Part shown: positions 1 to 56,763 of the stretch, in pieces
How the letters are laid out: the number at the start of each line of letters is the position of its first letter
Numbering within the stretch: position 1 is the first letter of the stretch
NCBI GenBank assembly: GCA_028818775.1
Contig: JAPPNE010000038.1
Span: forward strand, 1 to 56,763
DNA length: 56,763 nucleotides
Direction of reading: 5' to 3'
From: Deltaproteobacteria bacterium
GTDB taxonomy: Bacteria; Desulfobacterota; Binatia; UBA9968; JAJDTQ01
The notes under the pieces: generated by a model
What the model was told of the DNA's origin: nothing
The model's database searches: none
What the model saw: the letters and a program-made list of their open reading frames with translations, nothing else
Translations under genes and position numbers: made by a program

Positions 1-123
1 CCCCCCCCCCCCCCCCCCCCCCCTCCGCCCCCCTGCCTTGTTTTTTTTTTTTTTTTGGGGGGGCTCGGGGGGGGGGGGCGCCCGCGGCCCGCCCCCCCCC
101 CCCCCCCCCCCCACGACAATGGG
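1..123. other. Homopolymer tracts, probable contig-end artefact
   Basis: The first 123 bases are almost only runs of C, T and G: about 20 C, then 16 T, then long G and C runs. No gene, promoter or terminator can be read in it. Such sequence is typical of a low-quality contig end rather than of a real replicon end. The reading frames that cross it are not supported. Confidence 0.8.
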
Positions 124-129
124 GTTGGT

Positions 130-1230
130 CTATTTCTTGCGGGCCAGCAGCGCGGGGATGTACTCGTTCTTGAGCCAATCCCACCCCGGCGACGGCTGGA
201 GCAGGGTCTTGGTGACCTTGTCGGCGTCCGGACCCTTGATGTAGTCCAGCTTGAGCCCGAAGATCTTTTCCCACTCCTTCACGTAAGCCGGATCGGAGTA
301 CATCTTGTCGAAGGCGGCCCGGATGATCGCCACGCGGTCCGCCGGCGTGCCCGGAGGCACCACCAGCGTACGGTTCAGGGTGCGCAGGGTCGGACCGGTC
401 AGCTTGTACGCTTCCCAGGCCGCGCCCGAGGGAGCCTTGCCCTGCACCTGTTTGTAGACTTCCTCGAAGGTCGGAATGTCGGTGCCGGGAGAGCGGATGA
501 CCTTCCCGTCGGGAGTCAACACGCCACCCTGCCAGATGACGACGGCCACCCCTTCCTGGATGGAGGAATAGTACCGGCCCCCGCTGCCGAGCACGTGATG
601 GAGGCCTGTACCGCCGACGTAGGAAACCTCTCCCGACAGGAACGCCAGGGCCATCTGGGCCGTGCCGGGGTAGCCCACCGCGAAAGTGTAGCCCTTGATG
701 CCCAGCAGGTCGAGGCCGATGGCGTCATTCAGGAAGGACGACCCGGTGATGGAGCGCCCGGAAACCGCGATGGTCTTGGGATCGATCTTGGTCAGCTCGA
801 CCCCGGTCTTGACCTTGAGGAAGTCGCGGACGATGGCGGCGGAGGCGCCGCTGGTAGAGAAAATCGACGGCATCTTCGTCAGGTCGAAGTTGGGCTTGGG
901 CTCCTTCAGGACCGAACTGCTCAGGTGGGTGGTGCCCATGATGGACCAGGTGAGGCCGTCCTTCTTGGCCTTGTGGTGGACGTAAGCGCCGTGGATCAGG
1001 CCGGAGGCGCCCGGCATGTTGATCTTGACTACCTTCGTGGGCATGCCGGGAAGGTACTTGCCGATCCGTCGGGCGATGAGCCGGCCCTCGGTGTCGTGAC
1101 CGCCGCCCGGGGAATAGCCGGACAGGATCTGGATTCTCTTGCCTTCGGTGAAGGCCTGCGCGGAGCCGTGGACGAGAATCCCCAGCACCGCACAGGTCAC
1201 GAACAACAACGACAGTCTGCGTAGGGTCAT
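130..1230 (-). CDS. TctC-type tripartite tricarboxylate transporter substrate-binding protein (copy 1)
   Basis: A 366-residue periplasmic binding protein of the tripartite tricarboxylate transporter (TTT) family. It would capture a small carboxylate for the TctA-TctB membrane complex encoded upstream. A signal peptide is clear: positive RR at residues 4-5, a hydrophobic core, and an AQA cleavage site near residue 26. The mature N-terminus carries the family pattern GYSPGGGHD (about 37-45) followed by a PGASG loop, corresponding to the PGGGxD and RPGAGG regions of TctC. The start is preceded by GAGAAGGAG at good spacing. It lies 50 bp after the second binding-protein gene and is the last gene of the block. 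The ligand cannot be told from sequence. Confidence 0.85.
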   Translation of the reverse strand: MTLRRLSLLFVTCAVLGILVHGSAQAFTEGKRIQILSGYSPGGGHDTEGRLIARRIGKYLPGMPTKVVKINMPGASGLIHGAYVHHKAKKDGLTWSIMGTTHLSSSVLKEPKPNFDLTKMPSIFSTSGASAAIVRDFLKVKTGVELTKIDPKTIAVSGRSITGSSFLNDAIGLDLLGIKGYTFAVGYPGTAQMALAFLSGEVSYVGGTGLHHVLGSGGRYYSSIQEGVAVVIWQGGVLTPDGKVIRSPGTDIPTFEEVYKQVQGKAPSGAAWEAYKLTGPTLRTLNRTLVVPPGTPADRVAIIRAAFDKMYSDPAYVKEWEKIFGLKLDYIKGPDADKVTKTLLQPSPGWDWLKNEYIPALLARKK

Positions 1231-1280
1231 GGATTTCTCCTTCTCGCGCGGGATGCGTCGCCCCTCCGCTCAACCAACGC

Positions 1281-2366
1281 CTACTTGGCGGCGACAAACT
1301 TGCGGAGGTGGTCCTGCCACTCGGCGGGAGCCATGGTCTCGTCGCGGATCCGGCTCGCATCTTCAGGCGTCACGAGCACCGGCGCAAGCTTCTGGCCGAA
1401 GACCCGCTCCCAGTCCTTGACGAAGCCCGGATCCTTGGCCATCTTCCCGACCGCGTCGCGCAACTCCTTGACCTTGGCCGCGGCAATGCCCGGAGGCAGC
1501 ACCAGGGTACGGGTCAGATTCGAGATGCCCAGACCGATGGCGCGCCACGCTTCCCAATCGGGCCCCGAGGGCTCCTTCTTGTGGACCGCCTTGAACACTT
1601 CATACAGCGTGGGGACATCTCCCTTTACCGTGGCGGACCGCGCGATGGTCCCGTCGCCCTTGAGGATACCGCTCTGGTACATGGGGAACACCAAGCCACG
1701 TTTGTGCAGGTCCACAAAGGCGCCGCCGCCCACCAGATGCGCGTCGCTGGCCACGAAGTAGCTCACCTCGCTCCGTTCCATGGCGGCCCGGATGGGTGAG
1801 GTACCCCCATAGGCGCACACCGCTGTGTACTTCTCGACGCCCAGGAGGCGCAGGGCCAACTGGCCGCGCAGGCACGAGGAACCCTGCTTGGAGCGGCCGG
1901 CCACCGCGATCTTCGAGCGGTCGACCTTGGTCAACAGATCGTTGGCGTTCCTGGCCCCGAGAAAGTCCCGCGTCAGATGAACCTGGATGCCGGCAACGGA
2001 CCAGATGATCGGCATCTTCAGAAGGTCGTACTTGACCATCTCCGGCGGCGCGAGCACGGCCTGGAGCCCGTGGCTGCTGCCGAAAAGGCCGATGGTCCTC
2101 CCGTCGGGCTTCGCCCGGTTGTACACGTAGGAGGACATGATCATGCCTCCGGCCCCGGGCATGTTCTGGACGATGACTTTGGGGTTTCCGTCAAGGTACT
2201 TCCCCAGGTAGCGCGCCATGACCCGCGCCTCGATGTCGTGGCCGCCGCCGGGCGGGTAACCGATCAGGATGGTAATCGTCTGAGCTGACGCCGCGGTCGT
2301 CGTCAACCCGGCGAAGAGCAATAGGAAAAACACGGTGCACCAACTCTTTGCTCTCGATCTCGTCAT
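1281..2366 (-). CDS. TctC-type tripartite tricarboxylate transporter substrate-binding protein (copy 2)
   Basis: A 361-residue TctC-like protein, divergent from the copy just downstream. Start at 2366 is chosen because GAGAGGTG lies upstream and the product then begins with MTRSRAKSW and a typical signal peptide ending ASA-Q near residue 29. A longer frame exists upstream but adds 39 residues of non-signal sequence. The mature N-terminus has GYPPGGGHD and NMPGAGG, the ligand-loop patterns of the family. Two binding proteins beside one membrane pair suggest either two ligands or a recent duplication with divergence. The 223 bp upstream hold only a GC-rich hairpin. Confidence 0.85.
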   Translation of the reverse strand: MTRSRAKSWCTVFFLLLFAGLTTTAASAQTITILIGYPPGGGHDIEARVMARYLGKYLDGNPKVIVQNMPGAGGMIMSSYVYNRAKPDGRTIGLFGSSHGLQAVLAPPEMVKYDLLKMPIIWSVAGIQVHLTRDFLGARNANDLLTKVDRSKIAVAGRSKQGSSCLRGQLALRLLGVEKYTAVCAYGGTSPIRAAMERSEVSYFVASDAHLVGGGAFVDLHKRGLVFPMYQSGILKGDGTIARSATVKGDVPTLYEVFKAVHKKEPSGPDWEAWRAIGLGISNLTRTLVLPPGIAAAKVKELRDAVGKMAKDPGFVKDWERVFGQKLAPVLVTPEDASRIRDETMAPAEWQDHLRKFVAAK

Positions 2367-2589
2367 GATTCGTTCACCTCTCAACTGATGGAGCCATTCG
2401 TTCGGGCAAAGCCGACCCCGCCGCGTTCCGCTACGCACGGAAACGCGGCACCAAACGCAAACGGGCCGAGGACTCCAGTACAACCGGGTTCCTCAGCCCG
2501 TCTGTCCTTGACGGCCGCCCCTTCCGGAACCGGCCTGCATCGGGAGTGTCCCCGGCGCGGAAACCGGGGGCGCTCCGTCCGCACGAAAC
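2367..2589. other. Intergenic spacer with GC-rich hairpin
   Basis: This 223-bp gap separates the small secreted-protein gene from the upstream TctC gene. At 2421-2448 an imperfect inverted repeat (CCGCGTTCCG against CGGAAACGCGG) could form a hairpin in the minus-strand transcript. There is no T-run after it, so it is more likely a processing or stability element than an intrinsic terminator. Reading frames inside the gap have no ribosome binding site or recognisable product. Confidence 0.4.
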
Positions 2590-2988
2590 CTATTTCTTGG
2601 CTGCCGGTATCGTCAGCTTCGCGGTGGCCAGGGTTTTCCCGTCACCGTCCACCAGCATGACCTCGTGGTCGCCAGGCTTCAGCAGGCGCTTGATGGTCCG
2701 ACCCCGGATACCCCAAGTCGTCGAGACCATGCCCTTGTCGTCGGCCTTCTCAACGGCGGGCTTCACCAGGAAGCTCACGTCCGAAAGGACGCCGCCCATC
2801 ATCGTCCGGATCCCCACCTCTTGGCCCGCCTTCAGACCCTCAGCGGAGATCTTGACCTGCAGCCGGCCCTTCTTCGTACCACCCACGTCCACCATCAGCT
2901 TGGGGCCCATTGCCATGGCAACGGTCGACAACAGGAACAACGCACCCAAGACCGTGGCCAACCCTACTAACCTTTTCTTCGCAACCAT
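2590..2988 (-). CDS. Small secreted protein of unknown function
   Basis: A 132-residue protein I do not recognise. It has a signal peptide (MVAKKR, hydrophobic core, AMA cleavage near residue 26). The mature part of about 105 residues looks beta-rich, with repeated short strands and glycine turns, and ends KLTIPAAKK; it could be a small Ig-like or beta-sandwich domain. The start has a near-perfect Shine-Dalgarno (AGGGAGGT) 5-6 bases upstream and a strong sigma70 promoter at 3035-3064, so it is probably well expressed. It lies between tctB and the two tctC genes in the same direction. A periplasmic accessory role for the transporter is only inference from position. Confidence 0.7.
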   Translation of the reverse strand: MVAKKRLVGLATVLGALFLLSTVAMAMGPKLMVDVGGTKKGRLQVKISAEGLKAGQEVGIRTMMGGVLSDVSFLVKPAVEKADDKGMVSTTWGIRGRTIKRLLKPGDHEVMLVDGDGKTLATAKLTIPAAKK

Positions 2989-3034
2989 ATGCTACCTCCC
3001 TTTGGTTATTTGCTCCGCTGATCCAGACGGCCCA

Positions 3035-3064
3035 TTTATACGTAAACCCTGCGGCAAATGTCAA
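3035..3064 (-). promoter_or_regulatory. Sigma70-like promoter for the secreted-protein/tctC block
   Basis: On the minus strand TTGACA (3064-3059) and TATAAA (3040-3035) are separated by 18 bp. The predicted start lies about 40 bases before the ATG at 2988. This would transcribe the small secreted protein, and perhaps both binding proteins, independently of tctAB. Confidence 0.65.
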
Positions 3065-3096
3065 GAGTCCCCCCCACCGAACTTTGACCTCCTATA

Positions 3097-3633
3097 TCAG
3101 ATGGGCACCATGCTCGACAAGTACCGCTCCACCAGTCCCAGAATGAAGGCCTGAGGGGCATCGATCAAGCCCGGAGGCCAGGGGATGTGCAGCACCATCT
3201 CGAACACCCCGATCATGAACACCATCATGACCACCATGTAGGTGACGGCCACCTTCCAGGACTCGCCCGCCTGAAGGCGCAGGTAGAGGAGCAGGAAGAG
3301 CGGCACGCTCAGGATGAAGCCGATGATCCAGATGCAGGCGTAAAGGCCGAAGATCCACGAGAAGATGTTGACGGCGCGCTGGATCACCACGGACACCGGC
3401 ACGCTGCGGTCCACCGGCAGGTCCATCACACCGGCCAGGTCCTCATCCTCGTTCCTGTTGCGGAAGAGGTCCATGCCGAGCTGCAGGAAGCACAGCAGCA
3501 TGGTGGGGATGCCGATGCTCCAAGGGAACAGCCGTGCCTGGAACTGCCACTGCTTGGCGGTCATCACCAGACCCACCATCAGGATGAGGATGAGGACGGT
3601 GAACAGCGCGCCCGGGTTGGCCTTAAGCTTCAT
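3097..3633 (-). CDS. tctB: TctB-family small membrane subunit of TTT transporter
   Basis: A 178-residue inner-membrane protein with about four transmembrane helices (near 10-27, 37-52, 88-108 and 112-160 in two closely spaced segments). Its size and topology are those of the poorly conserved TctB subunit. Its start overlaps the end of tctA by 11 bp, which shows translational coupling and supports the call more strongly than the sequence does. TctB partners TctA in the cation-coupled uptake of carboxylates delivered by a TctC protein. Two long acidic and charged stretches (RNRNEDEDLAG, about 59-69) lie in a predicted cytoplasmic loop. Confidence 0.8.
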   Translation of the reverse strand: MKLKANPGALFTVLILILMVGLVMTAKQWQFQARLFPWSIGIPTMLLCFLQLGMDLFRNRNEDEDLAGVMDLPVDRSVPVSVVIQRAVNIFSWIFGLYACIWIIGFILSVPLFLLLYLRLQAGESWKVAVTYMVVMMVFMIGVFEMVLHIPWPPGLIDAPQAFILGLVERYLSSMVPI

Positions 3634-5152
3634 CGGTATCCCCGCTCTCGTGGTCCACCCGCGTATCCCGCTCCTGCTGCAGCTCGCGCTGCTTGCGCGC
3701 GTTGCGCACGCCGTAATACAGGCTGACGACGATGAGCACCGCCACGATCATCACGATGGGACGGGCCATCCACGCGGCGCCGTAACGGCTGACGGAGATG
3801 AAGAGGTAGTTCTCGATGATGCCGCTCAGCACAAGCCCGAGGATCAGCGGCGGCCGCGGCCAGCCGAACCGCTTCATGAGCCAGCCCAGCAGCGAGAAGA
3901 ACAGGAGCGACCAGAGATCGCCGTAGTGCCGAGTGGCCTGGAACGACGCCAGGAAGACGATCACCACCACCAGCGGGGTCAGCAGGTTGATCCGCACCAT
4001 GGCGATCTTCGCCAGCGTATTGGTCAACAGCATGCACAGGATCGTGCCGAAGATGTTGGCCACGGCCAGGCTCCAGATCATCGTGTAGGTGACCGCCAGG
4101 TCCTTGGTGAGCATGGCCGAGCCGGGCGTCAGTCCCTGGATGGTCATGGCGCCGAGCAGCAGCGCCATGGACGCGCTGCCGGGCACGCCGAAGGCGATGG
4201 TGGGGATCAGCGCCCCGCCCTCCTTGGCGTTGTTGGCGGCCTCCGGCGCCAGCACGCCGCGCACGTCGCCGGTGCCGAAGGTCTCGTTGGCGCCCTTCTC
4301 CGTCTGGATGGCGTGGCCGTAGGCGAACCAGTCCACCACCGACGCGCCCAGCCCCGGAATGGCGCCGACGAACACCCCCACCACGCCGCAACGCAACACC
4401 AGGAACCAGTTGCGGAAGGTGTCGCGAATCCCCGAGAGCACCCCTACGAGCCGCTCCTTGGGCACGTCCGCGATGCGTGTCCCCCGGATGGTGAGATCGA
4501 CGATCTCGGGGATGGCGAAGATGCCCAGGGCCACCGGGACCAGCGGCACGCCGTCCCACAGATAGAGCTGCCCGAAGACCCAACGGAGCACGCCGGTCTG
4601 CGGGTCCATCCCGACCATGCCGACGCACAAGCCCAGGGCGCCGGCGATGAGCCCTTTCACGGGCGCGTTGCCGCTCAGCACCGCCACCATGGAGATGCCC
4701 AGGAAGCCCAGCATGAAGAACTCGGGGGAGCCGAACGCCAGCACGATGGGGCGCAGCACCGGGATCGACAGCGCCAGCACCAGCGAGCCGAACACGCCGC
4801 CGATCAGCGACGCCATGTAGGCGCCGCCGAAGGCGCGCCCGGCTTCGCCCTTCTTGGCCATGGGATGGCCGTCGAGGATGGTGGCCTGGGACGCCGACGT
4901 GCCGGGGACGCCGAAGAGAACCGAGGGGATGGTGTCCGAGGTGCTCGTCACCGAGATCAGGCCGATCATGATGGCGAAGGCCTCGAAGGAGTCCATGTCG
5001 AACGTGAAGGGCAGCAGGATGGCAAGGCCCACGAGACCACCGAGCCCGGGTATGGCGCCCAGGGCGAGCCCCATGAACACCCCGATGAACAGATACCCCA
5101 GCCGGGTCGGAACCAGGAGGTTCTCAAATGCCACGACGGCAGCTTCCCACAT
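3623..5152 (-). CDS. tctA: TctA-family large membrane subunit of TTT transporter
   Basis: A 509-residue polytopic inner-membrane protein of the TctA family, the translocating subunit of a tripartite tricarboxylate transporter. The N-terminal GALPGLGG-like segment reads GAIPGLGGLVGLAILLPFTF (about 32-51) and is repeated in the second half as GAIPGLGASVVDW (about 264-276), the internal duplication typical of the family. Length is normal (about 500). A Shine-Dalgarno AAGGGAG precedes the ATG and a strong promoter lies 36 bp further upstream. It is the first gene of the TTT block. Confidence 0.92.
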   Translation of the reverse strand: MWEAAVVAFENLLVPTRLGYLFIGVFMGLALGAIPGLGGLVGLAILLPFTFDMDSFEAFAIMIGLISVTSTSDTIPSVLFGVPGTSASQATILDGHPMAKKGEAGRAFGGAYMASLIGGVFGSLVLALSIPVLRPIVLAFGSPEFFMLGFLGISMVAVLSGNAPVKGLIAGALGLCVGMVGMDPQTGVLRWVFGQLYLWDGVPLVPVALGIFAIPEIVDLTIRGTRIADVPKERLVGVLSGIRDTFRNWFLVLRCGVVGVFVGAIPGLGASVVDWFAYGHAIQTEKGANETFGTGDVRGVLAPEAANNAKEGGALIPTIAFGVPGSASMALLLGAMTIQGLTPGSAMLTKDLAVTYTMIWSLAVANIFGTILCMLLTNTLAKIAMVRINLLTPLVVVIVFLASFQATRHYGDLWSLLFFSLLGWLMKRFGWPRPPLILGLVLSGIIENYLFISVSRYGAAWMARPIVMIVAVLIVVSLYYGVRNARKQRELQQERDTRVDHESGDTDEA

Positions 5153-5187
5153 AGAAACTCCCTTCTGCCCCCTACGAAATCCACAGG

Positions 5188-5216
5188 GATATATCTAGGT
5201 CCGGGAGGGCTGTCAA
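5188..5216 (-). promoter_or_regulatory. Sigma70-like promoter for tctA-tctB
   Basis: On the minus strand TTGACA (5216-5211) and TATATC (5193-5188) are spaced by 17 bp. The predicted transcript would have a leader of about 30 bases before the tctA ATG at 5152. Confidence 0.65.
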
Positions 5217-5263
5217 GGCTGTGGCGGAGCAACGCAGGATCACTAGGCGCCCGGACGCACCCG

Positions 5264-5292
5264 TTGCGGGATCGAAAGAAACCGACTAATCT
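5264..5292 (+). promoter_or_regulatory. Sigma70-like promoter for the LLM oxidoreductase gene
   Basis: On the plus strand TTGCGG (5264-5269) and TAATCT (5287-5292) are spaced by 17 bp, with a predicted leader of about 37 bases before the ATG at 5336. It lies back to back with the tctA promoter, so one regulator could act on both. Confidence 0.5.
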
Positions 5293-5335
5293 CCCGTAGC
5301 CGCAACGCGACACAACCCCGGAAAGGAACGTCACC

Positions 5336-6244
5336 ATGGGAAACATCGGCATGTGCTTCGTCAACCCGGCTCCGCATATCGACGCCGGATTCGTCCCCGC
5401 CATGGCGCGGAAGTGCGACGAGGGCGGTTTGCACTCGTTCTGGACCATCGACCGCATCGCCTACGACAACCTGGAACCCTTGACCGTGCTCGCGGCCGCG
5501 GCTGGCGCTACGCAACGTGTCCGCCTGGGCACCTCGGTGCTGCTGTCGGCGCTGCGCCATCCCGCGCTCCTGGCCAAGACGGTGGCCACCCTCGACTTCC
5601 TGTCCCAGGGCCGCGTGACGCTGGGCATCGGTTTCGGCAGCCGCGAGAACGACTTCACCTCGGTGGAGGTGCCGTGGGAGCACCGCGGAAGCCGGGCGGA
5701 GGAGTCCCTCAAGCTCATGAAGCGCCTGTGGACCGAGGAGGTGGTGGAGCACCACGGCCGGTACTTCGACCTCCACAGCACGCACTTCGGCCCCGAGACC
5801 GTGCAGTCGCCCCATCCCCCCGTGTGGATGGGGGGCGGTGCCGAGTCCGTCCTGAAGCGCGTGGGCCGGTACGCCGACGGCTATATCTGCGGCAGCAACG
5901 CGGTGCACAACTTCGACGCGGTGTGGGAGAAGATCAGCGGGCACGCCCGCGCCGCCGGCCGGAACCCGGACGACATCGAGAAGGCCGGGCTCACCTTCAT
6001 CGCCATCGACGACGACAAGAGCAAGGCGGTGGAGGCGTGCGAGAACTACCTCATCCGCTACTACGGCAAGGTGCGCATGGACGTGGAGAAGTACATGCTG
6101 GTGGGTAGCGCCGGCGCCTGCGCCGACGGCATCAACCGCATCTTCGCCGGCGGCCTGCAGACCCTGATCATCGGCCTCGCCATCTCCGACCTGACGCAAC
6201 TGGACACTTTCGTGGAGAAGGTAATGCCGCAGGTGGAGGGCTAA
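5336..6244 (+). CDS. LLM-class flavin- or F420-dependent oxidoreductase
   Basis: A 302-residue protein of the luciferase-like monooxygenase (bacterial luciferase, TIM-barrel) superfamily. Family patterns are clear: LGTSVLLSALRHPALLAKTV (about 64-83), then the LSQGRVTLGIGFG segment (about 89-101), and PPVWMGGG (about 161-168). It could bind FMN or F420; the sequence does not decide, and the substrate is unknown. The ATG is preceded by GGAAAGGA. The gene is monocistronic and divergent from the tctA block; its end is only 4 bp from the end of convergent leuD. A catabolic partnership with the carboxylate transporter is inference from position. Confidence 0.85.
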   Translation: MGNIGMCFVNPAPHIDAGFVPAMARKCDEGGLHSFWTIDRIAYDNLEPLTVLAAAAGATQRVRLGTSVLLSALRHPALLAKTVATLDFLSQGRVTLGIGFGSRENDFTSVEVPWEHRGSRAEESLKLMKRLWTEEVVEHHGRYFDLHSTHFGPETVQSPHPPVWMGGGAESVLKRVGRYADGYICGSNAVHNFDAVWEKISGHARAAGRNPDDIEKAGLTFIAIDDDKSKAVEACENYLIRYYGKVRMDVEKYMLVGSAGACADGINRIFAGGLQTLIIGLAISDLTQLDTFVEKVMPQVEG

Positions 6245-6248
6245 CCGC

Positions 6249-6869
6249 CTACAGCGGCGCCGGGCCCTCGAAGTCGCCGATGTAGGGCAGCTTGTCGGCC
6301 GTCTGCGCCACCTCGTCCATGTTGCCGAGCAGCAGCGCCGTGGAGTCCCACGTCCCCGTGGTGAGGGCGTTGCGGTGGCCGTCGCTGATGTCGATGTCGA
6401 TGTCGCCGCCGTCCGGCAGGCGCACCTTGCGGGCTTCGAGATCCACCGTCAGCTCCGCCGTGGGGTCGCTCTCCACCAGCGCCATGAGCCTGCCGACGTC
6501 CTCGGACGACGCCATCACCGTAGGCATGCCCAGCAGCACGCTGCTGCCGGCGAAGATGGGGCCGAAGGATTCGCCGATGATGGCGCGGATGCCCCACCGG
6601 TACAGTGCCTGGGGCGCGTGCTCCCGCGACGACCCGCAGCCGAAGTTGCGGTTCACCACCAGCACCTCGGCGCCCTGGAAGCGCTCTTCGTTGAACGGGT
6701 GGTCGACGAGGTTGCCGCCGGCGTCGTGGCGCTCGTCGAAGAACGGGTACTCGCCCATCCGGTTGAAGGTGATTTCCTTGAGGTAGCGGGCCGGGACGAT
6801 GCGGTCGGTGTCGATGTCGTGGCCCCGCACCACCACGGCCCTGCCGCCTACCTGCTTGATCTCGTTCAT
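6249..6869 (-). CDS. leuD: 3-isopropylmalate dehydratase small subunit
   Basis: A 206-residue LeuD, the swivelling domain of the isomerase that converts 2-isopropylmalate to 3-isopropylmalate in leucine synthesis. The signature RNFGCGSSREHAPQAL (about 74-89) is intact, as is the N-terminal DIDTDRIVPARYLK segment (about 18-31). Length is normal for the bacterial form. It starts 19 bp downstream of leuC and is the last gene of this cluster. It works as a heterodimer with LeuC, which carries the iron-sulfur cluster. Confidence 0.96.
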   Translation of the reverse strand: MNEIKQVGGRAVVVRGHDIDTDRIVPARYLKEITFNRMGEYPFFDERHDAGGNLVDHPFNEERFQGAEVLVVNRNFGCGSSREHAPQALYRWGIRAIIGESFGPIFAGSSVLLGMPTVMASSEDVGRLMALVESDPTAELTVDLEARKVRLPDGGDIDIDISDGHRNALTTGTWDSTALLLGNMDEVAQTADKLPYIGDFEGPAPL

Positions 6870-6888
6870 GACGACCTCGTTCCGTTGA

Positions 6889-8286
6889 TCAGTTGTACTG
6901 GCGCACGTCCACGACCTTGCCGTTCAAGGCGGCGGCGGCCACCATGGCGGGGCTCATCAGCAGGGTGCGCCCTTCCGGGCTCCCCTGGCGGCCGATGAAG
7001 TTGCGGTTGGACGAGGAGGCGCACACCTCCCGGCCGTTGAGCTTGTCCGGGTTCATGGCCAGGCACATGGAACAGCCGGCCTCGCGCCACTGGAAGCCCG
7101 CTTCGGTGAAGACCCGGTCGAGGCCGGCGGCCTCGGCCTGTTTCTTGACGTCGGCGGAGCCCGGCACCACCAGGGCCTTGACCCCGTCGGCCACCCTCCG
7201 CCCCTCGGCCACCCGCGCCGCGGCGATGAGGTCCGAGAGCCGCGAATTGGTGCACGAACCGATGAACGCCACGTCGATGGGAGTCCCGAGTATGGGCGCG
7301 CCCGGCTCCCAACCCATGTGCGTGTAGGCCTTCTCCACGCTCTTGGGGTCGGTCAATTCCTCGGGGCGCGGCAGGTTCTCCAGCACGCCCACCGCCTGGC
7401 CGGGATTGATGCCCCAGGTGACCGTGGGCTCGATGGCGGAGCCGTCGATGTCCACGACGTCGTCGTAGGTCGCGTCCGGGTCCGACGCCATGGAGCGCCA
7501 GTAGGCCACCGCGCGGTCGTACGCCTCGCCCTTGGGCGCGAACGGCCGGCCCATGACGTAATCGTAAGTGGTCTGATCGGGGTTCACGTAACCCACGAGC
7601 GCGCCGCCCTCGATGCTCATGTTGCACACGGTCATGCGCTCGTCCATGTTCATGCGGTCGAGCACTTCGCCCGCGTACTCGTACGCGTAGCCCTTGCCGC
7701 CGCCGACGCCGAGCTGCCGGATGATGGTGAGGATCACGTCCTTGGCGTGCACACCCAGGGGAAGCTTGCCGTTGACGTTGATGCGCCGCACCTTGAGCCG
7801 GTCCATGGCCAAGGTCTGCGTGGCGAGCACGTCCCGCACCTGGCTGGTGCCGATGCCGAAGGCCAGCGTGCCGAAGGCGCCGTGGGTGCTCGTGTGGCTG
7901 TCGCCGCACGCCAGCGTCATCCCCGGCTGGGTGAGGCCCAACTGCGGGCCGATGACGTGGACGATGCCCTGGCGGTCGCTGTCGAGACCGTAGAACTCGA
8001 TGCCGAAGTCCCGGACGTTCCTTTCCAGCGCGGCCGTCATCGCCTCGGCCTGTTCGTCTGCAAAGGGCCGGACGCGCATGTCCGTGGGGACCACGTGATC
8101 GATGGTGGAGAAGGTGCGCTCGGGGTAGGCGATGGGAAGGCCGCGCTCCCGCAGCATGTCGAAAGCCTGCGGCGTGGTGACCTCGTGGACCAGGTGCAGG
8201 CCGATGAAGAGCTGGGTCTGCCCGGTGGGGAGCGTGGTCACCGCGTGGGAGTCCCAGACCTTGTCATAGAGTGTACGTTCGGACAT
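6889..8286 (-). CDS. leuC: 3-isopropylmalate dehydratase large subunit
   Basis: A 465-residue LeuC. The three cysteines that hold the 4Fe-4S cluster are seen in [10 protein letters not shown] and in [10 protein letters not shown]. The N-terminus [14 protein letters not shown] and the motif [19 protein letters not shown] are typical of the bacterial two-subunit enzyme. The ATG at 8286 is preceded by AAAGGAG; another ATG 8 bases upstream is out of frame. Together with leuD it has its own promoter (8313-8341), so it need not be co-transcribed with leuA-leuB 3 kb upstream, from which it is split by asd, truA and repeats. Confidence 0.96.
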
Positions 8287-8312
8287 GGATTCATGTTCTC
8301 CTTTGGCGGGAA

Positions 8313-8341
8313 TTTATAGCCAGCGGCCGGTGCCAATTCAA
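8313..8341 (-). promoter_or_regulatory. Sigma70-like promoter for leuC-leuD
   Basis: On the minus strand TTGAAT (8341-8336) and TATAAA (8318-8313) are spaced by exactly 17 bp, giving a leader of about 20 bases. The -35 box abuts the first base of the 43-bp inverted repeat at 8342, so the repeat forms the upstream boundary of the promoter. Confidence 0.65.
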
Positions 8342-8454
8342 GCGTCCTTCGACTTCGCTTCGCTACGCTCAGGACGAACGGTGTCATGGATTACAGCACC
8401 GATGGAGCCCAACACCGTTCGTCCTGAGCGTAGCGAAGCGAAGTCGAAGGACGC
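8342..8454. repeat. Perfect 43-bp inverted repeat (GTCCTTCGACTTCGC family, copy A)
   Basis: The arms 8342-8384 and 8412-8454 are exact reverse complements over 43 bp with a 27-bp centre. The arm contains the motifs GTCCTTCGACTTCGC and CTCAGGACGAACGG, which recur at 10513-10633 and at 56681-56763. It lies between truA and leuC, and in RNA would form a very stable hairpin. No coding sequence is seen in it. Confidence 0.95.
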
Positions 8455-8481
8455 CATCCGGCACCGGTTCACCGCAGATGC

Positions 8482-9216
8482 CTATTCGTAGTGTACCTCC
8501 ACCAGGAACAGGCCGCGGGCCGGGGCGGTGGCGCCGGCGACCTTGCGGTCACGGCTGCGGATCAGCGCGGGCAGATCGCCCGCCGCCCGCTCGCCCAGTC
8601 CCACCTCCACGAGCGTGCCGACGATGTTGCGCACCATGTGGCGCAGATAGCCCGTGGCCTCGATGCGGTAGACCCAGTGGTCTTCCCATGGGAACAGCGC
8701 GTTGTGGTAGACGCGCCGCACCGGCGTGGCCGCGCCGCAACCGGCGGCCCGGAACGACGAGAAGTCGTGCTCTCCTTCCAACGCCGGGAGCGCGGCGCGC
8801 ATGGCGTCCACGTCCAACGGCCGCATCACGTGCCACGCGTAGCGGTCGTGGAACACCGACCGCCAAGGGTGGTTCCAAAGCCGGTACTCGTAGACGCGCC
8901 GGCGCGCGTCCCGGCGGGCTTCGAAGGACGGAGACTCCTCCTCCACCGCCTTGACCGTGATATCATCCGGGGTAAGCGCGTTGAGGCTCCGCCGGAGCCG
9001 CCCCAGGTCCCGGTCGTCGGGACAGGAGAAGTTCGCCACCTGGCCCAGCGCGTGCACGCCGGCGTCGGTGCGCCCGGAACCGTGGATGCGCACGGGCTCC
9101 TTGAGCAGCACCGCCAGCGCCTCCTCCAGCGCGCCCTGGACCGTCGGCCCCTCGGGCTGGAGTTGCCATCCCCGGTAGCGGGTGCCGTCGTATTCGAGGG
9201 TCAGTCGAACGTTCAT
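8482..9216 (-). CDS. truA: tRNA pseudouridine synthase A
   Basis: A 244-residue TruA, which makes pseudouridine at positions 38-40 of the tRNA anticodon stem-loop. The catalytic aspartate is D51 in GSGRTDAGVHALGQV. The N-terminus MNVRLTLEYDGTRYRGWQLQ matches the family, which fixes the start at 9216. A frame open to 9333 only adds translated repeat sequence (WIPASAGMTD) and is rejected. Length is normal (about 245-270). The neighbour order asd-truA is common in deltaproteobacterial-type genomes. Repeats flank the gene on both sides. Confidence 0.95.
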   Translation of the reverse strand: MNVRLTLEYDGTRYRGWQLQPEGPTVQGALEEALAVLLKEPVRIHGSGRTDAGVHALGQVANFSCPDDRDLGRLRRSLNALTPDDITVKAVEEESPSFEARRDARRRVYEYRLWNHPWRSVFHDRYAWHVMRPLDVDAMRAALPALEGEHDFSSFRAAGCGAATPVRRVYHNALFPWEDHWVYRIEATGYLRHMVRNIVGTLVEVGLGERAAGDLPALIRSRDRKVAGATAPARGLFLVEVHYE

Positions 9217-9247
9217 GGGTAGACACCACCCCCGAGCAAGCCTATCC

Positions 9248-9409
9248 GTCATTCCCGCGGAAGCGGGAATCCAGGGGCGGTGGCGGGGCACTACAGCGGC
9301 GTTTCCCCACCTCCCCCGCCTGGATTCCCGCATTCGCGGGAATGACGTTTCAGGAGATTGTTGCCTTTCTCAGATGGGGTTTGACACAGCCTGTTTCGCG
9401 GGAATGACG
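9248..9409. repeat. GTCATTCCCGCG...GCGGGAATCC repeats (two full copies in inversion plus a fragment)
   Basis: A 28-29-bp unit at 9248-9275 (GTCATTCCCGCGGAAGCGGG...) recurs inverted at 9319-9347 and as a partial copy at 9395-9409 (TTCGCGGGAATGACG). Each unit has a short palindromic core ATTCCCGCG-N-CGCGGGAAT, like the dRS3 type of dispersed repeat described in Neisseria and seen in many proteobacteria. The block fills the gap between asd and truA, which otherwise holds nothing I can support. Confidence 0.85.
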
Positions 9410-9427
9410 AATTCGGAGACGGCGGGA

Positions 9428-10462
9428 TCAGTGGTAGTCGCGGATCAGGATCTCGGCGATCTGGACGGCGTTGAGGGCGGCGCCCTTGCGCAGGTTGTCG
9501 GCCACGACCCAGAGGTTGATGCCGTTGTCGACGGAGTCGTCCTCGCGGATGCGCCCCACGCAGGTGGCGTCCTTGCCGGCGGCCTCGGTGGCCAGCGGGT
9601 ACTCGTTGGCCTGGAGATCGTCCTGCAGCAGCACGCCGGGCGCCTCCTTGAGAAGCGCGCGCGCGTCGCCGGCGGTCAGCTTGGTGCGGGTCTCGACGTT
9701 GATGGATTCCGAGTGGCTGCAAAAGACGGGTACGCGCACGGCCGTGACGCTGATGCGAATGTCCGGGTCGTCCAGGATCTTGCGCGTCTCCTGGATCATT
9801 TTCAGCTCTTCCTTGGTGTGGCCGCCGGGGAGGAACGTATCGATGTGCGGAATACAGTTGAACGCGATCTGGTGCGGGAACTTCTCGCATTCCACGTCCT
9901 TGCCGTTGAACAGCGCCGCGGTCTGCCTGCCGAGTTCTTCCATGGCCTGGCGCCCGGCGCCGGACACCGACTGGTAGGTGGACACGACGATGCGGCTGAT
10001 GCCCGCCACGTCGTACAGCGGCTTCAGCGCCACCACCATCTGGATGGTGGAGCAGTTGGGGTTGGCGATGATGCCGCGCTGGACGTGGTCGGCGATCTTC
10101 TCCGGGTTGACCTCCGGCACCACCAACGGGACGTCGTCCTCCATGCGGAAGCAACTGGTGTTGTCGATGACCACCGCGCCCTCGTCCACCGCCGCCTGCG
10201 CGTAGCGCGCGCTCACGGACCCGCCGGCGGAGAACAGCGCGATGTCGATGTCGTCGAAGGAGTCCTCGTCCAGCACCTCCACCAGGATCTGCCGGCCGCA
10301 AAAGTCGAGGCGCTGCCCCGCCGAGCGCTCGGATGCCAGCAGCCGCAGGGTATCCACCGGGAACTGCCGCTCCTCAAGGATCTTGCGCATTTCCTCGCCC
10401 ACCGCGCCGGTGGCTCCCACCACCGCCACGTTGTACGTGTCCTTGTCCTTGAAAGCGCCCAT
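9428..10462 (-). CDS. asd: Aspartate-semialdehyde dehydrogenase
   Basis: A 344-residue Asd, which reduces aspartyl phosphate to aspartate semialdehyde with NADPH, feeding lysine, diaminopimelate, threonine and methionine synthesis. The nucleotide-binding GATGAVGEEM (about 17-26) and the catalytic cysteine C137 in ANPNCSTIQMV are present. Start at 10462 is chosen because a GGGAGAG Shine-Dalgarno precedes it; a longer frame up to 10579 encodes only repeat sequence (RPEPFDKLRTGSSAKSKD). Its upstream gap to leuB is filled by a repeat. No clear promoter is seen, although transcription from leuB through the repeat or from within it is possible. Confidence 0.95.
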   Translation of the reverse strand: MGAFKDKDTYNVAVVGATGAVGEEMRKILEERQFPVDTLRLLASERSAGQRLDFCGRQILVEVLDEDSFDDIDIALFSAGGSVSARYAQAAVDEGAVVIDNTSCFRMEDDVPLVVPEVNPEKIADHVQRGIIANPNCSTIQMVVALKPLYDVAGISRIVVSTYQSVSGAGRQAMEELGRQTAALFNGKDVECEKFPHQIAFNCIPHIDTFLPGGHTKEELKMIQETRKILDDPDIRISVTAVRVPVFCSHSESINVETRTKLTAGDARALLKEAPGVLLQDDLQANEYPLATEAAGKDATCVGRIREDDSVDNGINLWVVADNLRKGAALNAVQIAEILIRDYH

Positions 10463-10512
10463 GTCTCTCCCTTGCCTGAAACTTTCGGGCTCCGGGCTGC
10501 CTCCACAAGAAC

Positions 10513-10633
10513 TGGCGTCCTTCGACTTCGCCGAGGAGCCTGTCCTGAGCTTGTCGAAGGGCTCAGGACGAACGGGCAATGGATCCTACAACCGTTCGTC
10601 CTGAGCGTAGCGAAGCGAAGTCGAAGGACGCCA
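10513..10633. repeat. GTCCTTCGACTTCGC family inverted repeat, copy B (composite)
   Basis: The left part (10513-10575) and right part (10590-10633) share the arms of copy A, but the left arm carries an inserted segment containing GAGCCTGTCCTGAGC and TTGTCGAAGGG, itself another common dispersed motif. The centre is only about 14 bp. It fills the space between leuB and asd. Confidence 0.85.
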
Positions 10634-10635
10634 AC

Positions 10636-11730
10636 TTACGCCGCCCGGCTCGCCTCGATCTCCCGGCGCACCCGCTCGCCCATCTCCTTGCAGCCCACCA
10701 CCGCGGCCTCGCCCTCGGCGATGTCGAGCGTGCGGCAACCCGTCTCCAGCACCCGTTCCACCGCCTGCTCGATGCAGTCGGCGGCGGCGCCCTGGTCGAA
10801 GGAGTGGCGCAACATCAGCGCCACGGTGAGGATGGTGGCCAGCGGGTTGGCCTTGTCCTGCCCGGCGATGTCCGGCGCGCTGCCGTGCACCGGCTCGTAC
10901 ATGCCCACCTTGCCGCCGAGGCTCGCCGACGGCAGCATGCCGATGGAACCGGTGAGCATGGCGGCCTCGTCGCTCAGGATGTCGCCGAACATGTTCGTGG
11001 TGACGATGACGTCGAACTGCCGGGGATCGCGGATGAGCTGCATGGCGCAATTGTCCACGAGCACGTGCTCCAGCTCCACGTCGCCGTAGCCCTCCTCGTC
11101 GCGCACGCGCGTCACGACCTTGCGCCACAGCTCGGTGGACTCCAACACGTTGGCCTTGTCCACCGAAGTCACCCGGCCGCGGCGCCGGCGCGCCGCGTCG
11201 AAGGCCACCCGCGCGATGCGTTCGATCTCCGGCGTGGTGTAGACCAGGGTGTTGACCCCGCGCTCGCTGCCGTCGGGCTCCTTCGTGACGCCCTTGGGCT
11301 GCCCGAAATAGATGCCCCCGGTCAGCTCCCGCACCACCACGAGGTCCGTGCCTTCCACCACCTCGGGCTTGAGCGTCGAGGCCCGCGCCAGCGGCGCGAA
11401 CAGTTTCACCGGCCGCAGGTTGGCGAACAACCCCAGTTCCTGGCGCAGCGCCAGCAGCGCCCGTTCCGGCCGGATGGAGTAGTCGAGTCCGTCCCACTTG
11501 GGTCCGCCCATGGCACCCAGCACCACCGCGTCGGCGGACTTGGCCAGAGCCAGCACCTCGTCGGTCAGGGGCTTGCCGTGGGCGTCGATGGACGCACCCC
11601 CCACCAGTCCTTCTTCCACCTCGACGGTGAATCCGAAGATGTCGCCTGCCTGGCGCAGCACCGTCATCGCCTCGGCCACCACTTCCGGGCCGATGCCGTC
11701 GCCCGGAAGCACCGCTACCTTGTGACTCAT
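10636..11730 (-). CDS. leuB: 3-isopropylmalate dehydrogenase
   Basis: A 364-residue LeuB, the NAD-dependent oxidative decarboxylation step of leucine synthesis. The N-terminus [18 protein letters not shown] and the dehydrogenase signature region [17 protein letters not shown] (about 243-259) are intact. The ATG at 11730 overlaps the leuA stop by 4 bp (ATGA), which fixes the start and indicates translational coupling. A longer upstream frame is the leuA coding region in another frame. It ends only 3 bp before repeat copy B. Confidence 0.96.
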
Positions 11731-13283
11731 GGACCCCCCTCGACTGAAGCCTGGCGATGACGCTTGCGGTACTCGAGGCGGTTCAACGCGTTCACGTACG
11801 CCAGCGCGCTCGCCATGATGATATCCGTGTGGGAACCTTTCCCGGAGATGTTGATGTCCTTTTCCTGGAGCATGCACGACACCTCGCCCTGGGCGTCGGT
11901 GCCGCCGGTGACACTGGAAACCGAGTAGCGCCGCAGCTCGGCGCGGCTGCCGGAGATCTTGGCGATGGCTTTATAGCACGCATCCACCACCCCGTCACCC
12001 GTGTCGTGGGCCATCTTCTCTTCGCCGTCCACGCGCATGCGCACGGTGGCCGACGGCACCGCGGCCGAGCTCGACGCGATGTTCATGTACACCAGCTCGT
12101 AGCGGTCCGGCTGGCTCGGGATGCGCAGCACCTCGTCCGCCACCAGCGCCTCGATGTCCTCGTCGAAGACCTCTTTCTTCTTGTCCGCCAGCTCCTTGAA
12201 GCGCTCGAAGGCACGGTTGATCTCATCCTTGTTGAGGGAGAAGCCGAGCTGCTGCAGCCGCTCGCCGAAGGCGTGGCGGCCGGAATGCTTGCCCATCACC
12301 AGCCGGTTGCCCGTAATGCCGACGGTCTCGGGCTTCATGATCTCGTAGTTGAGCTTGTGCTTGAGCACGCCGTCCTGGTGGATACCGGCCTCGTGGGCAA
12401 AAGCGTTGTCGCCCACGATGGGCTTGTTGAGCGGCACCGTGATGCCCGTGACCTGGGAGAGCAGGCGCGACGTCGGGTAGATCTGCTCGGTGTGGATGCG
12501 CGTGTCGAGACCGAACACCGGCTGGCGTGTCTTGAGCGCCATGACCACCTCTTCCAGCGAGGTGTTGCCGGCGCGCTCGCCGATGCCGTTCACCGTGCAC
12601 TCCACCTGGCGCGCGCCGTTGGCCACCGCGGCCAGCGAGTTGGCCACGGCCAGGCCCAGGTCGTTGTGACAGTGGGCGCTCCATGTGACCTTGTCCGACC
12701 CTTCGGTGTTCTCGATCAGGTAGCGCACCAGTTCGCCGAACTCCGACGGGATCGCGTAGCCCGTGGTGTCGGGAATGTTGAGGGTCTTGGCGCCCGCGCG
12801 GATGGCCTCGCTGAACACCTCCACCAGGAAGTCCCGGTCGCTCCGAGAGGCGTCCTCGGCCGAGAACTCGACGTAGTCGAGGTAACGCCGGGCATGGGCC
12901 ACCGCCGTGCCCACCGATTCCATGACCTCGTCGCGGGACATGCGCAGCTTGTGCTTCATGTGGATGTCGGAGGTGGCGATGAAGGTATGGAGGCCGGGCT
13001 TGCGCGCCCCGTCCACCGCCTTGGCCGCCTTGCGGATGTCGCCGAGCTGCGCCCGCGCCAAGCTCAGCACGATGGGCCGCTTGACCGCCTTGCACACCTG
13101 CACCACGGACTCGAAGTCCCCGGGCGAGGACGCGGCGAAGCCCGCCTCGATGACGTCCACTCCCAGCTTGTCGAGTTGACGCGCGATGAGGACCTTCTCG
13201 TCGATGTTCATGCTCGCCCCGGGCGACTGCTCGCCGTCCCTCAGGGTCGTGTCGAAAATGTTGACAACGTTGTTGGCGCCCAT
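11727..13283 (-). CDS. leuA: 2-isopropylmalate synthase
   Basis: A 518-residue full-length LeuA, the first committed enzyme of leucine synthesis. The HMGL-like catalytic barrel begins [16 protein letters not shown] (about 10-25) and contains [17 protein letters not shown] (about 205-221). The C-terminal leucine-sensing regulatory domain is present ([11 protein letters not shown], then [19 protein letters not shown] near the end), so feedback inhibition by leucine is expected. Start at 13283 has a strong Shine-Dalgarno GAGGAGG 6 bases upstream; an in-frame ATG 5 codons earlier overlaps that site. The U-run of an intrinsic terminator touches this Shine-Dalgarno. Confidence 0.96.
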
Positions 13284-13296
13284 GGTCTTCCTCCTC

Positions 13297-13327
13297 AAAA
13301 AAAAACTCCCGCGGAGGGCGGGAGTTT
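13297..13327 (-). terminator. Intrinsic terminator or attenuator just upstream of leuA
   Basis: On the minus strand a 10-bp perfect stem AAACTCCCGC/GCGGGAGTTT with a 5-base loop CCTCC is followed by nine T. It lies 28 bases after the pssA stop and the T-run touches the leuA Shine-Dalgarno GAGGAGG (13296-13290). There is no room for a promoter between the terminator and leuA, so leuA must be reached by read-through, which suggests attenuation. The loop CCTCC is complementary to GGAGG of that Shine-Dalgarno. Confidence 0.8.
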
Positions 13328-13355
13328 CGGTGATGCAAGCTGGGATTCGCTCATT

Positions 13356-14219
13356 TCAGGCTTGTACGAGTACCTGCGTCTCCCTCCGTCGCTTCCGCAC
13401 GGCGAGTAACCATAGTAAGGGGCCCGATAACGTGTACAGCAACAACGCTACAAACAGCACGATCTGCCACATAGCGATGGTAAGTATAACGACTGCCAAC
13501 GCGGAAAGCAACAACCAAATGGTGCTGCGCCTCTTGAAGTGGTGCTGCTTCGGGCTCAGGTAGCGGAAGTTGCTGACCATCAGGGCCGCCAACACGCAGG
13601 TGACGACGGTGAAGACCACCGGCTTGCCGGCGGCGCCGTCGAGCCCCAGCATCAGGAAGATGAACAGCGTGGCGGCGATCATGGCGGCGGCCGCGGGGAT
13701 GGGCAGGCCTGTGAAGTAGCTCTTCTCCGCGGTCAGGGTCTGCACGTTGAAACGCGCCAGCCGCAACGCGCCGCACACGGCGAACAGCGCCGGCGCGAGG
13801 CCGCCCCAGGGACCCCAGGACTGCAGGGCGAACACGTACACCAGCACCGCTGGAGCCACGCCGAACGAAACCACGTCCGCCAGCGAGTCGAACTCGACGC
13901 CGAACTGGCTGGTGGTGTGGGTGAGGCGCGCGACCGCGCCGTCGACCCCGTCCAGCACGTGCGCCGCCAGGATCCACAGGGCTGCCTGGGGGTACTCCCC
14001 TCCGATGGCAAAGAAGATGGCGAACACGCCGCAGACGAGATTGCCCGCGGTGAACAGGCTCGGCAGCAGGAAGATTCCCCGCCGCAGCCGGGTGGACGGC
14101 CCCCGGCGCTTGAGCCGGCGGCGTTGCATCTTCCCGCGGGGGATCAACCCGACTTTCCGGAGCGGCGTTTCCCTCTTCTCGGCGGTGTTCTTGGAACTCT
14201 CCATGCCATTCACGGTCAA
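13356..14219 (-). CDS. pssA: CDP-diacylglycerol-serine O-phosphatidyltransferase
   Basis: A 287-residue integral membrane enzyme that makes phosphatidylserine from CDP-diacylglycerol and serine. The CDP-alcohol phosphotransferase signature is complete: DGVDGAVAR, then FGVEFDSLAD (about 87-110), supplying the metal-binding aspartates. Some eight hydrophobic segments follow. The N-terminus carries about 45 basic residues before the first membrane helix (KMQRRRLKRRG). Its ATG overlaps the psd stop by 4 bp. The C-terminus is leucine-rich. The product is decarboxylated by the upstream-encoded Psd to phosphatidylethanolamine. Confidence 0.93.
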   Translation of the reverse strand: MTVNGMESSKNTAEKRETPLRKVGLIPRGKMQRRRLKRRGPSTRLRRGIFLLPSLFTAGNLVCGVFAIFFAIGGEYPQAALWILAAHVLDGVDGAVARLTHTTSQFGVEFDSLADVVSFGVAPAVLVYVFALQSWGPWGGLAPALFAVCGALRLARFNVQTLTAEKSYFTGLPIPAAAAMIAATLFIFLMLGLDGAAGKPVVFTVVTCVLAALMVSNFRYLSPKQHHFKRRSTIWLLLSALAVVILTIAMWQIVLFVALLLYTLSGPLLWLLAVRKRRRETQVLVQA

Positions 14220-14854
14220 AGCCGCGCGACGATGGTCTCGCCGCCGCGAACGCGCTCGCCGGGCCGCACCACGACCGTGGCGTCCGCGGGCAGGTGAAGG
14301 TCCACGCGCGAGCCGAACATGATCATGCCAAAACGCTGGCCCCGTTGCAACGAATCGCCGCGTCCGACGTCGCAGACGATGCGGCGCGCGAGAAAGCCGG
14401 CGATCTGCACCACGCGGACGGTCCTGCCCGAGGCATCCGTCAACTCGACCGCGTTGCGCTCGTTCTCCTCCGATGCCTTGCCCTTGTACGCGGCCAGGAA
14501 ACGGCCCGCTTGGTAGCGAATGTCCGCCACCCGTGCGTCCAACGGCGCGCGATTGATATGCACGTCGAGAGGCGAGAGAAAGATACTGACCCTGCGGCCA
14601 CGGGGGTGCGCACCGTCGTCGTCGACTTCCACGACCTTGCCGTCGGCGGGGGAAACCACCAGCCCTTCACCGCCGGGCGCTACCCGCGCGGGGTCGCGAA
14701 AGAACCCCGCCACCGCCGCGGCCACCGCCAGCAGCGCCACCGCGGCCGCCGTCCAGCCTACGACAAAGGCCGCCGCCGCCAGGCCCAGGGCCGGAAAAAC
14801 GAACCGGTAGCCTTCTCGTGCGATTCCGATGGGAGTGTCCCCGCGCGGCGGCAC
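14216..14854 (-). CDS. psd: Phosphatidylserine decarboxylase, short form
   Basis: A protein of about 212 residues in the short (archaeal/deltaproteobacterial) Psd family. It converts phosphatidylserine to phosphatidylethanolamine with a pyruvoyl group made by self-cleavage. The cleavage motif is seen as FGSRVDLHLP, with the GS bond near residue 181. IAREGYRF near the start and FFRDPAR and SPADGKVV in the middle are typical. The start is uncertain: no ATG is available between the ilvC stop and the conserved region, so GTG at 14854 is chosen, without a clear Shine-Dalgarno; CTG at 14879 overlapping ilvC is an alternative. It is coupled by ATGA to pssA. Confidence 0.88.
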   Translation of the reverse strand: MPPRGDTPIGIAREGYRFVFPALGLAAAAFVVGWTAAAVALLAVAAAVAGFFRDPARVAPGGEGLVVSPADGKVVEVDDDGAHPRGRRVSIFLSPLDVHINRAPLDARVADIRYQAGRFLAAYKGKASEENERNAVELTDASGRTVRVVQIAGFLARRIVCDVGRGDSLQRGQRFGMIMFGSRVDLHLPADATVVVRPGERVRGGETIVARL

Positions 14855-14874
14855 CGCGCGCCAGGAACGCCGGA

Positions 14875-15891
14875 TCAGTTCCGGCTCTTGTCCACCAGCC
14901 GGTTCTCGGCCAGCCAGGGCATCATGGAGCGGAGTTGCTCGCCCACCTTCTCGATGGGATGGCTCCGGGAGGCCTGGCGCAGCTCGTTGAAGTTGGGCGA
15001 GCCGGAGCGGTGCTCGTTCATCCACTCGTCGGCGAACTTGCCGGACTGGATGTCCGCCAGAATCTCCTTCATGACCCTGCGCGTGCCGTCGTCGACGATG
15101 CGCTTCCCGCGCGTCAGATCGCCGTATTCCGCGGTGTTGCTGACGGAATAGCGCATGTTGGCCAGCCCGCCCTCGTAGATCAGGTCGACGATGAGCTTGA
15201 CCTCGTGGCAGCACTCGAAATACGCCATCTCGGGCGGGTAGCCCGCCTCCACCAGGGTCTCGTAGCCCGCCTGGATGAGCGCCGTGATGCCGCCGCACAA
15301 AACCGTCTGCTCGCCGAAGAGATCGGTTTCCGTCTCGTCCTTGAACGTGGTCTCGATGACCGCCGCGCGGGCGCCGCCGATGGCCGCGGCGTAGGCGAGG
15401 CCCACGTCGCGGGTGTCGCCGGACGGATCCTGCTGAATCGCCAGCAGGCACGGCACCCCCCGGCCGCGCTCGAACTCGCTGCGCACCAGGTGGCCGGGGC
15501 CCTTGGGCGCCACCATGAAGACGTTCACGTCGGCGGGCGGCACCACGCGCTTGAAGTGGATGTTGAAGCCGTGGCCGAAGGCCATGTAGTTGCCGGGCTT
15601 GAGGTTGGGCTGGATCACCTCCTGGTAGACGCCCCCTTGCAACTCGTCCGGCAACAGCACCATCACCACGTCCCCCGCCGCCGTCGCTTCCGCCGTCTCC
15701 ATCACCGTGAGACCCGCGTCCGCGGCCTTGGCCCAGGAGGCGCTGTCGCGCCGCAGACCCACCACCACGTCGACGCCGGAGTCGCGCAGGTTCGTGGCGT
15801 GCGCGTGTCCCTGGCTGCCGTAGCCGAGCACGGTGACCTTGCGGTCGCGGATCCGGCTCAGATCCGCGTCCTGGTCATAATAGACTTGCAT
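14875..15891 (-). CDS. ilvC: Ketol-acid reductoisomerase (NADP+)
   Basis: A 338-residue class I ketol-acid reductoisomerase, the second common step of valine, leucine and isoleucine synthesis. The Rossmann motif [17 protein letters not shown] (about 24-40) is followed by GLRRDSASW, where arginine and serines in the loop indicate NADPH preference. The C-terminal single-knot domain contains [19 protein letters not shown]. Length is typical for the short class. A Shine-Dalgarno AGGGAGG precedes the ATG. It follows ilvN by 52 bp. Confidence 0.97.
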
Positions 15892-15943
15892 GACGAACCT
15901 CCCTGGTTGGGGTAATGACGGAGAAGTGGACGGGCTCCACCCT

Positions 15944-16426
15944 TTACAGGGCGTCGCGCGCGATGGCGATCCGGCCGGTGCGGACGATCTCCTTGATGCC
16001 CATGGGCTTCAGGCGATCGATCACCGCCTGGATCTTGCCGGCGTCTCCCGACACCTCGAGCGTGTAGGTCTGCGGGGTCGAATCGACGATGTTGGCGCGG
16101 AAGATCTCCGCGATGCGGATGGCTTCGTCCCGCTGTTGTGCCTGCTTGGTGAGGATCTTGATGAGCGCCGTTTCCCGCTCGAGGTGATCCTCCTCGGTCA
16201 GGTCGACGACCTTGAGAACCTCGATGACCTTGTTGAGCTGCTTCATGATCTGCTCGATGATGACCTCGTCCCCCGAGGTCACCACCGTGATCATGGACAC
16301 CGTGGCGTCCGGCGTGGGCGCCACGGAAAGGCTTTCGATGTTGTAGCCACGAGCGCTGAACAGGCCCGCCACGCGCGCGAGCACACCCGGGTTGTTCTCG
16401 ACCAGGACCGAAATCACATGTTCCAT
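15944..16426 (-). CDS. ilvN: Acetolactate synthase small (regulatory) subunit
   Basis: A 160-residue regulatory subunit of acetohydroxyacid synthase. The N-terminal ACT domain begins [20 protein letters not shown] (about 3-22), with the GYNIESLSV strand, and binds valine for feedback control. The second domain (about 80-160) includes the [13 protein letters not shown] segment typical of IlvN/IlvH. It lies 24 bp after ilvB and forms the holoenzyme with it. The gene symbol could equally be given as ilvH. Confidence 0.95.
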
Positions 16427-16450
16427 GCACGCAACCCTTACGCCGAACCC

Positions 16451-18226
16451 TTACGCCGGCAAAACGGCGTCCGCATCCTCTCCCTTTTTCCGCGAGGGCT
16501 TGCGCGCGGTCTTCAGTTGCGGCGGGTCCTCCAGCACCATCTCGTGCTGCGCCCCGCCGGCGGGGATCATCGGATAGCAGTTCTCGAACCGGTCGATGAC
16601 GAAGTCCATCATCACCGGACCCTTGTGCTTCAACCCCTCCTTCAGCACCGCCTCGACGTCCGCCGGCCCCTCGGAGCGGAGCCCGAGAATGCCGTAGGCC
16701 TCGGCGAGCTTGACGAAATCGGGAGTGTTGCCCAAGTCGCTGGAGGCGTAGCGCCCTTCGTAGAAGAGGTCCTGCCACTGGCGCACCATCCCGTGGAACT
16801 GGTTGTTGAGCAGGATGATCTTCACCGGCAGCTTGTGGATGGCGGCCACCGCCAGCTCCTGGAGATTCATCTGGAAACTGCCTTCGCTGGTAATGCACAG
16901 CACGGTCTTGTTGGGATACGCCTTCTGCGCGCCGAGGGCGGCGGGGAACCCGAAGCCCATGGTGCCGAGCCCGCCCGAGGTGAGGAAGGTGCGCTGGAGG
17001 CCGCTCTTGAAGTACTGCGCCGCCCACATCTGGTGCTGGCCCACGTCGGTGACCACGATGGCCTTGTGCTTCGTCAGCTCGTACGCCTTGTCGATGACGT
17101 ACTGCGGCTTGGTCTCCTTCTTGCCCTCCTGCTGGTACGCCAGCGGATGCTGCGCGGACCAGGCGTTCACCTGCTTGAGCCACGGCCGGCGCTGCGCCTT
17201 GACGCTGGCGGGATTGCCGTCCATGGAGCTCAGCGCCTGCACCAACTCCTTCAATACCGTCTTGACGTCGCCCACGATGGGGATGTGCGCGTGGACGTTC
17301 TTCTTGATCGACGTGGGATCGATGTCGATGTGGATCACACGCGCGCGCGGCGAGAACTCCGACAGCTTGCCGGTCACCCGGTCGTCGAAGCGGGCGCCCA
17401 CGGCGATGAGGAGATCGGCCTCGTGCATGGCCATGTTGGCGCAATAGGTGCCGTGCATGCCGAGCATGCCCATGCACAGCGGATGGGTGCCGGGGAACGA
17501 GCCCAACCCCATCACCGTCATGGTCACCGGGATCTGGGTCAGGTCCGCCAGCTCGCGCACCTCGTTGGCCGCTCCCGAGAACACCGCGCCGCCGCCCACG
17601 TACATCACCGGCCGCTTGGCCTTGAGGATCTCCCCGGCCGCCTGCTTGATCTGGTAGCGGTTGCCGGAGACCGTCGGCCGGTAACCCCTGAGCGAGACCT
17701 TGTCGGGATAATGGAACTCGGCGGACTCCGTGGTGACGTCCTTGGGGATGTCCACCAGGACCGGGCCGGGGCGGCCGGTGTTGGCGATGTAGAAGGCCTC
17801 CTTGATGACCGTGGCGAGGTCCTTGACGTCCTTCACCAGCACGTTGTGCTTGGTACAGGGACGGCTGATGCCGATGTTGTCCGCCTCCTGAAAGGCGTCG
17901 TTGCCGATGAGGGCGGTGGGCACCTGGCCGGTGAACGCCACCAGCGGCACCGAATCCATCATGGCGTCCGCCAGCCCGGTGACGATGTTGGTCATGCCCG
18001 GTCCCGAGGTCACCAGCGCCACGCCTGCCTTGCCCGTGGCCTTGCCGTAACCCTCGGCCATGTGTATCGCGCCCTGCTCATGCCGGGTCAGGACAACCTC
18101 GACGTCGTTCTGCTGGTGCAGGACGTCAAACAGCTTGAGGACCACTCCGCCAGGGATGCCGAAAATGGTTTTCACTCCCTCGCACTTGAGCGACTCCACA
18201 AATATTTCCGACCCGGTCAACTTCAT
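16451..18226 (-). CDS. ilvB: Acetolactate synthase large (catalytic) subunit
   Basis: A 591-residue thiamine-diphosphate enzyme. The catalytic glutamate lies in TRHEQGAIHMAEGYG (about 46-60), after GIPGGVVLKLFD. The metal- and cofactor-binding motif that usually reads GDG-N25-NN reads TSEGSFQMN and then LLNN, so Asp is replaced by Glu and the first Gly by Ser; related acetolactate synthases with GE in this place are known, so the enzyme is probably active. The C-terminus has a basic KPSRKKGEDAD tail. It is the second gene after a DUF465 gene and likely shares its promoter. Confidence 0.95.
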   Translation of the reverse strand: MKLTGSEIFVESLKCEGVKTIFGIPGGVVLKLFDVLHQQNDVEVVLTRHEQGAIHMAEGYGKATGKAGVALVTSGPGMTNIVTGLADAMMDSVPLVAFTGQVPTALIGNDAFQEADNIGISRPCTKHNVLVKDVKDLATVIKEAFYIANTGRPGPVLVDIPKDVTTESAEFHYPDKVSLRGYRPTVSGNRYQIKQAAGEILKAKRPVMYVGGGAVFSGAANEVRELADLTQIPVTMTVMGLGSFPGTHPLCMGMLGMHGTYCANMAMHEADLLIAVGARFDDRVTGKLSEFSPRARVIHIDIDPTSIKKNVHAHIPIVGDVKTVLKELVQALSSMDGNPASVKAQRRPWLKQVNAWSAQHPLAYQQEGKKETKPQYVIDKAYELTKHKAIVVTDVGQHQMWAAQYFKSGLQRTFLTSGGLGTMGFGFPAALGAQKAYPNKTVLCITSEGSFQMNLQELAVAAIHKLPVKIILLNNQFHGMVRQWQDLFYEGRYASSDLGNTPDFVKLAEAYGILGLRSEGPADVEAVLKEGLKHKGPVMMDFVIDRFENCYPMIPAGGAQHEMVLEDPPQLKTARKPSRKKGEDADAVLPA

Positions 18227-18238
18227 CGTTTTCTCCCC

Positions 18239-18466
18239 TCAGCTCGCCGACTTGTACTTGCCGAGAATCTGCATGATCCGGTCCTTGCCGACGAGCTTCA
18301 GTTTCTGGATGCGCTTCTTCTCCATCTCCTCTTCGGGCGACAGGTAACCCTTGTCATGCAAGTCCCCCAGCAGACGCTCGTACTCGAGATGTTCTTCGTA
18401 GTATTTGCGCAGTTCCGGGTCCTTGTCCATGACGGAAGCAATCATCTGCTCCTCTCTTTCCTCCAT
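18239..18466 (-). CDS. DUF465 (YdcH-like) small coiled-coil protein
   Basis: A 75-residue, highly charged helical protein with the DUF465 pattern: an N-terminal helix, HLEYERLLGDLHDKGYLSPE in the middle, then EEEMEKKRIQKLKLVGKDRI. The family function is unknown. It begins with a perfect Shine-Dalgarno AGGAGGT and a strong promoter 40 bp upstream, and ends 12 bp before ilvB. It therefore leads the branched-chain operon. Whether it has a role there is not known. Confidence 0.85.
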   Translation of the reverse strand: MEEREEQMIASVMDKDPELRKYYEEHLEYERLLGDLHDKGYLSPEEEMEKKRIQKLKLVGKDRIMQILGKYKSAS

Positions 18467-18505
18467 GTCGCGACCTCCTGATCGAAGAATTGGGACAAGC
18501 TATCA

Positions 18506-18534
18506 AACTTATCCAACGGCCGTTTCCTTGTCAA
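18506..18534 (-). promoter_or_regulatory. Sigma70-like promoter for DUF465-ilvBNC-psd-pssA-leuAB
   Basis: On the minus strand TTGACA (18534-18529) and TAAGTT (18511-18506) are spaced by 17 bp. The leader to the DUF465 ATG at 18466 would be about 33 bases and carries no leader peptide that I can see. It lies within the 93 bp after the tsaB stop. Confidence 0.65.
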
Positions 18535-18559
18535 CGCGAAACGGTCCGCCGGAGCGTGG

Positions 18560-19306
18560 TCAGGGCTGTCCCGCGGCGCCGCGGGGGGCGCTCGCCACCG
18601 CGTCGGGCGGGCGGATGTAGCGCGGCGCCAGCGAAGCGGCGGCGGTCTCCGGCGCGGCGGCGTACCCGGCTTCGGCGAGGCGCGCCACGGCGGCCGCGAC
18701 CGAGGCATATTCGGTCCCGTCGCTCACGCGGGCGCGGCCCGCGCCGCACCGGGTGATCACGTCGGCGTAGGCCCGGGCGCCGCTCCCCAGGTAGAGGCAC
18801 GGACCCGCGGCCACCGACTCCACGCGCCGGACCATGGCCTCGGGTGCCGCCAGGGAATCCTCGATAAGGCACTCGAAGTCCGCCGCCGTGCGCCGGAAGA
18901 GGGCGGCGTAGACCTCGCCCTTGCGCGCGTCGATCATGGGGCAGACGTAAACGGGGTCCTTTTCCGCCGGCACCCGGTAGGCCGAGGCCTCCAGGGTGCG
19001 CACCCCGAGCACCGGGATCTCCGAGCCGTACACCAGCCCCTTGGCCGTGCTGATGCCGATGCGCAGCCCGGTGAACGAGCCCGGCCCCACCGCCACGCCC
19101 AGGAGCGAGAGGCTCGAGAACGCTGCGCCGGCGTCGTCGAGCACCTCCTCGATGAGCGGCAGCAAACCCTCGGCGTGGTTCGAACGGCCCGGCCGCCGCT
19201 CGCGCGGGCGCACCGACTCTCGCGCGCGCTCCGCCACCAACGCGCCGCCGTCCAGGACCGCGGCGCTCAGCAGCGCCGTCGAGGTGTCCAGTCCGAGTAC
19301 TCTCAT
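18560..19306 (-). CDS. tsaB: tRNA threonylcarbamoyladenosine biosynthesis protein TsaB
   Basis: A 248-residue ASKHA-fold protein, the inactive-protease-like scaffold of the TsaBDE complex that makes t6A37 in ANN-decoding tRNAs. N-terminus MRVLGLDTSTALLSAAV and the hallmark VAVGPGSFTGLRIGISTAKG (about 70-90) are clear. Start at 19306 is set by this N-terminus; the longer open frame is the rseP region read in another frame. It is 11 bp after rseP and is the last gene of the rpsB cluster. Confidence 0.93.
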   Translation of the reverse strand: MRVLGLDTSTALLSAAVLDGGALVAERARESVRPRERRPGRSNHAEGLLPLIEEVLDDAGAAFSSLSLLGVAVGPGSFTGLRIGISTAKGLVYGSEIPVLGVRTLEASAYRVPAEKDPVYVCPMIDARKGEVYAALFRRTAADFECLIEDSLAAPEAMVRRVESVAAGPCLYLGSGARAYADVITRCGAGRARVSDGTEYASVAAAVARLAEAGYAAAPETAAASLAPRYIRPPDAVASAPRGAAGQP

Positions 19307-19317
19307 CGCCGCGCCGG

Positions 19318-20391
19318 TCAGCCGAAGAGCCGCGCCAGATCGTTGTAGAACGCGTACACCATGACGAAGAGCAACAGCACCAGGCCGAACTGCTGCGCCC
19401 GTTCCCGCTGCCTCGCCTCCAGGGGTCTTCCGCGCACGGCCTCGATGAAGAAGAACAGCAGGTGACCGCCGTCCAGCATGGGAATGGGCAGCAGGTTGAG
19501 CACGCCGAGGTTGACGCTCAGGAGCGCCACCAGGAACAGGTAGTTGGCAAGGCCCCGTTGGGCCTGCTCCCCCGCCACCTGGGCGATCATCAACGGTCCG
19601 CCGAGATTGGCGGAGTCGACCCGGCCCACCACCATCTTGACCAGCACCTCGAAGGTGAGCAGCGTCATCTCCACGGTGCGCGTCACCGCCAGCCACGCCG
19701 CGGTCAGCGGGTTGGGCCGGTCCACCTCCACGGTGCCCGCGCTCTGGATGCCGATGAGCCACACGTCCTCGGTCTCGCCCAGGATATTGGGCGCCTGTCC
19801 CGCGGTGGGGCGCAAGGAGACCATGAACTCCCGTCCCTCCCGCGCCACCCCCAGCTCCAGTGCGCGGCCGCCGCTCTCCCGAACCGCGTGCGACAACGCG
19901 TCCCACGAACGGATGGGGCGGTCGCCCACCATGACAACGCGGTCGCCGGCCTGGAGCCCGGCCGAGGCCGCGGGCGAACCCGGCTGGACACCGCCGATCT
20001 CCGCCGTGCGGTAGGGGACGCCGAAAATGACGAAGACCAGCAGGAAGACCGCCACGGCCAGGACGAAGTTCGCCCCCGGGCCGGCCGCGACGATGGCGGT
20101 GCGGGCCGCCAGGCTTCGCTGGGAAAAGGACCGGTCCGGGTCCTCGTCGAGCACCTCCTCGCGCGGATCCTCGCCCATCATCCGGACGTAGCCGCCCAAC
20201 GGAAAGGCGCTGATGCAGTATTCCGTTTCGCCGTAGCGGCGCACCAGGACCTTGGGGCCGAAGCCGATGGAGAAGGTGAGCACGCCCACGCCGGCCTTCT
20301 TGGCCACGAGGAAGTGCCCCAGCTCGTGGAGGAACACCAGCACGCCGAACGCCACCACCGCGGCGGCGATCATGAAAACGATATCGATCAA
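19318..20391 (-). CDS. rseP: Site-2 zinc metalloprotease RseP
   Basis: A protein of about 357 residues, an intramembrane metalloprotease that in other bacteria cleaves anti-sigma factors in envelope-stress control. The zinc motif HELGH lies in the first membrane helix and the LDGGH motif (NLLPIPMLDGGHLLFFF) near the C-terminus. A single PDZ domain (GSPAASAGLQAGDRVVMVGD) sits between them. The start is probably TTG at 20391, whose bases overlap the dxr stop (TTGA) and which gives a full first helix; ATG at 20373 would shorten it by six residues. It is in the usual dxr-rseP order. Confidence 0.92.
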   Translation of the reverse strand: MIDIVFMIAAAVVAFGVLVFLHELGHFLVAKKAGVGVLTFSIGFGPKVLVRRYGETEYCISAFPLGGYVRMMGEDPREEVLDEDPDRSFSQRSLAARTAIVAAGPGANFVLAVAVFLLVFVIFGVPYRTAEIGGVQPGSPAASAGLQAGDRVVMVGDRPIRSWDALSHAVRESGGRALELGVAREGREFMVSLRPTAGQAPNILGETEDVWLIGIQSAGTVEVDRPNPLTAAWLAVTRTVEMTLLTFEVLVKMVVGRVDSANLGGPLMIAQVAGEQAQRGLANYLFLVALLSVNLGVLNLLPIPMLDGGHLLFFFIEAVRGRPLEARQRERAQQFGLVLLLFVMVYAFYNDLARLFG

Positions 20392-21554
20392 TGGGCCGAC
20401 CCGTTGCGTTGCACGAGGTCCTTGGCGAACGCCCGCGCCCAGCGGTCGGCCTCCAGGACCTGCTCCAGGCGCCGCGGCTTGACCGGCTCGTGAGAGGCGA
20501 TGGTCTCCCGGCTGATCTCGTGGATGCGGCGAAAGCCGATGCGTCCTTCCAGGAAAGCCGACACCGCCACCTCGTTGGCGGCGTTGAGGACAGGGGGAAC
20601 GGTGCCTCCCCGGGCGAGCGCGCCGTAAGCGATGTCCAGGGCGGGATAGCGCGGGCCTTCCACGTCCATGAAGGTGAGCTGGCCGCCCTGGGTCAGGTCG
20701 AGCGGCGACAGCCCGGTGTCGAGCCGTTCCGGGTAGGAGAGTGCGTAGGCGATGGGGATGCGCATGTCGGGGATCCCGAGCTGCGCCATGACCGCGCCGT
20801 CGCGGTAGCGCACCATGGAGTGGACGATGCTCTGGGGATGGATCATCACCTCCACGCGCTCCGCGGGCAGGCCGAAGAGCCAGCGCGCCTCGATGACCTC
20901 CAGTCCCTTGTTCATCATGGTGGCGGAATCGATGGTGATCTTGGGACCCATCTTCCACGTGGGATGCTCCAGCGCCTGACCGACGCTGACCTCCGGCAGT
21001 TCACCGAGCGGCGTGCGCAGGAACGGACCGCCCGAGGCGGTGAGGATGATCTTGTCCACGTCTTTCCGGCGGTTCCCTTCGAGGCACTGGAACACCGCGC
21101 TGTGCTCGCTGTCCACCGGCAGAAGGCGCACGCCGCGCTTGCGCGCCTCGCGCACGAAGAGTTCCCCGGACATCACCAGGGCTTCCTTGTTGGCCAGTCC
21201 CACGTCCTTGCCGGCCTGCACCGCGGCGAAGGTCGGCACCAGTCCGGCGCCGCCCACGATGGCCGCGAGCACGAAGTCCGCGCTGGGCTCGGTGGCCGCG
21301 GCCACGGCGCCGTCCTCGCCGTACACGATCTCGGTCCGGCGCCGCCCCATGAGCTTGCGCAGCACATCCACGTCACCGCGTTCCGTGACGCTGACGATGC
21401 GCGGGGCGAACTCCGCCACCTGCTCCGCCAGCAGTTCCAGGTTGCGTCCGGCCACGAGTCCGCTGACCTTGAACCGGCGCTTGAACGTGCGGATCACGTC
21501 CAGGGCATTGACCCCGATGGTCCCGGTGGAACCGAGGATGACGATGCGTTTCAT
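20388..21554 (-). CDS. dxr: 1-deoxy-D-xylulose 5-phosphate reductoisomerase
   Basis: A 388-residue enzyme of the methylerythritol phosphate pathway, forming 2-C-methylerythritol 4-phosphate with NADPH. The N-terminal ILGSTGTIGVNALDVI (about 5-20) binds NADPH; LPVDSEHSAVFQ (about 145-156) and SATMMNKGLEVIEA (about 212-225) are the active-site segments. Length is typical. It lies 2 bp after cdsA and overlaps rseP. With uppS it links this operon to undecaprenyl-phosphate supply. Confidence 0.97.
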   Translation of the reverse strand: MKRIVILGSTGTIGVNALDVIRTFKRRFKVSGLVAGRNLELLAEQVAEFAPRIVSVTERGDVDVLRKLMGRRRTEIVYGEDGAVAAATEPSADFVLAAIVGGAGLVPTFAAVQAGKDVGLANKEALVMSGELFVREARKRGVRLLPVDSEHSAVFQCLEGNRRKDVDKIILTASGGPFLRTPLGELPEVSVGQALEHPTWKMGPKITIDSATMMNKGLEVIEARWLFGLPAERVEVMIHPQSIVHSMVRYRDGAVMAQLGIPDMRIPIAYALSYPERLDTGLSPLDLTQGGQLTFMDVEGPRYPALDIAYGALARGGTVPPVLNAANEVAVSAFLEGRIGFRRIHEISRETIASHEPVKPRRLEQVLEADRWARAFAKDLVQRNGSAH

Positions 21555-21556
21555 GG

Positions 21557-22327
21557 TTAAAGCAACCGCAGACAGTAGGTGCTCACGACACCCGGAAAGA
21601 CGAGGCTGTCAAGCCGGTCCATCAGGCCGCCGTGACCCGGCAGGATGCCGCCGGAGTCCTTGGCGGCGAACCCGCGCTTGATGAGCGACTCGAACAGGTC
21701 GCCGACCTGCGCGATGACGGCGATGGCCGGGGAAAGCCAAAGCAAGTGCGCCAACGGCAACGCCAGCAGCCACGCACCCGACACCCATCCGGCCAGCGCG
21801 CCCGCGACGGTGGCGGCGATGGCGCCCTCCACCGTCTTTCCCGGACTGATTGAAGGATACAACTTTCTCCGGCCCACGGCCACACCGGCGAAGTAGGCGG
21901 CGCTGTCGCTGCAGAACACCACGATCAACACCCACAACACCCACTCGTAGCCGCCGCGGTAAAGGACGATGAAGTGGGGGAACAGGTAGCCCAGGTAGAA
22001 GGCGCCGGCCAGGGCCAGGCCGAGGTGGCGGTAACGTTCCTCCGCCGCGCCCCCGACAAAGACGAACGCGGCGAACAGGAGCGCCACGATCAGCGGCAGC
22101 AGGCTCGACAGACCGGGCGCGGCCAAGGTGAGGGAAAACAGCATGCCGGCCGCCACTCCCGTGAGACGCACCCCCCGGTGAGCCGGGAAGGCCATGCGGA
22201 AGTATTCGCAAAGGGCAACGAGGGCGAGGGCTTCGACGAACAGCGTGAACAGCCAGACGCGGTCCGCGACGACGATTCCGACGACGAAGGGGATTCCGAC
22301 CAGTGCGGTCAGTACGCGGGCGCGCAT
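21557..22327 (-). CDS. cdsA: Phosphatidate cytidylyltransferase
   Basis: A 256-residue polytopic membrane enzyme making CDP-diacylglycerol from phosphatidate and CTP, the precursor used by PssA encoded 7 kb downstream. The CdsA signature is complete: SLIKRGFAAKDSGG followed by LPGHGGLMDRLDS (about 211-241). SPGKTVEGAI precedes it. Seven or so hydrophobic segments occupy the first 190 residues. It starts 28 bp after uppS. Confidence 0.95.
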   Translation of the reverse strand: MRARVLTALVGIPFVVGIVVADRVWLFTLFVEALALVALCEYFRMAFPAHRGVRLTGVAAGMLFSLTLAAPGLSSLLPLIVALLFAAFVFVGGAAEERYRHLGLALAGAFYLGYLFPHFIVLYRGGYEWVLWVLIVVFCSDSAAYFAGVAVGRRKLYPSISPGKTVEGAIAATVAGALAGWVSGAWLLALPLAHLLWLSPAIAVIAQVGDLFESLIKRGFAAKDSGGILPGHGGLMDRLDSLVFPGVVSTYCLRLL

Positions 22328-22355
22328 CTGCGTAACCCCATTCGAGTGTCCCGGG

Positions 22356-23099
22356 TCAGCCCCGCAGGATCTGCTCGTCGGTCTTGCCGAATCGACGTTG
22401 GCGCCTCTGGAACTCCAGCAACGCCTCGATGTACTGACGCTTGGAGAAGTCAGGCCACAGCGTCGGGGTGATGTAGAGCTCCGTGTAGGGTATCTGCCAA
22501 AGGAAGAAATTGCTGATGCGCATCTCTCCGCTGGTGCGGATCAAGAGGTCCGGATCAGGTATGCACCCGGTCTCCGTATGGGCCGCCACCAGGGACTCGT
22601 CGATCTCGGGAAGGTCGTACTCCCCTTCCTTCACCTTGCGGGCGATGTCCCGGACCGTCCTGACGATGTCGTCACGGCCGCTGTAGCTCAACGCCAGGAT
22701 GACGGTGATGGCGGTGTTGTGGCGCGTGAGGTCTATGTTCTGGTCCAGCACCCGGCGCACCGACACGGGCAGGCGTTGGCGGTCGCCGATGGCCATGAGC
22801 CGGATGCCCTCGCGCATCATGCGCTCTTGCTCGCACTCCAGGTAGCTCTCCAGCAACGCCATCAACCCCTCCACCTCATCGTGCGGGCGGTTCCAGTTTT
22901 CCGAGGAGAACGCGTACAGCGAAAGGTAGCGAATGCCCAGGTCACGGCTCAATTCCACCGTGGCACGCACCGCGGCCGTACCCTCCCGGTGGCCTTCCAG
23001 ACGACTCTTGCCGCGCAGCCTGGCCCAGCGTCCATTGCCGTCCATGATGATCGCGACATGAGTGGGGAGCCGGCTCTTTTCCAGCCCGTGGAGATTCAT
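22356..23099 (-). CDS. uppS: Isoprenyl transferase (undecaprenyl diphosphate synthase)
   Basis: A 247-residue cis-prenyltransferase that makes the C55 lipid carrier for peptidoglycan and other wall polymers. The catalytic N-terminal motif HVAIIMDGNGRWA (about 14-26) and the C-terminal LLIRTSGEMRISNFFLWQ and ELYITPTLWPDF segments are intact. Length is typical. It lies 52 bp after frr. Confidence 0.96.
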   Translation of the reverse strand: MNLHGLEKSRLPTHVAIIMDGNGRWARLRGKSRLEGHREGTAAVRATVELSRDLGIRYLSLYAFSSENWNRPHDEVEGLMALLESYLECEQERMMREGIRLMAIGDRQRLPVSVRRVLDQNIDLTRHNTAITVILALSYSGRDDIVRTVRDIARKVKEGEYDLPEIDESLVAAHTETGCIPDPDLLIRTSGEMRISNFFLWQIPYTELYITPTLWPDFSKRQYIEALLEFQRRQRRFGKTDEQILRG

Positions 23100-23151
23100 T
23101 GCGAAGACCCGAAAGGTGGCAGCCCGGGGGCTGCACCAGTGCCGTGGGACA

Positions 23152-23709
23152 CTAGACCTCCATGATCTCCTCTTCCTTGGCCTTGAGGAACCCGTCCACC
23201 TTGCCGACGAAATCCGTGGTGATCTTCTGGATGCGGTCCTGGCCGTGCTTGACGTCGTCCTCGGTGATCTCCTTGCCCTTCTGCATCGACTTCAGCTCTT
23301 CGATGGCGGCGCGCCGATGGTTGCGCACGGAGACCCGGTATTCCTCCGCGGTCTTGCGCACCTGCTTCACCAAGTCCCTGCGCCGCTCCTCGCTGAGCTC
23401 CGGAATCGGCACCCGGATGAGCTGACCGTCGTTGGCGGGGGTGAGGCCCAGGTCCGCCTTGAGAATGGCTCTTTCGATGCCGGCGATGGCGCTGCGATCA
23501 TAGGCCTGGATCGTCACCAGCCGAGGCTCGGGAACGGCGACGGTGGCGATCTGGTTCAAGGGCGTCTGGGTGCCGTAGTATTCCACCACGACCCCGTCGA
23601 AGAGGGAGGCCGAAGCCCTGCCGGTGCGCACCCGTCCCAACTCCCGGCGCATGGCCGCCAGGGTCGTCTCCAGGTCGTCCTGAAAAGCCTGAAAGAAGAC
23701 ATCGTCCAT
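23152..23709 (-). CDS. frr: Ribosome recycling factor
   Basis: A 185-residue ribosome recycling factor that splits post-termination ribosomes together with EF-G. The family patterns LGRVRTGRASASLFDGVVVEY (about 25-44) and IPELSEERRRDLVKQVRK are present. Length is exactly that of the family. It begins 28 bp after pyrH, in the classical rpsB-tsf-pyrH-frr order. Confidence 0.97.
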   Translation of the reverse strand: MDDVFFQAFQDDLETTLAAMRRELGRVRTGRASASLFDGVVVEYYGTQTPLNQIATVAVPEPRLVTIQAYDRSAIAGIERAILKADLGLTPANDGQLIRVPIPELSEERRRDLVKQVRKTAEEYRVSVRNHRRAAIEELKSMQKGKEITEDDVKHGQDRIQKITTDFVGKVDGFLKAKEEEIMEV

Positions 23710-23737
23710 CTGTCACCACCTACGGGCTTGTCTCCGG

Positions 23738-24469
23738 TTACCCGGTTCCCATGCTCACCAGGGTGCCGATGGGCTGACCGCTGACCACCTTGCGTATGTT
23801 GCCCCGCTCCATGACGTTGAAGACGATGATGGGAAGCCGGTTGTCCATGCAGAGCGAGATGGCGGTCGAGTCCATCACCTTGAGCTCCTTGCTGAGCACC
23901 TCCATGTGGGTCAACTCGCGGAAGAGCTTCGCCTCGTGGTTCTTCAGCGGATCGGTGTCGTACACGCCGCGCACCTTGGTGGCCTTCAGGATCACCTCGG
24001 CGCCCACTTCCATGGCGCGCAGGCTGGCGGTCGTGTCCGTGGTGAAGAAGGGGTTGCCGGTGCCGCCCGCCAGAATCACCACGCGGCCCTTCTCCAGGTG
24101 CCGCACGGCGCGCCGGCGAATGTACAACTCGGCCACCTGTCGCATCTCGATCGCCGACATCACCCGCGTGGAGACGCCGATCTTCTCGAGCGCGTCCTGC
24201 AGTGCCATGCTGTTGATGACCGTGGCGAGCATGCCCATGTAGTCGGCGCTGGCCCGGTCGATACCGTGTTCGCTCGCCTCGGCGCCACGCAGGATGTTGC
24301 CGCCGCCGATAACCAGGGCTATCTCGCAGCCCAGCTCGTGGACCTCCCGAATCTCCTCCACGAACCGCGCGACGGTGGCTGGATCGATGCCGTACTGGCG
24401 TTCTCCTGCGAGAACCTCTCCCGTGATCTTCAGAATGACTCGCCTGTATCTCAGCTCCGCGTCCGTCAT
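23738..24469 (-). CDS. pyrH: Uridylate kinase
   Basis: A 243-residue bacterial UMP kinase of the amino-acid-kinase fold, phosphorylating UMP to [14 protein letters not shown] (about 12-22), [10 protein letters not shown] and the C-terminal [19 protein letters not shown] are typical. In the first motif the usual KLSGE reads KITGE. The gene lies 31 bp after tsf. Confidence 0.96.
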
Positions 24470-24500
24470 TCGTTGGGACCCTGGTGAGCGCGGGCGGCCG

Positions 24501-25106
24501 CTAGTCCTTCATGCCTTCGCCAACCGTGTAGCGGACGAAACGCCGAACGCGGATGTTCTCCCCCAAGCGCGCGACGGCGTCCTGGATCAGGTCCTTCACG
24601 CGGCGGGTGGGTTCCTTGATGAAAGCCTGCTCCATGAGGCACGCGTCCTCGTAGAAGCGCTCCATCTTGCCGTCGACGATCTTGTCCAACACCGCCGCGG
24701 GCTTGTTGAGCTCCGCGGCCTGCTGCCGGTAAATGGACCGTTCCCGATCCAACTCCTCTTCGCCGACGTCCTCGCGTTGTACGTAACGCGGGTTGGCCGC
24801 GGCGATCTGCATCGAGATGTCCTTCACCAGCGCCTGGAACTCCTCCGTCCGGGCCACGAAGTCGGTCTCGCAGTTCACCTCCAGCAGGACCCCGATCTTG
24901 CTGCCGCCGTGGATGTACGCACCCACCAGGCCTTCGCTGGCCTCGCGCTCCGACTTGCGCGCCGCCAGCGCGAGCCCCTTCGCCCGCAGATGGTCCACGG
25001 ACTTCTCGAAGTCACCCTCACATTCGAGGAGGGCCTTCTTGCAGTCCATGAAACCCGCGCCGGTCTTATCTCGCAGCTCCTTGACTAGACTCGCGTCGAT
25101 GGCCAT
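24501..25106 (-). CDS. tsf: Elongation factor Ts
   Basis: A 201-residue EF-Ts, the nucleotide-exchange factor for EF-Tu. The N-terminal UBA-like segment [19 protein letters not shown] (about 8-26) and the exchange motif NCETDFVAR (about 78-86) are intact. It is the short form (about 200 residues) seen in Thermus and many deltaproteobacteria rather than the 280-residue E. coli form, which has a longer core. It is 6 bp after rpsB. Confidence 0.96.
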
Positions 25107-25112
25107 GCTCTC

Positions 25113-26111
25113 TCAGCTCCCCACCACGGTAGCGTCCGTGGACTTCTCTGCGTCCGCATTCTCCTGAACTTCCTCGACCGCCGCCGGGGCGCCGGACCCT
25201 TCCGCCGGCGCGGCCGGCGCCGATTCGGGGGTCGCCGCCTGTTCGGCCGCGCCCGGTTCGGCGGGTGCTTGCGCCTGCGGCGCTTCCGGAGACGGCTCCG
25301 CCACCGCTTCGTCAGCCGCGGATTCGCCGGCCGCTTCGCCTCCGGCCGGCTCGCCTTCCTCCGCTTCCTCGGCCCGGGCGGCTTCCTCGGCCCGGGCGGC
25401 TTCGGCCTCCATGCGCGCCTGGTCGCCGAGCGCCTGGCCCTCCCTCACCGCCTCGGCCATCAGGCTGCAGAACAGCCGGATGGCGCGTATGGCGTCGTCG
25501 TTGCCGGGTATCTTGTAATCCACCAGATCCGGATCGCAGTCGGTGTCGATGATCGCGATCACCTTGATACCGAGCTTGCGCGCCTCGCGCACCGCGATGG
25601 CTTCATGCCCGGGATCGATGATGAACACGGCGTCCGGCAGCTTCTTGATGTCCTTGATGCCGCCCAGGGCGCGCTCCAGCTTGGCGCGCTCGCGGCTGTG
25701 GGCGAGCATTTCCTTCTTGGTGAGGGCCTCGACGATCTTGGGATCGTTGGCCATCTCCTCGAGTTTCTTGAGGCGTTCGATGCTTTGACGCACGGTCTGG
25801 AAGTTCGTCAACGTGCCGCCCAGCCAACGATGGTGGACATAGGACATGCCGCAGCGTTCGGCTTCTTCCCGCACCGAGTCCTGCGCCTGTTTCTTGGTGC
25901 CCACGAACAGGATGTGGCCTCCGGCCGTAATCAAGTCGCGCACCTGGGCGCACACGTCCTTGACCATCTTCACCGTCTGCTGGAGGTCGATGATGTGAAT
26001 CCCGTTGCGCGCCCCGAAAATGTAGGGCTTCATCTTGGGATTCCAGCGACTGGTCTGGTGCCCGAAATGGACCCCGGCTTCCAGAAGCTGCTTCATGGAT
26101 ATTTCCATCAT
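25113..26111 (-). CDS. rpsB: 30S ribosomal protein S2 with long acidic C-terminal tail
   Basis: A 332-residue S2. Residues 1 to about 230 are the normal S2 fold ([20 protein letters not shown] near the start, [19 protein letters not shown] in the middle, [20 protein letters not shown] near the end). The remaining hundred residues are a low-complexity extension made almost only of A, E, P and G. Bacterial S2 is usually 230-260 residues. Start is the first of two adjacent ATG codons, GAGG lying 10 bases upstream. The promoter is at 26234-26262 with a leader of about 115 bases, long enough for autoregulation by S2. Confidence 0.96.
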
Positions 26112-26289
26112 AGTGCCGAAACCTCGATTGATACGGACCTCAACATACTCTTCTCTCGCGCATTAGTCAGTGGGCTGAGGTGACTGCCCCGGCGGCCCCG
26201 CCCAAGCTGCCGGGATGGAGAAAAACTCGAAGGGTATTAACAAAATTGGTACGGCCACGCAAGGGAATGCCGGACGCGCGGACAGGACG
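26112..26289 (-). promoter_or_regulatory. Promoter and long leader of the rpsB operon
   Basis: On the minus strand TTGCGT (26262-26257) and TAATAC (26239-26234) are spaced by 17 bp, a good sigma70 promoter. The leader of about 115 bases before rpsB has GC-rich stretches (GGGCGGGGCCGCCGGGG) able to fold. S2 operons are often controlled through such a leader. The rho stop codon and a 15-bp dispersed repeat (26279-26293) bound the region. Confidence 0.6.
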
Positions 26290-26293
26290 CTAG
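26279..26293 (-). repeat. TAGYGTCCTGTCCG mini-repeat at the rho stop codon
   Basis: On the minus strand the sequence CTAGCGTCCTGTCCG begins at the rho TAG stop. The same 15 bases occur at the GH84 stop (55310-55324, plus strand) and a close variant at 54178-54194. Confidence 0.7.
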
Positions 26294-27654
26294 GTGTTCA
26301 TGGACTCCAGGAATTCCTTGTTGTCCTTGGTCCCGTGGAGCTTGTCGATGAGAAACTCCATGGCCTCCACGACATTGAGCTGCGACAGCACCTTGCGCAG
26401 GATCCAGATGCGGTTGAGATCCTCCTTGGGGATCAGCAGCTCTTCCTTGCGGGTGCCGGACTTGTTGATGTCCACGGCCGGGAACACGCGCTTGTCCATC
26501 AGCCTGCGGTCTAGGTTGATCTCCATGTTGCCGGTTCCCTTGAACTCCTCGAAGATGACCTCGTCCATGCGGCTTCCCGTATCGATCAGCGCGGTGGCGA
26601 TGATGGTGAGGCTGCCGCCGTCCTCGATGTTGCGGGCCGCGCCGAAGAACTTCTTCGGCTTGTGCAGCGCGTTGGAGTCGACGCCGCCGGAGAGGATCTT
26701 GCCGCTCGGCGGCACCACCGTGTTGTAGGCCCTGGCCAGGCGCGTGATGCTGTCGAGGAGGATGATGACGTCCTTGCCGTGCTCCACGAGCCTCTTGGCC
26801 TTCTCGATGACCATTTCCGCCACCTGCACGTGGCGCGTCGCGGGCTCGTCGAAGGTGGAGCTCACCACTTCGCCGATCACCGACCGCTGCATGTCGGTGA
26901 CCTCCTCGGGGCGTTCATCGATGAGCAGAACGATGAGAACCGCATCCGGATGGTTGTGGGCGATGGCCTTGGCCATGTTCTGCAGCATCATAGTCTTGCC
27001 CGTGCGCGGCGCCGCCACCACCAGCCCGCGCTGCCCCATGCCGATGGGCGTCAGCAAGTCGATGAAGCGGGTCGTGTACTCTTCCGGGTCGTGCTCCAGG
27101 CTGATGCGCTTGTCGGGATAGAGCGGGGTCAGGTTGTCGAAGAGGATCTTGTCCCGCACCTTGTCCGGATCGCCGTTGTTGATGCTCTCCACCTTCAACA
27201 GCGCGAAATACCGCTCGCCGTCCTTCGGCGGACGGATCTGGCCGGAGATGATGTCCCCCGTGCGCAGGCCGAAACGGCGGATCTGGCTCGGCGAGACGTA
27301 GATGTCGTCGGGGCCGGGAAGGTAGTTGTAGTCCGGCGCGCGCAGGAAGCCGAAACCGTCGGGCAAGGTCTCCAGCACGCCCTCTCCGTACACGTAACCG
27401 TTCTTGTCGGTCTGAGCCTGCAGGATCGCGAAGATCAGATCCTGCCGCCGCATGTTCGCCGCGCTCTCGATGCTGAAGCCTTTGCCGATGTTGGCCAGCT
27501 CGGCGATCTTCTTGGACTTGAGCGAGCTCAGGTTCAGGCCGTTCTGATGCACGGGGTCGGGAGCGGGAGCCGGCCGGTTTCTGCGGTGGGTGGGTGCGGA
27601 GTCTGCCTTGGTGTCGCTTTCCGCCACTGCGGAGCGCGTCCGAACGTTAGCCAT
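26290..27654 (-). CDS. rho: Transcription termination factor Rho
   Basis: A 454-residue hexameric RNA helicase. The N-terminal RNA-binding domain has [20 protein letters not shown] and the C-terminal ATPase has the Walker A segment [12 protein letters not shown], where the usual PPKAGKT lysine is arginine, and the Walker B region [16 protein letters not shown]. The start is ATG at 27654 because the Shine-Dalgarno AAAGGAAG lies just upstream; a TTG five codons earlier would place that site inside the gene. A short basic and proline-rich extension precedes the helical start. It stands between ribF and the rpsB operon. Confidence 0.96.
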
Positions 27655-27846
27655 GGAACTTCCTTTCAATTACGCTGCTGGACCATCCGTCGAGGGGGCA
27701 AGCATCGCCCGCAAGGCGGGCAAACCAACTCTCTACCGTTCAAAAGGGGCCTGGGATGTAATGTGATAAAAACGGATTGGAACGGAAATGGGTCACTTCA
27801 GACTGGGAATCACACCAGACTGGATCACGCCGTTGCCAGACGTTGG
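27655..27846 (-). promoter_or_regulatory. rho leader with strong hairpin
   Basis: This 192-bp gap between ribF and rho contains GCCCGC-AAG-GCGGGC at 27708-27722, a perfect 6-bp GC stem with a 3-base loop, about 50 bases before the rho ATG. No T-run follows in either direction. A sigma70 promoter is not clear, although AT-rich bases at 27766-27790 (rc TTTTTATCACATTACAT) may contain one. Rho genes are often controlled through their leader. Confidence 0.35.
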
Positions 27847-28821
27847 CTAGATACTAGGTGATGCAGCAGGCTTTGTCAAGCAGGGCACGGCCGCCCCGTC
27901 GGGGCCGGCACGGCCCAACACCCGGCGAGCCAGGACGACGTCGTCCTCGATTTGCCGGACTAGCTGGTCCACCGAAGGAAAGTTGCGCTCTTCCCTGAGC
28001 CTTTCCACGAAGAACACACGCAGCCGGCGGCCGTACAAATCCCCGTCGAAATCCAGGATGTAGGTCTCGATGGTCCGGGGTCCGGCGCCGAACGTCGGAT
28101 TCACCCCGACGCTGGTGACGCTGGGCAACCGCTGTCCGCCCGTCTCGACCACGGTGGCGTAGATCCCGTTGGCCGGCACGATCTCCGTCCGGCTGCGCAC
28201 GTTGGCGGTGGGAAAGCCGAGTTCCCGGCCCCGCTGATGCCCCCGCTCCACCGTTCCCTCGATGAAATGACTGCGTCCGAGCTGACGCCGGGCGACCTCT
28301 ACGCGGCCCTCTTCGAGCAATGCGCGTATCCGGCTGCTGCTGACGGCGTGTTCGGACTCCGCGACGGGCCCGATGACCTTCACTTCCATCCCCGCGGCCG
28401 GGCCCCACTTCATGAGATCGCCGACGGTGCCGGCCCGGTCCTTGCCGAAGCGGAAATCCTCGCCGACCCAAAGAGCCTCGACCCCGAGCCCGGCCAGGTA
28501 GCGGTTCACGAACTCACGCGCCGGCACGGCGCAGAAACTCGGCGTGAAGCGCTGAATCACCACGCAGTCGATGCCCGCGCGCCGGAGGAGCGCCAGCTTG
28601 TCCTTGCGCGACAGGATCAACCGCGGAGCGTATTCCGGCGCGAGGAACTTGAGCGGATGGGGCTCGAACGTCAGGACGACGGAGGATCCGCCCCGCGCCC
28701 GCGCGTCCGCCATCACCCGCCGGAGCAGGTCCTGGTGGCCGAGATGCACCCCGTCGAAGTTCCCGATGGTCATGACGGGACGGTGAAGGGGTCCCTTGAC
28801 GTGCCGCAGAATCCGCATCAT
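27847..28821 (-). CDS. ribF: Bifunctional riboflavin kinase/FAD synthetase
   Basis: A 324-residue enzyme making FMN from riboflavin and FAD from FMN. The N-terminal adenylyltransferase domain has TIGNFDGVHLGHQDLLRR (about 19-36) and VSSSRIRALLEEG; the C-terminal kinase domain has GFPTANV and the ETYILDFDGDLYGR segment. Start is the first of two adjacent ATG at 28821 or 28818; the longer open frame adds residues unlike the family. Shine-Dalgarno is weak. It follows cpoB by 87 bp. Confidence 0.94.
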   Translation of the reverse strand: MMRILRHVKGPLHRPVMTIGNFDGVHLGHQDLLRRVMADARARGGSSVVLTFEPHPLKFLAPEYAPRLILSRKDKLALLRRAGIDCVVIQRFTPSFCAVPAREFVNRYLAGLGVEALWVGEDFRFGKDRAGTVGDLMKWGPAAGMEVKVIGPVAESEHAVSSSRIRALLEEGRVEVARRQLGRSHFIEGTVERGHQRGRELGFPTANVRSRTEIVPANGIYATVVETGGQRLPSVTSVGVNPTFGAGPRTIETYILDFDGDLYGRRLRVFFVERLREERNFPSVDQLVRQIEDDVVLARRVLGRAGPDGAAVPCLTKPAASPSI

Positions 28822-28908
28822 GCGTGGAGTTTGGAGGGATGACCCGACCCGCGCCCCTGCCCAACGCTGTATACACACACCACGGAAGGGGGAGCCATCC
28901 GGTGCGAG

Positions 28909-29796
28909 TCAAGCGCCCAGGGACTGGAGCTTCTCGCGCGCCTTTCCCGCTTCCTCGGAACTGGGATACCGGTTGATGACTTCCTGGAGAATGAGCCTGG
29001 CGTCGACACGATTCCCAAGCTCAGCGAAAGCGTACCCGATCTTGAGCCACGCCGCGGGCGCCTTGTCACCGTCGGGATATTTCTTCCGCACCACGTCGAA
29101 CTCCAGGATGGCCTCGTCGAACTCCTGGAGCGCGTAATGGCTCTCGCCGATCCAGTATTGTGCGTTGTCGGTCAAGGGGCTGTCCGGATGCTTTTCGACG
29201 AACTGCTTGAACTGTTCGATGGCGCCGCGAAAGTCCCTTTCCCGCAGCCGTTTCCATGCGTTCTCGTAGTCCTGTTGAAACGTGGGCGCCTCGGGTTCGG
29301 GGCGTGGAGCCGGACGCGCAACCTGCGGAGGCCCGCCCGGGGCGGCCGGCGCCTGGGGGGTTTCGGCCGTCGGTTCGGCCTCGGGAGGGCGCGGGGCGCC
29401 CTGGAGAACGGCGTCACGCAGAAGCCGGAGCTCGTCCTCGCGCACCTTCAGGAGATCCCGTTGCGCGCGCACTTCCGACTCGAGCGCCGCCAGCCTGCGA
29501 TGGAGCTCCGTGGCGTTCCCGGCCGCGCCTCCGCTTCCGTTACGCAGTTCCTGGAGATTCCCCTCGACGGCGTTCATGCGGTTTTGCATGGCCGTGACCT
29601 CGGCCCGTGTATCCGCCAACTGGGTGCGCGCCTGGTCGAGCTCCGCCTTCAAGGCATTGATCACCGCCCACTCGCCCTCGGTCAACTGTGCCTGGACGGG
29701 AGGCGCCGGCGCCGCGTGATAGTCGACGGTACAACCCCATGCCGACACGAGCGACAGAACGACCAGCCATGTACGGACAACGATTCGCATGGACAT
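28909..29796 (-). CDS. cpoB: Tol-Pal system protein CpoB (YbgF)
   Basis: A 295-residue periplasmic protein that links Tol-Pal to peptidoglycan synthesis. After a signal sequence, where a cysteine at residue 22 (SAWGC) might be lipidated, there is an N-terminal coiled coil (about 38-125, with LQELRNGS and EVRAQRDLL), a proline-rich linker and three TPR-like repeats (about 170-290: AWKRLRERDFRGAIEQFKQF, then YALQEFDEAILEFDVV). This domain order is that of CpoB. Start with GGAGAG upstream. It lies 98 bp after pal. Confidence 0.93.
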   Translation of the reverse strand: MSMRIVVRTWLVVLSLVSAWGCTVDYHAAPAPPVQAQLTEGEWAVINALKAELDQARTQLADTRAEVTAMQNRMNAVEGNLQELRNGSGGAAGNATELHRRLAALESEVRAQRDLLKVREDELRLLRDAVLQGAPRPPEAEPTAETPQAPAAPGGPPQVARPAPRPEPEAPTFQQDYENAWKRLRERDFRGAIEQFKQFVEKHPDSPLTDNAQYWIGESHYALQEFDEAILEFDVVRKKYPDGDKAPAAWLKIGYAFAELGNRVDARLILQEVINRYPSSEEAGKAREKLQSLGA

Positions 29797-29894
29797 TCAC
29801 TCTCCGGCGGGACAGGGAGCGCGAAAGGTTCCGGTGCCGGGCGCCGCGAACGCGCGAGCATCGTTCGCGACGCGGGGCACGAAGAATTGGGTGA

Positions 29895-30479
29895 TCAGGA
29901 AGAAGGCCTTTGCGCCCGAACGACGAAATGCGCACGTCGGTTCTTCTGCCAACATTCCTCCGAGCTCTCGCCGCAGACCGGAAGTTCCTCGCCGTAGCTG
30001 ATGGTCGAAAAGCGCTCCGGCGCGACCCCCAGGGTCACCAGGTAGTCCTTGACCGCCTGCGCTCTTCTCGAGCCGAGAGCAAGATTGTACTCGTTGGTGC
30101 CTCGGTTGTCGGCGTGCCCTTCGATCTCGATCTGAACGCCGGGATTCTCCTTGATCCAGTCCGAGTTGCGCTGCAGGACCTCGCGCGCTTCGGCGGCCAA
30201 CTCGGAGCGGTCGAATTCGAAGTAGACGTCGGCGAGGACGCCGGTTTGCGGCGTCGTGCCCTCCTTGAGGGCTTCGAGGCTGCCCTGACCGGTCACCCCC
30301 GGACCCTGCTGTGCGAGGTCGCCTTCCGTGATGCCGCCGGTATTGCCGTCGGCCGGCACGGCGCCCTCGCCCGGCACGGCCGCGGCCGGCTCTTCGGTCT
30401 CGGGGGGCGGCGCGGCGCAGCCGGCGAGGATCATGAGAGTGATGGAGCACAACAGCAGCACGAACGCCCTTCTAATCAT
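29895..30479 (-). CDS. pal: Peptidoglycan-associated lipoprotein Pal
   Basis: A 194-residue outer-membrane lipoprotein. The signal peptide MIRRAFVLLLCSITLMI ends in the lipobox LAGC (Cys21). The C-terminal OmpA-like domain has YFEFDRSEL, then IEGHADNRGTNEYNLALGSR (about 125-144), which includes the Asp and Arg that bind diaminopimelate. Start at 30479 is chosen to give a normal signal peptide; a frame open to 30593 reaches into the tolB end. A 50-residue linker rich in P, E and G lies between anchor and domain. Confidence 0.95.
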   Translation of the reverse strand: MIRRAFVLLLCSITLMILAGCAAPPPETEEPAAAVPGEGAVPADGNTGGITEGDLAQQGPGVTGQGSLEALKEGTTPQTGVLADVYFEFDRSELAAEAREVLQRNSDWIKENPGVQIEIEGHADNRGTNEYNLALGSRRAQAVKDYLVTLGVAPERFSTISYGEELPVCGESSEECWQKNRRAHFVVRAQRPSS

Positions 30480-30555
30480 CGGCTCGGTCTCTCTTGTCTT
30501 CCCCATGTCTGGGTTGCGCGGAGTTGAGATGTGTTGCATGTGTCGCTGCACGGGA

Positions 30556-31938
30556 TCACTGCAGCCGGGGTGACCAGGACGGATTTGTATCACCTGCGGT
30601 GGAGCCTGTCAATCTGCGCTGACTCTCACCGTCCCGGCGCATGGTGTAGATTCGGCGCGAACCTGACCGGTTGGAGGTGAACGCCAGAAAGCGTCCATCC
30701 GGAGCCCATGACGGATCCTCGTCGTTGGAGCGGTTGGCGGTGAGCATCCGCAGGCCGCTGCCGTCCGGCCGTATGGTGAAGATGTTCATCACGCCGTTGG
30801 TTCGTCCCGTGAAGGCGATCAGCTCGCCGGTCGGCGACCAGTCGGGCGACGTATTGTAGGACCCCTTGAACGTGAGCCGCCTGATGGCGCCGGTGGCCAC
30901 CTCCAGGACGTAGATCTGAAGGGAACCGTGCCGGTCGGACGAGAAAGCGATGCGGTCTCCCTCGGGGGACCACGTGGGCGAGGTATCGATGCCGGGGTGA
31001 TGGGTCAGCCGCTCCACGACGTGCCCGGAACGGTTCAGCCGGTAGATATCGTGGTTGCCCCGCCGCTCCATGGGCGTGGCGAGATGCTGCCCATCCGGCG
31101 ACCATTGCCCGCGCCCGTCGCCTCTGGCGATCACCTTTTCGCGCTTGGTGAGGAGATCGAAGCCGAAGACCTGCCACTTGCCGGTCTTCACCGAAAGGTA
31201 GACCAGCCCCTTGCCGTCCCGTCTCCACCACGGGAACATGTTGATCGTCCGGTTGTGAGTCACCTTCTTCCTGTCGGTGCCGTCCAGGTGCGAAAAATGG
31301 ATCTCCTTGATCCGGTCTCTCCCGGTGGACACGTAGGCGATCCTGGTATCGAACACGCCGCGGGTCCCGGTCAGCTTCAGGATGATCTCGTCCACGAAAC
31401 GGTGCGCCATGCGCCGCGCATCCCGTACTTCTCCGGTGTAGGCCTTGCCCACCACCTGATTCCGCCGGAACGTATCGTAGAGCCAGAACTCGAACCGGAT
31501 CCTTCCCTTGCCGAAGGTCTGGAAACCGCCCTTGATGAGGCCTTCCGCTCCGATGGTGGTCCAGTCCCGGAAGTCGAAACGACCCAGCCGGATACCGGTC
31601 TTCTGCGGGTCTTCGATGTAGGCCGATCGGTCGACGATCTCGAACCAGCCGGAGCGGTCGAGATCGTCGGCCATGACGTCGGCGATCCGTTCCGAGATCT
31701 TCTCGGTGTCCGGCCGGCTCCCCAGGTTCTTGAGCGGCGAGACCGCCAGCCGGAATCGCTCGGCCCCCGGTCCGACGATCAGGCCTGTCACCTGAGCGCG
31801 CGCCGCACCCGCCGACAGCCCCCACAGCATCAGGCCCGCGACCATCCACGCTGTCACCCGCACAAACGCCCGGGCGGCGGCGTCTTCGGCCCGGCTTGGT
31901 CTTCGCCGCAACGACGGCGGCGCGGTCATGCCTCCCAT
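30556..31938 (-). CDS. tolB: Tol-Pal translocation protein TolB
   Basis: A 460-residue periplasmic protein. After a long basic N-terminus and a signal segment (WMVAGLMLWGLSAG, cleaving at ARA) comes the TolB N-domain (about 60-170, with RSGWFEIVDRSAY) and a C-terminal six-bladed beta-propeller of repeats such as WSPEGDRIAFSSDRHG, WSPTGELIAFTGRTNG and WAPDGRFLAFTSNRSG. Start is uncertain by three residues: ATG at 31938 (AAGGA 10 bases upstream) is preferred over 31929 (GGGAGG almost touching). It interacts with Pal, encoded 76 bp downstream. Confidence 0.95.
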   Translation of the reverse strand: MGGMTAPPSLRRRPSRAEDAAARAFVRVTAWMVAGLMLWGLSAGAARAQVTGLIVGPGAERFRLAVSPLKNLGSRPDTEKISERIADVMADDLDRSGWFEIVDRSAYIEDPQKTGIRLGRFDFRDWTTIGAEGLIKGGFQTFGKGRIRFEFWLYDTFRRNQVVGKAYTGEVRDARRMAHRFVDEIILKLTGTRGVFDTRIAYVSTGRDRIKEIHFSHLDGTDRKKVTHNRTINMFPWWRRDGKGLVYLSVKTGKWQVFGFDLLTKREKVIARGDGRGQWSPDGQHLATPMERRGNHDIYRLNRSGHVVERLTHHPGIDTSPTWSPEGDRIAFSSDRHGSLQIYVLEVATGAIRRLTFKGSYNTSPDWSPTGELIAFTGRTNGVMNIFTIRPDGSGLRMLTANRSNDEDPSWAPDGRFLAFTSNRSGSRRIYTMRRDGESQRRLTGSTAGDTNPSWSPRLQ

Positions 31939-31978
31939 GATTGGACGGTCCTTCTTCGCTTGCGGGCAACAATACCGA

Positions 31979-32986
31979 CTAGCCATCGAGGTCGGCGGGC
32001 CGGAAAGTGATCTCGACCTGTGCGAAGTCACGCACGTGACTCGCAGGCGGCGGCGGCAAGGGGCTGGAACGACGCACCGCGCGAACCACCGACTCGTCGA
32101 AGGATGAATCTCCCGAGAACCTGAGCAGCTTGAGACCGAAGATTTCCCCGTCGACGCCGACGCCGAACCCGACGGTAACCTCGAGTTTGCCGCGTTTGCC
32201 GATCCACGTCCAGCGATCCTTGATGCGGTTGAGCATCTCCTGCCGGTAGGACAGGAAAGCCATTCCTCTCACGACGCCGCCGTTGCCCGACGCCCCGGTC
32301 CCGGCGCCGACCGCGCCCCCGCCGGCCTGGCGCTCGGCCCGCCGCAGCCGGGCACGTTCGCGGGCGACGGCCACCGCGTCGTCGATGCGCCGTTTCCGAA
32401 GGCGCTCCACCAGCTTGGAATCCGGATTCGCGGCGCTCTTCCGTTTCGGCGCCTTCTTCGCGAGCTTCGGGGTTTTCTTGGCGGGCCGCTTCTTCGATAC
32501 CTTCTTCTTGGACGCCTTCTTGGCGGCGGTCTTCTTCGGCGCGGGCTTCTCGCGCTTCACCACCTTAGGCTTGGGCGCGGGCTTCTTCTTGGGTTTGGCG
32601 ACCTTCTTCTTCGGCTTTTCCGGAGGCACGGGCTCGGTCAGCGCCGGCGGCTCCTCCTCCTTGGGTTCCGGCGCCTCCTTCACCAGTTCCTTGGGCGGAG
32701 CCTCGACTTCCCGAGGCGCCGCGGCGGGTTCCGGCGGCTCCGGCACCGCCGGAGCCAATGCGGGGGCCGCCTTCGCCACCGGCGCGGGGCCGGGCGCCAC
32801 GAGATCCACCGTGTACACCGGAGGGGGCGCATCGCGGAGCGCCGTGCTCGGCGGCACCAGCAGCAGCATCGCCAGCAGGACCAGATGAAGGACGCCGGAG
32901 AAGCAGACCCACCACCTCAATCGGTGGGACCCGGAGCCGCCGCTCGTCCGTCGGGTGTTACGTGTTCGAAACAAGGCTTTCCACAT
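31979..32986 (-). CDS. tolA: TolA/TonB-like energy-transducing protein
   Basis: A 335-residue inner-membrane-anchored protein. One transmembrane helix is at about 28-46 (CFSGVLHLVLLAMLLLV). A long linker of K, A, P and E (about 60-190) contains many KK, PKKK and KAxK blocks. The C-terminal domain (about 240-335) is TonB-like with LNRIKDRWTWIG and the LEVTVGFGVGVDGEIFGLKL strands. Place in the tolQ-tolR-tolA-tolB order gives the name, although the C-domain is TonB family. It would span the periplasm to TolB and Pal. Confidence 0.85.
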   Translation of the reverse strand: MWKALFRTRNTRRTSGGSGSHRLRWWVCFSGVLHLVLLAMLLLVPPSTALRDAPPPVYTVDLVAPGPAPVAKAAPALAPAVPEPPEPAAAPREVEAPPKELVKEAPEPKEEEPPALTEPVPPEKPKKKVAKPKKKPAPKPKVVKREKPAPKKTAAKKASKKKVSKKRPAKKTPKLAKKAPKRKSAANPDSKLVERLRKRRIDDAVAVARERARLRRAERQAGGGAVGAGTGASGNGGVVRGMAFLSYRQEMLNRIKDRWTWIGKRGKLEVTVGFGVGVDGEIFGLKLLRFSGDSSFDESVVRAVRRSSPLPPPPASHVRDFAQVEITFRPADLDG

Positions 32987-33016
32987 CGTCCGGCGACCAT
33001 CCCGCGAGGATGGCCC

Positions 33017-33436
33017 TCACTGACCGTCCAAAGGCAACGCCATCATGCCGAGCCTTTCGATGCCGGCGTCCTTGATCTCGCCGATGGCGGCGATCACCAA
33101 GCCGTAGCGCACGTCCCGGTCCGCCCTCAGGTAGACGGCCTTTTCCGCGTCCAGACGCCGGATGGCTTCCAGCTTCGTCCGCAGCTCTGTGGCGGTGACC
33201 TCGTTGTCGTTCAGGTAGACGCGGCCGTCCCCGGAGATGGTGACGATCAGGGGATCTTCCTGCCCCTCCACCGGGACGGCCTTGGCCTGGGGCAGATTCA
33301 CCTCCACTCCCTGCTGGATGATGGGCGCCGTCACCATGAAAATCACCAGCAGCACCAGCATGACGTCCACGAAGGGGGTCACGTTGATGTTGGACATCGG
33401 CAACTTTTCTCGTCCCTGGGTGACCTCGGCCGCCAT
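33017..33436 (-). CDS. tolR: TolR/ExbD biopolymer transport protein
   Basis: A 139-residue inner-membrane protein. The single transmembrane helix begins [17 protein letters not shown] and contains the proton-channel aspartate D24. The periplasmic domain ends with the usual TolR/ExbD strand-helix pattern ([19 protein letters not shown]). It forms the motor with TolQ. It starts 29 bp after tolQ. Confidence 0.95.
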
Positions 33437-33465
33437 GGCTCAGCCTTCCTTCGTGAAACCCCTGC

Positions 33466-34206
33466 CTACGCCTTTTTCGTAAAATGCCGCTCGGCGATAT
33501 TCAGGAACTCCTGGGTGAAATTTTCCATGTCGGCGGTGAGCACCCGGATCTCCTGGAGGAAGTGGTTGTACGCGATGAGCGCGGGAATCGCCGCCAGCAG
33601 ACCCGCGGCGGTGGCGATCAACGCCTCGGCGATGCCCGGCGCCACCGCCTGAATGGTGGACGACCGGCTTACGCTCAGGCCGAGGAACGCGTTCATGATG
33701 CCCCATACGGTGCCGAAGAGGCCGATGAACGGCGTAGTGCCGGAGGTCGTCGCGAGAAAGGTCAGCGCCTGCTCCAGCTTCGTCAACTCGACCGTGGTGG
33801 CGCGCTTCATGGCCCGGGCCACGTTGTCCACGCCGCTCAAGTCGGTGGTCAGGTTATCCGCCTCCGCCGCGTTGCGGCGCGACACCCGCAGCAACTCCTC
33901 GTAGCCGGCGATGAACACCTGCGCCACCGGACTGTCGGCCAGTTCCCGACTCGCCTCGTGGATCGACGCCAAGTTGCGGCTTTCCCAGAAGATCTCGATG
34001 AACCTGGCCGACTGCCGCTTGGCGGTGCGTACGCGCCTGAACTTGTAAAGGATGATCCCCCAGCTCACCACCGAGAACAGAATCAGGACATACAGGACCG
34101 ACTGGACGACCGGCCCGGACCCGGTGACCAGGTCGAGGATGCCGTGTTGCTGCATTCCCAAAGTGTCCGGCTGGACCGCAAGCTGGTAAATCGAGAAGTA
34201 CGGCAT
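33466..34206 (-). CDS. tolQ: TolQ/ExbB biopolymer transport protein
   Basis: A protein of about 246 residues with three transmembrane helices (about 31-51, 142-165 and 175-200), the stator of the Tol motor. [20 protein letters not shown] (about 151-170) is the ExbB/TolQ/MotA signature. Start is uncertain: ATG 34206 has AGGA at 6 bases, while ATG 34155 (MQQHGILDL) matches the usual TolQ N-terminus but has a crowded GGGA. It heads the tol-pal cluster and diverges from pgk; a -10 like TATAAT reads on both strands between them. Confidence 0.93.
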
Positions 34207-34230
34207 CAGCATCCTGCTGTCTTGAAAAGT

Positions 34231-34240
34231 TATTATAATC
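34231..34240. promoter_or_regulatory. Overlapping divergent -10 elements of tolQ and pgk
   Basis: The ten bases TATTATAATC give TATAAT on the plus strand (34234-34239) and on the minus strand (34237-34232). On the minus strand TTGACT lies at 34255-34250 but at a short 12-bp spacing. No good plus-strand -35 was found. Only one of the two may be real. Confidence 0.35.
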
Positions 34241-34263
34241 GAAGTACGTAGTCAAATTCGCCC

Positions 34264-35451
34264 ATGCTCCGGAGCGTTTCACAACTGGATGTGGCCGGGA
34301 AGACCGTGTTCCTCCGTGCGGACTTCAACGTTCCTCTATCGCGCGGGACCATCACCGAAACACATCGCATCGACAGCACGCTGCCCACCATCGAGTTCCT
34401 GATGGAACGAGGCGCGCGGGTGCTCGTCGCGTCGCACCTGGGCCGTCCCGGCGGGACCGCCGACCCCCGGTGGAGTCTTGCCCCGGTGGCGCGCTGCCTG
34501 GAAGACAGGCTCGGCCGGCCGGTGCCGCTCGCCCCCGACTGCGTGGGACCCGCGGTGGCCCCGTCCCTGGCGGACCCGCGCGCGGCCGGGATCGTGGTGC
34601 TGGAGAACCTCCGCTTTCACGCCGGCGAGGAGGCCAACGACCCTGCCTTCGCCGCCGCCCTCGCCGGACTGGCCGACGTCTACGTCAACGATGCGTTCGG
34701 CGCGGCGCATCGAGCCCACGCCTCCACCGCGGGGATGGCGGCACACTTCCGGGAAAAGGGCGCGGGGTTCCTGTTCCGGCGGGAGGTCGACTACCTCTCG
34801 CGCGTCCTCGAGGCGCCCGAGCGGCCGGTGGTGGCCGTCCTGGGGGGCGCCAAGGTCTCCGACAAGATCGGCATCCTCAAGAACCTGATCCCACGGGTGG
34901 ACCTGATCCTGGTGGGCGGGGCCATGGCCTACACGTTCCTCGCCGCCCGCGGCGTCGCGGTCGGGCGCTCCCTGCTGGAGAAGGACTTCCTCGACGTGGC
35001 GCGGGAGATCCTGGACGCGGCGGCGGCCGCCGGCGTGCCGTTCCTCCTCCCCATCGACCACGTGGTCGCCGAGGACACGGCGGTGGAGGAACCGGCCGTT
35101 ACCGGCGATGAGAGCGTTCCCGAGGGGCGTATGGCGCTGGACATCGGGCCGAGGACCGCGGCGCTCTTCGCCGAGCGGCTCAAGGACGCGGCCGTGACGC
35201 TGTGGAACGGGCCCCTCGGCCTGTTCGAACGGGAGCCGTACCGTCACGGGACCGTGGCCGTGGCCAAGGCATTGGCCGCCTCCGCCGCCACCACCGTCAT
35301 CGCCGGCGGCGACACCGTGGCGGCGGTGGGGCTCGCGGAGACCGCCGGCGCCATGACCCATCTCTCCACCGGAGGCGGCGCCGCGCTGGAGTTCCTCGAG
35401 GGGAAGACTCTTCCCGGGGTCCGGGCGCTGGAAGCCGGAGACCCCGCCTGA
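34264..35451 (+). CDS. pgk: Phosphoglycerate kinase
   Basis: A 395-residue glycolytic kinase that makes ATP from 1,3-bisphosphoglycerate. The substrate-binding N-domain begins VFLRADFNVPL (about 15-25) and VLVASHLGRPGG (about 55-66); the nucleotide site includes VLGGAKVSDKIGILKNL and the C-terminal STGGGAALEFLEGKTLPGV. Length is normal. It is followed by tpiA after 14 bp. No gap gene is in the window. Confidence 0.97.
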   Translation: MLRSVSQLDVAGKTVFLRADFNVPLSRGTITETHRIDSTLPTIEFLMERGARVLVASHLGRPGGTADPRWSLAPVARCLEDRLGRPVPLAPDCVGPAVAPSLADPRAAGIVVLENLRFHAGEEANDPAFAAALAGLADVYVNDAFGAAHRAHASTAGMAAHFREKGAGFLFRREVDYLSRVLEAPERPVVAVLGGAKVSDKIGILKNLIPRVDLILVGGAMAYTFLAARGVAVGRSLLEKDFLDVAREILDAAAAAGVPFLLPIDHVVAEDTAVEEPAVTGDESVPEGRMALDIGPRTAALFAERLKDAAVTLWNGPLGLFEREPYRHGTVAVAKALAASAATTVIAGGDTVAAVGLAETAGAMTHLSTGGGAALEFLEGKTLPGVRALEAGDPA

Positions 35452-35465
35452 ACCCGTCTCCACCC

Positions 35466-36269
35466 ATGCCACGGTGCACGGTCATCGCCAACTGGAAAAT
35501 GCACGGGAACCAGACCCGGGCGTGGGACCTCGCCCGCGCCGTCCGGCGGCTCGTGGGAAACCGTTTCGGCGCCGCCGAAGTCCTCCTGGCGCCCCCCTTC
35601 ACCTCCCTCGAGGCGGTGCGGCGGGCGCTCGCGGGAAGCCGACTGCGCCTGGCCGCCCAGAACCTCTACTGGCAGCCCCAGGGCGCGTTCACCGGAGAGG
35701 TTTCGGCCGACATGCTGCGGGACGCGGGGTGCAGCCACGTCATCGTCGGCCACTCCGAGAGGCGCCGGCTGTTCGGCGAGACCAACCGCGACGTAGGACG
35801 CAAGCTGGGCGCCGCCCTGGAAGCCTCTCTGAAACCCATCCTCTGCGTCGGCGAGACGCTGGAGGAGCGCCGCCGCGGCCACACGCACCGCACCCTTTCG
35901 GCCCAACTCACGGGCGCATTGAAGGGGGTGCCGAAAAGTGTTATTGAGTCTCTGACGGTGGCTTATGAGCCGGTCTGGGCCATCGGCACCGGCCAGCACG
36001 CGACACCGGCGCAGGTGGCCGAGACCCACGCGTGGATACGGCGCGCTCTGGCACGCCGCTTCGGAACGGCGCCCGCGCGGGCGATTCCGATCCTCTACGG
36101 CGGCAGCGTCAACCCGGACAACGCCGCTGAACTGGCGCGGGTCGCGGAGGTGGACGGCGTGCTGGTGGGAGGGGCAAGCCTGGATCACCAGAGCTTCGCC
36201 GCCATCGTCAAGGTATTTTCGACGGAGTTATCGACAGTGACCGGCAAGACTCGGACAACGGACAAATGA
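35466..36269 (+). CDS. tpiA: Triosephosphate isomerase
   Basis: A 267-residue TIM barrel. Catalytic lysine K11 in NWKMHG, the histidine in VGHSERRRLFGE (about 95-106) and the glutamate in VAYEPVWAIGTG are all present. ATG at 35466 gives the exact family N-terminus. The last three residues overlap secG (ATGA), showing coupling. The C-terminal tail after the last barrel helix is slightly longer than usual. Confidence 0.97.
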   Translation: MPRCTVIANWKMHGNQTRAWDLARAVRRLVGNRFGAAEVLLAPPFTSLEAVRRALAGSRLRLAAQNLYWQPQGAFTGEVSADMLRDAGCSHVIVGHSERRRLFGETNRDVGRKLGAALEASLKPILCVGETLEERRRGHTHRTLSAQLTGALKGVPKSVIESLTVAYEPVWAIGTGQHATPAQVAETHAWIRRALARRFGTAPARAIPILYGGSVNPDNAAELARVAEVDGVLVGGASLDHQSFAAIVKVFSTELSTVTGKTRTTDK

Positions 36270-36595
36270 TCCTCCTGGTGACCACCGTTCATATTCTCGT
36301 TTGCCTGGGGCTCATCGTCGTGGTGCTGCTGCAGACCGGCAAGGGCACCGACATGGGCGCGGCCTTCGGCGGCGGCTCGAGCACGACGGTCTTCGGCAGC
36401 AGCGGCGCCGGCAACTTTCTCACGCGGTTGACCACGGGCATGGCGGTGGTGTTCATGCTGACCTCTCTGACGCTGGGCTACTTCTCCGAACAGGGCACGA
36501 GCACGAGCGTCTTCGACAGCGTCACGCCGCAAACGCAAACCAGTCCGCAGCCCGGCCCGGCCGGGCCGGGCGCGGAGACGCCGGCTTCTCCCTGA
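36266..36595 (+). CDS. secG: Protein-export membrane protein SecG
   Basis: A 109-residue SecG, an accessory subunit of the SecYEG channel. Two hydrophobic helices (about 1-20 and 52-72) enclose the conserved loop QTGKGTDMGAAFGGGSSTTV (about 24-43). The C-terminal third is a P/T/A-rich tail. Coupled to tpiA by a 4-bp overlap and followed by a tRNA-Leu 20 bp downstream, the common tpiA-secG-tRNA(Leu) order of proteobacteria. Confidence 0.95.
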   Translation: MILLVTTVHILVCLGLIVVVLLQTGKGTDMGAAFGGGSSTTVFGSSGAGNFLTRLTTGMAVVFMLTSLTLGYFSEQGTSTSVFDSVTPQTQTSPQPGPAGPGAETPASP

Positions 36596-36615
36596 AGACC
36601 GGCCCGCCCGGATGT

Positions 36616-36702
36616 GCGAGGATGGCGGAATAGGCAGACGCGCTAGCTTGAGGGGCTAGTGCCAGCAATGGCGTGGGGGTTCAAGTCCCCCTCCTCGCAC
36701 CA
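36616..36702 (+). tRNA. tRNA-Leu (anticodon GAG), CCA encoded
   Basis: A complete class II tRNA. The acceptor stem GCGAGGA pairs with TCCTCGC before the discriminator A and an encoded CCA (36700-36702). The anticodon arm CTAGC-TTGAGGG-GCTAG has GAG in the middle of the loop. The long variable arm TGCCAGCAATGGCG and the T-arm GGGGG-TTCAAGT-CCCCC are regular. It reads CUC and CUU leucine codons. Confidence 0.96.
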
Positions 36703-36781
36703 CACTCCTTCCCTTTTTCCCATTCCAACCCCGCCGCCGGGCTCCCTGGCGTGGTGTCCCGCGTCGCGGCGTCCATCGCCG

Positions 36782-37081
36782 TTACTGCATGGCCCGGGCC
36801 ATGTCGTAGAGCGATTGCACGAGGAAGGCGCGCAGGAACCACAGGATCAACAGGGCCACGACAGGCGACATGTCGATGCCGCCGAAGGCCATGGGGAGGG
36901 TTTGCCTCAGCCGGTACAGCACCGGATCGGTGAGGTTGCAGAGCATGCGCACGATGGGGTTGTAGGGATCGGCGTTGACCCAGGAAATCACCGCGCGCGC
37001 GATGATCACCCACACGTAAAGGGTGATCACCACGTTGAGGAGGCCCGCGATGGCCTCGATGAAGTTACCCGCGACGAACAT
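36782..37081 (-). CDS. yggT: YggT family membrane protein
   Basis: A 99-residue protein of the YggT family with two transmembrane helices (about 10-32 and 70-90). PYNPIVRMLCNLTDPVLYRLR (about 39-58) is the characteristic loop between them. Its role is unknown, possibly osmotic stress or cell-division related. It begins 6 bp after the PLP-homeostasis gene, with which it usually pairs. Confidence 0.9.
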   Translation of the reverse strand: MFVAGNFIEAIAGLLNVVITLYVWVIIARAVISWVNADPYNPIVRMLCNLTDPVLYRLRQTLPMAFGGIDMSPVVALLILWFLRAFLVQSLYDMARAMQ

Positions 37082-37087
37082 CTTCCA

Positions 37088-37807
37088 TCACCCTCGTTCG
37101 TTGTTGTCGGCCCGGTTCCGGCCGCGCGGTCCGAACAGCGCTGTCCCGACCCGTACCAGCGTCGACCCCTCCGCCACCGCCACCTCGTAGTCGTGGGTCA
37201 TCCCCATGGAAAGCTCGTTCGGGAGCACATGGGGCAGTCCCAAGTCCATGACCGCGTCGCGCAACCCCCGCAGCCGGCGAAAATGGAGCCGGCTCGCCTC
37301 CGGGTCCTCCGCCAAGGGCGGCACCGTCATCAACCCCTTGACGCGGACGCGTTCAAGGCGCGACACCTCGCGCAGCAGGGGAACCAGGCCCTCCTCGGAC
37401 ACCCCTGACTTGGTGGCCTCCCCGGCAAGGTTCACTTCCACCATCACGTCGATATCCCCGCCGCGCTCGCGCCCCACCCGGTCGAGCGCCTGCGCGAGCC
37501 GGAGGTTGTCCAGAGTTTCAATCACCGCGAACAGGCCGGCGGCGGCGCGCGCCTTGTTGCGCTGAAGGTGTCCGATCAGGTGCCACTCGGCGGCATCCCC
37601 GAGGATCTCCTTCTTGGCCTGGGCTTCCTGGACATAGTTCTCGCCCACGAGGCGCACGCCCGCTTCCACCGCGGCGCGCACCGCGGCGGCGCTCTGGGTC
37701 TTGGCGGCGGCGAGCAGCCTGACTTCGCTGGGGTCCCTGCCGCTCCGCTCCGCCGCGGCGGCGATGCCGTCCATGACCCGTTTGCAGTTGCCGGCGATGT
37801 CCACCAT
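37088..37807 (-). CDS. yggS: Pyridoxal 5'-phosphate homeostasis protein (YggS/PLPBP)
   Basis: A 239-residue PLP-binding protein of the alanine-racemase-like fold. The PLP lysine is K36 in LLAAAKTQSA; further down, HLIGHLQRNKARAAAG (about 95-110) and LPNELSMGMTHDYEVAVAEG with the phosphate-binding loop are intact. It buffers PLP and shows no catalytic activity in the family. The gene pairs with yggT. A -10 like TATACT on the minus strand (37872-37878 region) might belong to its promoter. Confidence 0.94.
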   Translation of the reverse strand: MVDIAGNCKRVMDGIAAAAERSGRDPSEVRLLAAAKTQSAAAVRAAVEAGVRLVGENYVQEAQAKKEILGDAAEWHLIGHLQRNKARAAAGLFAVIETLDNLRLAQALDRVGRERGGDIDVMVEVNLAGEATKSGVSEEGLVPLLREVSRLERVRVKGLMTVPPLAEDPEASRLHFRRLRGLRDAVMDLGLPHVLPNELSMGMTHDYEVAVAEGSTLVRVGTALFGPRGRNRADNNERG

Positions 37808-37959
37808 TGGCCCGGTTTTCCCCGGAGACCGTTCCCCGAAGAGCCCTCCGTCTCTCGGCGCAGACCCCGGTCAAGTATACCACAGTGCCGGAGGGAATGA
37901 ATCGAGACCGGTCGAACCGGTCCTTGGCGGATGGTCTGCTTACCCCAGGGCAAAGGTAT

Positions 37960-37968
37960 TGCTATAAT
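37960..37968 (+). promoter_or_regulatory. Extended -10 promoter for the lytic transglycosylase gene
   Basis: The bases TGCTATAAT form a consensus extended -10 element; no good -35 is seen at the usual distance, as is common for this class. The predicted leader is about 10 bases. Confidence 0.55.
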
Positions 37969-37985
37969 TTGCGAAACATCGTGGC

Positions 37986-40034
37986 ATGAAAATGAAAATC
38001 TGCACTTGCGCAGCCGCCTGGTTCCTCCTGTTCGGCCTCTGGGGGTCTTTCGTGCACGGCCGGACGGGTGCGGAAACGGAGTTCGCCCGGGCCTACCGAC
38101 ACTACGCGGGCGGCGCGCACGCCGCCGCCGAACCGCTGTTCCGGAAGGCGCTGTCCGATGACGCGTTCGTGCTCGGGGACTACGCCCTCTACTTCCTCGG
38201 ACGCATCGCCGCCGACGCGCACCGGCACGGGGAGGCCCGGCGCCGTTTCACCGAGTTGAGGCAAGCGCATCCCCGCAGCGTCTGGGCCATCGAGGCATCC
38301 TTCGAACTGATCGACCTCGATCTGGCCCAGGGACGGCACAAGTCGGCCGCGCAGCGGGCCGGCGCCATCCGGAAAAGCGCGCGCGGAAAGGAGACTCGGG
38401 CCAGGGCCGCCCACAGCCTCGGGCGCGCGCGCGAAGCCGCGGGCCGGGATTCCGCGGCGTACGCCCTCTACCAGGAGGCGCGCCGGCGCGGGCCGCGCAC
38501 TCCCTGGAGCAGCCGCGCGAAGCAGCGGGTCCGGGAACTCCGCCGCAAGCACCCGCGTCAACTCGGGTTGAAGAACGGCCAGGAGATGCTGCGGGAAGCC
38601 CGGCAGCTCGAGCGCGAACGGGATTACGAAGCGGCGGCCGACCTCTACCGGCGCATCCTGCGCGAAACCAACTACCGCCGGCTGTCCCTCGAAGGCTTGT
38701 CCGACGTGTACCGGAAACTGCGCCTGCGGGCGGAGGAAGAAGAGGTCCTGCGCCGGTACGTGCGGCACTATCCGAAGCGCGACCGCGCGGGGGCGGCGCT
38801 GACGCGCATCGCCACCATCCAATGGAACCGCAACGACGACGCGGAAGCGTTGAAGACGCTCCGGAAATTCATGAAGAAGTATCCCGGCCATCTTCATCGA
38901 CGCTACGCGATCTACGTGACCGGGCGCATCCACGAGTCCATGGGCCGGTGGCAGGCGGCGGCCCGCACCTACCGGCAGCTCTTCGCCAAGGAGCACCGCT
39001 ACAGCCGGTTCCGGAGCGACGCGGCGTGGCGTCTGGCATGGCTCCAGTACCTTCGCACCGACTACAACTCGGCCCGGGAAACCTTCCGTGACATCGCCGG
39101 CCGGCGCGGCAACTTCCGGCTGGCGGCCATCTTCTGGGAGGCGCGCACCGCCGAGCGGCTCAAGGACGGCGCCGGCGCCCGGCGGCTGTACCGCCGGGTC
39201 GTCAAGAGAGACGCCGAGTCCTACTACGCGATCCTGGCGTCCCGGCGGCTCGCGGAGCTCGGCGAAGCCCTGCCCGAGCCATCCTCCGCCGCACGGCGCG
39301 GCCCGGCGGAGCGCGCTCCCGCCCTGGGCGAGCGCGCCAGGATTCACCTTGCGCGCGCACGCGCGCTGGCGCGCATCGGCCTGAACCAGCTCGCGCACGC
39401 CGAGATCGACCGGGTCCGCCGGCATTCGAAGCGCACGAAAGGCCTCAGGCTTCTGCTCATGCGCGAGTACGCGCGTACCCACGCTCATCATCGAAGCCTC
39501 TCGCTGGCGGTGCGGTCGCCATCGTCCCCCGAGGTGCTGCGGCTCCGGTATCCGCTGGCCCACTGGGACGCGGTGCGGCGGCGGGCGACCGAGAACGGGC
39601 TCGACCCTTACCTGGTGTTGTCGCTGATGCGGCAGGAGAGCCTGTTCAGGCCGCGGGCCGTGTCCCCCGCCAACGCGCTGGGGCTCATGCAGATGCTTCA
39701 CGAAACCGCGCGCGCCGAGGCGTCCAAGATGGGGCTTTCGGAACCCGACGCCCGCGACCTTTTCGATCCGGAGCTGAACATCCGGCTCGGCGCCCACCAC
39801 CTCAAGGGGTTGCTGGAAGACTACGACCAGAGCCACGCCAAGGCGCTGGCGGCCTACAACGCCGGCAAGGAAGCGGTGGAACGCTGGGCGCGGGATATGG
39901 AAGGCACAGACGACATGGAGTTCATCGAGCGCATCTCCTACCGGGAGACGCGCCGCTACGTGAAGGCCGTGCTGCGCAACTACCACGCCTACCGCACCCT
40001 CTATGGCGACGCGCCGCCGGCAGACCGTTCCTAG
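37986..40034 (+). CDS. Soluble lytic murein transglycosylase (Slt-type)
   Basis: A 682-residue periplasmic enzyme that cleaves peptidoglycan to 1,6-anhydromuropeptides. After a signal peptide (residues 1 to about 25) a long alpha-superhelical region of TPR-like repeats runs to about 520 (for example GRDSAAYALYQEARRRG and EEVLRRYVRHYPK). The C-terminal catalytic SLT domain (about 530-670) has DPYLVLSLMRQESLF with catalytic glutamate E551, then NALGLMQMLHETARAEA and NIRLGAHHLKGLLEDY. It starts at ATG 37986 with a poor ribosome site, so start is moderately certain. Monocistronic, with an extended -10 promoter. Confidence 0.9.
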   Translation: MKMKICTCAAAWFLLFGLWGSFVHGRTGAETEFARAYRHYAGGAHAAAEPLFRKALSDDAFVLGDYALYFLGRIAADAHRHGEARRRFTELRQAHPRSVWAIEASFELIDLDLAQGRHKSAAQRAGAIRKSARGKETRARAAHSLGRAREAAGRDSAAYALYQEARRRGPRTPWSSRAKQRVRELRRKHPRQLGLKNGQEMLREARQLERERDYEAAADLYRRILRETNYRRLSLEGLSDVYRKLRLRAEEEEVLRRYVRHYPKRDRAGAALTRIATIQWNRNDDAEALKTLRKFMKKYPGHLHRRYAIYVTGRIHESMGRWQAAARTYRQLFAKEHRYSRFRSDAAWRLAWLQYLRTDYNSARETFRDIAGRRGNFRLAAIFWEARTAERLKDGAGARRLYRRVVKRDAESYYAILASRRLAELGEALPEPSSAARRGPAERAPALGERARIHLARARALARIGLNQLAHAEIDRVRRHSKRTKGLRLLLMREYARTHAHHRSLSLAVRSPSSPEVLRLRYPLAHWDAVRRRATENGLDPYLVLSLMRQESLFRPRAVSPANALGLMQMLHETARAEASKMGLSEPDARDLFDPELNIRLGAHHLKGLLEDYDQSHAKALAAYNAGKEAVERWARDMEGTDDMEFIERISYRETRRYVKAVLRNYHAYRTLYGDAPPADRS

Positions 40035-40078
40035 CGGGCTGTCTGGCTGATGCCGGCGGGGCGCTCGGGCGTCCCGCG

Positions 40079-40107
40079 TTGGACAAATCCCGGCGGTTCT
40101 CTATATT
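40079..40107 (+). promoter_or_regulatory. Promoter for egtD, possibly leaderless transcript
   Basis: TTGGAC (40079-40084) and TATATT (40102-40107) are spaced by 17 bp. The expected start site is at or within one base of the ATG at 40114, and no Shine-Dalgarno is present, so the message may be leaderless. Confidence 0.5.
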
Positions 40108-40113
40108 GGGCCG

Positions 40114-41154
40114 ATGCACCGCGAACACAAGGAAATCATCTCCGCGGAGGACCGTACCACCTGGGCCGCCACCGCACCGGCGATCCTGACGCCGCGAGAG
40201 CGCGGTTCGGACCAAGCCGCCGCCAGCATGGTGCGCACCCTGTTCGACCGCCCGCGCTGGCTCGAACCCTGCCACCTTTACGACGAGAGGGGCTCGCTCC
40301 TGTTCGAGGACATCTGCGAACTGCCGGAATACTATCCGACCCGCACCGAAGCCGCGATCCTCGAACGCGAGGCCGGCGCGCTCATGAGCCTGGCGCCGGT
40401 GGAGTGCATCGTGGAGCTGGGGGCCGGCTTCTCGAAGAAGACCGTCCACCTGCTGAAGGCGCTCACCAACGCGCGCGGGCGCGGCACCTTCGCCCCGGTG
40501 GACGTGAGCAACACCGCGCTCATGGCGTCCAAGCGCATGGCCGAGGAGCTGTTCCCCGAGTTGGCCTTCACCGGGCTCGAGGCCCGCTTCGAGGACGCCA
40601 TCACCAGCATCACCCGGGAGATCCCCAAGCTCGTGGTGTTCCTGGGCAGCACCATCGGCAACTTCACCCCCACCGACATGCTGCACTTCTTCAGCCACCT
40701 GACCGAAAACATGGGGCCTGAAGACTATCTGCTGCTGGGGGTGGACCGGATCAAGGACCGGGCCGTCATCGAGCCCGCCTACGACGACTCCCGCGGCATC
40801 ACCGGCGCCTTCATCCTCAACGGTTTCCGCAACGTCAACCGCGTCACCGGCGCCAACTTCCAGTTGGACAAGATCGCCTTCCGGAGCCGTTACAACCAAG
40901 AGCGCGCCCAGGTGGAGATGTGCGGCGTCGCCCTGGAGACCCACCGTGTGGAGTTTCCGCGCCAGTCCGCGTCGTTCGTCTGGGAGAAGGACGAAACGAT
41001 CCTGGTGGAGACCAGCCGGAAGTTCGACCCGGAGGACCTGCAGGTGCAGCTCCGCTGCTTCGGGCTCGAGACCCTGGGCCACTGGACCGACCCGCGGCAA
41101 TGGTTCTCGTTGCTCCTGTTCCGGCGCAACGTAGCGTCCGCGGAGTTGCCATGA
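40114..41154 (+). CDS. egtD: L-histidine N-alpha-methyltransferase EgtD
   Basis: A 346-residue SAM-dependent methyltransferase that trimethylates histidine to hercynine, the first step of ergothioneine synthesis. The substrate-side motif LYDERGSLLFEDICELPEYY (about 56-75) with following PTRTEAAIL, the SAM motif ELGAGFSKKT (about 101-110) and FLGSTIGNFT (about 174-183) are those of EgtD. The N-terminus is about 20 residues longer than in mycobacterial EgtD. The stop overlaps the next gene's ATG by 4 bp. The EgtB-like partner lies 14 kb downstream in this window. No egtE or egtC-like gene is seen. Confidence 0.93.
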   Translation: MHREHKEIISAEDRTTWAATAPAILTPRERGSDQAAASMVRTLFDRPRWLEPCHLYDERGSLLFEDICELPEYYPTRTEAAILEREAGALMSLAPVECIVELGAGFSKKTVHLLKALTNARGRGTFAPVDVSNTALMASKRMAEELFPELAFTGLEARFEDAITSITREIPKLVVFLGSTIGNFTPTDMLHFFSHLTENMGPEDYLLLGVDRIKDRAVIEPAYDDSRGITGAFILNGFRNVNRVTGANFQLDKIAFRSRYNQERAQVEMCGVALETHRVEFPRQSASFVWEKDETILVETSRKFDPEDLQVQLRCFGLETLGHWTDPRQWFSLLLFRRNVASAELP

Positions 41155-42464
41155 TGAAGAAAGTCCCGGACAAGACACCCGCCTACGATCTCAGGGACGA
41201 GCGCTTCTGGGACCAGCAGGACCTGCGCTCGGAGGTGGAGCGCGTCTTCCACCTGTGCGCCGAGTGCCGGCTGTGCGTGAAATTCTGCGGCAGCTTCCCC
41301 AAGCTCTTCGACGCCATCGACTCCTACTGCACCGAAGAGGAGTTCGCCGAAGTGGACTCCTCCAAGCTCAAGGCGGACGACGTGGACGAGGTGGTGGACC
41401 TGTGCTTCCAGTGCAAGCTGTGCAACATCAACTGTCCCTACACGCCGGGCGACCACGACTGGGCCATCGACTTCCCGCGGCTCATGGCCCGGGCCAAGGC
41501 CCAGCACGTGAAAAAGCACGGGGTGCCCTTCACGGACCGCATGCTGGCGAAGCCCGACCTCGTCGGCAAGCTCGGCTCCGCCACCGCTCCCATGGCCAAC
41601 TGGGCCAACGAGAACCGCGTGCACCGGCTGTTCATGCAGGGCGCCCTGGGCGTGCACAAGGACAAGAAGCTGCCGCCGTTCGCGTGGAAGACCTTCGCCT
41701 CCCGGTACCGCTCCGAGCACAGGAAGCCCGCGGGCGAGCCCGTGGCCAAGGTCGCCTACTTCGCCACCTGTTTCGTCAACTACAACGAGCCCGGCATCGG
41801 CATGGACACGCTGGAGGTCATGGCCCGCAACGGCGTCGACGTGGTCCTCGCGTACCAGGAATGCTGCGGCATGCCGTCATGGCACAACGGCGACATGGAC
41901 CAGGCCCGGGCCCAGGCGCAACGCAACGTCGAGCTGCTGGCGCCGTTCGTAGCCGAGGGGCGGACCGTCGTGGCCACCAACCCCACCTGCTCCATGACCC
42001 TGCGCGACGAGTACCCGCGCATGCTGGACACCCGGGCGGCGCGGGACGTGGCCGAGCACACCACCGATCCCACCGCGTTCCTGGCCTCGCTGCACGCGGA
42101 GGGAAAGCTCAACCGCGACTTCAAGACCGGCCCCGGGAAGGTCGCCTACCACATGCCGTGCCACCTGCGGGCGCAGCGGCTGGGCAACCGCACCGGCGCG
42201 CTGCTGTCGCTCCTTCCGGAGACCGAGGTCCAGACCGTGCAGGCGTGCTCGGGGCACGACGGCACCTGGGCCATGAAGCGGGAGAACTTCGAGGCCTCCA
42301 TGCGCTGGGGGCGGCAGGCGTTCCGGGGCATCGAGGAGGCGGACGCCGCCGTCGCGTGCTCCGACTGTCCGCTGGCCGCCATCCAGATCGAGCAGGCCAC
42401 CGGCAAGCACCCGCTCAACCCCATGCAGATCCTGGCCAAGAGCTACCGCGGGGAAGATTTCTGA
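41151..42464 (+). CDS. Fe-S oxidoreductase, GlpC/HdrD-like, coupled to egtD
   Basis: A 437-residue iron-sulfur protein. Two 4Fe-4S ferredoxin motifs lie at residues 36-46 (CAECRLCVKFC) and 85-96 (CFQCKLCNINCP). Two CCG (cysteine-rich) domains follow, with ECCGMPSWHNGD in the first and PCHLRAQ then ACSGHDGTW in the second. This is the layout of GlpC and heterodisulfide-reductase-like electron-transfer proteins. There is no membrane helix. ATG at 41151 overlaps the egtD stop (ATGA), so it is translationally coupled. A role linked to ergothioneine, for example a redox step on a thiol or sulfoxide, is inference; GlpC itself belongs to a glycerol phosphate dehydrogenase whose other subunits are absent here. 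Confidence 0.85.
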   Translation: MMKKVPDKTPAYDLRDERFWDQQDLRSEVERVFHLCAECRLCVKFCGSFPKLFDAIDSYCTEEEFAEVDSSKLKADDVDEVVDLCFQCKLCNINCPYTPGDHDWAIDFPRLMARAKAQHVKKHGVPFTDRMLAKPDLVGKLGSATAPMANWANENRVHRLFMQGALGVHKDKKLPPFAWKTFASRYRSEHRKPAGEPVAKVAYFATCFVNYNEPGIGMDTLEVMARNGVDVVLAYQECCGMPSWHNGDMDQARAQAQRNVELLAPFVAEGRTVVATNPTCSMTLRDEYPRMLDTRAARDVAEHTTDPTAFLASLHAEGKLNRDFKTGPGKVAYHMPCHLRAQRLGNRTGALLSLLPETEVQTVQACSGHDGTWAMKRENFEASMRWGRQAFRGIEEADAAVACSDCPLAAIQIEQATGKHPLNPMQILAKSYRGEDF

Positions 42465-42493
42465 GACCGAGGAACTTTCTGAGACCAAGGAAC
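42458..42493 (+). repeat. 18-bp tandem duplication at the Fe-S protein stop codon
   Basis: TTTCTGAGACCGAGGAAC (42458-42475) is followed directly by TTTCTGAGACCAAGGAAC (42476-42493), one mismatch in 18. The first copy contains the stop codon TGA. Confidence 0.85.
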
Positions 42494-42531
42494 GCTCCCG
42501 GTGATCCTGATCACCACCGCGAGGCAACCCT

Positions 42532-44514
42532 ATGAGCATCACCCTTGAAATCGAGGAACGCGCACCCTTCGCCGAAGGCGCCGATTTCGGCACCGCCGGT
42601 GCCTACGAACGGATAAAGGGACGCGCGCGGTTCGCCATCGACCCGAGCCTGCCCGCCAACCGCGACATCGTGGACCTTGCGCTGGCTCCGGCGGACAGCC
42701 GCGGCCTAGTGGAGTACTCGACGGAGTTCTTCATCATCAAGCCGGCGGACATGAACCGCGGCAACCGCCGGCTGCTCTACGACGTCAACAACCGCGGCAA
42801 CAAGCGCGCGCTGCAGTTCTTCAACGACGCCCCGCCCACCAACGACCCGCGCACCGCCGAGGACGCCGGCCACGGCTTCCTGATGCGCCGGGGCTACACG
42901 GTGGTGTGGTGCGGCTGGCAGGGAGACCTGCTTCCGGGGGACGGCCGCCTGACCATGGAGCTGCCCGTCGCCACGGGACCCGACGGCCCGGTCACCGGGC
43001 CTTTCCGGGCCGAGTTCATCATCGAGCAGCCCGGCGTGACCACCGTGTCCCTGGGCGGACACGACTACATCCGGCCCTGTCCGGCCGCGGACCCCGGCGC
43101 GGAGGGGGCCACCCTTACGCGCCGGCGGCTGGACCCCGATCCACGCGAGCCCGTCCCCGCCGGCGAGTGGCGATTCGCCGCCGCGGACGCCGCCGGCAAC
43201 GTCTGGCCGTCGGCCACGAACTGCCACCTCGCGGAAGGCTTCCGGCCCGGCTGGATCCACGAGCTCATCTACACCGCGAAGGACCCGCTGGTGCTTGGGC
43301 TGGGATTTGCCGGCGTACGCGACCTCGTCGACTTCCTGCGCCATGCCGACGAGGACGCGGCGGGACAGGCCAATCCCCTGCGGGACGGCGCGCCGGGCAT
43401 CGAGAAAGCCTACGCCTGGGGGCGTTCCCAGAGCGGACGCTTCCTGCGCGCGTTCGTCTACGGCGGTTTCAATGCCTCGGACGGAGGGCGGCGCATCTTC
43501 GACGGGATCTTCTCCCACGTGGCCGGGGGCGGGCGGTTGCAGCTCAACTACCGCTTCGCGCAGCCCGACCGCTATCCGCGCCAGCACGAGGACCACCTCT
43601 ACCCCTCGGAGGAGTTCCCCTTCGCCTACGGCCGGACCGAGGACCCGTTCACCGGAAGGCAGGATGCGATCCTGAAAAGGCCGGAAACCGACCCCGTGGT
43701 CATCCACACCCAGACCGCCACCGAGTATTGGCAGCGGCGCGGCTCCCTGGTGCACACCGACCCCCGCGGCAACGACCTCCCGGAGCACGAGAACATCCGC
43801 GTCTTCCTGTTGTCGTCCCTGCAGCACAACGACGCGGCCGCAGCCCTCGAAGGCGGCGTGCCGCGATACCCGCTGAACCCGCTGCCGGCCAATCCGGTCC
43901 TGCGCGCCCTGCTGGCCGCGCTGGACGAGTGGGCTACCAAGGGAGTGGCGCCTCCGGAAAGCCGCGTGCCGACACGGTCCGCCGGCGACCTCGTCACGGG
44001 CGCCGAGTTCCGCGAGGGATTCCCGGCCGTTCCCGGAAGCGCCTGCCCCGAACCTCATGCGCTGTACCACCTGGACCGCGGGGCGGAGTTCGCGAACGGC
44101 GTCATTTCCCGGGAACCGCCGGTGGAGGACAAGACCCGCGAGTATCCGGTGCTGGTGCCCGCGGTGGACGCCGACGGCAACGAGACCGCCGGCGTGCGGG
44201 TGCCGGAGGTAACCGTGCCCCTAGCCACCTACACGGGCTGGAACCTGCGCAAGGACTCGGAGGTGATGGCGGGCATCGTCGGCAGCGCCCTGCCCTTCGC
44301 CCTGACCGAGCGGACGCGCGCCGCGCAGGGAGACCCGCGCCCCTCCATCGAAGCGCGCTATCCGTCGCGGGAAGCCTATCTGGCCGCGGTGCGCGCGGCC
44401 GCCGAGGAACTCGTGGAGCAGCGCCTGCTGCTGGCCGAGGACGTGGAGCGGTGCGCGGCGCTGGCGGGCAAGCGCTGGGACGCGCGGCGGGGAAACGGGT
44501 CCGGGAGAACGTAG
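42532..44514 (+). CDS. Large alpha/beta hydrolase-domain protein (Abhydrolase_10-like)
   Basis: A 660-residue protein of the family recognised as alpha/beta hydrolase domain-containing, common in soil bacteria and of unknown substrate. The nucleophile elbow is GRSQSGRF (about 302-309, Ser in the centre). An N-terminal beta-rich region (RRLLYDVNNRGNKRALQFFN, about 80-99) comes first. There is no signal peptide. ATG at 42532 has GAGG 8 bases upstream. It follows the Fe-S protein after 67 bp and is 4 bp from the end of a convergent hydrolase gene. Whether it belongs to the egtD transcript is open. Confidence 0.8.
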   Translation: MSITLEIEERAPFAEGADFGTAGAYERIKGRARFAIDPSLPANRDIVDLALAPADSRGLVEYSTEFFIIKPADMNRGNRRLLYDVNNRGNKRALQFFNDAPPTNDPRTAEDAGHGFLMRRGYTVVWCGWQGDLLPGDGRLTMELPVATGPDGPVTGPFRAEFIIEQPGVTTVSLGGHDYIRPCPAADPGAEGATLTRRRLDPDPREPVPAGEWRFAAADAAGNVWPSATNCHLAEGFRPGWIHELIYTAKDPLVLGLGFAGVRDLVDFLRHADEDAAGQANPLRDGAPGIEKAYAWGRSQSGRFLRAFVYGGFNASDGGRRIFDGIFSHVAGGGRLQLNYRFAQPDRYPRQHEDHLYPSEEFPFAYGRTEDPFTGRQDAILKRPETDPVVIHTQTATEYWQRRGSLVHTDPRGNDLPEHENIRVFLLSSLQHNDAAAALEGGVPRYPLNPLPANPVLRALLAALDEWATKGVAPPESRVPTRSAGDLVTGAEFREGFPAVPGSACPEPHALYHLDRGAEFANGVISREPPVEDKTREYPVLVPAVDADGNETAGVRVPEVTVPLATYTGWNLRKDSEVMAGIVGSALPFALTERTRAAQGDPRPSIEARYPSREAYLAAVRAAAEELVEQRLLLAEDVERCAALAGKRWDARRGNGSGRT

Positions 44515-44518
44515 GAAC

Positions 44519-45301
44519 CTATTCCATCAAGCCGTTGTCCCGCAGGAACTCGATGACGAAAGCGTCGAATCCCGCGGGGTCCTCGATGCAGCACGCGTGA
44601 CCCGTTCCGGGGAGCACCTTGTGAACCGCCCCCGGCGTCAGCGCCGCGGTCTTCCGGCCCCCTTCCAAGGACATGTCGTGCTCGCCGTTGATGACCAAGG
44701 TGGGCACCCTCATCTCCCCGAGGCGCGGCGTCATGTCGGTGCCGCCGCGGGCACGGAATATCTGCGCGATGGACGTGCCCGAAAGCCACGGGTTGCGCTC
44801 CAGGAAGAGGTCCAGCAGGTACTTGCCGAGCCGGGTGCTCTCGAAACCCGGCGCCACCAGTTCCCTGATGTGCTTCCCGTGGTAGGTGGTCACGTCGTCC
44901 GTGTAGCCCTCGATCCGGTCGCCGATGCGCCCGCCCCCGCCGCTGCTTCCGCCTACCAGGATCACCGCCCGGAACGTCTCCGGGTGGTCGAGACCCAGCA
45001 GCAAGGCGATGCCCGACCCCACGCTGACGCCGCCGATGACGGCTTCCGTGACGCCCTCCGCCCGGCAGACGGCCAGCACGTCGCCCGCCATGTCCCCCAG
45101 CGAGAACGGCGTCTCCGGCTTGTCCGACCGGCCGTAACCCCGGATGTCCAGCGAGATCACCCGGAACCAGGTGGAGAAGTGCGCCACCTGGTACATCAGC
45201 AGATTGTGGTCGAACGGGTTGGCGTGCACCCATATGAAGGGCAGACCCTCCCCGGAAACCTCGTAGTAGATGCGGACGCCATTGGAATCCGTGTACGGCA
45301 T
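44519..45301 (-). CDS. Alpha/beta hydrolase
   Basis: A 260-residue single-domain alpha/beta hydrolase with a complete catalytic triad: nucleophile serine in GGVSVGSGIALL (about 93-104), aspartate in INGEHDMSLEGG (about 205-216) and histidine in GTGHACCIEDP (about 232-242). The oxyanion region is WVHANPFDH and the strand DIRGYGRSDKP is typical. The substrate is unknown; an esterase, an epoxide hydrolase or a C-C hydrolase are possible. ATG at 45301 has GAGGTG upstream. It converges on the large hydrolase and diverges from the S4 protein gene. Frames extending upstream to 45532 have no ribosome site. Confidence 0.85.
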   Translation of the reverse strand: MPYTDSNGVRIYYEVSGEGLPFIWVHANPFDHNLLMYQVAHFSTWFRVISLDIRGYGRSDKPETPFSLGDMAGDVLAVCRAEGVTEAVIGGVSVGSGIALLLGLDHPETFRAVILVGGSSGGGGRIGDRIEGYTDDVTTYHGKHIRELVAPGFESTRLGKYLLDLFLERNPWLSGTSIAQIFRARGGTDMTPRLGEMRVPTLVINGEHDMSLEGGRKTAALTPGAVHKVLPGTGHACCIEDPAGFDAFVIEFLRDNGLME

Positions 45302-45411
45302 GGAACACCTCGAACGACAGTGTAGAGCGGTTTCGAACGTTGCGTCGTTCCAACCACGAAACCGGACACATGGCAAACAGAGAGGCGAACCGAACCGATC
45401 CATCAAGATCA

Positions 45412-45420
45412 TGCTATAAT
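45412..45420 (+). promoter_or_regulatory. Extended -10 promoter for the S4 protein/RNA ligase pair
   Basis: TGCTATAAT is a consensus extended -10. The last base lies 8 bases before the ATG at 45428, so transcription is predicted to start at the ATG itself (leaderless message). No Shine-Dalgarno is present. Confidence 0.6.
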
Positions 45421-45427
45421 TGGTCCC

Positions 45428-45817
45428 ATGACGACTGCCGAAAGCGTCCGGCTCGACAAGTGGCTGTGGGCGGCGCGGTTCTTCAAGACACGCTCGCTCG
45501 CGGCCGAGGCGGCCCAGGGCGGCAAGGTCCACGTCCGCGGCGACCGCGCCAAGCCGGCCCGGCCGGTTCGCATCGGCGACCGGCTGGAGATCCGGCGCGG
45601 TCCTTGGGAATGGGTGGTCACGGTCAAGGGTCTGTCAACGAAGCGTGGCCCCGCCAGCGAGGCCGCGCTGCTATACGAAGAAACCGAGGAAAGCGCGCGC
45701 AAGCGCGACGCCGCGCGTGCCGAGGCCCGATCCCACGCCGCCCCTCTCCGCGAACGCGGCGGACGGCCCACCAAGAAGGACCGCCGGGACCGCGCGCGCT
45801 TCGCGCGTGAGGATTGA
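45428..45817 (+). CDS. hslR: Hsp15-like S4-domain RNA-binding protein
   Basis: A 129-residue Hsp15 homologue. The S4 domain spans about 8-70 (VRLDKWLWAARFFKTRSLAA at the start) and the family hallmark ASEAALLYEETEES (about 76-89) is followed by a basic tail (PTKKDRRDRARFARED). In E. coli Hsp15 binds free 50S subunits that carry nascent peptidyl-tRNA and takes part in their rescue. The start codon is fixed by the closeness of the S4 domain and the promoter. An RNA ligase gene follows 17 bp downstream. Confidence 0.92.
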   Translation: MTTAESVRLDKWLWAARFFKTRSLAAEAAQGGKVHVRGDRAKPARPVRIGDRLEIRRGPWEWVVTVKGLSTKRGPASEAALLYEETEESARKRDAARAEARSHAAPLRERGGRPTKKDRRDRARFARED

Positions 45818-45834
45818 CGCGGGGGTAATGAGCA

Positions 45835-46890
45835 ATGGCTTCTTTCGAGGTAAAGGTTTACCGGATTCAGGTGGAGGAGCATCCCAATGCGGATGCCCTG
45901 GAGTTGGCGCGCGTGGGCGGTTACGTGAGCCTTATCAAGAAGGACTCTTTTTCGACGGGCGACCTTGCGGTCTACATTCCCGAGGCGTCCATCGTCCCCG
46001 ACGACGTGATTCAGGAACTCGGGCTTGAGGGCCGCCTTGCCGGCAAGGCGAAGAACCGCGTGAAGGCCATCAAGCTGCGTGGGGTCCTGTCTCAGGGACT
46101 GATCTACCCCGTCGCGGGGAACCGCCTGAGCGGGGCCGAAGTGGCGGAGGGCGACGACGTGATGGAGGCCCTCGGCGTGGAGAAGTGGGAGCCGCCGATC
46201 CCGGTCCACTTGTCCGGCAAGGTGCAGAATTCCCACGGGGCGACGCTTCACTACGACATCGAGGACATCAAGAAGCACCCCGATGTCTTCAAGGCCGGAG
46301 AGGACGTGGCCGTCACCGAGAAGATTCACGGGACTTGGTGCTGTCTCGGCTGGAACCGGGAACGCGGCGCCATCGTGTCGTCGAAGGGGTTGTCCTCCCA
46401 AGGATTGTCCTTCAAGGTCGACGACCCGGACAACGCGGACAACCTGTACGTGCGGATGTGGAAGACGCATGGCGACCTGGTGAAACAGCGGGCGGAGCAA
46501 TGCGGCCAGTCCGTGTACGTCCTGGGCGAGATTTTCGGGCGCTCGGTTCAGGACCTCCGGTACGGCGAGAAGGCGCAGGCTTTCGCCGTATTCGACGTGT
46601 ACGTCGGAGACCCCGGCTCCGGCAGGTACTTGAACTGGTCCGAGATCCTGGAGTTTGCCGGCGCCGACTTCCCCATGGTCCCGGCCCTGTATCGCGGTCC
46701 GTTCGATGCCGGTCTTCTTCCCGACTGGACCACCGGCAAGACCCTGTGGGGTGAAGGAGTGGACCAGATTCGAGAGGGCGTCGTCATCCGGGACTGCGCC
46801 GAAGGGTCGGACATGGAGATCGGACGCCGAGTCCTCAAGAGCGTGTCCGAGGGTTATCTGCTTCGGAAGGGGGGAACGGAGTTCAACTGA
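45835..46890 (+). CDS. Rnl5-type (DraRnl-like) RNA ligase
   Basis: A 351-residue ATP-dependent RNA ligase resembling Deinococcus radiodurans RNA ligase DraRnl (Rnl5), which seals 3'-OH RNA to 5'-phosphate in nicked duplexes. A N-terminal OB-like domain covers about 1-125. The nucleotidyltransferase has motif I EKIHGTWC with lysine K163, motif III AVFDVYVG (about 251-258), motif IV EGVVIRD (314-320) and motif V VLKSVSEGYLL (about 333-343). All key residues appear intact. Length agrees with DraRnl. The gene lies 17 bp after hslR on the same strand, has a poor ribosome site, and is followed by an AT-rich palindrome. Confidence 0.88.
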   Translation: MASFEVKVYRIQVEEHPNADALELARVGGYVSLIKKDSFSTGDLAVYIPEASIVPDDVIQELGLEGRLAGKAKNRVKAIKLRGVLSQGLIYPVAGNRLSGAEVAEGDDVMEALGVEKWEPPIPVHLSGKVQNSHGATLHYDIEDIKKHPDVFKAGEDVAVTEKIHGTWCCLGWNRERGAIVSSKGLSSQGLSFKVDDPDNADNLYVRMWKTHGDLVKQRAEQCGQSVYVLGEIFGRSVQDLRYGEKAQAFAVFDVYVGDPGSGRYLNWSEILEFAGADFPMVPALYRGPFDAGLLPDWTTGKTLWGEGVDQIREGVVIRDCAEGSDMEIGRRVLKSVSEGYLLRKGGTEFN

Positions 46891-46910
46891 GGCTGGTGAC
46901 GTGCATCATA

Positions 46911-46945
46911 CATGCGGGTAAAAATACGGCTATTTTACCCACATG
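46911..46945. repeat. AT-rich inverted repeat between the RNA ligase and cinA genes
   Basis: The arm CATGCGGGTAAAAATA (46911-46926) and TATTTTACCCACATG (46931-46945) are inverted copies with one mismatch and a one-base slip around a CGGC centre. The two flanking genes converge on it. It lacks a terminal T-run. It is markedly more AT-rich than the surroundings. A bidirectional terminator or a protein-binding site are possible. Confidence 0.6.
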
Positions 46946-46971
46946 CATGAGCGGACGCTTGCGGGACCGCC

Positions 46972-48219
46972 CTACATCCCCTCCAGCAGCACCGTGCGGA
47001 TCATGGAGATGGCGTTGAGGCTCATGCGGGTGCGGTCGGGGCCGCCGCGGCCGCCGAGGTTGTAGGTGCGGGTGTTGAACCGGGTGCCGTCGGTGATGGA
47101 GATGTAGGTCTGGCCCCTGGCGAGGTTTACGGCGGTGTCGCCGGGGTTCTCCACGGCGTGCAGCGCCAGGCCGAAGTCGCTGCCGGCCTGCTCGCGGACG
47201 GTCCAGGCCAGTTCCTCGGTGAGCTGCTCGGGCTGCTCCAGCAGCGCCTCGGCCTCTCCGGGCCGCCGCGAAAGCGCCAGCAGGCGGCGGGTGCCGCGCT
47301 CGCCGGGCGCCACCATGCCTTCCACGAAGTGTTCCTTGCTGGCCCGCTGCAGGCGGTCGGCCACGAGGCCGGCGGTCATGTCCTCGAAGACGGCCACGCT
47401 CCGGTCGTGCTCCCGGAGCAACCGGCCCACCGCGTCCTCCATGGTCTCGTCGTCCACGGCGAAGACATGGGTGGTGAGAAGCTCGCGCACCTGCGCCTCC
47501 ACCGGCGCAATCAGCTCCATGGCCTCCTCGCGGCTGGACGCCTTGGCGGTGATGCGCACGTCCACCTGGCCCGGGTGGGCCAGCACTCCCACGGTGGGGT
47601 TGCTGGAGTTGGCGATGAGGTCGCCGATCTCATGGTCCACCGAGCTTTCACCCATGTCGGTGACCTTGAGCACCCGGTAGGTGATGGTCTCCGACAGGTT
47701 CCACCTGCGCCGGGCGTAGGGGGTCAACTCGTTCTCGAACAGCCACTTCATCTCGTGCGGCACCCCAGGCAGCGCGAAGATGACGCCCTTCTCGTGCTCG
47801 ACGATGAACGACGGCGCGGTGCCGTTGGGATTCTCCACCGGGATGGCGCCTTCGGGGATGTCCGCCTGCCGCTCGTTGTTGGGAGTCATGATCATGCCGC
47901 GGCGGCGGAAGCGCGTGTCGATCTGGTCCAGCAGGCCCGGGTCGCGCACCAGCTCGCGGCCGCACACCTCGGCGATGATCTCCCGGGTGAGGTCGTCCTG
48001 GGTCGGGCCGAGGCCGCCGCTGGTGATGACGAAGTCCGCCCGGTCCAGCGCCCGACCGATGACGTCTTTCATGCGCCCCGGGTTGTCGCCCACGATGGTC
48101 TTGAAGAAGAGGTTGACCCCGAGGTCCGACAAGCGCTGGGCCATCCACGAGGAGTTGGTATCCACGATCTGACCCAGCAGCAGCTCCGATCCGATGGCGA
48201 CGATTTCAGCGTTGGGCAC
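46972..48219 (-). CDS. CinA-like protein with altered C-terminal amidase motif
   Basis: A 415-residue CinA homologue. The N-terminal MoCF-like (COG1058) domain is normal, with SELLLGQIVDTNSSW (about 11-25), SGGLGPTQDDLTREI (about 67-81) and LPGVPHEMKWLFENEL. In active enzymes this part hydrolyses ADP-ribose-like nucleotides. The C-terminal nicotinamide-nucleotide amidase domain should carry ESCTGG with the catalytic serine; here it reads EDMTAG (residues 279-284), so the nucleophile is absent and the amidase is probably inactive. The symbol cinA would be used by homology for the first domain. It is monocistronic; its end is 27 bp from the palindrome. Confidence 0.88.
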   Translation of the reverse strand: MPNAEIVAIGSELLLGQIVDTNSSWMAQRLSDLGVNLFFKTIVGDNPGRMKDVIGRALDRADFVITSGGLGPTQDDLTREIIAEVCGRELVRDPGLLDQIDTRFRRRGMIMTPNNERQADIPEGAIPVENPNGTAPSFIVEHEKGVIFALPGVPHEMKWLFENELTPYARRRWNLSETITYRVLKVTDMGESSVDHEIGDLIANSSNPTVGVLAHPGQVDVRITAKASSREEAMELIAPVEAQVRELLTTHVFAVDDETMEDAVGRLLREHDRSVAVFEDMTAGLVADRLQRASKEHFVEGMVAPGERGTRRLLALSRRPGEAEALLEQPEQLTEELAWTVREQAGSDFGLALHAVENPGDTAVNLARGQTYISITDGTRFNTRTYNLGGRGGPDRTRMSLNAISMIRTVLLEGM

Positions 48220-48288
48220 GATGCGCTCCTGTTACGTGTTCGTTGAGGACTTACGTGCCAGAAGCCGGCACGGGTTGGCAAGAGGGCT

Positions 48289-51200
48289 CTACTCCACGCT
48301 GGGTGCGGGCATGGCCTCGGCGGGGGTCTCGTCGGGCGCCCTGCGCCGGACCCGCGCCAGCACATCCAGCCACAGGGAGTAGAGCGTGGGCGTGAGCACG
48401 AGCGTGAACAGGGTGGATACCGCCAGTCCGCCAAGGACCGCGGAGCCAAGGCCGCGGTAGAGCTCGGAGCCGGCGCCGCGGGACAGCACCAGCGGCAGCA
48501 TGCCGAACACGGTGGTGGCGGTGGTCATGAAGATGGGGCGGATGCGGGTGCGCACGCTGGCCAGCAGCGCCGCCTGGGGTTCTTCCCCCGCGCGGATGAA
48601 GTTGAGGGTCTGGTGCACGATGAGGATGGCGTTGTTCACCACGATGCCGGTCAGGATGATGAACCCCAGCATGGTGACGGTGTCCATCTTGATGGTGGGC
48701 TCGGTGGCGTGCCCGAGGCTCACGGCGAGGATGCCGCCGGTGGCCGCCAGGGGCACGCTGAACATGATGATCAGCGGATAGCTCCAGGATTCGAACAGCG
48801 AGCACATCACCAGGTAGACCACCACCACGGCCAGCAGGAACGTCCACTTGAAGGCGTCCCAGGTTTCCGCCAGCTTCTGCGCCTGGCCGCTCACCGCGAT
48901 GGAGTAACCCAGCGGCAGGGTGCGCCGCACCTCCTCCACCGCGCCGTCCTCCACCAGCCGCACGGCTTCCTCCAGCGGCATGGCGTGGTGCATGTTGGCG
49001 TTCAGCTTGATGGCGCGGTCGAGGTCCACGTGCTCGACCTTGGTGGGACCGTCGCCCGGGCGGATCTCCGCGATGTCCGAGAGCTGCACCAGCCGGCCCG
49101 CGCCGTCGGACAGCATGAGCGCGCCCAGGTCCTGGGTGTGGGCCATCTCGTCCCGCGGCCCCTTGAGGATGATGTCGATCTCCTTGCCGTCTTCGCGGAA
49201 ACGCCCGGCGCGGGTGCCCTCCACCGCGGTCTCGATGACGTCGCCCACGTCGGAGGCGCGCAGGCCCAGGGCCGAGACACGGTCGCGGTCCAGGTGTACC
49301 CGGATCTCGGGATTGCCCCACTCGAAGGACGAGTTGACGAAGTTCACCCCCTCCACCCCACGAATGCTCCCTTCGAGGCCCCTGGCGATGTTCCGGATGG
49401 CCTGCAGGTCGTCCCCCTTGACGTCGAGGGCCACGTTGTTGCCGCCGATGAAGCCTCCCCGCTGGCGGAAGAGGGACGCCTGGGTGATGAACACCGCCTG
49501 GGTCCCGGGAATGCCGCCGACGGCGCGGCGCATGGTCCCCACCACCCGGCGCATGCCGTTCAGATCGGTATGGGGTTCCTTCACGATGGCCCCCATGATG
49601 GGGGTGTCCAGGCGAATGACGGCGAACATGCGCTCGATCTCGGGGATGCCCCGGACGCGCGATTCGATCTCCTTGATGATCGATTCCTTCTGGTCGGTGT
49701 TGAAACCCGGCGGCATCTTCACCACGCCGAAGATGAAGTTGCGGTTCCCGCGGGGCAGATAGTCCAGCGGCGGCGCGAACCACCAGGCCAGCGCCACCGA
49801 CCCGCCCACGATGAAAAGGACCACCGCCACCCGCCGCACGGCGCCGCGCTGGAGCCACGCCAGCAGTCCGAGGACCATCCCGGAGAACCCGGCGCCGGCC
49901 CGGTCCAGCACGGACATGACCGCGCGCAGGCGGCGGAACCGCGTCCGCGCCTTCTCGGGCAGGATGTGGGCGGAGAGCATGGGCACCACGGTGAGGGCCA
50001 CCACCAGGGACAGGGCCACCGCCACGGACACGGCCAGGGCGATGTCCCGGAAAAGCTGTCCGGCCTCTTGCCGGACAAACAGGACCGGAACGAACACGGC
50101 CACCGTGGTGAGCGTCGACGCCAGGATCGCGCCCCCCACCTCGCGCGCGCCGTCCAGCGCGGCGCGCACGCGCCCCTTGCCCATGTCGCGGTGGCGGAAC
50201 ACGTTCTCCAGCACCACCACGGCGTTGTCCACCACCATGCCGGTGGCGAAGGCCAGGCCGGCCAGCATGATGACGTTGAGGGACGAGCCGACGATGTTGA
50301 GGACCACGAAGGTGGTGACGATGGACACGGGGATCGCTACCCCCACGACGATGATGCTGGCGGGGCTGCGCAGGAACAGCAGCAGCACCAGCACCGCCAG
50401 GGTTACCGCGAAGTAGATGTTGCGAGTCACCAGGTCGATGGAGTCGTGGATGTAGTCGGTCTCGTCGTAGACCATCGTCAGATCGATACCCTTTTCGCCG
50501 TAGCGCTCCTGCAGCCGGCTCAGGGTCTCCCGGACGCCCTCCATGACCTCCATGGTGTTGGCCCCGGAACGGCGCAGGATGCCCATGCCGAGGGCGAGCC
50601 TGCCGTCGATGCGCACGGCGAAGTCCCGGTCCTCGTGGCCGAAGGAGACGGCGGCCACGTCGCGCACGTAGACGGGCCCCTGGGCGTCGTGCCGCACCAC
50701 CACGTCAGCGATGTGATGGAGTTCCTCGAACTGGCCGAGGGTGCGCACCACGTGCCGGCGCTTGCCCTCGCTCAGGTCACCGCCCTTGACGTTGCGGTTC
50801 TCGCGGGTGACGGCCTGCCGCACCTCCGCCACCGTGATGCCGCGGGCCGCCATGGCGCTGGGATCCAGGGTCACGTGCACCTGGCGGTCGCGGCCGCCGA
50901 AGCGCCACACCGCGCCGACGCCGGGGACCCGTTCCATCTGCGGCACGATGACGTCCTTCAGCTCCTCCCACACCTCGTTGAGGTCCCGCTCCGTATCCAC
51001 CATGATCCACGAGATCGGGCTCTCCTCGTCGGTGTTGACCGCGCGGATGCGGGACTCGCCGACGTCGGGCGGCAGGTCCCTGACGGTGTCGAGCTTCTCG
51101 GAAACGCCCAGGCGCGCGATGTCCTTGTTGGTGCCCCAGTCGAAGCTGAGGACCACCCGGGAGCGGCCCTCGATGGAACTGGAGGAAACCTGCTTGAGCC

Positions 51201-51429
51201 GCTCCACGGCGTTGAGCCGCTCTTCCAGCCGGTCGGTCACCTCGCGCTCCACCTCTAAGGGCCCGGCGCCGCCGTACTCGGTCTCCACCGTGATCTCGGG
51301 CCGGTCCACGGTGGGTATCATCTGCACGGGCAGGCGGAACAGCGCGATGGTCCCGAAGAGCACCGCCAGGATGATGCCGACGGTCACCGAGACCGGATTG
51401 CGCACGCAGAAATCAACGATTCCCATCAC
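48289..51429 (-). CDS. RND-family efflux pump, inner-membrane transporter
   Basis: A 1046-residue twelve-helix RND transporter of the AcrB/MexB (HAE1) type, the drug or toxic-metabolite pump that works with the adaptor encoded upstream. It begins with FCVRNPVSVTVGIILAVLFG. The proton-relay area of TM4 reads GMVVDNAVVVLENV, that is, only the first of the two AcrB aspartates is kept (Asp-Asn), and the TM10 lysine region reads GIVVNNAILIV (Asn for Lys). This variant is found in part of the RND family. Two adjacent ATG codons are possible starts. It overlaps the adaptor gene by 17 bp. No outer-membrane factor gene is in the window. Confidence 0.93.
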   Translation of the reverse strand: MMGIVDFCVRNPVSVTVGIILAVLFGTIALFRLPVQMIPTVDRPEITVETEYGGAGPLEVEREVTDRLEERLNAVERLKQVSSSSIEGRSRVVLSFDWGTNKDIARLGVSEKLDTVRDLPPDVGESRIRAVNTDEESPISWIMVDTERDLNEVWEELKDVIVPQMERVPGVGAVWRFGGRDRQVHVTLDPSAMAARGITVAEVRQAVTRENRNVKGGDLSEGKRRHVVRTLGQFEELHHIADVVVRHDAQGPVYVRDVAAVSFGHEDRDFAVRIDGRLALGMGILRRSGANTMEVMEGVRETLSRLQERYGEKGIDLTMVYDETDYIHDSIDLVTRNIYFAVTLAVLVLLLFLRSPASIIVVGVAIPVSIVTTFVVLNIVGSSLNVIMLAGLAFATGMVVDNAVVVLENVFRHRDMGKGRVRAALDGAREVGGAILASTLTTVAVFVPVLFVRQEAGQLFRDIALAVSVAVALSLVVALTVVPMLSAHILPEKARTRFRRLRAVMSVLDRAGAGFSGMVLGLLAWLQRGAVRRVAVVLFIVGGSVALAWWFAPPLDYLPRGNRNFIFGVVKMPPGFNTDQKESIIKEIESRVRGIPEIERMFAVIRLDTPIMGAIVKEPHTDLNGMRRVVGTMRRAVGGIPGTQAVFITQASLFRQRGGFIGGNNVALDVKGDDLQAIRNIARGLEGSIRGVEGVNFVNSSFEWGNPEIRVHLDRDRVSALGLRASDVGDVIETAVEGTRAGRFREDGKEIDIILKGPRDEMAHTQDLGALMLSDGAGRLVQLSDIAEIRPGDGPTKVEHVDLDRAIKLNANMHHAMPLEEAVRLVEDGAVEEVRRTLPLGYSIAVSGQAQKLAETWDAFKWTFLLAVVVVYLVMCSLFESWSYPLIIMFSVPLAATGGILAVSLGHATEPTIKMDTVTMLGFIILTGIVVNNAILIVHQTLNFIRAGEEPQAALLASVRTRIRPIFMTTATTVFGMLPLVLSRGAGSELYRGLGSAVLGGLAVSTLFTLVLTPTLYSLWLDVLARVRRRAPDETPAEAMPAPSVE

Positions 51430-52795
51430 GTCTCGAATCGGGGCCGGCGTTCGGACCGCCGGGCCTTCCTCCAGGTCCGCCGGGCCGCGCCCCCGGCCGT
51501 CCGCCGGGCCTGCCGCCTCCCGGTCCTCCCCGCGGCCCGGCCCCGTTGCCTAGCTGTACCTTGGCCCCGTCCCGCAACACCTCGTTGCCCAGCGTCACCA
51601 CCTGCTGGCCGGGCTTGAGGTCGCCGCCGGCGATTTCCAGCAACGCGCGGTAGCCGCGCCCGGTGCTCACCTTCACCGCCTTGGCCTGACCGTTGGACAC
51701 GACGAAGACCACCTCGTCCGGGCCGCGCCGCACCACCGCGTCCTTGGGCACCAGCACGCTCGGCTCGCCGCTCGAAACGATCACCGTGACGCGCGCCAGC
51801 ATGCCGGCCTTGAGCCGTCCGCGGGCGTTGGCGAGCCGGACCTTCACCGGGAAGCTGCGGCTGCGCGTATCCGCCTGGGGAACGATGTGCGCGACTTCGC
51901 CCGAGAAGACCTCGCCGGGGAAGGCGTCCAGCGTCACGTTGGCTGGGAGACCCGTGCGCAACCGCGCGATCTTGCGCTCCCCCACCGGCCCGGACGCGAA
52001 CACCGGATCCAGGTCCACCAGGTCCGCCACGGGCTCGCCCGCGTTCACCCAGTCGCCCACGTCCACGTGCTTCCTGACGATGAAACCGGAGATGGGCGCG
52101 CGCAGCGTGCTCCTGTCGATCTCGTAGGCCACCGCGTCCATGCGCGCCCGGGCCTCCTCGTGCTCGGCCTCGGCCATGGCGATGTCCTCGGCCCTGGCGC
52201 CGGAGCGGGTGAGATCCAAGGCCGCCCGGGCGCTACCGTACTTCTCGCGCGCGGCGAGGTAGTCGCTCTCCACCTTCTGGAACTCCGCCAGGCTGATGAG
52301 CCTTCCCTCATGGAGCCGCCGCGCGCGTTCGAGGTCGCGCTCGTGGTGCTGCAGGATCGCCTCCTGCTCCTTGGCCGCGGCGAGCCTCTGCGCCACCTCC
52401 TCGGAGCGGGAGCCCTCCCGGACCTTGTCCCACTGCTTCTTCGCCCGGGCCACCGCCGCCGCGCGCTCGCGCAACGCGATCTCGCGCCGCCCCCGGTCCA
52501 CTTGCAGCAGGACGGTCTTGCCCGCCGCCACCGCGTCGCCTTCCCGGAAGCCGGCCGCGGCCACCCGGCCCGCCACCACCGCCGCCGCCGTGGTGGCGAC
52601 GTTGGGCTCGATGGTGCCGATGAAGGAGACCTCTTCCGGGATCGCCTTCGATTGCACGGGCGCCGTCTTCACCGCCACCGGGCGCGGCCCCCAGCGCTGC
52701 GGCCACGCGTCCACGGCGCACAAGACGAATGCTGCCAGCAGGCATGCGGCCAGGAGGACCGGCCGCGGCACGAGAGACAGGGAATGGAGGGACAT
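51413..52795 (-). CDS. RND efflux periplasmic adaptor (membrane fusion protein)
   Basis: A 460-residue adaptor. A signal segment (residues 1-31, LLAACLLAAFVLCAVDA) is followed by the biotinyl-like half domain (VVAGRVAAAGFREGDAVAAG), a long coiled-coil hairpin (about 105-195, EVAQRLAAAKEQEAILQHHE), a second half-motif RAPISGFIVRKHVDVGDWV and beta-barrel and membrane-proximal domains. The last 45 residues are an unusual tail almost only of G, P and R. Start at 52795 has GGAGG upstream and gives a signal peptide; frames extending upstream do not. It overlaps the pump gene, so the two are coupled. Confidence 0.9.
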   Translation of the reverse strand: MSLHSLSLVPRPVLLAACLLAAFVLCAVDAWPQRWGPRPVAVKTAPVQSKAIPEEVSFIGTIEPNVATTAAAVVAGRVAAAGFREGDAVAAGKTVLLQVDRGRREIALRERAAAVARAKKQWDKVREGSRSEEVAQRLAAAKEQEAILQHHERDLERARRLHEGRLISLAEFQKVESDYLAAREKYGSARAALDLTRSGARAEDIAMAEAEHEEARARMDAVAYEIDRSTLRAPISGFIVRKHVDVGDWVNAGEPVADLVDLDPVFASGPVGERKIARLRTGLPANVTLDAFPGEVFSGEVAHIVPQADTRSRSFPVKVRLANARGRLKAGMLARVTVIVSSGEPSVLVPKDAVVRRGPDEVVFVVSNGQAKAVKVSTGRGYRALLEIAGGDLKPGQQVVTLGNEVLRDGAKVQLGNGAGPRGGPGGGRPGGRPGARPGGPGGRPGGPNAGPDSRRDGNR

Positions 52796-53043
52796 GACTT
52801 CTTGCCTAAACGGTCCGTTTCGGGGACGCAACTCCACCTGATTGGACGATGCGGGGTTCCGTCCATCCGGCGCGTGTCCCGCGAACATCCGAGGATAGGG
52901 GTTTTGCCGGAGAGGGGCAACCGCCACGCCGGCGGGACGCAAGGCCGCTTGACAGGCCATTGGTGACAGCCTACGATTCGGGCATTTCGTGCCGCAAGCC
53001 GTCCCGCCTCTCGGGGACAATCACCTTCGCGGAGGAGAATGAC
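52796..53043. promoter_or_regulatory. Divergent intergenic region, with a promoter for the amidohydrolase
   Basis: On the plus strand TTGACA (52949-52954) and TACGAT (52972-52977) are spaced by 17 bp, with a leader of about 60 bases to 53044. On the minus strand TTGCGT at about 52833 is followed 16 bp later by TTAGGC, a weak candidate for the adaptor gene. No regulator gene lies nearby. Confidence 0.6.
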
Positions 53044-54168
53044 ATGGCCAAACAAGGCTTCAAGGCAATGGACTCCGACATGCACGTGTTCGAGCCCCAC
53101 GACCTGTGGCAGCGCTATATCGACCCGGAGTTCAAGGACCGCGCCCCCAAGGGCTTGCAGCGCGATTTCCGCGACCTCGGCGTCGAACTCGACGGCAAGA
53201 TCCTGCCGATCCCGAGGCGGCCGGAGAACCCGGGGCTGAGGGACTACCGCCTGGCCACCCTCAAGGAGAAATACAGCGACGTGGCCGCGCGCAACTTCGA
53301 CGGCGTAAGCCAGGTCATGGCCATGGACAAGGAAGGCCTCGACGTGGCGTTCCTGTTCCCCACGCGCGGGCTCTTCGTCCTCGGCATCGACGGGCTCGAC
53401 CCGGAACTGGCGGCGGCCATCTCCCGAGCCTACAACGACTGGCTCTACGACTTCGCGCAGGCCGACCGCGACCGCATGGTCTGCGTCGCCATGGTGCCGC
53501 CCCAGAACGTCGAGGCGGCGGTGGCCGAGACCAGGAGGACGGTGACCGAGATGGGGTTCCGGGGCATCTTCATGCGTCCCAACCAGACCAACGGCAAGTG
53601 CTGGAGCGACCCCTACTACGATCCCCTGTGGGAGGTATGCCAGAGCCTGAACGTGCCGGTGGGCTTCCACGAGGCCGGACGGGTCTATCAACCCCAGCCG
53701 GCCATCTCGCAGTTCATCCCGTCGTTCTCCATGTTCAACACCCTGAGCTTTCCGCTGGCCAACATGTTCGCGTGCGCGGACATGATCTACGGCGGCGTGA
53801 TGGAGCGCTTCCCCAAGCTCCGCGTGGCCTTCCTGGAGGGCAACTGCTCCTGGCTCCCGTGGCTCCTGTACCGCATGGGCGACTACATGGAGTCAGTGGG
53901 CAAGGCCGAGTACCCGGACTTGAAGCTCGAGCCGCTGGAGTACTTCCAGCGCCAGTGCTTCGGCGCCGTCGAATGCGACGAGGTCACCGCCAAGCACATT
54001 CCGGAGTTCGGCCTGGAGGACAACGTGGTGTTCTCCACCGACTATCCGCACCTGGACGTCAAGTATCCCCACTCGCTGGATACCTTCCTGGAGATGCCGT
54101 TCTCCGACGAGTCCAAGCGGAAGTACCTCTGGGACAACTGCGCCCGGCTGTACAACATGGGTCAGTGA
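53044..54168 (+). CDS. Amidohydrolase family protein (Amidohydro_2, TIM barrel)
   Basis: A 374-residue metal-dependent hydrolase or decarboxylase of the ACMSD-like amidohydrolase group. The metal pair D-x-H appears as MDSDMHVFEP (about 9-18), a further histidine in VGFHEAGR and the aspartate in STDYPHLDVK near the C-terminus. There is no signal peptide. ATG at 53044 has GGAGGAG upstream. The substrate is unknown; such proteins act on catechol-like, gamma-resorcylate-like or amide compounds. The stop overlaps the GTG start of the GH84 gene by 4 bp (GTGA). Confidence 0.83.
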   Translation: MAKQGFKAMDSDMHVFEPHDLWQRYIDPEFKDRAPKGLQRDFRDLGVELDGKILPIPRRPENPGLRDYRLATLKEKYSDVAARNFDGVSQVMAMDKEGLDVAFLFPTRGLFVLGIDGLDPELAAAISRAYNDWLYDFAQADRDRMVCVAMVPPQNVEAAVAETRRTVTEMGFRGIFMRPNQTNGKCWSDPYYDPLWEVCQSLNVPVGFHEAGRVYQPQPAISQFIPSFSMFNTLSFPLANMFACADMIYGGVMERFPKLRVAFLEGNCSWLPWLLYRMGDYMESVGKAEYPDLKLEPLEYFQRQCFGAVECDEVTAKHIPEFGLEDNVVFSTDYPHLDVKYPHSLDTFLEMPFSDESKRKYLWDNCARLYNMGQ

Positions 54169-55313
54169 CATCTCCAGTCGGACAGGACACTAACTCCATA
54201 GCGACATTCGAGCGGCGGGGGATCGTTGAAGGCTTCTTCGGTCCCCCGTGGAGCATGGTGCACCGCGCGGCGATGTTCGCGTTCGGCGCCGCGCGCGGCA
54301 TGAACACCTACCTGTACGCGCCCAAGGACGACCCTTACCACCGGGAGCGCTGGCGGCTCCCCTACCCGGAGCCGGAGTGGCGCGAGCTATGCCGCCTCAT
54401 CGATGCGGCCCAGGGCCACGGCATCGACTTCGTGTACGGCTTTCACCCGGGCAAGGACCTCTGCTTCGCCGCCGCGGAACCCGTGCGCGTCCTGCTCGAC
54501 AAGGCGGCGCGGCTCTACGACCGGGGAGTGCGCACCTTCGCGGTGTTGTTCGACGACATCCCGTCGCACCTTACCGACCCCGGAGACGTGAAAAAGTACG
54601 ACAACAGCCTGGCCAAGGCGGAGTCCTTGTGGCTGGAGGCGGTGTTGGAGGCGCAGCCCGCGGACTGGGACGCGGAGTGGTGGTTCTGTCCCTCGTACTA
54701 CACCCCTGACCCGCTGCTTGCGCGGATGTTCGGCGAGTTCGAGCCGGAGTTCCCGGAGACCGTCGGGCGCTACCTGCCGGAGCCGGTGGCCTGCTTCTGG
54801 ACCGGGACCAAGGTGGTGCCGGAGAACGTCACCCTCGCCGATATGGAGGAAATCGGCGAGAGGATGGGGCACCGGCTGCTGCTCTGGGACAACTACCCGG
54901 TCAACGACCTCACCATGGCCGACGAGATGCACATCGGGCCTCTCACCGGCCGGGACCCGCGGCTGCCGGAGCGGGTGCGCGCGCATCTGACCAACCCGCT
55001 GCTGCAGGAGGAACTGAGTTTCGTCCCCATGGCCACCTGCTTCGACTACGCGCGGGACCCCGGAGCCTACGACCCCGAAGCGAGCTGGGAGACGGCGGTG
55101 ACGGAGCGGTTCGGTGCGGACAACCTGGAGCACTGGCGGGCGCTCCGGCTGTTTTGCGAAAGGGACGCGAAGGCCGCCGGCGCGGCGACGTTCTCGGAGT
55201 CGGAGCGGAACGCGCTGGAAACCGCCAACGGCTATCTGCTGGCCCGCCGCGGCGAAGGGTGGTGCCGGGAGTTCGAGCCGTGGCGGGAGAGAATGGAGCG
55301 CGCGCTCCGCTAG
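54165..55313 (+). CDS. GH84 family beta-N-acetylglucosaminidase-like protein
   Basis: A 382-residue protein with the GH84 (O-GlcNAcase/hyaluronidase) catalytic domain. The N-terminal GIVEGFFGPPWSM (about 19-31), NTYLYAPKDDPYHRERWR (about 47-64) and the catalytic aspartate pair D130-D131 in VLFDDIPSH are intact. It has no signal peptide, so it would act inside the cell, perhaps on amino sugars. The start is GTG at 54165, overlapping the amidohydrolase stop, with no strong ribosome site; the first 15 residues are partly encoded by a dispersed repeat (54178-54194), so a later start cannot be excluded. It lies between the amidohydrolase and the EgtB-like gene. Confidence 0.85.
   Translation: MTSPVGQDTNSIATFERRGIVEGFFGPPWSMVHRAAMFAFGAARGMNTYLYAPKDDPYHRERWRLPYPEPEWRELCRLIDAAQGHGIDFVYGFHPGKDLCFAAAEPVRVLLDKAARLYDRGVRTFAVLFDDIPSHLTDPGDVKKYDNSLAKAESLWLEAVLEAQPADWDAEWWFCPSYYTPDPLLARMFGEFEPEFPETVGRYLPEPVACFWTGTKVVPENVTLADMEEIGERMGHRLLLWDNYPVNDLTMADEMHIGPLTGRDPRLPERVRAHLTNPLLQEELSFVPMATCFDYARDPGAYDPEASWETAVTERFGADNLEHWRALRLFCERDAKAAGAATFSESERNALETANGYLLARRGEGWCREFEPWRERMERALR
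54178..54194. repeat. TAGYGTCCTGTCCG mini-repeat (variant), upstream of GH84
   Basis: TCGGACAGGACACTAAC (plus strand) is the reverse complement of the 55309-55325 repeat with three mismatches, all transitions. The two copies are in inverted orientation and bracket almost the whole GH84 gene. Confidence 0.6.
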
Positions 55314-55325
55314 CGTCCTGTCCGG
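55309..55325. repeat. TAGYGTCCTGTCCG mini-repeat at the GH84 stop codon
   Basis: GCTAGCGTCCTGTCCGG includes the GH84 stop codon TAG (55311-55313). Fifteen bases are identical to the repeat at the rho stop. Confidence 0.7.
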
Positions 55326-55373
55326 CAAAGAACCAGCATATGTCGTGTTATTCAAGGACGGAACACGGGCATC

Positions 55374-56678
55374 ATGGAAGAGAAGAACGTATCCACCCGT
55401 GAGATACTGGACACCCTGAACGAGGTCCGTTCGCGGACTCTGGCCCTGGTGGAAGACCTTTCCGGCGATCAGCTCACCGTGCCCATGCTGAACATCGTCA
55501 ATCCGCCGCTCTGGGAGATCGGGCACGTGTCCTGGTTTCACGAACGGTGGGCGTTGCGGCACCTGCGCGGCCACGACCCCATCATTTCCAACGGCGACGA
55601 ACTCTACGACTCCGCGGCCGTGCACCACGACACTCGCTGGGTGCTGGCGCTGCCGCCGCTGAAAGAGACCCTCGCTTACAAGGAGCGCGTGCTGCGGGAG
55701 ATCACGGACAAGCTTCCCGCCGAGCGCCTGAGTCCGGAGGAGACCTACTTCCACAAGCTGGTGATCTTCCACGAGGACATGCACGCGGAGGCCATGACCT
55801 ACACGCGCCAGACCCTGGGCTATCCCCCGCCCCCGTTCGTGACGGGACGCGCGGCGCCGCGGGGCGGCCCCTGCCCCGGCGACGTGGAGATGCCGGGCGG
55901 CGAGTTCGTCCTTGGCGGCACGCCCGACCTTCCGTTCGTCTTCGACAACGAGAAATGGGGCCACCCGGTGACCGTGGTCCCCTACCGCATCGCCCGCGCC
56001 CCGGTGACCAACGAGGAGTTCGCCGCCTTCGCCGACGACAACGGCTACGAGGATCGGCGGTGGTGGAGTGACGAGGGCTGGAGCTGGCGGCAGGCCGAGG
56101 GCGCGACGCATCCCGTATACTGGAAGCGCGAGTCGCCGGGACAGTGGCTGGAGCGGATCTTCGACCGCTGGGGGCCGCTCCAGGCGGAGTTGCCGGTGAT
56201 CCACGTCAACTGGTACGAGGCCGAGGCCTATTGCCGGTGGGCCGGGCGGAGGCTGGCGACGGAAGCGGAGTGGGAGATGGCGGCGACCGTGGACCCCGCC
56301 ACCGGCACGGACCCTGAAGCGGCCAAACGCGGCTACCCTTGGGGCGAAGAGGCGCCCGACCCCTCCCACGGCAACCTCGACTGGGCCGCCGGAGGCCGGT
56401 TGCCCGTGGACGCGCTCCCAGCGGGCGACAGCGCCGCCGGCTGCCGGCAGATGATCGGAAACGTGTGGGAGTGGACGGCCGACGCCTTCCACCCCTACCC
56501 CGGTTTCGTCCGGGACCCGTACAAGGAGTACTCCGAGCCCTGGTTCGGCGACCGCAAGGTGCTGCGCGGCGGCTGTTGGGCCACCCGCTCCCATCTGATC
56601 CGCAACACCTGGCGGAACTTCTTCACCCCGGACCGGCGGGACGTGCTGGCGGGTTTCCGGACGTGCGCGATGGACTAG
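55374..56678 (+). CDS. egtB: EgtB-like non-heme iron sulfoxide synthase (ergothioneine or selenoneine pathway)
   Basis: A 434-residue protein with an N-terminal DinB-like domain (about 8-150) and a C-terminal FGE-sulfatase (formylglycine-generating-like) domain (about 170-434). The iron ligands are H51 in GHVSWFHERW and H133 and H137 in HEDMH, the same positions as in mycobacterial EgtB from memory. Active-site tyrosine Y375 in HPYPGF is kept. It would join hercynine to cysteine or gamma-glutamylcysteine with O2. The C-terminal RNFFTPDRRD differs from the mycobacterial RNWDHPIRR, where an aspartate binds substrate; this may mean a different sulfur or selenium donor. Its egtD is 14 kb upstream. 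It follows the GH84 gene by 60 bp. Confidence 0.85.
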   Translation: MEEKNVSTREILDTLNEVRSRTLALVEDLSGDQLTVPMLNIVNPPLWEIGHVSWFHERWALRHLRGHDPIISNGDELYDSAAVHHDTRWVLALPPLKETLAYKERVLREITDKLPAERLSPEETYFHKLVIFHEDMHAEAMTYTRQTLGYPPPPFVTGRAAPRGGPCPGDVEMPGGEFVLGGTPDLPFVFDNEKWGHPVTVVPYRIARAPVTNEEFAAFADDNGYEDRRWWSDEGWSWRQAEGATHPVYWKRESPGQWLERIFDRWGPLQAELPVIHVNWYEAEAYCRWAGRRLATEAEWEMAATVDPATGTDPEAAKRGYPWGEEAPDPSHGNLDWAAGGRLPVDALPAGDSAAGCRQMIGNVWEWTADAFHPYPGFVRDPYKEYSEPWFGDRKVLRGGCWATRSHLIRNTWRNFFTPDRRDVLAGFRTCAMD

Positions 56679-56680
56679 CG

Positions 56681-56763
56681 GTCCTTCGACTTCGCTCGGC
56701 AGACCTCGCTACGCTCAGGACGAACGGGTTGGCGTTATTGTCCGTTCGTCCTGAGCGTAGCGA
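56681..56763. repeat. GTCCTTCGACTTCGC family repeat, copy C (cut by window end)
   Basis: Left arm 56681-56729 (GTCCTTCGACTTCGC...GGACGAACGG) is followed by a 12-base centre and the beginning of the inverted arm (CCGTTCGTCCTGAGCGTAGCG) to the end of the window. It starts 2 bp after the EgtB-like stop. Confidence 0.85.

Follow-up and report, generated by a model that had tools for sequence, protein, structure and literature searches.

The close spacing of an Hsp15-like gene and an RNA ligase gene in a Candidatus Binatia chromosome raises the question of whether the two products work together or are neighbors by history alone. In the stretch of DNA analyzed here (the window: Deltaproteobacteria bacterium GCA_028818775.1, contig JAPPNE010000038.1, positions 1-56,763, to which all window coordinates refer), hslR encodes an Hsp15-like S4-domain protein of 129 aa at 45428..45817, and a DraRnl/Rnl5-type ATP-dependent RNA ligase of 351 aa follows at 45835..46890. 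As first described from the sequence, both open reading frames lie on the + strand, 17 bp apart; the gap between them (45818..45834, + strand) holds GGGGG at 45821-45825, a weak ribosome-binding site. An alpha/beta hydrolase gene (44519..45310, - strand), recognized by a domain match, and cinA (46972..48219, - strand), recognized by domain and family matches, form the conserved left and right flanks of the hslR locus in comparisons with other members of the genus, the named ones of which are Candidatus Binatia MAGs. The sequence-only reading of this arrangement proposed a joint device that repairs cleaved rRNA or tRNA. We favor, with a probability of roughly 0.8, the view that an accessory ligase gene was inserted downstream of a native hslR and probably relies on the leaderless hslR promoter, in which case no cooperation between the two proteins is required.

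The assignment of the first gene as Hsp15-like holds up, as its product carries an S4 domain (PF01479, 42.2 bits) and aligns with the NCBIfam Hsp15 model NF007673 over residues 3-127 of 129 (118.8 bits, E 1.7e-34), giving the Hsp15 layout of an S4 domain and a C-terminal extension matched at nearly full length. The score falls under the equivalog cut-off of the model (148), and the name is therefore limited to Hsp15-like. E. coli Hsp15 binds 50S subunits carrying peptidyl-tRNA (PMC8012679), and the product of hslR, a gene native to this locus and probably a housekeeping one, would by analogy act on obstructed 50S subunits.

The extended -10 element TG-c-TATAAT (45412..45420, + strand) lies 7 nt before the hslR ATG, with the predicted start at the ATG itself; no good -35 accompanies it, and a consensus scan gives no two-hexamer promoter. 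The element had been noted in the window, and its core proves to be conserved: TGCTATA stands 7-9 nt before the hslR ATG both in the window and in three congeners that lack the ligase (G002, G003 and G004). That this core is kept although the remaining DNA upstream of hslR in these congeners is only 30-40% identical to that of the window argues that it is there by more than chance; the 7-mer is common to all four upstream sequences, which in 5000 shuffles never shared more than 4 letters. The ligase-free congeners thus retain the locus together with its promoter core, and both therefore belong to hslR alone, independently of the ligase. The conserved extended -10 element would serve hslR as its own promoter; its distance from the ATG is one expected of leaderless genes, and the mRNA is probably leaderless. 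A genome-wide preference for leaderless promoters was considered and rejected because neither motif scan showed clear enrichment: across the whole genome, TGnTATA before an ATG was not enriched over the control (13 vs 11), and among 239 predicted genes TAnnnT was not clearly enriched at 6-8 nt upstream of the first ATG.

The second gene encodes a clear member of the DraRnl/Rnl5 family. Its product matches TIGR02306 (RNA_lig_DRB0094) over residues 10-344 with 227 bits against a cut-off of 151.15, and Pfam recognizes the RNA_ligase domain and the PHA02142 OB-fold, so that an N-terminal OB module (PF21189, residues 12-93, 45868..46113) precedes the nucleotidyltransferase domain (PF09414, residues 157-336, 46303..46842), both on the + strand. 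The catalytic motifs had been described as intact, and indeed the acceptor lysine K163 and the later E314 and K335 are invariant in a 10-member alignment that includes DraRnl of D. radiodurans. The ligase is under purifying selection, with dN/dS of 0.09-0.23 in all pairs of carrier genomes, including those with G001. Enzymes of the Rnl5 family are ATP-dependent, proceed through a lysine-AMP intermediate and seal 3'-OH/5'-PO4 RNA nicks; by homology, we infer the same chemistry and a role in RNA repair for the window ligase.

Within the genus, the ligase scores over the TIGR02306 cut-off in four of nine genomes (the window genome, G007, G005 and G001), while none of 26 other genomes sampled from the order has a match over the cut-off, and a phylum-wide sample of 297 genomes holds two besides that of the window. 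Weak TIGR02306 matches in open frames mostly of about 800 residues were left out of this count; given their length and a match confined to the N-terminus, they probably represent the OB domain found in the beta subunit of phenylalanyl-tRNA synthetase. In G003 and G004 the gene order is hydrolase, hslR, cinA and RND pump, and in G002 it is hslR, cinA and RND up to the contig end, each without the ligase. In the four carriers the ligase lies between hslR, or a remnant of it, and cinA. Because the flanks of the ligase adjoin each other in the ligase-free congeners, we regard the ligase as a probable insertion.

The two genes also part company in both directions. G001 carries an intact ligase (89% identical to that of the window) behind an hslR stub of 23 codons, and a protein search found no other hslR in this genome, which is 99% complete, although MAG assemblies can miss genes; a scan for S4 domains in G001 gave matches only in frames of 208, 242, 301 and 393 aa. 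The promoter region and the first hslR codons still precede the G001 ligase while the rest of hslR is gone, a remnant more in keeping with use of the hslR promoter than of its product. In G005, an internal deletion has removed the middle of the hslR copy next to the ligase and disrupted its reading frame; a second, intact hslR follows some 2 kb beyond the ligase, separated from it by a SulP transporter gene and a repeated fragment of the hydrolase gene. Conversely, hslR persists without a ligase in G002, G003 and G004. The genus thus includes, for each gene, genomes in which it is missing or broken but the other is retained. In each of the four carriers, the ligase stands behind hslR or its remnant. 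The favored account has an accessory DraRnl/Rnl5 ligase, of a kind common in phages and also found on plasmids, entering the hslR-cinA interval within the genus, where it would probably be expressed by read-through from the hslR promoter, a plausible route.

The history of the segment is less simple than a single recent insertion, and it is here that the strongest competing account arises. The cinA tree, which represents a single gene beside the locus that could itself have recombined, pairs the window with the ligase-free G004 and the carrier G007 with G005. In the hslR tree, by contrast, the partner of the window is G007 (99/97); a grouping of the window with G004 is rejected (p-AU 0.0025), as is one of G007 with the intact G005 copy (p-AU 0.00007). 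This conflict implies two lineages of hslR, one of which goes with the ligase, and it could reflect either transfer of a block by recombination or duplication of hslR followed by loss of different copies. At least in the window and G007, hslR and the ligase may have moved or been retained as one block, and both histories give physical linkage without any need for joint function. It is accordingly conceivable, though we consider it somewhat less probable than not, that the ligase is ancestral in the genus, having lain between tandem hslR copies, with reciprocal loss of hslR and repeat-mediated deletion of the ligase leaving the adjacency as a relic rather than the result of a recent insertion. 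The order in G005 (hslR remnant, ligase, SulP, hydrolase fragment, intact hslR) is what such an arrangement would look like, the two hslR lineages agree with it, and the ligase dS values between carriers are comparable in magnitude to those of cinA, in a comparison from which cinA pairs of G002 or G003 with other genomes were left out as strand artefacts. G007 moreover shares the sequence of G005 behind the ligase and contains a stretch of 17 nt similar to the end of the second hslR, which is suggestive of a remnant. Against this, the 17-nt match is significant for only one of the three hslR tails tested (1 of 2000 shuffles), no trace of a second hslR was found in the window or in G001, and the ligase needs three changes on the cinA tree, as it does under the other histories.

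Read-through from hslR, which belongs to the favored insertion account, would be dispensable if the ligase were transcribed separately from hslR, from a promoter of its own within the last part of that gene or close to it. The relatives lend this some credit, as 79 bp in G007, 76 bp in G005 and 69 bp in G001 separate the two genes, vs 17 bp in the window, and all three have a GGGAGG ribosome site before the ligase, of which the window keeps only GGGGG. However, only the window has a gap as short as 17 bp, which leaves room for such a promoter only inside hslR, and a consensus scan of 45200-47050 finds no promoter-like site, so that we judge a separate ligase promoter unlikely.

Outside the genus, the association of the two genes disappears in the loci sampled. 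The sequence-only reading had held that the pair would be chance adjacency if Rnl5 homologues in related genomes showed no link to hslR, and among 29 Rnl5 loci outside the genus (10 chromosomal, 10 plasmid, 6 phage and 3 IMG/VR), none has hslR beside the ligase within flanks of about 1-6 kb when queried with the window hslR alone. An S4-domain scan of the ten ligase-bearing chromosomal genomes was added to this single-query neighborhood search, and it places the nearest S4 domain either at a distance of 148 kb or more or on a different contig. Among the papers found in a literature search, none functionally joins Hsp15 and an RNA ligase. The functional operon first proposed, in which the Hsp15-like protein would deliver 50S subunits or tRNA with cleaved RNA and the ligase would seal the nick, draws on the shared strand, the short gap and the single promoter, on both proteins being intact and adjacent in the window and G007, and on the hslR lineage common to these two against the cinA tree; it is nonetheless rejected on the pattern of losses, with hslR broken or absent in two of four carriers and kept by the ligase-free congeners, and on the neighborhood survey. 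A version confined to this genus, in which one hslR lineage and the ligase were kept or moved as a single transcription unit and the ligase repairs RNA on the ribosomes or tRNAs handled by the Hsp15-like protein, is equally improbable in our estimation.

The right side of the inserted segment is marked by an inverted repeat between the ligase and cinA (46916..46942), a pattern that is present once in the whole genome. The repeat also occurs in locus L034 just before position 8767 and in L033 just before 9285, and at the corresponding spot in G002 and G003 paired changes keep the arms complementary (GTGGGTAAAACAGC/GCTGTTTTACCCAC and GTGGGTAGAATAGC/GCTATTCTACCCAC). Immediately after the repeat, G007 and G001 carry an AAA_14/DUF4143 gene (a candidate defence gene, PADLOC PDC-S01), which seems to be missing in the window, with only its first codons left. 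Across congeners the hslR-cinA interval (L032, L033 and L034) holds the ligase, a SulP transporter and the AAA_14/DUF4143 ATPase in different genomes. The interval thus acts as a small accessory site where genes come and go.

The case carries a lesson for the reading of bacterial gene order, as tight same-strand spacing in one genome suggests an operon where a few close relatives reveal an accessory gene behind a housekeeping promoter. What is new here is limited to the chromosomal Candidatus Binatia members of the known and scattered DraRnl/Rnl5 family and to the documented accessory site.

Comparison with characterized systems places both proteins in familiar company. The window Hsp15-like protein resembles E. 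coli Hsp15 (HslR) in its S4 domain and C-terminal extension, with an alignment that spans nearly the full length, but it lies under the curated equivalog cut-off. The ligase has the OB and nucleotidyltransferase domains and the same catalytic residues as DraRnl (DRB0094, of the Rnl5 clade) of Deinococcus radiodurans, to which it is 33-34% identical over its full length. DraRnl, however, is encoded by a megaplasmid, where radR/radS and a Dps gene, but no hslR, lie close to it, whereas the window ligase is chromosomal and stands behind hslR. DRB0094 has been described as an RNA ligase induced by irradiation, with a possible role in RNA repair (PMC1274311). A second annotated RNA ligase family protein lies about 4 kb from DraRnl on D. 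radiodurans plasmid pMP1 (L110, 11235-11867), adjoining a TIGR02452 protein and an AAA ATPase, and a Miltoncostaea oceani plasmid (L115, 2920-5157) has a gene for a 745-residue RNA ligase family protein, apparently a longer fusion, that shares 53% identity with residues 4-171 of the ligase in the window. Among solved structures, the nearest in sequence, chiefly across the OB module, is the RNA ligase of Naegleria gruberi (PDB 5cot and related entries), which is of eukaryotic protist origin. The family as a whole is represented in 248 phage and 33 plasmid records and is sporadic on chromosomes. Phage members of the DRB0094 family (phrog_968, for example gp167 of Caulobacter phage CcrColossus) are homologous to the window ligase over its full length, with the best phage matches at 36-40% identity, but reside in phage genomes among other neighbors, and one study reports an enrichment of ligases of this family in phages that carry tRNA-linked theta ribozymes (PMC10879173).
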